A DNA stretch of 34,392 nt from assembly GCA_021801905.1 (NCBI GenBank), contig JAKABJ010000006.1:1-34392 (forward strand), written 5' to 3'. Source of the DNA: Microcaldota archaeon (GTDB taxonomy: Archaea > Micrarchaeota > Micrarchaeia > Micrarchaeales > Micrarchaeaceae). This document shows, in pieces, positions 1-34,392 of this stretch. The translations under genes were made by a program, and so were the position numbers. How positions within the stretch are numbered: position 1 is the stretch's first letter; each line of letters begins with the position of its first letter. The notes below the pieces were generated by a model. It saw nothing but the letters and a program-made list of their open reading frames with translations, had not been told where the DNA came from and searched no databases.

Positions 1-92
1 ACACAAACGATTACAGCGGAAATGATAACAATGGAGTGCCTACAAACATTACATACACAAGTGCATGGACATCTGGTTATAGTGCGCCTTGA
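1..92 (+). CDS. C-terminal fragment of a LamG-domain surface protein (5' end outside window)
   Basis: Reading codons from position 3 gives 29 residues that end SAWTSGYSAP and then TGA at 90-92. The peptide matches, almost residue for residue, the C-terminus of the LamG protein encoded on the minus strand at 33251-34174, including the NDYSGNDNNG stretch of the LamG-like fold. At DNA level it is closer to that copy than the neighbouring copy at 32278-33201 is. It is therefore a third family member, in the opposite orientation and about 33 kb away. Only the tail is visible, so its signal peptide and variable centre cannot be judged. The function (extracellular, perhaps a filament subunit) is inferred from the paralogues. 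Confidence 0.85.
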   Translation, partial: TNDYSGNDNNGVPTNITYTSAWTSGYSAP

Positions 93-107
93 TTATTTTC
101 TGTAAGG

Positions 108-118
108 TTTTTATAAAA
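108..118 (+). promoter_or_regulatory. TATA box of rad50, leaderless start
   Basis: The stretch TTTTTATAAAA lies about 30 nt upstream of the rad50 ATG at 144. There is no Shine-Dalgarno-like sequence between them, which fits a leaderless or near-leaderless archaeal transcript. The box sits within the inverted repeat GGTTTT / AAAACC at 106-120, so a TATA box and a short palindrome coincide. Confidence 0.55.
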
Positions 119-143
119 CCAATTTCAAATAATATAGATAAAA

Positions 144-2459
144 ATGATAACAGAAATTGAGCTTCGAAACTGGAAGGCTCATGAGAATACATCACTTTCT
201 TTCAATAAAGGAGTAAACGTACTTGTAGGAATAATGGGTGCTGGAAAGAGCTCAGTAATAGACGCAATCTCTTTCGGATTGTTTGGAACTTTCCCGGCAC
301 TAAAACAGAGAAGGATCAAGACCGAACAGTTGATAAAAAGCCGTCCCAAAAAAGCAGACAATGCAGAGATAAAGATATCTTTTATTTCCGAAGATGACGT
401 TTATACTGTTACTAGACAAATCTCCGCTTCCGGAAGTACAAGTGCCCTGCTCGAGAAAAACGGAATTTATCTGCAGACACAACCTATACGCGTTAATGAA
501 GAGATATCATCAATACTTAAGATAGATTATGATACATTTGCCCGTGCAGTATACTCTGAACAGAACGGCCTTGATTATTTCCTGAATATAACGAAAAGTG
601 AAAGGAAGAGGCAAATAGACAATATGTTGGGCCTGGACTATTTTGCAAGAGCCGAAGAGAATTGCACCTCTTTTATCAACAGCGTACGTGCACTTATATC
701 AGACTCTGAAGAAACCCTTAGCCATATGGATAGGGGAAAAATTGAGAAAGAGTTTTTGGAAAAAAAGGCAGAGAGAGATACAATAATTTTATCTCAGAAA
801 TCTATTGAAAATAAAATGGAAGAAATTAAGAAGAGAGTTGAGATCTCTGATTCTGCAGTAAAAAATTTAAGAAAACTTCTTGAAAAGAAGGAGTCACTGT
901 CTAGCAAGCTTATTGCTCTAAAATCACGCATGCAGATTCTTGAATCCGAAATATTAAAAATAAAAAACGAGCACGCGGCAATGAAAGTAGATGATGCCGA
1001 GAAATCCGTACAAAAATCCGAAATGTTGATAAATAAAATAAAATCGGAAGATTCGGACCTGTCCAAAAAGGCAGTTAACCTGCAGAAAAAGAATGCTTCT
1101 GTATCTGCAGCTATTGATGAATGTATAAAAAAATCAGAGGAGCGAGATACTCTTTTTAAGAAAGCAAAAATTACAGACGAGAAAATAATTAATGCCGAAA
1201 TTAACACGGCTACAAAAAAGCTAGAAACGATAATTGCATCTAAGGAATCCGCATCAGGAAAGATAACCGAAATCAAAGAGGGAATTACTGCTTTGCAAAA
1301 GCATATTGCCTCATGTCCAGTATGCGAGAGAACTATAGACGAACAATTGAGGAATAGTTTGCTTGCTAAGAGGGCTGCAGAACTCTCACAGCTTGAAGGG
1401 CTGTTAAAAAAAGCTCTGCTTGAAGAGACTCCTACAAGGCAAGAAATAAGTAAGCTAGAATCCGAAAAGGTTGCATTAAAGCTTACTCTTGAAAGGCTAA
1501 AAGACTTCTCAGGAATTGATGAAAAGATTCCATTATTAAAAAAAGAGAATGAGGCTATCTTAAACGAACTTGCAATCATAGATGAGAGAAGACGCACTCT
1601 TTCTAAAGATGCAGAAAAAGCGCAAAAAGAGCTTGATGCACAAAGAGCAGAATTGGAAGCTGCAAAAAGGATGGCAAGGCATTATGCAGAACTGGAATCA
1701 TGCAAGAAAGAGAGTGCTTTATTTGAAAGCGAAATCGGCAAAATAGATGCAGATCCTAAAAAATTAGACGAGATGGCTACAGAGCTTTCTGAGAACATTG
1801 GAAGGTTAACGGGTTTTGAGAGTACTGTATCTTCCTACAAAAAGCACATTGTAACATTGGATTTTGCAGTTGATTCTTTATCCAAGCAGCTTGCCGAAAT
1901 TGATGTTATAGAAAAGAGAATATCTGGAAGAAGGGCGCTCCTGTCAGATCTTGGAGTATTTAAATCCGCTCTTGCTGAGACTTCGTCAGAGCTTAGATTG
2001 AGGCTTATACGCTCTATAAATAACTTAATGAGCTCGATATGGAGCGAGATATATCCATATAACGATTACGGCAGGCTGGCCCTATCTGCTTCAGCAGAAG
2101 ATTATGCATTGGAAGTGGAGGTAGAAGGAGATGGCGGCAAGGAGATGGTATTGGTTGATTCTGTGGCAAGCGGAGGGGAGAGGAGCACAGCCTGCCTGGC
2201 ACTCAGGGTTGCGCTTTCAATGACTGTTGTTCCAAACCTTAAATGGCTTATACTCGATGAACCAACCCACAACCTTGATTCGTATGGAGTGTCTAGCCTT
2301 ATAGAGACGCTTGGAGACGAGCTTCCAAAAGTGGTAGATCAGGTATTCATAATAACTCATGACGAGAGCATGAAACAGATTGCCTCAGCAAAGGTCTACC
2401 AGTTCGATAGGGATAAGGCATCTGGAGGGTCTGCAATAGTATCCGAAGCGCAATCATAG
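144..2459 (+). CDS. rad50: Rad50 DNA double-strand-break repair ATPase (SMC family)
   Basis: A 771-residue SMC-type ATPase. Rad50 partners Mre11 in tethering and processing DNA ends. Visible elements are a Walker A motif GIMGAGKS at residues 29-36, two long charged coiled-coil arms, and a zinc hook CPVC at residues 391-394 at the apex. Further on come the ABC signature ASGGER at about 675-680, Walker B LILDEP at about 702-707 with D-loop NLD, and an ITHDE switch His. The hook and length are typical of archaeal Rad50. One oddity is Met at the Walker A position that is usually Asn (GxNGxGKS). The archaeal partners mre11, herA and nurA are not next to it. The gene is convergent with ftsZ and their ends overlap by 6 nt. 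The ATG at 144 is chosen because a TATA box lies about 30 nt upstream. Confidence 0.95.
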   Translation: MITEIELRNWKAHENTSLSFNKGVNVLVGIMGAGKSSVIDAISFGLFGTFPALKQRRIKTEQLIKSRPKKADNAEIKISFISEDDVYTVTRQISASGSTSALLEKNGIYLQTQPIRVNEEISSILKIDYDTFARAVYSEQNGLDYFLNITKSERKRQIDNMLGLDYFARAEENCTSFINSVRALISDSEETLSHMDRGKIEKEFLEKKAERDTIILSQKSIENKMEEIKKRVEISDSAVKNLRKLLEKKESLSSKLIALKSRMQILESEILKIKNEHAAMKVDDAEKSVQKSEMLINKIKSEDSDLSKKAVNLQKKNASVSAAIDECIKKSEERDTLFKKAKITDEKIINAEINTATKKLETIIASKESASGKITEIKEGITALQKHIASCPVCERTIDEQLRNSLLAKRAAELSQLEGLLKKALLEETPTRQEISKLESEKVALKLTLERLKDFSGIDEKIPLLKKENEAILNELAIIDERRRTLSKDAEKAQKELDAQRAELEAAKRMARHYAELESCKKESALFESEIGKIDADPKKLDEMATELSENIGRLTGFESTVSSYKKHIVTLDFAVDSLSKQLAEIDVIEKRISGRRALLSDLGVFKSALAETSSELRLRLIRSINNLMSSIWSEIYPYNDYGRLALSASAEDYALEVEVEGDGGKEMVLVDSVASGGERSTACLALRVALSMTVVPNLKWLILDEPTHNLDSYGVSSLIETLGDELPKVVDQVFIITHDESMKQIASAKVYQFDRDKASGGSAIVSEAQS

Positions 2460-3491
2460 GTCGCCAAGTCCCATATCGGATCCAGGTTCTGTTTGGGAAC
2501 TGCCCATTATGGAGCCTCCTTTTACTCCTGTGAATATAGCGATCACTTCAACCTTTCCGTTATATGATGGATCAATCCTAGCACCCCACACCACTGTTGC
2601 GTTTGGTGCGGTTATATCTGTAAGCCTAGTGCCTATCTCATTAGCCTCTCCAAGAGTTAGGTCTTCCCCGCCAGTTATATGTATAAGTACGTTTGTAGCT
2701 CCTTCGTAATCTACATCAAGAAGCTTATTTCTAAGAGTGTCCTGAACCACATCGTCTATTTTTGTTGGCCCCTTTCCCTCCCCTATGCTTATCATTGCTA
2801 TGCCTCCAGATTTCATTATGGATCTTACGTCAGCATAATCAAGGTTTATCAGACTAGGCGTGTTTATTGTCTCAGTTATGCCCCTTACGGCCCTTGCCGC
2901 TATTTCATCAGCAAGCCTGAAAGCCTGATCCATTGGCAGGTTAGAGTAAAGATCTGCCAGTCTCTGATTGTCTATTATTATAAGAGTGTCTATGTTCTTT
3001 CTCAGTTCCTCCATTCCTTTGTCTGCAACTTTCATCCTTATCCTTTCAAGCCTGAAGGGGTATGTAACTATGCCTATCACAACAGCACCTGAATTCTTTG
3101 CGATGCCTGCCACTACAGGTGCAGCCCCTGTTCCTGTACCTCCTCCCATTCCTGCAGTCAGAAAAACAAGGTTATATTCATTAAGCGCCTCTTCAAGCTG
3201 TTTTTGAGAATATTGAGCTGCTTTATTAGCAACCTCAGGAAAGCCTCCGGCGCCCATGCCTCTTGTAAGGGGGCCGCCTATGAGCATCCTCCTTATTGAA
3301 GGATCTAATGTATTAAGATGCTTCGAATCGGTATTTATTGCAAAAAGAGATGCACCCTTGACACCCATCTTACTTATCCTATTAATGGTGTTGCTTCCTC
3401 CTCCTCCGATTCCGCAGACAGCTATTCTTACTCTGAAGAGCTCTTCTTCGGTGTTTGCAGCATTATTGAGTGCAGCATCTAAAATTTCCAT
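2454..3491 (-). CDS. ftsZ: Cell division GTPase FtsZ (copy 1)
   Basis: A tubulin-fold GTPase that forms the division ring on the inner face of the membrane. From the chosen start it has 345 residues. The nucleotide-binding loops are visible: GIGGGGSNT near residue 27, the tubulin signature GGGTGTG at 116-122, and the T7 loop NLDYAD that completes the neighbour's catalytic site. No clear C-terminal tail peptide for anchor proteins is seen. The open frame extends upstream to 3563, but a TATA-like sequence (3521-3530) lies inside that extension about 30 nt before the ATG at 3491, so the shorter start is preferred. A second FtsZ lies at 30066-31145; carrying two FtsZs is common in archaea. The 3' end overlaps rad50 by 6 nt, so transcription of the two genes converges. 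Confidence 0.94.
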   Translation of the reverse strand: MEILDAALNNAANTEEELFRVRIAVCGIGGGGSNTINRISKMGVKGASLFAINTDSKHLNTLDPSIRRMLIGGPLTRGMGAGGFPEVANKAAQYSQKQLEEALNEYNLVFLTAGMGGGTGTGAAPVVAGIAKNSGAVVIGIVTYPFRLERIRMKVADKGMEELRKNIDTLIIIDNQRLADLYSNLPMDQAFRLADEIAARAVRGITETINTPSLINLDYADVRSIMKSGGIAMISIGEGKGPTKIDDVVQDTLRNKLLDVDYEGATNVLIHITGGEDLTLGEANEIGTRLTDITAPNATVVWGARIDPSYNGKVEVIAIFTGVKGGSIMGSSQTEPGSDMGLGDL

Positions 3492-3520
3492 CCTAACACA
3501 ATCTTTACTCTCTGATAAAC

Positions 3521-3530
3521 TATAAATAGA
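3521..3530 (-). promoter_or_regulatory. TATA box of ftsZ copy 1
   Basis: On the minus strand the sequence reads TCTATTTATA, centred about 34 nt upstream of the ATG at 3491. This predicts a transcript starting only a few bases before the ATG. It argues against the longer open frame that would start at 3563. Confidence 0.5.
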
Positions 3531-3535
3531 TTTTC

Positions 3536-3796
3536 TTTTATGGATTAAGCGATTTAGAGGCAATCATATGCGAAAATTTGGCATAAATCAGCCTACCACA
3601 CAGAAAGGCGTTGGCTCTATATCCAATTCACCAGTTTTAAATAGGACAAAAAGAAAGTAAAATAAATACGCATGGAATTTGGTTTCTAAATCGTAGAGAC
3701 ATAGAAAAATATTTAAGCACGTGCTACAAAGAATAATAAGACTTTAGAAGTACGATATATCAGTGTGCTTCTCCTAAATTGTAATGATGTGTTATT
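3536..3796. promoter_or_regulatory. Intergenic region with uL16 promoter and perfect palindrome
   Basis: Together with the ftsZ promoter this makes a 305-nt gap between the divergent ftsZ and uL16 genes. I see no gene, tRNA or rRNA in it. A TATA-like AAATATTTAA lies at 3706-3715. It is followed directly by the perfect 10-bp palindrome AGCACGTGCT at 3716-3725, placed between the TATA box and the expected transcription start. A palindrome there could be an operator, but no regulator is identified. The leader to the ATG at 3797 would be about 60 nt and ends with GATGTG as a weak ribosome binding site. Confidence 0.4.
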
Positions 3797-4345
3797 ATGG
3801 CAAGATTAAGACCTGCAAGAACCTGCAGGACTCCAAATTCGCAGTCATGGGCGAGGTACTCCTTAAGGAAGCCTAGGAAAAACTATGTAAGAGCACTTCC
3901 GCACACCAGCCTTTTGGTATTCAGAATGGGAGCTGACAATAGCAACTATGACACTGAGATTACCCTAGATGCAGAAATACCGATTCAGCTCAGGTCAAAT
4001 TCTATCGAAGCTGCAAGAATGGTTGCAAACAAGTACCTTGAATCGAATATACCTAACATGTACTATTTTGTAGTCAAGAGCTATCCGCACAATGTGATAC
4101 GAGAGCACAAGATGGCTACTGGTGCAGGAGCGGACAGAATCTCTCAAGGTATGAGCCTTGCTTTCGGCAGCCCAATCTCTTTGGCAGCAAGACTCAAGGT
4201 CAGGCAGTCTGTCTTTATGATAAGGTCAAACAGCGAGAATGCACCTATAATAAAACATGCATTGAAAAGAGCAATGTCAAAGCTTTCAGGCAGCTACAGC
4301 ATAAATGTAAATACGTTTAGAAAAACTAAAGCCGCAATAGCTTGA
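3797..4345 (+). CDS. rpl10e: Large-subunit ribosomal protein uL16 (L10e)
   Basis: A 182-residue protein with the hallmark archaeal and eukaryotic L10e start MARLRPARTCR and the central segment YPHNVIREHKMATGAGADRI. The family sits near the peptidyl transferase centre and the A-site tRNA elbow in the 50S subunit. The length is normal, and the basic C-terminus looks complete. The downstream gene dph2 begins 9 nt after the stop, so the two are probably cotranscribed. Both concern elongation, since Dph2 modifies the translocase EF2. Confidence 0.97.
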   Translation: MARLRPARTCRTPNSQSWARYSLRKPRKNYVRALPHTSLLVFRMGADNSNYDTEITLDAEIPIQLRSNSIEAARMVANKYLESNIPNMYYFVVKSYPHNVIREHKMATGAGADRISQGMSLAFGSPISLAARLKVRQSVFMIRSNSENAPIIKHALKRAMSKLSGSYSINVNTFRKTKAAIA

Positions 4346-4353
4346 GTGTTTTA

Positions 4354-5292
4354 ATGAGGCTTCTTTTACAGTTCCCCGAAGGGCTTAAACAGTATGCTAT
4401 GATGCATGCAAAAAAACTTGAACAGGAGGGAAATGAAGTTTTTATATCAGCATCGCCTACCTTCGGAGCCTGCGATCTTTCCATAGATGAAGCCAAAAAC
4501 ATACATGCAGACAAGATCGTGCATTTCGGCCATGCGGAATTCCATAAAGCTGATTTCAATGTTGAATACATAGAATACAACATAGATGCTCCACTGAATA
4601 TGCTTGATAGAGCACTGCCCTTACTTAATGAATATGAAACGCTAGGGCTTATTACAACAATACAGCACGTCCACCAACTTCCTGTGATAAAAGAGTTCTT
4701 CGAAAAGCACGGGAAAAAAATATTGATAGGAAAACCTTATGGCTTTGCTAAAAAGCCAGGGCAGATCCTTGGATGCGACGTGGGAAGCGCGGCAAGCATC
4801 GATAGGGGTGTTGATGCTTTTATATATTTTGGAGGCGGAATGTTCCACCCTCTTGGAGCTCTTCTTAATACGACTAAACCATTCCTCATAGTAGAGCCAT
4901 TTGCTGAAAAGGTAGAATTCATTGACAGCTACAGGAAGACATATAAGGGCAGAAGCAAAGGAAAGATACTGAAAGCGCTTGACGCTAAGAGATTCGGCAT
5001 CCTTCTCACTACAAAGAATGGCCAGCATAATGAAGCATTGGCAAAGCTGCTGAAAGAAAAGATAGAGAAGGCAGGATTGGATGCTGAGATACTGGTCTCT
5101 AACACATTCGACTTTATATCTTTAGGAAACATGCTGGAATTTGAAGCATTTGTTAATACGGCATGCCCTAGAATAGCCATAGATGACTCTGACAGAATAG
5201 GCAAGCCTTTATTAAGCGCAAACGAAGTCATGGAAGTGCTGAAAATCAAGGCAGAGCAGAAAGCCATAAGAAATCAAGTAATGACGCCATGA
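4354..5292 (+). CDS. dph2: Diphthamide biosynthesis enzyme Dph2 (2-(3-amino-3-carboxypropyl)histidine synthase)
   Basis: Transfers the 3-amino-3-carboxypropyl group of S-adenosylmethionine to a conserved histidine of elongation factor 2, the first step of diphthamide synthesis. It uses a [4Fe-4S] radical chemistry. The three cysteines expected to hold the cluster are present in the contexts FGACD, LGCDVGSA and TACPRIAIDD. The start MRLLLQFPEGLK is typical of the family. An in-frame TTG lies 12 nt further upstream, overlapping the uL16 stop, but the ATG gives the usual N-terminus and 312 residues. The later enzymes of the pathway are not in this window. Confidence 0.94.
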   Translation: MRLLLQFPEGLKQYAMMHAKKLEQEGNEVFISASPTFGACDLSIDEAKNIHADKIVHFGHAEFHKADFNVEYIEYNIDAPLNMLDRALPLLNEYETLGLITTIQHVHQLPVIKEFFEKHGKKILIGKPYGFAKKPGQILGCDVGSAASIDRGVDAFIYFGGGMFHPLGALLNTTKPFLIVEPFAEKVEFIDSYRKTYKGRSKGKILKALDAKRFGILLTTKNGQHNEALAKLLKEKIEKAGLDAEILVSNTFDFISLGNMLEFEAFVNTACPRIAIDDSDRIGKPLLSANEVMEVLKIKAEQKAIRNQVMTP

Positions 5293-5358
5293 TATCTTAA
5301 CTCATCAAAAAGAGGAGTTTGGCCAATCTATAAATTAATTAAATTAATACCGTGAGCT

Positions 5359-5387
5359 GGAAATCCCACACAGTCCATCTGTGGGAA
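5359..5387 (+). repeat. Hairpin between convergent dph2 and rnhB, shares motif with a second locus
   Basis: TCCCACA at 5364-5370 pairs with TGTGGGA at 5380-5386 around a 9-nt loop; an alternative pairing gives CACAG/CTGTG with a 5-nt loop. The hairpin begins with GAAATCCCA and ends with TGGGA. The same arrangement occurs on the minus strand at 26161-26186. It may be a bidirectional terminator, but no T-run follows, or the end of a lost mobile element. Confidence 0.45.
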
Positions 5388-5398
5388 AACGTCACAAT

Positions 5399-6106
5399 TC
5401 AGAAGTTAGCAAGCTTTGTCTGTTTTATTTCCTGCATGGTCTGCCAGTACTGGCGTATGTGTTGCCTGAGAGCTTCATTCTTCATATTCTCCTTGATTGT
5501 GGATATTGTATAAGAGTCTGCAGGATATCCAGAACCTATCTCGAGCCCTAGCTGCTTTGCTATCTTATCTATCTCCCAGTCTCTTTCCACCTTGGCAATT
5601 ATGCTCGCAGCGGATACTACAGGATAGATCGAATCTGCCTTGTGCTCTGCGATTATCTTTGTATATTTAATGCCCTTCCCCTTTTTGAAAGGCATTCCCT
5701 TGATCTTTGTGGGTTTATTCGAAGAAAGATTAACTCGCATGCCGAATTTCTCAGGTATGACATCCGGAGAATCAAGATAGAGAGTGTTTACATCAAACAG
5801 TACATTGTTAAAAAGCCTGGCAAAATGCGTAGCCTCAAGCTCGTTTAATGATATGTTGCGCCTCATCGTCTCGTTTATCTCGGCTGGCATTATCTTGCTG
5901 ACCTTTACATCTATTGCAATTTCCTTAATTGCACCATATAGGTTCTCTCTCCTCCTCCTAGAGAGCAGCTTAGAATCCCTTACCCCAATATCTGTAAGCT
6001 TATGAGTATTGCTTTTCTTTATAGTAACTAAAGCGACTACCAGGGGCCCTACCAAGGCGCCTCTTCCAGCCTCATCTCCGCCGCATATTATTTGGCCATT
6101 TGACAT
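5399..6106 (-). CDS. rnhB: Ribonuclease HII
   Basis: Cleaves the RNA strand of RNA-DNA hybrids, removing primers and single misincorporated ribonucleotides. The N-terminal motif CGGDEAGRG carries the catalytic Asp11 and Glu12. Further active-site segments are YLDSPDV and ADSIYPVVSAASIIAKVERD, as in archaeal RNase HII. At 235 residues the length is normal. It ends convergently with dph2 and lies 53 nt downstream of the PRC-barrel gene in the same direction, so the two may be one unit. It complements FEN1 and PolD elsewhere in the window for Okazaki-fragment maturation. Confidence 0.95.
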   Translation of the reverse strand: MSNGQIICGGDEAGRGALVGPLVVALVTIKKSNTHKLTDIGVRDSKLLSRRRRENLYGAIKEIAIDVKVSKIMPAEINETMRRNISLNELEATHFARLFNNVLFDVNTLYLDSPDVIPEKFGMRVNLSSNKPTKIKGMPFKKGKGIKYTKIIAEHKADSIYPVVSAASIIAKVERDWEIDKIAKQLGLEIGSGYPADSYTISTIKENMKNEALRQHIRQYWQTMQEIKQTKLANF

Positions 6107-6159
6107 AATAACGTTTAACTATTATTGATAAAAGCTTAAAAATGCGATTAAACTTGGCT

Positions 6160-6411
6160 CTATAGTTCTTTTCTATCTACAACTATAAAATCATTGACCG
6201 CCCTTACTGAAGAATACGGAACTCTTATAGAACCGCCTTCGCTCTTCACCTTGTTTGCAAGTCCTCCATCAAGACTGGGTTCTACAAGTATAGCGTTAAT
6301 TTTGCCTGTAACATCACTTATCTCTGCGTCTATAAACCTTCCAAGGTCATATCCGTCCACAGTGACTACACGTTTCCCTACAAGTTGCTTTGCAATAATA
6401 TATTTTACCAT
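6160..6411 (-). CDS. PRC-barrel domain protein
   Basis: An 83-residue protein consisting of one PRC-barrel: the segment LVGKRVVTVDGYDLGRFIDAE is followed by short beta strands and ends in a VVDRKEL tail. Archaea commonly carry stand-alone PRC-barrel proteins of this size. Some are linked to RNA processing, and homologues were recently implicated in FtsZ-based cell division in haloarchaea (CdpB proteins). The presence of two FtsZs here makes that an attractive but unproven link. It precedes rnhB on the same strand and is divergent from the winged-helix gene. Confidence 0.85.
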   Translation of the reverse strand: MVKYIIAKQLVGKRVVTVDGYDLGRFIDAEISDVTGKINAILVEPSLDGGLANKVKSEGGSIRVPYSSVRAVNDFIVVDRKEL

Positions 6412-6500
6412 GCCTACACCTCTAGTCGCAATAGATATTACAATAGAAAGCTATTAATATACTTATGCTCTTGGAGCAGATGCGGAACTTAGACTGTTAT

Positions 6501-6512
6501 CATTTATATATG
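6501..6512 (+). promoter_or_regulatory. TATA box of the winged-helix gene
   Basis: CATTTATATATG lies about 28 nt before the ATG at 6536 with no ribosome binding site in between, suggesting a leaderless transcript. The divergent PRC-barrel gene shares this 124-nt region. Confidence 0.45.
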
Positions 6513-6535
6513 ACTCTCTAAAGTATATTGGTTTG

Positions 6536-6895
6536 ATGGAGCAGAAAGAGCAAAAGGAAGAAGCTAAAGCAGAAGCGCAGAAAGAGCAGCTGCCAGGAAA
6601 GAAAAGCGGAGTAATAATATTCAAAGACAAACAGGCCAGAATACTCCTTTTTTTAAGAACTTCTGATCAGGAATTATATATCTCATATATTGCCAAAATG
6701 ACTAACACAACATACGTACACACATGCAAATTCCTAAAGGAGTGCGAGGCGGACGGTATAACGATGAGCGAAAGGCATGGAAAAATAAAGGTAATAAAAT
6801 TGACAGATAAGGGAAAGAAGATAGCCGAATTGATTGATTCGATCTATAATCTGATCTCAGATAAGAAAAGACCCGAACAGAAGCAAGCAGAATAA
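6536..6895 (+). CDS. Winged-helix DNA-binding protein
   Basis: A 119-residue protein. Its first 25 residues are Lys/Glu/Gln rich and probably disordered. Residues from about 30 to 105 have the pattern of a MarR-like winged helix: ARILLFLR, then YISYIAKMTNTTYVHTCKFLKECEADG as the helix-turn-helix, then KIKVIKLTDKGKKIAELI as wing and last helix. This is the usual form of small archaeal transcription regulators whose target cannot be read from sequence. An in-frame TTG sits directly before the ATG; the ATG is preferred because of the TATA spacing. The low-complexity head and tail are unusual for such a short regulator. Confidence 0.75.
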   Translation: MEQKEQKEEAKAEAQKEQLPGKKSGVIIFKDKQARILLFLRTSDQELYISYIAKMTNTTYVHTCKFLKECEADGITMSERHGKIKVIKLTDKGKKIAELIDSIYNLISDKKRPEQKQAE

Positions 6896-6965
6896 CTGCA
6901 ATAGCCGTGCCCATTGATGAGGATGTATCTGCCTATTTTTGCTAAAATTTGATCAAAGCAGTAAT

Positions 6966-7073
6966 CGGATCTGGCGGGATTTTCAAAACTTTTGCATATT
7001 CACAAAAATTTATTTGAACCCGCAACATCCGGGTCCGAAGCCCGGCGCGCTGTCCAAGTTGCGCCACAGATCC
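6966..7073 (-). tRNA. tRNA-Arg(UCG) with an intron in the T loop
   Basis: Read on the minus strand, the mature parts form a complete cloverleaf of 75 nt. The acceptor is GGATCTG/CAGATCC, the D stem GCGC/GCGC, and the anticodon stem CCGGG/CCCGG with loop CTTCGGA (anticodon TCG, reading CGA). A 5-nt variable loop follows, then T stem GCGGG/CCCGC and discriminator G at 6966. The CCA end is not encoded. The T loop TTCAAAT is interrupted by 33 extra bases (6980-7012). No intron is present at the canonical position after the anticodon. A T-rich TATA-like element (ATATATTT) lies about 30 nt upstream on the minus strand. The pairing is perfect in all four stems, so I am confident of the call. Confidence 0.93.
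6980..7012 (-). other. Non-canonical tRNA intron with bulge-helix-bulge
   Basis: The intron lies between T-loop positions 59 and 60 of tRNA-Arg(UCG). Its fold is a textbook bulge-helix-bulge: the T stem is the outer helix, exon TTCA pairs with intron TGAA to give the central 4 bp, and each side has a 3-nt bulge AAT. The inner helix is AAATTTTTG with CAAAAGTTT (one G-T pair) closed by an 8-nt loop. Cutting each bulge after its second base restores a 7-nt T loop TTCAAAT. Such sites need a splicing endonuclease of broad specificity, as known for ultrasmall archaea and some Crenarchaeota. Confidence 0.88.
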
Positions 7074-7180
7074 ACTGTAAATTATGAAAGAAAGAAATAT
7101 ATCTATGACTAACAAAAAGATAAACCTCTTCTTGTAATAATCAGCATTTATAAAGTACGCAGGATTCCCGGATTGCGTTG

Positions 7181-7561
7181 TTAAATTACCTTAAGGCTTG
7201 CCCTTTTCTTGACCGCGTTTATTACGTGGCCATAATCTCTGTAATGGGCTATCGCAGTTAAAGAAACAGTGTACTCTCCAGGATCGGATTTCATGCTGCC
7301 ATAGACTTCGACATTTACATTCTTCTCTTCATCCGAGGCGAGCTCTCCAACCCTTACCTCTCTCTGCTTCGATACTCCAATCGTATCAAAGCCCAGGCCT
7401 TGTGGAAGCTCTATCACTACAGATGTTAGAAGCGTCTCTTTTGTCATATTCTTTATCTTCAAGTTTAATGTAGTGGAATTGTTTTTGTTGGCATAGAGAT
7501 TATAGGGAGTCCATTCTGTAAATATTCTGTAAGGTGAAGGTTTTGTTAATTCCGTGCTCAC
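7181..7561 (-). CDS. Small beta-sandwich protein, unrecognised
   Basis: A 126-residue protein with no family I can name with certainty. The pattern of alternating strands, for example TTLNLKIKNMTKETLLTSVVIELP and GEYTVSLTAIAHY, resembles an immunoglobulin-like or CARDB-type sandwich. There is no signal peptide or membrane segment, so it would be cytoplasmic. The start is a GTG, about 30 nt downstream of a TATA-like element (near 7592-7600 on the minus strand). The frame stays open upstream through the peptide GIFNLFGKKD, which looks like an N-terminus but has no usual start codon. The divergent neighbour at 7733 is also unrecognised. Confidence 0.6.
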   Translation of the reverse strand: MSTELTKPSPYRIFTEWTPYNLYANKNNSTTLNLKIKNMTKETLLTSVVIELPQGLGFDTIGVSKQREVRVGELASDEEKNVNVEVYGSMKSDPGEYTVSLTAIAHYRDYGHVINAVKKRASLKVI

Positions 7562-7732
7562 ATCTTTCTTTCCGAATAGATTGAATATTCCTATATAATC
7601 GCCTTTTTGAAAGATCCTACATTTTAGTTAATCTTATATGCTTATATATTCTTCTTCCAAATATTAATAAAAGAAGTTTAGTCCCTTGAAAAGATTAACG
7701 CAGCGCGTTGGTAAATTTTTAAGAGGCGGTTT

Positions 7733-8194
7733 ATGCCATTAAAGCATAATATAACAAAGCAAGACGTTCTCATTACAAGAATACGTAAGCTCTCATTGAA
7801 GACCAGGACAAGCAAGATCTCATTGAAGGGCGATATAGCAGAGCGAAATTTCGAAGATCTCAGGCTTTTCACTACTGCAGTCATCATAGCCTCGTTTTCA
7901 TCAGGATTGTCATGGAAGACTCATAATGCATTAATGGAAAACCCATCAAGACTGAATTCTTCAGAGATCAAAGAGGAGTATGAGAGTTCATTAATGACAA
8001 AATGGAAGAACGTGTCTGTTGAAGATGTCAGCGAGATTATTGGCAAGGGCATATCTGACGCTGCATTCTCTACCTGGATGTATTTTAATGTTGATAAAAG
8101 GCACCACGGCGTGTATAAAGAGGCATGGGAGGGTTTCCAGAAGGAGTTCCTAGATTCTTGTGATGACATGGAAATTGCAAGAGAATCCAGGTAA
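7733..8194 (+). CDS. Hypothetical protein, helical
   Basis: A 153-residue protein that I do not recognise. The first 45 residues are strongly basic (many Lys and Arg), and the rest is predicted to be mostly helical with Trp-containing segments such as SGLSWKTHNAL and KEAWEGFQKEF. There is no signal peptide, convincing membrane segment or metal-binding motif. A purine-rich GAGGCGG directly before the ATG can serve as ribosome binding site. It is divergent from the beta-sandwich gene and followed after 123 nt by nrdJ. A nucleic-acid-binding role would fit the basic head but is only a guess. Confidence 0.6.
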   Translation: MPLKHNITKQDVLITRIRKLSLKTRTSKISLKGDIAERNFEDLRLFTTAVIIASFSSGLSWKTHNALMENPSRLNSSEIKEEYESSLMTKWKNVSVEDVSEIIGKGISDAAFSTWMYFNVDKRHHGVYKEAWEGFQKEFLDSCDDMEIARESR

Positions 8195-8240
8195 AATCTG
8201 TACGGAGTGTTATATATTTTTTTGAACTTGAATAACAAAA

Positions 8241-8285
8241 TATGCAGTAATGGTGCATAAAAAATTAAAATGCTTTTTAAGCATT
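8241..8285. promoter_or_regulatory. Two inverted repeats upstream of nrdJ
   Basis: TATGCA (8241-8246) is repeated inverted as TGCATA (8254-8259). Then AATGCTT (8269-8275) is repeated inverted as AAGCATT (8279-8285). The two centres are about 27 nt apart. They lie downstream of a TATA-like TTATATATTT (8211-8220), so they could be operators just after the transcription start or hairpins in the nrdJ leader. They look like paired sites for a dimeric regulator of nucleotide reduction; no regulator gene is seen here. Confidence 0.4.
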
Positions 8286-8317
8286 GGGTTAGATTGTTTA
8301 CATATTGGGGGAATTAT

Positions 8318-10597
8318 ATGGCGACCGGTTTTGTAATAAAGAGAAATGGGGAGAGAGTCGAATTTGATAGCCAGAAAATTGTAAATGCCATAGGCAAGGC
8401 ATACAATAGCGTTTATGCCGACAAATCTATAGAGGAAGGCGTATCAAGCGCCAAAAATGTTTCTGAAGCGGTAATGAAGAGAATAGAGGCTGAAAGCAAA
8501 CAGGAGCGGTCTGTTGAGGAGATACAGGATATAGTAGAAAAAACACTGATGGACACGGATCCTGCAGTTGCCAAATGCTACATACTTTACAGGCATAAAA
8601 GGGCAGAAGTTAGGGCATTCAAGGCCTCGTTGGGAATAACCGATGACGACCTTAAATTGCCAATAAACAGCCTCATGGTGCTCGCTGCCAGATACCTTAT
8701 GAAGGATGATAATCTAAAAATAAAGGAAACTCCAAGGCAGCTTTTCGAAAGAGTAGCAGGAGCTATAGCTCGTAGCGAGGCTAATTTTGGAAAGAAGACC
8801 GAGGAGATAAATGGCATAGCAAAGGAATATTTTGATGCAATGGCATCATTCAAGTTCATGCCCAACTCTCCTACGCTGATGAATGCAGGAATAGAGAAAG
8901 GCCAGCTAAGCGCATGCTTTGTCATACCTGTAGGAGACTCAATGGAAGAGATCTTCGATGCAATAAAGTACGCTGCTGTCATACACAAAACCGGCGGCGG
9001 AACTGGTTTTGCCTTCTCAAGGCTTAGGCCACACAACGACGTTGTAAAATCATCCAGCGGAATTGCTTCAGGACCAATTTCTTTCATGAAAATATTCGAT
9101 ATAGCTACAGAACAGGTAAAACAAGGCGGTAAGAGGAGAGGGGCGAACATGGGGATATTGCGCGTAGACCATCCAGACATACTCGATTTCATAATGCTAA
9201 AGGAGAACGAGGGGGTAATGCGCAATTTCAACATATCTGTTGCAATAACAGAGAAATTCATGAAAGCGCTTTCGGAAAATAAAGATTACGACCTTATCAA
9301 CCCAAGAAATGGAATGACAGTAGGCAGGCTAAATGCAAAAGCCATATGGAACTTGATAGTCACAATGGCATGGAAGACAGGAGACCCTGGGCTCGTCTTC
9401 CTTGACAGAATAAATTCAAGCTTCTCAAACCCAACGCCAAAATACGGGCCTATAGAATCAACAAACCCATGCGGAGAACAGCCGCTATATCCTTTTGACG
9501 CTTGCAACCTGGGTTCTATAAACCTGGCGATGATGGTTAAGCAGGTGGATCATCATTTCGAAGTGGATTGGGATGAACTTAAGAGGATAACAAGGCTTGG
9601 AGTGCGCTTCCTTGATGATGTCATAGATGCTAACAGCTATCCACTGGAGCAGATAAGAGAGGTGGTCCAGCAGATAAGGAGGATTGGGCTGGGAGTAATG
9701 GGATGGGCAGACATGCTCATAAAACTTGGAATAAGATACGATAGTAACGAAGCGCTGCTGCTTGCAGAACAGGTAATGTCTTTTATATCAGAGCAGGGCA
9801 GGAAGATGAGCCAGGAGCTTGCAGTTGAGAGGGGCCCATTCCCTGCATTTAAAGACAGTATTTGGTATAAATTGGGATACAAACCGCTCAGGAATTCCAC
9901 AGTTACAACCATAGCGCCCACAGGCACAATAAGCATAATAGCGGGAGGCACCTCACAAGGAATAGAGCCAATATTTTCTGTTGTTTATTTAAGGAACGTG
10001 AGAGAGAGCCTTGGTTATAACCTTATAGAGGTAAACAATGAATTCGAAAGAAGGGCGCTGGAGAACGGATATTATTCCGAGGAACTTATGAAAGGCCTTG
10101 CAGGGCAGGTTTCAATACAGAATGTAGAGCAGATACCTATTGAGGAGAGGAGGCTTTTTGTAACAGCTTACGACATATCGCCAGATTGGCATGTTAAGAT
10201 GCAGGCAGCATTCCAGAAATATGTAGATAATGGCGTATCCAAGACAATAAACTTCCCAAGCTGGGCAACCCCTCAAGATATAGAGACCGCTTACAAAAAC
10301 GCTTATGAATTAGGGTGCAAAGGAATAACAGTATATAGAGACAGCAGCAAGAGCACACAGGTGCTCCAGGCGGTTGACAGGGATGCACAGCAGCGCATTG
10401 AAAAATTCACCGACATCAAGAAAGGGCATATGAAAGAGGAATCGAAAGGAATTAGCATGGCTGCCATAAAGGAAGGCGCTGGCACATATGTTATCTCTTC
10501 CAAACTCGAGACCAAATGCTCAGAATGCGGAACTGGAATGATAGCTGCTGAGGGATGCTTCACGTGCCCTAAATGCGGGCACAGCCTCTGCGGGTAA
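8318..10597 (+). CDS. nrdJ: Adenosylcobalamin-dependent ribonucleotide reductase (class II)
   Basis: Reduces ribonucleotides to deoxyribonucleotides with a radical made from adenosylcobalamin, supplying dNTPs. From the chosen ATG it has 759 residues. An ATP-cone regulatory domain occupies roughly the first 95 residues (GFVIKRNGERVEFD). The barrel carries Cys200 (LSACFV), the finger-loop NPCGE with presumed thiyl Cys385 and Glu387, and Cys396 (FDACNLGS). The 11-residue distance between the last two matches the family. The phosphate-binding segment APTGTISIIAGGTS is also present. A C-terminal zinc ribbon of CxxC pairs (CSECG, CPKCG) fits the redox tail. The frame opens 48 nt earlier, but GGGGGA just before 8318 sets the start. 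No subunit for class I or III enzymes is visible in the window. Confidence 0.96.
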   Translation: MATGFVIKRNGERVEFDSQKIVNAIGKAYNSVYADKSIEEGVSSAKNVSEAVMKRIEAESKQERSVEEIQDIVEKTLMDTDPAVAKCYILYRHKRAEVRAFKASLGITDDDLKLPINSLMVLAARYLMKDDNLKIKETPRQLFERVAGAIARSEANFGKKTEEINGIAKEYFDAMASFKFMPNSPTLMNAGIEKGQLSACFVIPVGDSMEEIFDAIKYAAVIHKTGGGTGFAFSRLRPHNDVVKSSSGIASGPISFMKIFDIATEQVKQGGKRRGANMGILRVDHPDILDFIMLKENEGVMRNFNISVAITEKFMKALSENKDYDLINPRNGMTVGRLNAKAIWNLIVTMAWKTGDPGLVFLDRINSSFSNPTPKYGPIESTNPCGEQPLYPFDACNLGSINLAMMVKQVDHHFEVDWDELKRITRLGVRFLDDVIDANSYPLEQIREVVQQIRRIGLGVMGWADMLIKLGIRYDSNEALLLAEQVMSFISEQGRKMSQELAVERGPFPAFKDSIWYKLGYKPLRNSTVTTIAPTGTISIIAGGTSQGIEPIFSVVYLRNVRESLGYNLIEVNNEFERRALENGYYSEELMKGLAGQVSIQNVEQIPIEERRLFVTAYDISPDWHVKMQAAFQKYVDNGVSKTINFPSWATPQDIETAYKNAYELGCKGITVYRDSSKSTQVLQAVDRDAQQRIEKFTDIKKGHMKEESKGISMAAIKEGAGTYVISSKLETKCSECGTGMIAAEGCFTCPKCGHSLCG

Positions 10598-10619
10598 CAA
10601 AGCAATCATCCTGCTTTGT
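10597..10619 (+). terminator. Hairpin directly after nrdJ
   Basis: ACAAAGC at 10597-10603 pairs with GCTTTGT at 10613-10619 across a 9-nt loop, starting at the nrdJ stop codon. There is no clear T-run after it, so a role in termination or 3'-end stability is tentative. Confidence 0.35.
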
Positions 10620-10714
10620 GGTGCATTTCTTAACAAAGCTGGCTAAAATTGCATCTTTCCAATAAATGCTTGAGATTGCGCCATCGGTTTGCCAAATCGG
10701 AATTTTGCGCTACA

Positions 10715-10780
10715 TTTATAAACCTAATTAGACTATCTATATTATCTGTTTTTCCCGCAGAACTGCAGATTGCAGGAGGG
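10715..10780 (+). promoter_or_regulatory. Promoter and leader of the ribosomal stalk operon
   Basis: TTTATAAAC at 10715-10723 is a TATA box that predicts a leader of about 45 nt before the uL1 start at 10787. In the leader a small hairpin, CTGCA (10763-10767) with TGCAG (10771-10775), abuts the strong ribosome binding site GGAGGG (10775-10780). Archaeal and bacterial L1 proteins are known to repress their own operon by binding mRNA. Whether this hairpin is the target is not established. Confidence 0.45.
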
Positions 10781-10786
10781 ATTCAT

Positions 10787-11416
10787 ATGGAAAAAGAAGC
10801 TCTTGACAAGCTAGGAGAATATATAGAAGCCAATAAGGGCAAACGAAAGTTTACCCAGAGTATTGACCTTTCAATAAACTTTTCAGGAATAGATTTCTCA
10901 AAGCAAGACAATAGGTTAAATCTCGAAGTAAAATTACCTAACGGAAACGGAAGAGTAAGCAAGGTGCTAGTCTTCTCTGATGACAATGCAATAAATGCAA
11001 AGGCGCAGAAACTTGGTGCCACAATAATACCTGGCTCGGAAATACAGACAATAGCAAGCGATAAAAAAAGGCTTGGAGAATTGCTCCAATATGAACTTAT
11101 AGCACAGCCTTCCCTTATGCCTGTAATAGCAAGGCAGCTAGGGCAATTCCTTGGACCGCGTAACAAGATGCCAAGGCCAATAATAGGAGACATATCCAAC
11201 ATATTGGGCGGAATGGGCAAATCCATATACATCCGCAGCAAGGGAAAATATCTTCCTACTGTGCATTGCAGCATAGGTACGGAAAAGATGGATAGCAATG
11301 CAATATCTGCTAACATCGATGAAACGCTAGCTGTTATATCAAAGAAGACAGGAAAGCAGAATATAAAGTCAGTATATGTAAAATTAACTATGGCGCCTCC
11401 AATAAGGCTAATCTAA
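10787..11416 (+). CDS. rpl1: Large-subunit ribosomal protein uL1
   Basis: A 209-residue L1 protein, which forms the mobile L1 stalk that guides deacylated tRNA out of the E site. The family-typical segments LGPRNKMPRP and a C-terminal VKLTMAPPIRL are present. The open frame runs upstream to 10649, but the true start is the ATG at 10787, preceded by GGAGGG and a TATA box in the region that would otherwise be coding. It is the first gene of the operon uL1-uL10-P1, an order conserved in archaea, with only 13 nt to the next chosen start. Confidence 0.96.
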   Translation: MEKEALDKLGEYIEANKGKRKFTQSIDLSINFSGIDFSKQDNRLNLEVKLPNGNGRVSKVLVFSDDNAINAKAQKLGATIIPGSEIQTIASDKKRLGELLQYELIAQPSLMPVIARQLGQFLGPRNKMPRPIIGDISNILGGMGKSIYIRSKGKYLPTVHCSIGTEKMDSNAISANIDETLAVISKKTGKQNIKSVYVKLTMAPPIRLI

Positions 11417-11429
11417 TAAAGGTATGATC

Positions 11430-12269
11430 ATGCTGAGTAAAAAAGAAAAGGAAAGTTTTGTAAAAGAGGCAGCAAAAGCCATGTCAAAATACACCACAGT
11501 TGGTGTAATAAATCTTTCAGGCATACCTGATAACCTGCTTCAGAAGACAAGAAACGGAATGAGGGACGAGATAAGGCTTATCTTGGGCAAAAAGAATATA
11601 TTGGAGAGGGTGCTGAAAAGCGAAGAGAGGACAGAGAAGCTAGCAGATAACCTATCTGGCACGTCTGCCATAGTCCTAAGCAATTCCGACCCGTTTGATA
11701 TATACAAGGCGTTCAAGTCGAATGAGATCAAGCTTACTGCAAAGCCTAAGCAGATCGCTCCAGCAGATATCAACATAGAAGCCGGAGAGACAAGCCTGCA
11801 GCCAGGCCAGGCTGTAACTGAATTGAAGCAGGCCGGCGTTGATGTCCAGATACAAAAAGGCAAAGTCATGATATCTAAAAGCAAAGTGATAGTAAAAAAG
11901 GGCGAAATGATAACATCTACTGCTGCCAAAGTATTGCACACTCTCGGAGTGGCTCCTTTCAGAGCCGCGATAGAGCCGGTTTCCCTGCTCTCCAATGGGG
12001 TTATATTCGGAAAAGATGTGCTTGACATATCTGCAGAGAAGACGATTACAGGGCTTTCAAAAGCATTTATGGAAGCCTATACGTTATGCCTTGAAATTGG
12101 AGAGGTAAACGAATATACCCTAAAGCCTCTTATAACCACTGCCTACCTGAGGGCGCTGGCTTTGGGCTTGGAAATCAAGGCTTACGAACCAGGTATAATA
12201 GAGCTGCTAATAGGCAGGGCATCTGTCCAGGCGGCAGCCCTTGGTGGCGCAGATAATGGCAAGAGCTAA
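11430..12269 (+). CDS. rplP0: Large-subunit ribosomal protein uL10 (stalk base, P0)
   Basis: Anchors the P1 stalk dimers to 23S rRNA and helps recruit elongation factors. It has 279 residues from the ATG at 11430. The start MLSKKEKESFVKEA, the RNA-binding N-domain and the inserted domain GETSLQPGQAVTELKQAGV are typical of archaeal uL10. The C-terminal helical spine that binds P1 follows. An in-frame ATG lies 6 nt upstream at 11424, but GGT at 11421-11423 is better spaced to the second ATG. A notable feature is the short tail: it ends ALGGADNGKS and lacks the acidic EEE...GLGALFG tail that P0 and P1 proteins usually share, whereas P1 in the next gene has it. Confidence 0.94.
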   Translation: MLSKKEKESFVKEAAKAMSKYTTVGVINLSGIPDNLLQKTRNGMRDEIRLILGKKNILERVLKSEERTEKLADNLSGTSAIVLSNSDPFDIYKAFKSNEIKLTAKPKQIAPADINIEAGETSLQPGQAVTELKQAGVDVQIQKGKVMISKSKVIVKKGEMITSTAAKVLHTLGVAPFRAAIEPVSLLSNGVIFGKDVLDISAEKTITGLSKAFMEAYTLCLEIGEVNEYTLKPLITTAYLRALALGLEIKAYEPGIIELLIGRASVQAAALGGADNGKS

Positions 12270-12306
12270 TAAACCAAATATGTAATTATGATAAAAAGGT
12301 GAAAGT

Positions 12307-12612
12307 ATGGAATATGTATATGCAGCATTGCTTCTAGACGCAGCAGGAAAAGAAGTCACGGAACAGAGCCTTATGGATATTGTAAAGGCGGCAGGAATGA
12401 GTCCTGACGAGGCAAGGGCCAAGGCCATGGTCGCATCATTGAAGGGCGTAAACATAAAAGACATAATAAAGAACGCCCAGAGTATGCAGACCGCAGCAGC
12501 AGCACCTCAGGCACAGCAGGAGGGCGCACAGCAGAAAGCCCAGAAGAAACCTGAAGAGGATAAGAAAACCGAAGAGGAGGCAGCTACAGGATTGGCAGGA
12601 CTGTTTGGTTGA
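12307..12612 (+). CDS. rpl12: Ribosomal stalk protein P1 (L12)
   Basis: A 101-residue acidic stalk protein with an N-terminal dimerisation domain (MEYVYAALLLDAAGKEVTE). An Ala/Gln-rich hinge follows, then the acidic tail ending GLAGLFG, which contacts GTPase factors. GGTGA lies just before the ATG. It is the last gene of the stalk operon. The hinge is unusually rich in Gln and Lys (AQQEGAQQKAQKKPEEDKK) compared with the common Ala/Glu hinge. Confidence 0.95.
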   Translation: MEYVYAALLLDAAGKEVTEQSLMDIVKAAGMSPDEARAKAMVASLKGVNIKDIIKNAQSMQTAAAAPQAQQEGAQQKAQKKPEEDKKTEEEAATGLAGLFG

Positions 12613-12622
12613 TTCTTAGACA

Positions 12623-12658
12623 GCGGCATGCAGACTACACTCGTGGCTGGATGCCCGC
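12623..12658 (+). terminator. Imperfect hairpin after the stalk operon
   Basis: GGCATGCAG at 12625-12633 pairs with CTGGATGCC at 12647-12655 with a single mismatch, and a further GC/GC extension is possible outside a one-base bulge. It begins 10 nt after the rpl12 stop and precedes the ferredoxin promoter. No T-run follows. It may be a 3'-end structure or part of an unannotated small RNA. Confidence 0.35.
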
Positions 12659-12715
12659 CGTTTAAAGAAAGTAATTTATAGTTTCTGCACAATTTAAACT
12701 TTTGTAGATGATGAT

Positions 12716-13072
12716 ATGGACGTATGGGTAGAGAAGCATAAATGCACAGGATGCTCGCATTGCCATGATGTTTGTCCAGTTGCTGTGTTTGAAATGAAAG
12801 ACAGGGACTCACCTGACGTTAACAACGATCATGCTCCAGAGGCGGACAAGTGGAAAGGTACTCCCGATGCCGACATACTTGCCAAATGGAAGGATGTTAA
12901 TGACGGCCACAAGCACTTTGCAGACAAGCATGATGGAAGCAGCGGAGGCATATCTGTAGGAGTAAATGGCAGCGCATGCATACTTTGCCAGGCCTGCCTT
13001 ATAGAATGCGAGGGAGAATGCATAGTAATAACAGATGATGCAGGAACTGTATACCGCTCTATATACAAATAA
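12716..13072 (+). CDS. Ferredoxin with two [4Fe-4S] motifs and a central insertion
   Basis: A 118-residue electron carrier. The first cluster motif is CTGCSHCHDVCP near residues 10-21. The second is CILCQACLIEC near the C-terminus, so two [4Fe-4S] clusters are expected. About 60 residues rich in His, Asp and Lys (for example DGHKHFADKHDG) separate the motifs; ordinary dicluster ferredoxins have about 20. A TATA box (AATTTATAG) precedes the ATG at 12716. No oxidoreductase partner lies beside it. The insertion could bind a metal or a partner protein; that is speculation. Confidence 0.85.
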   Translation: MDVWVEKHKCTGCSHCHDVCPVAVFEMKDRDSPDVNNDHAPEADKWKGTPDADILAKWKDVNDGHKHFADKHDGSSGGISVGVNGSACILCQACLIECEGECIVITDDAGTVYRSIYK

Positions 13073-13123
13073 GCCACATTCATTTATACCTTGAACCAGA
13101 AGCATATACCTGCGTGACCTTAG

Positions 13124-15808
13124 ATGATAGAAAAGGCAGAGACCCCTTTTTCTGATGATGATAGCCTTGGAGCATTGAATCATTATGCAAAATCGTGGTT
13201 CTTAAAAAATTTTAAAGAGCTTACTCCTCCCCAGAAATACTCATTCAAACTCATAACCGAAAAGAAGAATACTCTGATAGCCGCTCCTACAGGAAGCGGC
13301 AAGACAATGTCTGCATTCCTATCTGTAATAAGCAGGCTTTTTGACCTGTCTCTGGAAGGTAAGCTTGAAGACAGGGTCTACTGCATATACATCTCCCCTC
13401 TGAAGGCTTTGAATAATGACATACATAGAAATCTTGCAAAGCCGCTTGATGATATTTATAATGACATATTGGAAAAGAAGGGAGTCTCAATAATAAAAGA
13501 GAATATAAAGAAAGTCACAATAGCAGTAAGAACCGGAGATACGCCCCAGAAGGAGAGGAGAATGCAGCTGGAGCACCCTCCAAATATATTTGTAACAACA
13601 CCTGAAAGCCTTGCAATAATATTAAACTCAGAAAAGTTTATGGAAAAATTCAAAGGAGTGGAATATGTAATAGTGGATGAGCTGCACGAGCTGGCAAACA
13701 ACAAGCGCGGGGTACACCTCTCATTATCTTTGGAGAGGCTGGCTTGGGCTTCGGGTTTCGATTTCACAAGGATAGGGCTAGGGGCCACACTATACCCTAT
13801 GGAAGAGGCTGCCAAATTCCTTGTAGGGTACAGTGGCGATAAGGAGAGAGCATGCACTATTGTGGATGCGTCTTGGAGCAAAGAGATAGATGTAAAAGTA
13901 ATAAGCCCTGTCAAGGACTTGATATATACGTCTGGAGAAGAGGTAGAGGTGCAGATGTATGGAGAGATAAACAGAATAATAAAAAGCAGCAAGACTGCGC
14001 TGATATTCACCAATACAAGAAGCGGAACCGAGAGGGTGGTATTCAACCTGAAGAAGAGGTTCAATTACGGTGAAGAGATTGCGGCGCACCATGGCTCTTT
14101 ATCTAGGGAGTCCAGGCTCGAAGTAGAAGAGCTGCTTAAAAAAGGCTCGCTGCGCTGTGCCGTTTCGTCTACGAGCCTTGAATTGGGGATAGACATAGGC
14201 TCGATAGATAATGTCATACAGATTGGGTCATCGAAAAGCGTGACAAGGGCGGTACAGAGATTTGGAAGGGCTGGGCATAGCTTTAGAGAGGTTGCAAGGG
14301 GAGAGGACATTGTACTTACTAGGGACGATTTGGTGGAATGTACGGTTATGATGAAATCTGCAAAGGAGAAGATCCTGGACTCGTTCAATACCCCTAAAAA
14401 TGCCCTTGACGTGCTTGTACAGCACATTGTAGGAATGTCTTTGAGTTCAAAATGGAATGTAGACGATGCATTTGCACTTATAAGGAATGCTTATCCGTAT
14501 CACAGCCTTGATAAGAAAGATTTCATTTCCATTCTAGATTATCTTGCAGGGAATTATGTGGGTTTGGAAAGCAGAAGGGTTTATGGAAAGATATGGTACG
14601 ATAAGGCAGAGAATGCTTTCGGAAAGAGGGGGAGGTTCATAAAGGTAATATACATGCTTAACCTTGGTACAATACCTGATGATGTAGCCGTAAATGTTAT
14701 AATTAAAAATACAAAGAAATGGATTGGAAGCATAGAGGAAGAGTTCCTTACCAGGTTGAAACCCGGAGACATATTCACACTAGGAGGCCGGCTTTACAAA
14801 TTCGAATACGCTAGAGGCATGAAGTGCTATGTGAGCGATGCGGCAACATCCCTGCCAACAATACCTCCGTGGTTCTCTGAACAGCTGCCTCTCAGCTACG
14901 AGCTTGCAATAGAAATTGGAAAATTCAGGAAGCGCTTCGGGAGCATAGTTAGCACATGCATAAAAGGCCAGGCTGGAAAAAAGAGAGTCTACTTGGAGGA
15001 TCTGCCCAAAAAAGCTTTTGATTTCCTAAAAGATTTTCCTGTTGACGATAAAGCGAGAGTTGCGCTCTTCGGGTATTTTGCAGAGCAGATACTTTTCGCA
15101 AAAGCCGTTCCGAATAACGAACTTATTCTAATAGAGTCAACAAAGGAGGATGATTCTAACAAAACTACCATCGTCTTTCATTCTCTTTTCGGCAGGAGGG
15201 TGAATGACGCCCTATCCAGGCTTTTTGGCATGATTCTTGGCGAAATCATGGATATAGACGTGGCAATAATGGTAAATGATAATGGCTTTGTACTCTCTAC
15301 CGAAGAAGAGGTAGATGCGGATAAAAACCTCATAAAAGACATGTTCTATGAACTTATGTCAAGAGACGCAGAAGCTATGCTTAAAACAAACATAAGGAAA
15401 ACAGAACTCATGAAAAGAAGATTCAGGCATGTTGCGGCAAGAAGTTTCATGATACTCAGAAATTATAAAGGATACAAAATGGCAGTCGGCAGACAGCAGG
15501 TAAATTCGCAGCTGATACTTAAGGCTGCAGAAGAGATAGATAAGAATTTTCCCATAATAAAGGAAACCTACAGGGAAATATTTGAAGACGTTATGGACCT
15601 AAACAGAGTAAGAAGCATAATAGACGGAATAGCAAAAGGAAAAATAAAATACAAATTTATAAAGACACCCTCCCCATCTCCGTTTTCCCACAATATAATT
15701 GCATTCGGGCATGCAGATGTTGTGCTTATGAAGGAAAGGCAGGAATATTTGAAGGTGCTGCATAAGATGGTGCTTGAAAGAATCGGTGTAAATAATGCAG
15801 CTAAATGA
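13124..15808 (+). CDS. lhr: Lhr-type superfamily 2 helicase
   Basis: An 894-residue ATP-dependent 3'-5' helicase acting on DNA forks and RNA-DNA hybrids, with roles in repair. The helicase core has Walker A APTGSGKT at residues 54-61, motif II DELH at 185-188, and QRFGRAGH as motif VI. The remaining ~450 residues form the winged-helix and C-terminal Lhr-core domains. It is not an Hel308 type because it has DELH and the Lhr C-terminal layout. Its stop overlaps the start of a metallophosphoesterase by 14 nt, so the two are made together. Pairing of Lhr with such a phosphoesterase recurs in prokaryotes. A TATA box (CATTTATACC) lies upstream. Confidence 0.93.
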   Translation: MIEKAETPFSDDDSLGALNHYAKSWFLKNFKELTPPQKYSFKLITEKKNTLIAAPTGSGKTMSAFLSVISRLFDLSLEGKLEDRVYCIYISPLKALNNDIHRNLAKPLDDIYNDILEKKGVSIIKENIKKVTIAVRTGDTPQKERRMQLEHPPNIFVTTPESLAIILNSEKFMEKFKGVEYVIVDELHELANNKRGVHLSLSLERLAWASGFDFTRIGLGATLYPMEEAAKFLVGYSGDKERACTIVDASWSKEIDVKVISPVKDLIYTSGEEVEVQMYGEINRIIKSSKTALIFTNTRSGTERVVFNLKKRFNYGEEIAAHHGSLSRESRLEVEELLKKGSLRCAVSSTSLELGIDIGSIDNVIQIGSSKSVTRAVQRFGRAGHSFREVARGEDIVLTRDDLVECTVMMKSAKEKILDSFNTPKNALDVLVQHIVGMSLSSKWNVDDAFALIRNAYPYHSLDKKDFISILDYLAGNYVGLESRRVYGKIWYDKAENAFGKRGRFIKVIYMLNLGTIPDDVAVNVIIKNTKKWIGSIEEEFLTRLKPGDIFTLGGRLYKFEYARGMKCYVSDAATSLPTIPPWFSEQLPLSYELAIEIGKFRKRFGSIVSTCIKGQAGKKRVYLEDLPKKAFDFLKDFPVDDKARVALFGYFAEQILFAKAVPNNELILIESTKEDDSNKTTIVFHSLFGRRVNDALSRLFGMILGEIMDIDVAIMVNDNGFVLSTEEEVDADKNLIKDMFYELMSRDAEAMLKTNIRKTELMKRRFRHVAARSFMILRNYKGYKMAVGRQQVNSQLILKAAEEIDKNFPIIKETYREIFEDVMDLNRVRSIIDGIAKGKIKYKFIKTPSPSPFSHNIIAFGHADVVLMKERQEYLKVLHKMVLERIGVNNAAK

Positions 15809-16532
15809 CGATGTAGAGCTGGTAGACGGACTTCCTGCTGTTTTTATACGAAGCTTGAACTCTATTGTAATAGCAGATCCCCATCTTGGCTATGAAGGCG
15901 TAATGGCAAAAAAGGGGATGTTAATTCCAAAGGTAAACCTAAGCCATCTTCTCAAGATGCTAGACGCGTGCATTAAAAAAACAGGTGCAGGCAGGCTAAT
16001 AATAGACGGAGACATAAAGAATGAGTTCTCCACAGTAGAAACAGATGAGCTTAATGAGTTAATAGAGCTTCTACAGTTTGTAAAAGAAAAGGGAATAAAG
16101 CTAACAATTGTAAAAGGAAACCACGATAATTTTGTGGAACGGTACAAAGATCCATTTAAATTGGAGATACACAGACAGGAATTTGCAGAAAACGGATATC
16201 TTTTTTTTCACGGAGAAAATTTGCCTATAAAATCTTCAAAAACAAAGTTTATGGTAATGGGCCACGAGCATCCTTCAATTGCAGTTTTCAATAAAGCAGG
16301 AAGGAAGGAGAAATTGCGCTGTTTTCTTTATGGGAATTTGTACAGGAAAAAACTGCTTGTTATACCTGCCAGCAACTACTTCGCTTCAGGTACGGAAATA
16401 AACCTTTATCCGAAAGACGATCTGTTATCTCCCGTATTCAAAAAGACAGATGTGGATATTATGCATGCAATTGCGATAGGATACGGGTCTACTATCAATT
16501 TTGGCAGAATTAAAGAATTGAGAATGCTTTAA
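15795..16532 (+). CDS. Lhr-associated metallophosphoesterase (calcineurin-like)
   Basis: A 245-residue phosphoesterase with the complete metal-binding set: ADPHLGYE, DGDIKNEF, KGNHDNF, FFHGEN and GHEHPS. The family resembles the nuclease core of Mre11 and SbcD, but without the capping domain, and corresponds to the archaeal ICC-like proteins. It overlaps lhr by 14 nt, so a role as a nuclease or phosphatase acting with the helicase is likely. The natural substrate is unknown. It is not the Mre11 partner of Rad50, since the length and C-terminus differ. Confidence 0.88.
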   Translation: MQLNDDVELVDGLPAVFIRSLNSIVIADPHLGYEGVMAKKGMLIPKVNLSHLLKMLDACIKKTGAGRLIIDGDIKNEFSTVETDELNELIELLQFVKEKGIKLTIVKGNHDNFVERYKDPFKLEIHRQEFAENGYLFFHGENLPIKSSKTKFMVMGHEHPSIAVFNKAGRKEKLRCFLYGNLYRKKLLVIPASNYFASGTEINLYPKDDLLSPVFKKTDVDIMHAIAIGYGSTINFGRIKELRML

Positions 16533-16692
16533 TGCTTATTATGGTTGAGATATGACACCAAGCTCAGGTAGCCAGAGAAAATTGAATATAATAATTCTGC
16601 ATTGTTATACGGATAATGGCTGCCTCGAATATTAAATGCGAAGAGCGCGGACTCCTATTCCTGATTGCAGCGAATCCTGCTTGTCTTTTCAA

Positions 16693-18243
16693 CTAATGGA
16701 TTAGTGCTATGAATAGCCAAGGCACTGCATTGAGTATAAGCCCTATGATTATCAGCCCCTCCACAAATTTTATTATAAAATCGCTCTTTATGTTAGTCTT
16801 ATATATTCTCCAGCCATCAAATCCTGGAATGGGCAGAAGGTTGACTATTCCTACCAGGAAATTGAGCAAAAACGAGAGGGCAAATAGTGTGTAGAGGAAG
16901 TACAGTGCTTTCGCAAATAAGGTATTTGATATTGTCTCTTTCTGGTATGCTGTTATTCCTATCAAACCCCGTGTTGATCCATTCATGGCCACCGCGGTTA
17001 TGCTATAGTTGCCGTATACACATGCAACATCTGATGAGGAGCATCCAGAAGAAAGAGTTTGTATATTTACTTTCTTTCCTGGCAGATCCAAGGCGCCTAC
17101 AGATTCCAGGGCACTTATGTTGGCTATCTTATGACCATCCCAATAAATAATCTGCATTCCGCTTTGCAAGATTCCGTTTGCAGGAGTATTTGGAAGAACC
17201 GATTCTATGAACACTCCTTTATTTTGATAAAGACCAGGAACAACATATGCGAACATAAGCATCATAAGGATGAAAAAGACAATTGTCGCTATGAAGTTTG
17301 CAGATATGCCTGCAGCAGATATGCGATTCTGCTTCTCTTTATTAAGTTTTAATATTTCCTTCTCATTCGGCTCTACAAATGCCCCGATGGGTATTATGCC
17401 AAAAAGCAGCAAGCCTATTGACTTTACCTTTACTTTTGCCATCCTTGCGAGCACACCATGTGACATCTCATGTATCGTTAGTATTATTACAAGAGATATG
17501 ATTCCAGCAATAAGAGGTATGTCTATGCCAGGTATGACCGGAGCAACCCCTGGCACTTGACTGGTTAAAAGAGATGATTGCGGATGGCCAGTGTATGCAG
17601 TAATTGCAAAAAGTATGCTGCTAGATAATATATTGGCCGCGTTAAGCAATAGTGAGGATATTATAAAGCCAGAAAGGCCGAAGACTATTGTAAATGCATA
17701 TATGGCATATCCTAGCATGGAGAGGTTAAGAAAAGAGGTAAAAGAACATGCGCTTACGGCTTCTGTTGAATAGGATTGAAATCCTGGGAGGTTTACAAAC
17801 TGCAAAGGAAGGCCAGTGCAGGGCATTATGAATAGAAGGATAAGAACTAAAGACGCCATCCCGAGTATGAATGTCTTCTTGCTTAACTTTCCATTCAGGA
17901 GAAAGTATGAGAAAATCCCAAACCCGATTACAATCCCCCATATTGGCATCTGTTCCCAGAAAGTCTTATTTTTCTTTGATATAGAATCTATGGTAGATAT
18001 TCCGCGCCTGCTGCCAGCCATATACAGACCATACCCTCCCTGAAGACCTTTGATTTTTCGCACAGCTATGCCGGAAAGTATAAGGCTTATTATCGCAATG
18101 ATTACTTGAGTTACAGATCCTATAAACGAGGCGTAATAAATGAATGCGAGTATTGCGAATTCCAGTACGAATATAATGGCAGCGATGAGGTTTGCCTGGG
18201 CTTTCGTATATTTAATGCCTAGGCTAATCTTATTGGATTCCAT
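16693..18243 (-). CDS. Site-2-type intramembrane metalloprotease (M50 family)
   Basis: A 516-residue polytopic membrane protein that cuts other membrane proteins within the bilayer. Zinc ligands are the HEMSH motif at residues 258-262 within a membrane segment, and the family LLPIPGFDG motif near the C-terminus gives the third ligand. A PDZ-like domain (PNTPANGILQSGMQIIYWDGHKI) lies between them. At least eight hydrophobic segments are visible, more than in minimal members. It is transcribed away from MBF1 and is alone on its strand here. Possible substrates, such as pilins or anti-regulators, are not indicated. Confidence 0.92.
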   Translation of the reverse strand: MESNKISLGIKYTKAQANLIAAIIFVLEFAILAFIYYASFIGSVTQVIIAIISLILSGIAVRKIKGLQGGYGLYMAGSRRGISTIDSISKKNKTFWEQMPIWGIVIGFGIFSYFLLNGKLSKKTFILGMASLVLILLFIMPCTGLPLQFVNLPGFQSYSTEAVSACSFTSFLNLSMLGYAIYAFTIVFGLSGFIISSLLLNAANILSSSILFAITAYTGHPQSSLLTSQVPGVAPVIPGIDIPLIAGIISLVIILTIHEMSHGVLARMAKVKVKSIGLLLFGIIPIGAFVEPNEKEILKLNKEKQNRISAAGISANFIATIVFFILMMLMFAYVVPGLYQNKGVFIESVLPNTPANGILQSGMQIIYWDGHKIANISALESVGALDLPGKKVNIQTLSSGCSSSDVACVYGNYSITAVAMNGSTRGLIGITAYQKETISNTLFAKALYFLYTLFALSFLLNFLVGIVNLLPIPGFDGWRIYKTNIKSDFIIKFVEGLIIIGLILNAVPWLFIALIH

Positions 18244-18328
18244 GAAACGTATTAATGCGCCATAATAATAAATAGGTTCTTTTTAGCAAAGGTTTTAAAG
18301 AAACGATGCAAATTCAAATGGTGATTGA

Positions 18329-18781
18329 TTGGAAGAGTGCGAGTTGTGCGGCAGGCGTATAAATGAAGTATATACAATCTCTTTGGAGAACGTCGACTTG
18401 AGGGTGTGCTCGTCTTGCTCTAAAGGCAAGAAAGTGTTAGGCGTAGAGGGGCAGGCACCAAACCAAAAAAGCAGAGCCAATTTGAGTTCAACAATGCAAA
18501 AGAAAGACGAGTCTGAAACATTAATAGAAAACTTTGGGAGTGTTATACGCAATGCCAGGGAGGCGATGCAGATCCCATTGAAAGTTTTCGCCGAAATGAT
18601 AAATGAGAAGGAAGGCTATCTTATGAGGATAGAGTTAGAGAAAGCCCTTCCATCAGATATTTTAGTAAAGAAGCTAGAAAATGCATTGCACATAAAATTA
18701 ACTATTGTAAAGAAAGATGAGCCCAATATGCATTCCCGTAAAAATGGGGATGTAACATTGGGAGACTTTGTAGTAAGGTAG
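18329..18781 (+). CDS. mbf1: Multiprotein bridging factor 1 (MBF1) homologue
   Basis: A 150-residue protein with an N-terminal zinc ribbon (Cys4, Cys7, Cys27, Cys30) and a Cro-type helix-turn-helix from about residue 68 (FGSVIRNAREAMQIPLKVFAEMINEKEGYLMRIE). This domain order is that of archaeal MBF1, a factor linked to transcription and to the ribosome. The start codon is TTG: the ATG and GTG just upstream are in another frame, an in-frame stop precedes, and GGTGAT sits at the right distance (18320-18325). It is followed after 4 nt by fen. Confidence 0.9.
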   Translation: MEECELCGRRINEVYTISLENVDLRVCSSCSKGKKVLGVEGQAPNQKSRANLSSTMQKKDESETLIENFGSVIRNAREAMQIPLKVFAEMINEKEGYLMRIELEKALPSDILVKKLENALHIKLTIVKKDEPNMHSRKNGDVTLGDFVVR

Positions 18782-18785
18782 ATTT

Positions 18786-19826
18786 ATGTCAGTTGACCTT
18801 GCAACACTTGTGGCGCGCAGAAAACTTTCCCTGGATGAATTGAGCGGGAAAAGGGTGGCAATAGATGCGTATAACGTCCTTTATCAGTTCCTCACAATAA
18901 TAAGGGGCCCGGATGGAACGCCTCTCTCTGATGTCAACGGCAATGTAACAAGCCATCTTTCAGGACTCTTTTACAGGACTATAGAGCTCATTGATCATGA
19001 CATAACGCCCATATATGTATTTGATGGAATACCATCCAAGCTCAAGCAAAAAACCATAGAGGCAAGAATGGGCAGGAGAAATGAAGCTTTTGGGGCGTGG
19101 GAGCAGGCAAAAAAAGAAGGAAACCTTGAGGATGCAAGGAAGTATGCGCAGCAGAGCACAAGGATAAATAAATACATAGTGGAAAGCGCAAAGCTCCTGC
19201 TGGAACTTATGGGGGTGCAATCTGTAAATGCTCCTGGGGAAGGCGAGGCCCAGGCGTCCCGTATGTGCAGAGATGGAATAGTGTATGCGGCAGCAAGCCA
19301 GGATTACGATACTCTGCTCTTCGGTTCGCCTTTGGTTGTAAGAAATCTCACAATAAGCGGGAGGAGAAAGCTCCCTAGCAAAAATATTTTCATAAACATT
19401 GAGCCTGAGATTGTTTCTTTGGATGAGACGCTGAAATCTCTGGGTATAACGCAAATAAAGCTTATCTGGATAGGAATGCTTCTTGGAACTGATTTCAATG
19501 ATGGAATAAAAGGGATAGGGCCTAAAACCGCAATCAAAATAGTAAGAGATGCCTCTTCTTTTTCTGATATCGAAGCCTATGTTAAAAACAAATATAATGT
19601 CGAATTTAGCAGCAATGCCAGCGAGGTGGAAGACCTGTTCTTAAACCCAGAAGTTTCAGACATCGATATTGGGAGCGCAGTACATAATTTCAATAAAATT
19701 CCTGACAAAGCATCTCTCCTAGATTTTATGTGCAAAGAGCATAGCTTCTCAGAAGATAGAATAAAAAAATTCGTAGATAAACTATGTGCTAAAAGGGCAG
19801 CCGGTAGGCAGCACAGGCTTTTGTGA
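18786..19826 (+). CDS. fen: Flap endonuclease FEN1
   Basis: Removes 5' flaps from Okazaki fragments and repair intermediates. Its 346 residues hold all the acidic metal ligands: Asp27 (AIDAYN), Asp80 (VFDG), Glu152 and Glu154 (PGEGEA), Asp173 and Asp175 (SQDYD), and GTDFND further on. The helix-hairpin-helix GIKGIGPKTA follows. The C-terminus ends AAGRQHRLL, and the usual PCNA-binding Qxx-hydrophobic-xx-FF box is absent. It follows mbf1 by 4 nt, so the two are likely cotranscribed, and converges on the PolD large subunit 41 nt away. Confidence 0.95.
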   Translation: MSVDLATLVARRKLSLDELSGKRVAIDAYNVLYQFLTIIRGPDGTPLSDVNGNVTSHLSGLFYRTIELIDHDITPIYVFDGIPSKLKQKTIEARMGRRNEAFGAWEQAKKEGNLEDARKYAQQSTRINKYIVESAKLLLELMGVQSVNAPGEGEAQASRMCRDGIVYAAASQDYDTLLFGSPLVVRNLTISGRRKLPSKNIFINIEPEIVSLDETLKSLGITQIKLIWIGMLLGTDFNDGIKGIGPKTAIKIVRDASSFSDIEAYVKNKYNVEFSSNASEVEDLFLNPEVSDIDIGSAVHNFNKIPDKASLLDFMCKEHSFSEDRIKKFVDKLCAKRAAGRQHRLL

Positions 19827-19867
19827 GATTTTATCCGCAATGCATCCTCTGCCGCCCGTTTTGCCAT

Positions 19868-22800
19868 TCACATGAATTTTGAGAGGTTAAACTGCTTTGT
19901 TTCTACAACCTGATCTGAAATTTCTCCGCCAAACACTGCATCTATCTCTTTTTTTATCAGATAGATCCTCTGTTTGATATATGGCTCAAGCTCATACCTA
20001 TCTGCCAGGTCTGTCGCCATCTTTAGGTATTTCTCTATTCCCCCGCGCGATATAGTAAGCAATATCTTGCCTCCGCATCTGGTGCACTTTCCTATAAGGG
20101 GCACTCTCCTGTATTTTGAGTTGCATGAAACGCATCTGAAGCCTTGCTGGGAGAAAGAATGCAGGTTTCCCATCAAATCCCTCAGGAAATGGCCAGATAT
20201 TAAACGCCTTGCAGTATCTCTCTTATCTATGCTACAGAGCTTGTCCATCAACTTGAATTGAGCCTCTATCTTTTCATCCATGGTTTTTAGTTTTGTGTAT
20301 ATGCTCTTTTGCGGAGCATCACTGAGCGCATTTATTGTGCTTTCTGTATTGAAGGAGAGCCCTTCATATATCGACTTTTTGTTCAGCCTTGCACCTACAG
20401 TTTCTACAGATACATCAGAAGGAGATGATTTAGCCATTGTCTTATTGTAAAAATCCAGGCCATAATCTGTGGTTATTTCCATCTGCCATACTTCGTCATC
20501 AACTTCTTCAGGGATTACATTTTCTGTTAGTATTAAAGGCGCATCCATAGTTCCGCCTATAATGTTTGGAAGATAGCTTCTTGAGAAGTTTATAAGCGCG
20601 TCAAGCAGCAGCATTGTAGTATCCTCGTCTCCGTCACAATTTCTTCTTCTTGCAGTTATTGTATAAGGATGTGCAAGCCCGATGTTGGCGTCTGTAAACC
20701 CAATAATCCTCCCTAGCACTCCTGCAGAGGTGTGGGGAGAGAGAGTTATCACGAAATGGCCGATTATTCCATCAGAGGATTGAAGGTTATAATATGGCTC
20801 CATTCCATAATGCTTGGAAAGGAGAGAATCGATAAACTTTGATACTTTGAAAAGATAGTCTCCGCACTTTCTGTTTATTATCACATCTTGATGTTTCAGC
20901 TCGACTAACTGATCCTCTTTCAATAGCGGCTCTCCAATGAAATCTTTTGTATATCCGAGCTTTACAAGTTGCTCTATGCTTGCACCTATTTCTCTAGGAT
21001 AGAAGTGAGTTATGGGGGCATCAGTGGCGTCAAACCTCGATGTGCCGTCTTTGAAAGTGTATATCCCGTATACGCTTCTGAGTATCCCTTTTTCTATGTC
21101 TTCAGGGATTTTGCTTGAGCTCAAAAGCCATTTTACGCCTTTTATGCTCTTTGGCATTCCCTGTATGCCAAGGCGGCTGCATGCGCTGTCAAGGTATTTG
21201 ATTATATCTATCGCCCTTGTTCTGCTTTTTATTGCAGTTCCTCCGCAAAATGCGCATTTCTCATCCTCTGACTTCCTGCCGCAGCTCGAACATATCAATT
21301 CAATATATGCCCTTGAAGAATGAATGTGGCAAAATGCCGAATCTAGCTGCTCTCCTCCATTTATGCACCTGTAATTTGCTATGTCTATCTCTGTTTTATA
21401 CTTGTTAAATTGCTTTTTTGATATAAAATACGCTTTTGCTATATTCCTCTCCTTACCGCCAGCCTCTCCTATTGGAAACATGCAGTGCGGTGCCGGCTTC
21501 ATCAGCCTTTCCCTAGCCTTTTCAGGCCTTCCTATCCTTGCACCTATCCTGTAGGAGCGGCGCATTACCTTGAAAGGAGATACGGTATTAAGTATGTCTA
21601 TGGTGTCATCGCCAGAATATTTTGCCAGTATTGACTTGTCGAGCTTAAACTGCTCTTTTTCCACAAAGCCAAGAGATGCTAGAAGGCTCTGCGCCCAGTC
21701 TGCCTTTATGACTATATTTCCTTTGTCTGTATGAGGTATGCATAAAGTTTCTATGTACATTCTTAGCTCGTCTGACTCCTTTTTCCCCAGGCTTATTTCC
21801 TCAATATCAAAAATGCTTTTACTTTTGGATTTTACCTCTGCCTCTGCTATGCCTTTTGCAACCATCTCCAGCTCTCTTGGGCTTATGTCCTGGTACTCAT
21901 ATAGATATTTCGGGTGGAGGGGGACTCCGTACTGCATAGAGAGTCTGTATGCAGCCTCAAAGCTGCCAATTTCTGTGACCTTGCTTGAATATCCGTTCTT
22001 GTATAATTGAAGCGCCCAGAATTCTTCAACATAGCTTGAAGGTGTAAGGGGCGTATTTGTCTTCTTGAAGTCTCCGTACGTGATCAGCATGTCTCCAACA
22101 CTTATTATCTTTGCGACTTCGTTCTTGAGCAGCATTGCCTGCTCTGCGGTATTTATCTTCAGAGCCTCGCCATTTTTTAGTTTTACAAAAGGCCCCTCTA
22201 TAGAGTCTACCGGCATAGCTATGCTGCCTTTTCCTGGCTTCTCTATTTTTACTTGAGTGCCAACCGCTATGAAGTCGTCAAGAATAATCATCGTGGCGGG
22301 GCTAAATCCTTTAGCAGCTATTCCGGTCAGCCTTGATCTTCCGTATCTAAGCCGAAATGCACCTTTGTGATCTGGATAAGCCAATACCGGCCTGCCGCCT
22401 ATAAGCTCTTTTAAGAAAGCCGGATCATTCTCAGAATCTTGATTATCCGACTGGGATGTCTTTTTATCGATTCTTATTATCTCATTCAGCCAGCTCCAAT
22501 CCAAACCTGCAAATTTTGCGTATTTCAAAACGCTTTTCGCTTTTTGCGCTATTCCTTCGCAGACTACCAGAGCGACTCCTCCCCTCACCCTGTTGCTTAT
22601 TGTAACCTCATTTCCCTTAGAGTCTATTCTTTTTACATCCCTGTGCACGCTTATCTCAATACTTTCTGTTGGAACCCCATCCACATTAACCGGGCAGTTT
22701 TCAAGTATCACCCTTATATCATGCTCGCTTGGAAGATATTGGAGATGTTTTCCGCTCCTGGTATGGTACAGCAATATCTCTTCAAGAGTCCTCTCAACCT

Positions 22801-23341
22801 CTGCGCTTTGAGGCTTATATTCCCCAACCCCGAGAAGCTTTCTTGCATAATCTCCAAGAGTAACTGAAAGTGCTGCGCTAGTACCTCCAGCTCCTCTAAT
22901 TGGCCCCGCGTAAATTATAGAAATATAATTAGTGCCATCAGGATTCTTGTACAGCTCTATGCCAGGTATCCCCTCTGTAGGAGCTACCAAAACCCCCTCT
23001 GTAAGAATCGACAGCCCTGTTTTTACAGCAAGGGTAATTCTCTCTTTCAAACTCCCTGTTGCAAATTTTTCTTTTGTGCAAATTTCATTTACTATGCTGA
23101 ACGCAAGTTCCTGCCGGGTTTTTCCGTTCATACTCGATCTAATCAAATCGGCAAGCCCATCTATTCCGATAATTCCCTCAACTCTGGCAGGAAGGTCCGG
23201 CGCAGGCTTTATCTCTACTGAAAGGGAAGGGTCAAGGCCTTTTGATCTGGCAGCAGAGGCAATTTGATATTCCTTTCTTGCTTCATCCTTGAAAAGCTTG
23301 AAGTATTCATCTATCTCCATCCGCTCACTCTCACATATCAT
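19868..23341 (-). CDS. polD2: DNA polymerase D large catalytic subunit DP2
   Basis: The 1157-residue catalytic subunit of the archaeal replicative polymerase PolD. The invariant NCDGDED at residues 901-907 supplies the catalytic aspartates. Zinc-binding Cys clusters are seen at about 659-700 and 1070-1095 (CVSC ... CTRC). No intein interrupts the catalytic site, although inteins are common there in other archaea. The ATG at 23341 overlaps the DP1 stop by 11 nt, which suggests translational coupling. A second in-frame ATG at 23320 (MEIDEYF) is the alternative start. The upstream gene is DP1, so both subunits are made from one transcript. Confidence 0.96.
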   Translation of the reverse strand: MICESERMEIDEYFKLFKDEARKEYQIASAARSKGLDPSLSVEIKPAPDLPARVEGIIGIDGLADLIRSSMNGKTRQELAFSIVNEICTKEKFATGSLKERITLAVKTGLSILTEGVLVAPTEGIPGIELYKNPDGTNYISIIYAGPIRGAGGTSAALSVTLGDYARKLLGVGEYKPQSAEVERTLEEILLYHTRSGKHLQYLPSEHDIRVILENCPVNVDGVPTESIEISVHRDVKRIDSKGNEVTISNRVRGGVALVVCEGIAQKAKSVLKYAKFAGLDWSWLNEIIRIDKKTSQSDNQDSENDPAFLKELIGGRPVLAYPDHKGAFRLRYGRSRLTGIAAKGFSPATMIILDDFIAVGTQVKIEKPGKGSIAMPVDSIEGPFVKLKNGEALKINTAEQAMLLKNEVAKIISVGDMLITYGDFKKTNTPLTPSSYVEEFWALQLYKNGYSSKVTEIGSFEAAYRLSMQYGVPLHPKYLYEYQDISPRELEMVAKGIAEAEVKSKSKSIFDIEEISLGKKESDELRMYIETLCIPHTDKGNIVIKADWAQSLLASLGFVEKEQFKLDKSILAKYSGDDTIDILNTVSPFKVMRRSYRIGARIGRPEKARERLMKPAPHCMFPIGEAGGKERNIAKAYFISKKQFNKYKTEIDIANYRCINGGEQLDSAFCHIHSSRAYIELICSSCGRKSEDEKCAFCGGTAIKSRTRAIDIIKYLDSACSRLGIQGMPKSIKGVKWLLSSSKIPEDIEKGILRSVYGIYTFKDGTSRFDATDAPITHFYPREIGASIEQLVKLGYTKDFIGEPLLKEDQLVELKHQDVIINRKCGDYLFKVSKFIDSLLSKHYGMEPYYNLQSSDGIIGHFVITLSPHTSAGVLGRIIGFTDANIGLAHPYTITARRRNCDGDEDTTMLLLDALINFSRSYLPNIIGGTMDAPLILTENVIPEEVDDEVWQMEITTDYGLDFYNKTMAKSSPSDVSVETVGARLNKKSIYEGLSFNTESTINALSDAPQKSIYTKLKTMDEKIEAQFKLMDKLCSIDKRDTARRLISGHFLRDLMGNLHSFSQQGFRCVSCNSKYRRVPLIGKCTRCGGKILLTISRGGIEKYLKMATDLADRYELEPYIKQRIYLIKKEIDAVFGGEISDQVVETKQFNLSKFM

Positions 23342-24839
23342 TAAAATTCAATGCACTTATATTTCCTGTCTTCGTCTCCAGAACCGGCATTATTGCAGGA
23401 GTTGGAACGTGCCCTGACCTTTGTTGGAGTTTTGTAGTCCCTTGCCATGTTCCGCTGTTTATTATTTTAATTCCATGATAGTTTGCAATTCCATTTTTGT
23501 GTATATGCCCCATGTGCATAATGTCAGGCACCTTGTCTATTACAAGTTGGTCTCTTTTTGTGGGTATTATCACATTACCTCCGTATATCGGAGAAAGGTG
23601 GCGCCTTTTGAGCAGTTCTACCATCGCCTTTTCGGGTGAGGTGTAGCTCATGCCCGGAATTGCTTTTATAATTGAATCAAGAGAGGTGCCATGATAAGAA
23701 AGGACTTCAATACCGTGCAGGTTTATATAGCATGGGTTTGAGACAAGGTGTAGATTTGCTATCTTGAAATCCTTGCACAGCTCCTCATCGATATTATGCT
23801 GCGGCTCTGCTCTGCCAACGGCATCGTGGTTGCCCGGCATCATAAAAACCTCAATGTATTCTGGTATCTTTTCCAGGAAACTGAAGAGCTGCTTGTATTG
23901 TAAGTACATGTCAGGTATTGCGAGTTCATATTCCTGATCAGGGTATATCCCTACACCGTCAGCCACATCTCCGGCTATTACCATATATTTTATTTTCCCC
24001 GCAAGTGCGCTTTTGGCCCCTCCAACATCTCCATTTATCCAGCTAAGCATCTTCGAGAAGCTTTTTTCCAGGAATTGTTTGCTTCCAACATGTATGTCTG
24101 ACAAAAATGCAATAGCAATATCGTCTTCTGTGCTTTTGGGCTCTATTACTGGAACGTCTGGCCACACTATTTCGCTTGGTATCATGAATTGGTTTGATAT
24201 TTTGCCCTTAACTGCAATTACTTCGTCATTAATTATCTTTTTTGCACTTTCAAAAAGCTGTTTAGATGAATATGATGAGCCATTTACAAAGACTATTCTT
24301 ATTTCTCCGGTCTCATCCTCTACTATGACCATCAAGTTGCCTTTTTTGGTTATTATTTTTGACGTAACCATTCCAGAAATAACCACCTCTCTTCCGCTAG
24401 TGTATGCCTTTGTTGAGCTTATGCTTGGTGCAATAAAAAAATTAGGCCTTCTGTAAGATATTATTTCCTTTATGCGATGTAGCCTGTCATTGAAATACTC
24501 AACAAACGCCGAAGCTGTGCCTTCAGATATGTCCCCATCTCTTTTATTTATGGCATACCTTGATTCGACTTCTGATGCTGTGGGCGAATATTCGCTTTTA
24601 TGCAGAACTTCAACAGATTTGGGGATTTTTTCTTTCGACAATCCGGCAATTATGGCATAAAGCTCATCTTTGCTTGCTATGCTTGCTCCTGCGTCATTTT
24701 TGTGGTTCTCTATGAGTTCTGTTACAATTGAGTTTAGATTTGCATTAGAAAGCATTGATTCCTCTATATCTGCAGCGAGAAGGATGCGCGCCTGAGAAAG
24801 AGCAGCTGACAACTTTTTTAGTTTCTCTTTGTCTTCCAT
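23331..24839 (-). CDS. polD1: DNA polymerase D small subunit DP1 (proofreading exonuclease)
   Basis: The 502-residue small subunit with 3'-5' exonuclease activity. An OB fold lies at roughly residues 145-215 (VVISGMVTSKIITKKGNLMVIVEDETG). The calcineurin-like phosphoesterase domain follows, with SDIHVGS, AGDVADG, PGNHDAVG, SYHGTS and MGHIHKNG, a complete metal site. The first ~110 residues are a helical DP2-binding region. It ends 11 nt inside DP2 and begins 8 nt after UPF0147, giving the operon UPF0147-DP1-DP2. Confidence 0.95.
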   Translation of the reverse strand: MEDKEKLKKLSAALSQARILLAADIEESMLSNANLNSIVTELIENHKNDAGASIASKDELYAIIAGLSKEKIPKSVEVLHKSEYSPTASEVESRYAINKRDGDISEGTASAFVEYFNDRLHRIKEIISYRRPNFFIAPSISSTKAYTSGREVVISGMVTSKIITKKGNLMVIVEDETGEIRIVFVNGSSYSSKQLFESAKKIINDEVIAVKGKISNQFMIPSEIVWPDVPVIEPKSTEDDIAIAFLSDIHVGSKQFLEKSFSKMLSWINGDVGGAKSALAGKIKYMVIAGDVADGVGIYPDQEYELAIPDMYLQYKQLFSFLEKIPEYIEVFMMPGNHDAVGRAEPQHNIDEELCKDFKIANLHLVSNPCYINLHGIEVLSYHGTSLDSIIKAIPGMSYTSPEKAMVELLKRRHLSPIYGGNVIIPTKRDQLVIDKVPDIMHMGHIHKNGIANYHGIKIINSGTWQGTTKLQQRSGHVPTPAIMPVLETKTGNISALNFNDM

Positions 24840-24847
24840 ATAAAGAC

Positions 24848-25114
24848 TCAGTTCTTTATGGCTTCCAGCATGCTAAGTATGTTCCAGAGAGTTGTCCTTG
24901 CTTGGGGCGGAAGGTTTATATCGTTGCTAACCTCATCAATGCTGTATATCGCATTTGATACTCTTACAGTCCTGTCAGTTTTTCCATTAAGCTCTGATTT
25001 AGCTGTAGAAATTGCACCTCTGACGTTTTTTGGAACTGTTGTGTCGTTTAGCAATGCGTCCATTTTGACTATTATCTGAGATATCATCTCTTCTATTTCG
25101 TTATTTTCCGGCAT
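24848..25114 (-). CDS. UPF0147 family protein
   Basis: An 88-residue helical protein typical of UPF0147, a family restricted largely to archaea, with the hallmark C-terminal segment NLPPQARTTLWNILSMLE. Its function is unknown. GGGTGATT sits a few bases before the ATG, and TATA-like elements lie upstream at about 25125-25165. It heads the operon with both PolD subunits, so it may be a small replication or chromatin factor; that is inference from position only. Confidence 0.87.
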   Translation of the reverse strand: MPENNEIEEMISQIIVKMDALLNDTTVPKNVRGAISTAKSELNGKTDRTVRVSNAIYSIDEVSNDINLPPQARTTLWNILSMLEAIKN

Positions 25115-25200
25115 TTACAATCACCCACTATAAATAGCATTTTTATTTGCCAAAAAATCTATATATAGGTATCTGATTTGGGCGGGGTTTTTGGTATAGG

Positions 25201-26130
25201 CTATACTGTTATGTGGAAGGTGGATCTTATGTAACTTCCAAGTATTATTGTTATTATAGCAACCCCTAAAGATATCGCCAATGTCTTGCCAACTCCCCTT
25301 AATATGCTTCTATCACTCACTAATGATATCATGGCTGAAGTTATAGTTAGCACTATCCCGGTTACTATAACCGCAATGGCTATTCCTGCATAACCAGCAA
25401 TGCCAAAAATAAATGGTGAGAGGGGAAATAGAGTGCCGATAAAATAGAACACTCCTACATAAAATCCTGATTTTATTGCTTCCTTGCCTTCCCCAATTCT
25501 CTCCCTCTTCCCATCAATTTTATTTTGATAGTCTGTAGATAAATATGCACCAGCAGCCATAGACAGGGTGCCAGAAATGGCAACTATTAGCCCAGCTATG
25601 AATATCAATACGGGATTTTCAAGAGCAGCGGCAAGGCCCACAACAACAGCAAGCAGTTCAACCAATCCGTCATTCATTCCGAACATTATGTCTTTTACAT
25701 TCCTGAAAAATCTGTTAGTCTCTATTATCTTCTTTTCAAGCGGTTCTTCTTCGGTCTCTTCGCTTTTTTTTATCCTGTTTATTATCACCTTTTCTTTTTC
25801 TGAGAATTCTCCGATTGAGTTTTGAAGTTTATTTTTAAAATTGTCCTCTTCGTGCTCTATTGCCTTCATAGTTATTCCAAGGCCGAAAATCTTCCTAAAA
25901 GCAAAAAACATCCTGATTTTTATTTGAGACGGAGAATTTCTGACAGCACTGCCAGACATAATGCTGCTCCACATCTCAGAATGCTCTTTTTCCAATTTTG
26001 CAAGTTTTTCAAGAGCAGCTTTTGTGGTATTTACCTTTTCTTTTCTGGATAATTCATGAAAAAGAGAGTAATGCGAAAGCTCCAACATGAAAAGCCCATT
26101 AATTAAGCGTTCTTTTTCATTTTTGTCCAT
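25201..26130 (-). CDS. Ferritin-like plus VIT1-type iron/manganese transporter fusion
   Basis: From the chosen start it has 309 residues. The first ~130 are helical and rich in Glu and His (LEKEHSEMW, IEHEEDNFK), like the rubrerythrin or ferritin-like domain found in front of some VIT1 proteins. The remainder is a VIT1/CCC1 domain starting DIMFGMNDGLVELLAVVVGLAAA, with about five membrane segments. The family moves Fe2+ or Mn2+ across membranes. The frame continues upstream to a GTG at 26166 and an ATG at 26157. That extension runs through a hairpin, and GTGAT lies just ahead of the ATG at 26130, so the shorter form is preferred. Confidence 0.85.
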   Translation of the reverse strand: MDKNEKERLINGLFMLELSHYSLFHELSRKEKVNTTKAALEKLAKLEKEHSEMWSSIMSGSAVRNSPSQIKIRMFFAFRKIFGLGITMKAIEHEEDNFKNKLQNSIGEFSEKEKVIINRIKKSEETEEEPLEKKIIETNRFFRNVKDIMFGMNDGLVELLAVVVGLAAALENPVLIFIAGLIVAISGTLSMAAGAYLSTDYQNKIDGKRERIGEGKEAIKSGFYVGVFYFIGTLFPLSPFIFGIAGYAGIAIAVIVTGIVLTITSAMISLVSDRSILRGVGKTLAISLGVAIITIILGSYIRSTFHITV

Positions 26131-26160
26131 AAAATCACTTTTTCTGCGCGAGGCCATATC

Positions 26161-26186
26161 TCCCACGGCTGAAGCCCTGGGATTTC
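26161..26186 (-). repeat. Hairpin resembling the right end of an IS200/IS605-type element
   Basis: On the minus strand TCCCA-G-GGC, loop TTCA, GCC-G-TGGGA forms a stem with one G-G mismatch. Stems of this form (CCCACGG ... CCGTGGG) are typical of TnpB-encoding element ends in archaea. It begins GAAATCCCA and ends TGGGA, as does the hairpin at 5360-5386. It lies 43 nt downstream of a small minus-strand frame with a TnpB-like NAARRIA peptide. Confidence 0.45.
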
Positions 26187-26228
26187 AATGCTGGCTTTTT
26201 GATTGATCAAGAAAGGTGTTGCAGAGTT

Positions 26229-26399
26229 TTAAGAGACGCATATTATGTCCGCGTCCTGGCTTCTCCTGTTGAGAAAGATATGTTCCGCATCTGTATCCTT
26301 TTTCAAGATAATCATGTTCTTTACCGTGTTAAGATTTATACATATTGCTATTCTACGGGCCGCATTCATCCCTTTCTCAAGATGGATTTTCCCATCCAC
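26229..26399 (-). pseudogene. Possible decayed TnpB C-terminal remnant or small unknown gene
   Basis: The gap between polX and the VIT1 gene holds a minus-strand frame of 56 residues from a GTG at 26399. It contains HLEKGMNAARRIAI, which recalls the DxNAAxNIA motif at the C-terminus of TnpB transposon nucleases. A TnpB-type end hairpin follows downstream. The zinc-ribbon cysteines expected just before that motif are missing, so at best this is a degraded 3' end. A small AbrB-like or unrelated protein cannot be excluded. No ribosome binding site is seen before the GTG. Confidence 0.3.
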
Positions 26400-26439
26400 A
26401 TTTATAATGCTGCACCCGAAGAGCGTGGGGGTTCTCAGA

Positions 26440-28188
26440 TCATTTTGCTAAAATTTTTTGTAGACTAATTAAATTTAGCGCATTTAATACCTTGTCTTTT
26501 TTTAGCCATCCTCTTCTTGCAGTTCCAACCCCATACCTCATAAAATCCATATGCGAAATACTGTGAGAATCTGTATTTATAGAGAACATTACTTTATACT
26601 TTGACAACAGCATTATATTGGTATCATTTAAATCTGTCCTGTCGGGAAATGCATTTATCTCTAGAGCCACATGGTTTTCCTCTGCAGCCTCTGCCACCCT
26701 CTCCAAATCTATTGCATAACCTGCTCTTGCCTTATGCATTTTCATATCCCCTATAAGTCTACCTGTAGGGTGAGCAAATATATCTACTAAACCGGAGCTA
26801 AAAGCCCTTATGACCCTGTCTGTCATGTCTTTTTCATTCATGTTGAAAGATGTATGAACCGAAGCCACTACGCAATCCATCTGTTTTAATGTCTCATCTT
26901 CAAGGTCTAAGCTTCCATCTTTTAGTATGTCTACCTCTGCTCCATATAAAATATCAATTTTGCCCTCTACTGATTTCCTTACCTTATCAACTTTTTTGAA
27001 ATATGCCTTGAATTTTTTATCATCCATCCCTTTTGCTATATGTTCACTTTTTGAATGATTGGTGGTTGCAAAATATTCGTATCCATGCCTTATCGCTGCA
27101 TCCGCCATCTCCTCCAGCGTGTTAACCCCATCTGTCTCTTTTGTATGAGTATGAAGGTCCCCTTTTATATCTGCAAGCTCTACCAATTTTGGTATCCTAT
27201 GCTCTAGTGCTAGTTTTACTTCCCCTCTATCCTCGCGCATTTCCGGAGGCATCCACTGCATACCAAGCTTTTCATAAATGCTCTCTTCTGAGATTCCGCC
27301 GATATTCTTATTGGATTTGTTAAACAGCCCGTATTCATTTAGTTTGTAGCCTTTATCTATTGCTATTTGCCTTACCTGTATGTTATGGTCACGGCTGCCA
27401 GTAAAATATTGAACTGCCGCACCGAAGCTCAAGGGCTCTAAAACCCTCAAATCGCAGTTCAGCCCTATTTTTAAAAAAACCGAGGATTTTGTAGGTCCTT
27501 TCTGTATCACTTTGCTTACCTCATCCATATTGGCGAAGAAATCCATGACCTCAGGCCCTCTCTTTGATATGGCAAGAATGTCAATATCCCCAACAGTCTC
27601 CCTCATTCTCCTTGCAGAGCCTGCTATCATGACCTTCTCTACCAAACCGCTCCTGTCTATCTTATCTACAATCTTCTCAGCTACAGGAAGAACATATCCA
27701 AGAATCTGCCTGCCGCTGCCTGATTCCAGCATAAGCAATCCCTCACGCATAACCTCTTCGCTTTTCTTCCCGAAACCCTCCAGCCCTTTTATCTTATGGG
27801 CTTCTATAGCTTTCTTCAAATCTTCCCTATTCTTTATACCAATTTTTCTGTATAGAAGTATTGCTTTTTTTGCACCCAAACCCGGCACCGCAGTTAGGGA
27901 TGTCATATCTATAGGGTATTTTTTCTTCAATTTTTCATATTTGGATAGCCTTCCGGTATTTACGAGCTCCTCTATATGCCTTGACATTGTAGTCCCTATT
28001 CCCGGGATTTCCATAAGGGCCTTTATCCCTCCTTTCCTATATATTTCATCTACAGGCTCCTGCATTGTACTTATCATAAGGGCAGCCTTCCTGTATGCCC
28101 TGACTTCAAACCTCACATTGGGAAAATCCTCTAAACTCAACATGCTTGCTATCTCATCGAAGATTTCAGCAACCTTTTTGTTATCCAT
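26440..28188 (-). CDS. polX: Family X DNA polymerase with PHP domain (PolX)
   Basis: A 582-residue repair polymerase for gap filling. The N-terminal 8-kDa domain has two helix-hairpin-helix motifs (IPGIG at 61-65, VPGLG at 101-105). The palm has GS at 190-191 and catalytic Asp201, Asp203 (GDIDIL) and Asp246 (NCDLRVL). The C-terminal PHP domain keeps its metal ligands: HTHTKETDG from His346, NHSKS, GAEVDI, SVHTSF, AHPTGR and DSHS. It is therefore probably an active phosphoesterase or 3'-5' exonuclease. The arrangement matches bacterial and archaeal PolX. It is divergent from the gene at 28243 across 54 nt. Confidence 0.95.
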   Translation of the reverse strand: MDNKKVAEIFDEIASMLSLEDFPNVRFEVRAYRKAALMISTMQEPVDEIYRKGGIKALMEIPGIGTTMSRHIEELVNTGRLSKYEKLKKKYPIDMTSLTAVPGLGAKKAILLYRKIGIKNREDLKKAIEAHKIKGLEGFGKKSEEVMREGLLMLESGSGRQILGYVLPVAEKIVDKIDRSGLVEKVMIAGSARRMRETVGDIDILAISKRGPEVMDFFANMDEVSKVIQKGPTKSSVFLKIGLNCDLRVLEPLSFGAAVQYFTGSRDHNIQVRQIAIDKGYKLNEYGLFNKSNKNIGGISEESIYEKLGMQWMPPEMREDRGEVKLALEHRIPKLVELADIKGDLHTHTKETDGVNTLEEMADAAIRHGYEYFATTNHSKSEHIAKGMDDKKFKAYFKKVDKVRKSVEGKIDILYGAEVDILKDGSLDLEDETLKQMDCVVASVHTSFNMNEKDMTDRVIRAFSSGLVDIFAHPTGRLIGDMKMHKARAGYAIDLERVAEAAEENHVALEINAFPDRTDLNDTNIMLLSKYKVMFSINTDSHSISHMDFMRYGVGTARRGWLKKDKVLNALNLISLQKILAK

Positions 28189-28242
28189 AATGAACCATTA
28201 TTTATTCGTGTGCTGTTATTTTATTATTTAGGATTGAATATT

Positions 28243-28836
28243 ATGGGGCGTAATATGGCTCAAGAATCTGGGGTTTCGGATCAATTAAAATTGAACAACA
28301 TATACCTTGCAATTATCTCCAGATATAAAGACTACATAGAAGAGAAAGAGAGCATATCTGTCGCCGAGCTGCCCACCCTAGTTACACCAAATAACAACGC
28401 AGTTAAGGGAAAAGTGGATGAAATAAAGCGTTCTTTTGAGAAATATGATTATGACAAGGATTTCTATGAAGCAAGTTTGAAAGCATTTGAATTCGTAAAA
28501 GAAAAGATCGATTCCGTCGTCCTGCCGCTGCAGTTTTGGCTTACCCCGGAAGAGACTTTAGTGTTTTTGGTAGGAGATGCATTTGACAAAAATATACTCT
28601 TATGCAGCCTAATCATAGGGCTTGGAAATCCCTCCAGCAAAGTGATGGTCGTGATGAAATCAGATAGCAAGAGAATATTCGTAACATATGGATACAATGC
28701 GAAATTCTACCTCCTCGACCTTAACGATGGTGTTAGGGAGTTCTCAAACAGAGACGAAATAATGAATATTTTAAAAGAGGGCGAAGAGATAACCGCATAT
28801 GAATTCAATGACAGGACCTACATAGACCTTGTGTAA
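28243..28836 (+). CDS. Transglutaminase-like fold protein, catalytic Cys apparently lost
   Basis: A 197-residue protein that I do not recognise as a named family. Residues near 115-185 read LVGDAFDKNILLCSLIIGLG and later KFYLLDLNDG. This matches the layout of transglutaminase-like domains (GDCxDKAxLLxxLLxxLG ... WYLLDP) with Ala where the nucleophilic Cys should be, and no obvious catalytic His. If the fold is right, the protein is a non-catalytic binding module. The N-terminal ~90 residues are helical and charged. Start choices are 28210, 28243 and 28255; 28243 follows an AT-rich promoter-like stretch at a leaderless distance. Confidence 0.65.
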   Translation: MGRNMAQESGVSDQLKLNNIYLAIISRYKDYIEEKESISVAELPTLVTPNNNAVKGKVDEIKRSFEKYDYDKDFYEASLKAFEFVKEKIDSVVLPLQFWLTPEETLVFLVGDAFDKNILLCSLIIGLGNPSSKVMVVMKSDSKRIFVTYGYNAKFYLLDLNDGVREFSNRDEIMNILKEGEEITAYEFNDRTYIDLV

Positions 28837-28842
28837 TTCCGG

Positions 28843-28962
28843 CTATCTCACTTTTCTGCTTTTGTATACGCGCCTTTGCCTTCTTTTTAAACGCCTTATT
28901 TTCTGCTTGTTCCTGTAGCTTTTTCCTATTTTCCTATTAGATCTTGAAATGGTTTTTTGCAT
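28843..28962 (-). CDS. Very basic ~40-residue protein, possibly ribosomal (eL41-like)
   Basis: A short frame downstream of dys encodes about 39 residues from the second of two adjacent ATGs (28962; the first is at 28965). Some 18 of them are Lys or Arg. The middle, KIRRLKRRQRRVYKSRK, looks like the basic helix of eL41, the smallest ribosomal protein, but homology cannot be proved at this length. The ribosome binding site GAGGTG lies 5 nt before the second ATG and overlaps the dys stop region, so translation is probably coupled. It converges on the gene ending at 28836 with a 6-nt gap. The good ribosome site and composition argue for a real gene. Confidence 0.6.
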   Translation of the reverse strand: MQKTISRSNRKIGKSYRNKQKIRRLKRRQRRVYKSRKVR

Positions 28963-28971
28963 CATAACACC

Positions 28972-29919
28972 TCAAAGCATATCCAAAGCTGAAAACATTA
29001 TTGGCAGAATTATGGTTGCATCTCCATCTACCGTAACGTATGCAGCATCTTCCTTTATCTTGCCCCAGGATACCGCCTCTGTAAGCCTGGCTCCTGAAAG
29101 GCTTCCATCATATTGTGTTGCTGTTGTTATATAAACAGCGTAGTCCAAGCCTCCTTTAAACTGGTTCCACCATATTACATGATGCTTGCTTATTCCACCG
29201 CCAATCATTAGCGCACCCGTGACTTTATTGTCAAAGGAAATGTTGCTCAGTGCAAGTTCGTCTTTCATAAGATTTAACTTGAAGTCGTGGTCCTGAGAGA
29301 ATATGGAGAGTTGAGTTCCAAATGCACCATCAAGTATGCCTGGATTGAATATCGGCACGTTGTTTAAGTATGCCTGGCGCATTATGGAACCGTTGTCTTT
29401 TATTCTCTTTCCAAACTCAAATGCGATTTCGCTGGCACTGTACTCTTTTTTGTAATCTTTTGATGTGTATATGTCATTCATTATCTCATTAAAATTATCC
29501 TCCACTTTCTTTCCATATTCTTTATTCTCTATGAACACGTTTCCAAGCCTGTAGATCCCCATTTTATGCAGTTTCGAGTCATCGGAATTAAATGATCCAA
29601 CACTGTATTTTCCCCCTGATGCACGCGCAAGGTCGTGGTCTAGAGTACCTCCAGTTGTTATTATAGCGTCAAAATACTTTACAGAATTGGCTATTACTCC
29701 CCTTACCCCGGTCGCGATTATATCTGCAGGGAAGGAAAGAAAATTGTAAGATTTTTTGTCATTTAGCATGCGCTTTAATATTTTTATCCCAGTTATCATG
29801 TGCTGCGCTGAAAATCCTCCTACAGAATCCATTGCCTCCATAAGTTCGGATACCTTCATCCCTTTCTTAATTTTAATATCCTGAACGTCTCTCTTCAATA
29901 TATTATTCTTTGATTCCAT
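28972..29919 (-). CDS. dys: Deoxyhypusine synthase
   Basis: Transfers the aminobutyl group of spermidine to one lysine of translation factor aIF5A, the first step to hypusine. The 315-residue protein has the family segments TTGGTLDHDLAR, NVPIFNPGILDGAFG and GGGISKHHVIWWNQFKGG. The last contains the active-site lysine that forms the enzyme intermediate. Length and start (ILKRDVQDIKIKKGM) are typical. GTGA lies 9 nt before the ATG. A 40-residue basic gene follows immediately and appears to be translated with it. The target gene for aIF5A is not in the window. Confidence 0.95.
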   Translation of the reverse strand: MESKNNILKRDVQDIKIKKGMKVSELMEAMDSVGGFSAQHMITGIKILKRMLNDKKSYNFLSFPADIIATGVRGVIANSVKYFDAIITTGGTLDHDLARASGGKYSVGSFNSDDSKLHKMGIYRLGNVFIENKEYGKKVEDNFNEIMNDIYTSKDYKKEYSASEIAFEFGKRIKDNGSIMRQAYLNNVPIFNPGILDGAFGTQLSIFSQDHDFKLNLMKDELALSNISFDNKVTGALMIGGGISKHHVIWWNQFKGGLDYAVYITTATQYDGSLSGARLTEAVSWGKIKEDAAYVTVDGDATIILPIMFSALDML

Positions 29920-30065
29920 TTATTCACTTTCATAAAGTATACCTTCTTCCTTTTATTTGTATCTGTTTCTCACAATAAAGATGATAAGTTAAAGGATAAC
30001 CATATAACTGCAATACCTTTTTATCCTTTTGCGCGGATTAATAGATATTGCGACCGGGTATTTTG

Positions 30066-31145
30066 ATGGAAGCGTTGAGTAAAGACGACGAGGAAATTTT
30101 ACGCTTTATAGAAAGTGCCAAACCTAAGATTTACGTAGTAGGGACTGGAGGAAGCGGAAGCAATACAATAACAAGAATGTCTTCATTGGCAATTCAGAGC
30201 GCAGTGATGGTCGCGATGAATACAGACGCGCCTCACCTTGTAAAAACTAAAGCTGATAAGAAACTACTCATTGGTAAGAAGCTGACCAGAGGTATGGGGG
30301 CAGGAAGCGATATTAAGGTTGGAGAGCAGGCTGCTATAGAAAGCAAGGAAGAGATCCGCCATATATTGGCCGATGCGCAGCTGGTATTTGTCACATGCGG
30401 GCTTGGAGGAGGAACAGGAACCGGTTCTATAGCCACAATAGCCCATGAGGCAAAAGAGGCAGGGGCCCTTACGGTGGCCATAGTTACGCTTCCGTTTTCC
30501 AGCGAAGGCAAGACAAGAATGAAAAATGCCCTTGAAGGACTTGCAAAGCTAAAGAAAGTAACCGATACAACAATAATAATACATAATAACAAGCTTCTCT
30601 CTGTTGCTCCAGACCTTCCGCTCAACATGGCATTTAGAGTCTCTGATGAGGTTCTTGCAAGCGCAACAAAAGGGATTGTTGAGATGGTAACCAAACCAGG
30701 CATGGTAAACATAGACTTTGCAGACCTCAGAAGCGTGCTTAAGGATTCTGGATACGCGGTAATAGGGACTGGCGAAGGAATGGCAGGCAATGACGGAACG
30801 CCAAGATCCAGAATTGCTCTAGAAAATGCAATAAAAAGCCCATTACTTGATGCAGATCTGAGCTCTGCCAGCCGTGCTCTGATAAACATAATAGGAGGGG
30901 AGAGCCTTACCCTTAGGGAAGCAGAAAGCATCTTCCAGGAAGTCTCCGGAAGGATAAAAGGCGATGCACTGCTCAAGTGGGGCGCAAGAATAGACCCAGA
31001 CATGCAGAAAGATGTGATTAAAATTATGCTTGTAGTAAGCGGCGTGGACTTTCCAGACTACAGCGATGACGGGCTCAATAAAATGATAAAGCAGAATGAA
31101 GAGCTAGACCTTGACGAGCTGTTCGATAAAGATGGAGGAATTTAA
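30066..31145 (+). CDS. ftsZ2: Cell division GTPase FtsZ (copy 2)
   Basis: A 359-residue FtsZ paralogue. The GTP-binding loops are intact: VGTGGSGSNT, the signature GGGTGTG, and the T7 loop NIDFADLRS. It is about the length of copy 1 but is only distantly similar outside the motifs. The C-terminal acidic tail (ELDLDELFDKDGG) is different and may bind other partners. Archaea with two FtsZs use them in separate steps, assembly and constriction, in the species studied. Upstream TTG codons open the frame to 30048; the ATG at 30066 is preferred. Its stop overlaps the eL24 stop on the opposite strand by 2 nt. Confidence 0.93.
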   Translation: MEALSKDDEEILRFIESAKPKIYVVGTGGSGSNTITRMSSLAIQSAVMVAMNTDAPHLVKTKADKKLLIGKKLTRGMGAGSDIKVGEQAAIESKEEIRHILADAQLVFVTCGLGGGTGTGSIATIAHEAKEAGALTVAIVTLPFSSEGKTRMKNALEGLAKLKKVTDTTIIIHNNKLLSVAPDLPLNMAFRVSDEVLASATKGIVEMVTKPGMVNIDFADLRSVLKDSGYAVIGTGEGMAGNDGTPRSRIALENAIKSPLLDADLSSASRALINIIGGESLTLREAESIFQEVSGRIKGDALLKWGARIDPDMQKDVIKIMLVVSGVDFPDYSDDGLNKMIKQNEELDLDELFDKDGGI

Positions 31146-31315
31146 GCCTTTGACTTTCTTTCCTTTGCAATATTCTTCTTATTTATCTTCCTACCAACAA
31201 GTATTGCATTTTTATAGCACTTGCTTGAGCAGAAATAGTTTATAGTACCTGTCTTGTATACGTACATAGTGCCTGTACCTGTCTTGACTTCAGAAGAACA
31301 GTATGAGCATTTCAT
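31142..31315 (-). CDS. rpl24e: Large-subunit ribosomal protein eL24
   Basis: A 57-residue zinc-ribbon ribosomal protein. The N-terminal MKCSYCSSEV, with YFCSSKCYKN further on, gives the CxxC ... CxxxC zinc site characteristic of archaeal L24e. A basic C-terminus (KKNIAKERKSKA) follows. GGGGT lies just before the ATG. It is the last gene of L7Ae-eS28-eL24, a cluster conserved across archaea. It converges on ftsZ2 with overlapping stop codons. Confidence 0.95.
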   Translation of the reverse strand: MKCSYCSSEVKTGTGTMYVYKTGTINYFCSSKCYKNAILVGRKINKKNIAKERKSKA

Positions 31316-31327
31316 TAGTACCCCCTA

Positions 31328-31573
31328 TCACTTCACTCTTATCTCTCTGGCCTCTCTGCTTGTATCCGGCAATCTTACTATATCACCTATTTTTACAGGG
31401 CCAAGCATATTCCTTCTTATTATCCTGCCTTTATCCTTGCCCTCCATTATCCTGCAACTTACAGAGTAAATTTCTCCATATATCCCAGTTTTAACTTTGG
31501 TATTTACGTCAACAATCTCGGCTAAGTACCCTGATAGTTGCCTGGTTGGAGTGCTTTCATTATTCTCTGCCAT
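31328..31573 (-). CDS. rps28e: Small-subunit ribosomal protein eS28
   Basis: An 81-residue OB-fold protein of the small subunit head, near the mRNA exit. The family ending, KGRIIRRNMLGPVKIGDIVRL followed by TSREAREIRV, is nearly invariant in archaea and eukaryotes. The first dozen residues (ENNESTPTRQ) are a variable extension. It lies between L7Ae (14 nt upstream) and eL24 (12 nt downstream). Confidence 0.96.
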   Translation of the reverse strand: MAENNESTPTRQLSGYLAEIVDVNTKVKTGIYGEIYSVSCRIMEGKDKGRIIRRNMLGPVKIGDIVRLPDTSREAREIRVK

Positions 31574-31587
31574 TCAATCATTCATTA

Positions 31588-32070
31588 TTATTCGTGTTGT
31601 TCTGCTTCTGCAGGTTTCTGCTCTGTTTTTGGCTTTGCTTTCTCCTTTGCAGCTTTCTTTTCTGTTGGCTGCTCTGCCTTTGCAGGCTGAGGTTTAGAGG
31701 TTCCTCCTGAAGTGCCTGTAACCTTGCTTATTATTTCTTTTATAGCTGTTGATGCATTGCCCTGATTCTCTACAGCTATTGCAGCGCATGGCACAGACAT
31801 TCCTATTGCTTTTCCAAGTTCTAACTTGCTTGGGACATATGTGAAAGCGACCTTCTTCTGCTCGCAGAGCGTAGGTATATGCATAACTACCTCCTCTGGC
31901 TCTACATCAGTTGCTATTACTACGAAAGAAGCAATGCCTCTCTCCACGCTCTTTGTTACCTCATTAGCGCCTTTCCTTATTGGGCCGGCCTGTCTTGCCA
32001 TCTGCAGAGCCTCGTACGTCTTGCTCACAACTTCATTCGATACTTCGAACTTTACATAAGATTTTGCCAT
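31588..32070 (-). CDS. rpl7ae: Ribosomal and RNP protein L7Ae (eL8)
   Basis: Binds kink-turns in 23S rRNA, in C/D and H/ACA guide RNPs, and in RNase P RNA. Residues 1-120 form the full L7Ae fold, with ARQAGPIRKGANEVTKSVERG contacting RNA. The last 40 residues are a Lys/Glu/Pro/Ala/Gln tail (PAKAEQPTEKKAAKEKAKPK) that most archaeal L7Ae proteins lack. The frame opens 60 nt earlier, but the ATG at 32070, preceded by GGTG, begins the normal MAKSYVKFEV. The leader holds a candidate kink-turn that overlaps this ribosome binding site. Confidence 0.95.
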   Translation of the reverse strand: MAKSYVKFEVSNEVVSKTYEALQMARQAGPIRKGANEVTKSVERGIASFVVIATDVEPEEVVMHIPTLCEQKKVAFTYVPSKLELGKAIGMSVPCAAIAVENQGNASTAIKEIISKVTGTSGGTSKPQPAKAEQPTEKKAAKEKAKPKTEQKPAEAEQHE

Positions 32071-32078
32071 ACATAACA

Positions 32079-32104
32079 CCGTCGGTCTTTTAACTTCATC
32101 CAGT
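32079..32104 (-). promoter_or_regulatory. Candidate kink-turn in the L7Ae mRNA leader
   Basis: On the minus strand the leader can fold into the consensus kink-turn. One strand is helix ACUG, three unpaired GAU, GA, A, and helix GUU. After a 4-nt loop AAAA, the other strand is helix GAC, C, GA, and helix CGGU. The two sheared GA pairs, the 3-nt bulge and the flanking helices are all in the expected order. The terminal helix includes GGTG (32080-32077), the ribosome binding site for the ATG at 32070. Binding of L7Ae would cover it. The helices are short (4 and 3 bp with two wobble pairs), so the fold needs the protein or an experiment. Confidence 0.5.
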
Positions 32105-32157
32105 CTGGTATGTACTTTGGATTTGAACAAAAAGACATATCTATTCTGAGCTAAAGC

Positions 32158-32165
32158 TATTTATA
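32158..32165 (-). promoter_or_regulatory. TATA box of the L7Ae-eS28-eL24 operon
   Basis: TATAAATA on the minus strand predicts transcription starting near 32135, giving a leader of about 65 nt. The leader is long enough to contain the kink-turn candidate at 32079-32104. No other gene is seen between this box and the LamG gene ending at 32278. Confidence 0.5.
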
Positions 32166-32277
32166 CTTTATGATTGGCTTAAATTAGGAATTGAATTTTA
32201 TATTAATATTGTTTATCGCTAAACACTCTTTTTCCCATAAGACTGTACGCAATAAAACTTGAATAGATGTGAATCTC

Positions 32278-33201
32278 TTAAGGTGCACTATAACTGGATG
32301 TCCATGCGCTTGTGTATGTCACATTTGCAGCTGTACCATCATTTCCATAACCGGAATAGTCATTTGCATTTCCATTAAGAGGCCACCATCCAACAAGATT
32401 GTTGACATTGATAGGAGCCCCTCCTATGCCTTCTTGATAAAGTGCTTGGATCTCTGATTGTGAAAGTGAGGCATTGTAGATTTGGACATTTGCTATTTTT
32501 CCAGAAAAAGGGTAACCTTCAATTGAATACCCAATAAGCGCATTAGATTCTGGAATTTTTGGTATTGGATTATTTGTCAGAAGATAATGAACGCCATTTA
32601 AGTATAATGAAAAATTTCTATCACTACCGTCTGGAGTAGTAACCAATGCAACATAGTTCCATGCATTCATTTTAAATGTAGAATTTGCAAAGCAGTATCC
32701 ACCAATTGATGATGCTAAAACAACAAGATATGCATGTGTAATAGTACTACACCACCCAACATTGGCACCTGATGTAACTATACCATATCCATTACTGTTT
32801 GGATATGGTGGAGCACTGCCTAGATAATAAATTGCTTCGAGCCCAAGGTAAGGGGTTTGAGGCATAAACCAAGCAGACATAGTTGTATTAACTGTTTGTA
32901 CTGTTGGTAGTGCAGTTGATATCTTGCCAGTTCCCCCAAAGTTAGCCACATACTCCGGCAGCATTCCGTTGCATTGGCCTACAAGTGAGGTCTGAGCTGA
33001 GTTCCTTAGCACCTCGCAGGACCCAGGCTGCGCCCTTGGAGCAAAATTTGCGCTGTTGAAGATTCCCAAAGAGAAAAGCGCTACAAGGACAATCGCAATT
33101 ATGAGAATTGCCCATCCGTATGTCATCAGGTACTCCATTGCAGACTGGGATCTGTTTAATAAGGAATTAACGCCGTGCTTTTTTGAAGAGTTCTTTCGCA
33201 T
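32278..33201 (-). CDS. Class III signal-peptide (pilin-like) LamG surface protein, copy B
   Basis: A 307-residue secreted protein. The N-terminal NRSQSAMEYLMTYGWAILI matches the archaeal class III signal peptide: cleavage before Gln, Glu at +5, and a hydrophobic helix that packs pilin-like filaments. A short conserved neck follows (SCEVLRNSAQTSLVGQCNGM, two Cys likely bridged). The remainder is a LamG/concanavalin-like domain ending with the motif LVGWWPLNGNANDYSGYGNDG. Comparison with copy A shows near-identical N- and C-terminal parts and a different central ~190 residues. Such domains bind sugars or proteins, so an adhesin or cell-cell contact filament is plausible. No pilus assembly genes are in the window. 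Confidence 0.85.
   Translation of the reverse strand: MRKNSSKKHGVNSLLNRSQSAMEYLMTYGWAILIIAIVLVALFSLGIFNSANFAPRAQPGSCEVLRNSAQTSLVGQCNGMLPEYVANFGGTGKISTALPTVQTVNTTMSAWFMPQTPYLGLEAIYYLGSAPPYPNSNGYGIVTSGANVGWCSTITHAYLVVLASSIGGYCFANSTFKMNAWNYVALVTTPDGSDRNFSLYLNGVHYLLTNNPIPKIPESNALIGYSIEGYPFSGKIANVQIYNASLSQSEIQALYQEGIGGAPINVNNLVGWWPLNGNANDYSGYGNDGTAANVTYTSAWTSSYSAP
32970..33151 (-). repeat. 182-nt near-identical module, copy 1 of 2
   Basis: This stretch, covering the signal peptide and conserved neck of LamG copy B, matches 33961-34142 with about three mismatches over 182 nt. The central parts of the two genes are far less alike. Such local homogeneity suggests recent duplication or gene conversion. 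Confidence 0.85.
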
Positions 33202-33250
33202 AATTACACTCTATTTTTATTGCAAAGTGAATTATTAATATACTTATTCT

Positions 33251-34174
33251 TCAAGGCGCACTATAACCGGAAGTCCATGCGCTTGTGTATGTGACGTTTG
33301 TAGGCACTCCATTGTTATCATTTCCGCTGTAGTCGTTAGCGTTGCCGTTGAGCGGCCACCATCCCATAAGATTGTTGACATTAATTGGTGCACCGCCTAT
33401 GCCTTCTTTATAGAGTGCCTGTATTGAAGAATTAGAGAGAGATGCGTTGTAGATCTGGACATTTGAAATGTATCCGTTCCAATACTGATCAAATGGTCCT
33501 GACTGTCCTATTGCCAAAGGAGCACTAGCTTGTAGAATAACATTTGCTATTCCAGATGCGATTGTGCCAGTATACAGTTGACCATTCATCCCTATGTCGC
33601 CTATGTTGTTTGAGCCGTCAAACGTTGTTGCATAGAAAACCCATTGCCCTGCGGCTATAGTTGCAGTACCACCCATGCGTTCGTTGCTGCATTGGATTAC
33701 TGTGTAAGCTTCGTTAGGGTTGCTGCCTCTAAGCATTACCTCAAGATCGTTATCTGAAGTACCGCAAGTAGCAACACCCCCATAGTGCACCACATTTAGC
33801 TGTGTTACTCCGACTGGTGAATTGAATGATAGCGCCCAAGCAGTAATCGTAATCTTGCCAAGGCTACCAGGTGATACTTGAGGCATTCCAACAACGTTTG
33901 CTATTGCGACTGCGCTGCTGGCACCGTTAAACTGCGCCACATATTCAGGCAGCATTCCATTGCATTGGCCTACAAGTGAGGTCTGAGCTGAGTTCCTTAG
34001 CACCTCGCAGGATCCCGGCTGCGCCCTTGGAGCAAAATTTGCGCTGTTGAAGATTCCCAAAGAGAAAAGCGCTACAAGGACAATCGCAATTATGAGAATT
34101 GCCCATCCGTATGTCATGAGGTACTCCATTGCAGACTGGGATTTAATTGAACCTGTCTTGTGCATATTAATCAT
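33251..34174 (-). CDS. Class III signal-peptide (pilin-like) LamG surface protein, copy A
   Basis: Like copy B it has 307 residues. The signal is KSQSAMEYLMTYGWAILI, followed by the same neck (SCEVLRNSAQTSLVGQC) and a C-terminal LamG end (MGWWPLNGNANDYSGNDNNG). The middle, with GASSAVAIANVVGMPQVSPG and STATCG-like Cys-bearing loops, is largely different from copy B, although the fold must be the same. It lies 49 nt upstream of copy B. The C-terminal coding sequence is almost the same as the fragment at the left window edge. I infer a surface or filament protein whose exposed part varies. Confidence 0.85.
   Translation of the reverse strand: MINMHKTGSIKSQSAMEYLMTYGWAILIIAIVLVALFSLGIFNSANFAPRAQPGSCEVLRNSAQTSLVGQCNGMLPEYVAQFNGASSAVAIANVVGMPQVSPGSLGKITITAWALSFNSPVGVTQLNVVHYGGVATCGTSDNDLEVMLRGSNPNEAYTVIQCSNERMGGTATIAAGQWVFYATTFDGSNNIGDIGMNGQLYTGTIASGIANVILQASAPLAIGQSGPFDQYWNGYISNVQIYNASLSNSSIQALYKEGIGGAPINVNNLMGWWPLNGNANDYSGNDNNGVPTNVTYTSAWTSGYSAP
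33961..34142 (-). repeat. 182-nt near-identical module, copy 2 of 2
   Basis: The 5' module of LamG copy A, equivalent to 32970-33151 in copy B. The two copies are direct repeats about 990 nt apart. They could recombine to fuse one gene's head to the other's body. Confidence 0.85.
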
Positions 34175-34245
34175 TACATCATAGTCATATGTAAACCATA
34201 ATAAAACTTATGAACTTTTCTTTTTCTAATCTAAACCTATTTTAA

Positions 34246-34392
34246 GCAAAATTGCCTCTGCGGGTATTGCACCCCATAGAACTTGCCACATTAATACATA
34301 ATAAACTAGTCAAAATACATCCATTCACTGATGGTAATGGAAGGGCTTCGAGGCTTCTGATGAATTGGATTTTGCAAAGAAATCGCTTCCCA
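34246..34392 (+). CDS. Fic-domain core, 5'-truncated or very short, 3' end outside window
   Basis: The frame after a TAA at 34243 reads [15 protein letters not shown] and then the Fic active-site motif HPFTDGNGR, followed by [16 protein letters not shown]. Fic proteins transfer AMP or other nucleotide parts to target proteins; the His, Asp, Gly-Asn-Gly-Arg of the motif are all intact. A usual Fic protein has well over 100 residues before this point. Here an in-frame stop comes only about 10 residues earlier. The nearest start is a TTG at 34252. It is thus either a decayed gene whose front was lost beside the LamG genes, or a minimal Fic. The window edge hides the rest. Confidence 0.75.

Follow-up and report, generated by a model that had tools for sequence, protein, structure and literature searches.

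The textbook archaeal splice junction consists of an outer helix, a 4-bp central helix, a 3-nt bulge, an inner helix with its loop, and a second 3-nt bulge on the opposite strand. Archaeal tRNA introns range from 11 to 129 nt in length, and position 59/60 is among their known non-canonical locations (PMC4090602); the 59/60 introns listed there come from Sugahara et al. 2008 and 2009 and Chan et al. 2011. Archaeal T-loop and T-arm introns have been described, as has the splicing endonuclease of Candidatus Micrarchaeum acidiphilum ARMAN-2 (PMC12397907, PMC6379350). Precedents for the movement of such introns also exist. In the Thermoproteales, similar introns transpose between tRNAs (Fujishima et al. 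2010, as cited in PMC4033280 and PMC4090602), and for Caldiarchaeum a model has been put forward in which tRNA introns are gained via a 1.8-kb mobile element with a recombinase (PMC3293823).

The window, that is, the whole stretch of 34,392 nucleotides analysed here, comes from a Micrarchaeaceae archaeon and harbors a tRNA-Arg(UCG) gene with an insert at the same site, with a bulge-helix-bulge junction and within the same size range as the known 59/60 introns. It differs from them in its DPANN host family, the Micrarchaeaceae, and in being, for one isoacceptor, tRNA-Arg(UCG), both labile and family-wide. Both position 59/60 and the epsilon-2 enzyme type are already published. In the openly accessible literature, judged in part by title, we found no account of noncanonical tRNA introns in Micrarchaeota; an earlier mention of this gene elsewhere is possible. 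We consider it highly probable (roughly 0.94) that this is a working tRNA-Arg(UCG) gene whose 59/60 bulge-helix-bulge intron is cut by an epsilon-2 endonuclease and whose exons are joined by RtcB.

Gene layout and splice junction

The complete gene lies on the minus strand, running from 7073 to 6966, and is split by 33 nt; the extent of the whole 108-nt pre-tRNA (6966..7073) follows from the sequence, the Rfam match and the ARAGORN call after excision. The 61-nt 5′ exon (7013..7073) extends from the 5′ strand of the acceptor stem to T-loop position 59, ends in GCGGGTTCAAA, and is identical to the intronless orthologues in G003, G004 and G006. It is followed by the 33-nt intron TAAATTTTTGTGAATATGCAAAAGTTTTGAAAA (6980..7012), delimited by ARAGORN excision and orthologue comparison, and by the 14-nt 3′ exon TCCCGCCAGATCCG (6966..6979), read from the sequence and the orthologue parse, which supplies T-loop position 60, the 3′ strands of the T-stem and acceptor stem, and the discriminator G. 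The acceptor stem is formed by GGATCTG and CAGATCC, the T-stem by GCGGG and CCCGC, and the anticodon loop CTTCGGA carries the anticodon TCG. The insert sits between TTCAAA and T of the T-loop, i.e. at 59/60, and its excision leaves a standard 75-nt tRNA. A split or permuted tRNA is ruled out; the exons stand in their normal order with only the 33-nt insert between them.

ARAGORN misses the gene in the raw window sequence and returns no tRNA from it even with introns of up to 250 nt allowed, while the Rfam tRNA model gives a 59-nt match (30.1 bits) that ends at the T-arm. With the 33 nt excised, ARAGORN calls tRNA-Arg(tcg). The original prediction had named this isoacceptor, placed the intron at 59/60, expected a perfect cloverleaf after removal of 33 bases and warned that tRNA finders could miss or truncate the gene; the identity, the cloverleaf and the warning are all borne out by these calls, and the intron position by the sequence together with the empty site in relatives described below. 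Because common tRNA finders overlook this gene or cut it short, the decoding set of these small-genome archaea may be undercounted.

The junction reads, in order, GCGGG-TTCA-AAT-AAATTTTTG-TGAATATG-CAAAAGTTT-TGAA-AAT-CCCGC, a strict bulge-helix-bulge with a 4-bp central helix, two 3-nt bulges on opposite strands, and the T-stem as its outer helix. The exon strand of the central helix, TTCA (T54–A57; 7015..7018, minus strand, as are all features here), is assigned from the orthologue parse and the T-arm fold, and the intron strand, TGAA (6982..6985), from motif conservation and the same fold. Between them lie the 5′ bulge AAT (7012..7014), supported by the sequence, the cut rule that we infer and the empty site in relatives, and the inner helix (6986..7011), in which folds pair AAATTTTTG with CAAAAGTTT over 9 bp, including one G-U pair, around the 8-nt loop TGAATATG. 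The 3′ bulge AAT (6979..6981) follows from the sequence and orthologue comparison. Predicted cuts after the second base of both bulges (AA^T) restore the T-loop TTCAAAT. All parts of the full motif claimed earlier (TTCA/TGAA, two AAT bulges and an 8-nt loop) are therefore present.

The pre-tRNA fold is better than that of all 200 shuffles (z = −3.15). For the T-arm alone, the minimum-energy fold (−16.0 kcal/mol) leaves the central helix open and lies 1.9 kcal/mol below the full motif (−14.1 kcal/mol); the central-helix pairs have probabilities of 0.64–0.71 in the T-arm fold.

Three other features of the genome were noted. In a tRNA-Leu(CAA) gene (L042, G000:C16:17871-17931 and downstream), 14 nt are inserted in the T-loop, the junction is relaxed, and ARAGORN matches the gene only after excision. 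Read by eye, a tRNA-Leu(UAA) gene (L041, G000:C1:13507-13585) appears to have an intron in the D-loop, with TGGC-GAAA-GCCA as its hairpin and TCTG/CAGA as its central helix. Two similar genes stand in tandem at positions 32278-34174 of the window and show a class III pilin-like signal (SQSAMEYLMTYGWAI) as well as a laminin-G-like domain.

Splicing machinery and additional gene copies

The genome encodes one splicing endonuclease, a single chain of 383 aa of the three-unit epsilon-2 (alphaN-alpha-betaC) type, and an RtcB ligase (E = 5.4e-165). Residues 11–383 of this EndA align to the ARMAN-2 enzyme 4fz2 (E = 1.9e-164). It shares with the ARMAN-2 epsilon-2 endonuclease (4fz2, 9w2k) a near full-length alignment, the catalytic Y/H/K triad and the Tyr-Lys pair of the ARMAN-specific loop, and the window genome's protein is an ordinary orthologue, known here from its sequence. 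The catalytic residues Y232, H247 and K278 and the loop residues Y156 and K157 are conserved in 79 of 79 EndA homologues from both intron-bearing and intronless species; their ARMAN-2 counterparts are Y236, H251, K282, Y160 and K161 (PMC12397907).

With this machinery, the tRNA-Arg(UCG) transcript would contain the 33-nt intron at 59/60, and the intron's TGAA would pair with the conserved T-loop TTCA to form the strict bulge-helix-bulge, the T-stem serving as outer helix. The epsilon-2 endonuclease would then cut both AAT bulges behind the second base, with RtcB joining the exons into the standard 75-nt tRNA. The three-unit endonuclease gene that the original prediction had proposed to look for elsewhere in the genome is found in this 383-aa, ARMAN-2-type EndA. 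As for the accompanying claim of a broad-specificity endonuclease, the window intron by itself needs no such enzyme, because its junction is a strict bulge-helix-bulge. The endonuclease appears permissive, yet it does not explain which species carry the intron, since its residues are kept in intron-bearing and intronless species alike. An explanation of intron presence by endonuclease type was accordingly rejected, because neither the enzyme nor its loop residues differ among the sampled relatives.

It could be argued that the window gene has decayed or been disrupted into a pseudogene and that tRNA-Arg(UCG) is supplied by another copy. The genome was searched by model, by pattern and in chosen stretches, its tRNA set being those genes caught by the Rfam model. 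A second tRNA-Arg(UCG) does occur in the same bin, on contig C10 (6,680 bases; L076, G000:C10:1-6680), and clearly decayed copies of the intron-bearing tRNA-Arg gene are found in the relatives G008 and G047 (L077, L091). The C10 copy, however, also bears an intron, of 42 nt in the T-loop. The first 167 bases of C10 match G040 and G076 at 99%, G040 belonging to genus g10, and its right end, where a second tRNA-Thr lies, matches the ends of contigs from G017 and G058, of the same genus. Because both ends match genus g10, C10 is probably a stray contig mis-binned from another genus. Besides its duplicate tRNA-Arg and tRNA-Thr genes, C10 carries AbiE-like and PIN-domain toxin-antitoxin-like genes.

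An intact tRNA-Arg(UCG) elsewhere in the genome, the case that had been named as grounds against the prediction, was sought and none was found in the assembly; an uninterrupted tRNA-Arg 3′ arm has no match there either (the assembly is 91.5% complete, and a copy in a gap is possible). Viral contigs gave no match to the tRNA-Arg exon pattern. Every stem of the window gene is preserved, with the same sequence as in functional orthologues, and the pseudogene explanation is accordingly very improbable next to that of a working, spliced gene.

The same site in relatives

We searched 148 relatives and parsed their tRNA-Arg(UCG) genes. The exact 75-nt spliced sequence of the window gene occurs uninterrupted in the same-genus genomes G003, G004 and G006, where a gene thus already has the sequence predicted for the splice product. 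The tRNA-Arg(UCG) genes of G001 and G007, also of this genus, are likewise intronless, and introns at the same point are present in the congeners G008 (34 nt), G005 (27 nt) and G002 (38 nt). Across the family, 53 of the 72 genomes examined carry an intron at 59/60 (55 introns, 13–82 nt, median 32 nt). None was found in 13 genomes sampled from the order's other family, one row of which (G117) is the GCG isoacceptor. The supposition that introns outside the anticodon loop are rare holds across archaea, but in Micrarchaeaceae such an intron is the rule at tRNA-Arg(UCG).

The four central pairs are kept in 50 of the 55 introns, against a mean of 1.04 and a maximum of 5 in shuffled introns, and the mean length of the inner helix is 3.3 contiguous bp, where shuffles give 0.64. 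At 13 nt, the intron of G032 is the shortest and consists of little beyond the bulge-helix-bulge motif. The T-loop is TTCAAAT in all 34 intronless rows, and every intron-bearing copy yields TTCAAAT after excision. From these comparisons, selection on the intron's TGAA arm is evident. Similar palindromes do lie outside tRNA genes in relatives, as would suit a recent, unspliced mobile-element scar whose likeness to a bulge-helix-bulge is due to chance. Against such a scar, the site and the splice motif are constant in 53 genomes while the interior varies, and the TGAA arm is under selection; we regard it as extremely improbable, and a spliced intron remains the preferred explanation.

On the EndA tree the intron state changes at least 12 times, at least four of these changes being forced by well-supported branches. 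It is plausible that the intron is old and was lost exactly and repeatedly, because the intron core is common to several genera; gains may also have occurred. Randau and Söll's idea that introns disrupt tRNA attachment sites (as summarised in PMC4090602) suggests a reason for persistence that is compatible with splicing, namely that the intron breaks up the tRNA 3′ half as a virus or plasmid attachment site. The insert does interrupt the part of the tRNA gene usually used by integrases, and its repeated gain or loss on the EndA tree would fit. Intronless relatives, however, show no duplicated att-like 3′ arm, with at most one match per genome, and turnover is also seen in the DNA directly following copies that bear the intron. 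Such a protective role therefore seems unlikely as an addition to the reading of a spliced intron.

A palindromic core shared among introns

Many of the orthologous introns contain a common palindromic core (AAACTT..AAGTTTAATCAA; TAAACTTTTGG..AAAGTTTAATCAAAAG), and TTTAATCA, for instance, is present in 8 introns where 0.06 would be expected. The pattern AACTTN{2,14}GTTTAATCAA has 51 matches in 32 of 85 family genomes, compared with 1 for the reversed control, and is also found elsewhere in the phylum. A looser form of the core pattern has matches in viral contigs, and those listed were taken as chance occurrences in AT-rich DNA.

Flanks read by eye place 20 of 30 family core loci in tRNA introns. 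T-loop core introns are found in Arg(UCG), Ala(GGC), Arg(CCU) and a Ser tRNA, and core introns at 37/38 in Thr(GGU), Thr(UGU), Arg(UCU), Ile(GAU) and Ala(UGC); further core-intron loci are Thr(CGU), Arg(CCU) and Gly(UCC). By alignment, the T-loop intron of a class II, apparently Ser tRNA from the order's other family (L402) almost equals the tRNA-Arg intron of G002. The other 10 core loci lie outside tRNAs and include tandem hairpins after gene ends. At two of these ten (L340, L343), the palindrome falls within pilin-like genes, in frame and close to the N-terminus, immediately ahead of SQSAMEYLMTYG, in ORFs of 313 and 341 aa.

Several individual loci were recorded alongside these. G001, with its intronless tRNA-Arg(UCG), has a core-type T-loop intron in tRNA-Ala(GGC) (L331, G001:C17:6082-6105). 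Tandem palindrome arrays occupy intergenic DNA in genomes of genus g14 (L334, L335, L362, L364), and at L383, L384 and L399 an uninterrupted tRNA gene has the palindrome beginning within a few bases of its 3′ end.

The core comprises three arms, and the first can pair with the second or with the third. Covariation is seen in one column triple, which is C-G-G or T-A-A in 12 of 12 sequences, and both arm pairings exceed all shuffles in paired cells, each resting on a single double-change pair.

The window intron does not have the TTTAATCA part, and neither the strict AACTT..GTTTAATCAA pattern nor the core model with the A:B hairpin (R1) has a match in it. As the R1 model is unmatched, we stop short of assigning the window intron clearly to the element family. 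Its similarity to the introns of G068, G021, G002 and G008 exceeds that of shuffles (z = 3.8–4.7). G008 is the window genome's sister on the EndA tree; its gene is 90% identical and its intron matches at z = 3.8, with 0 of 1000 shuffles reaching that score. Given the missing part, the unmatched model and these similarities, the window intron is probably a shortened descendant of the core and a weak match to it.

The presence of a shared core in different tRNAs and outside tRNA genes suggests intron transposition in Micrarchaeota. As in the Thermoproteales, as far as the cited accounts describe them, near-identical introns occupy different tRNAs and positions in the Micrarchaeota relatives; what differs here is a palindromic core common to T-loop and 37/38 introns and found outside tRNAs as well, to which the window intron is a weak match. 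The Caldiarchaeum model also has introns gained through a mobile element, but that element is 1.8 kb long and carries a recombinase, whereas the Micrarchaeota repeat is about 30 nt long and no enzyme gene was found for it. Tentatively, and with the odds against it, we propose that a dispersed palindromic element some 30 nt long, made up of AAACTTYTT-n-AARAAGTTT-AATCAA and a third arm, could insert into intergenic DNA, in frame into pilin-like genes and into tRNA genes of Micrarchaeota, and that T-loop introns like that of the window could be worn copies of it. Such an element might survive in tRNA genes because the epsilon-2 endonuclease would remove each copy as an intron, and its TGAA arm, fitting the near-universal TTCAAAT T-loop, would make it portable between tRNAs.

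The Micrarchaeaceae tRNA-Arg(UCG) gene offers a clean comparative system, with one tRNA, one site, sister species with and without the intron, and an intact endonuclease in both. The mechanism by which archaeal tRNA introns spread is called unknown in a review (PMC4090602); if the shared core reflects transposition, it would provide a concrete element with which that spread could be tested.
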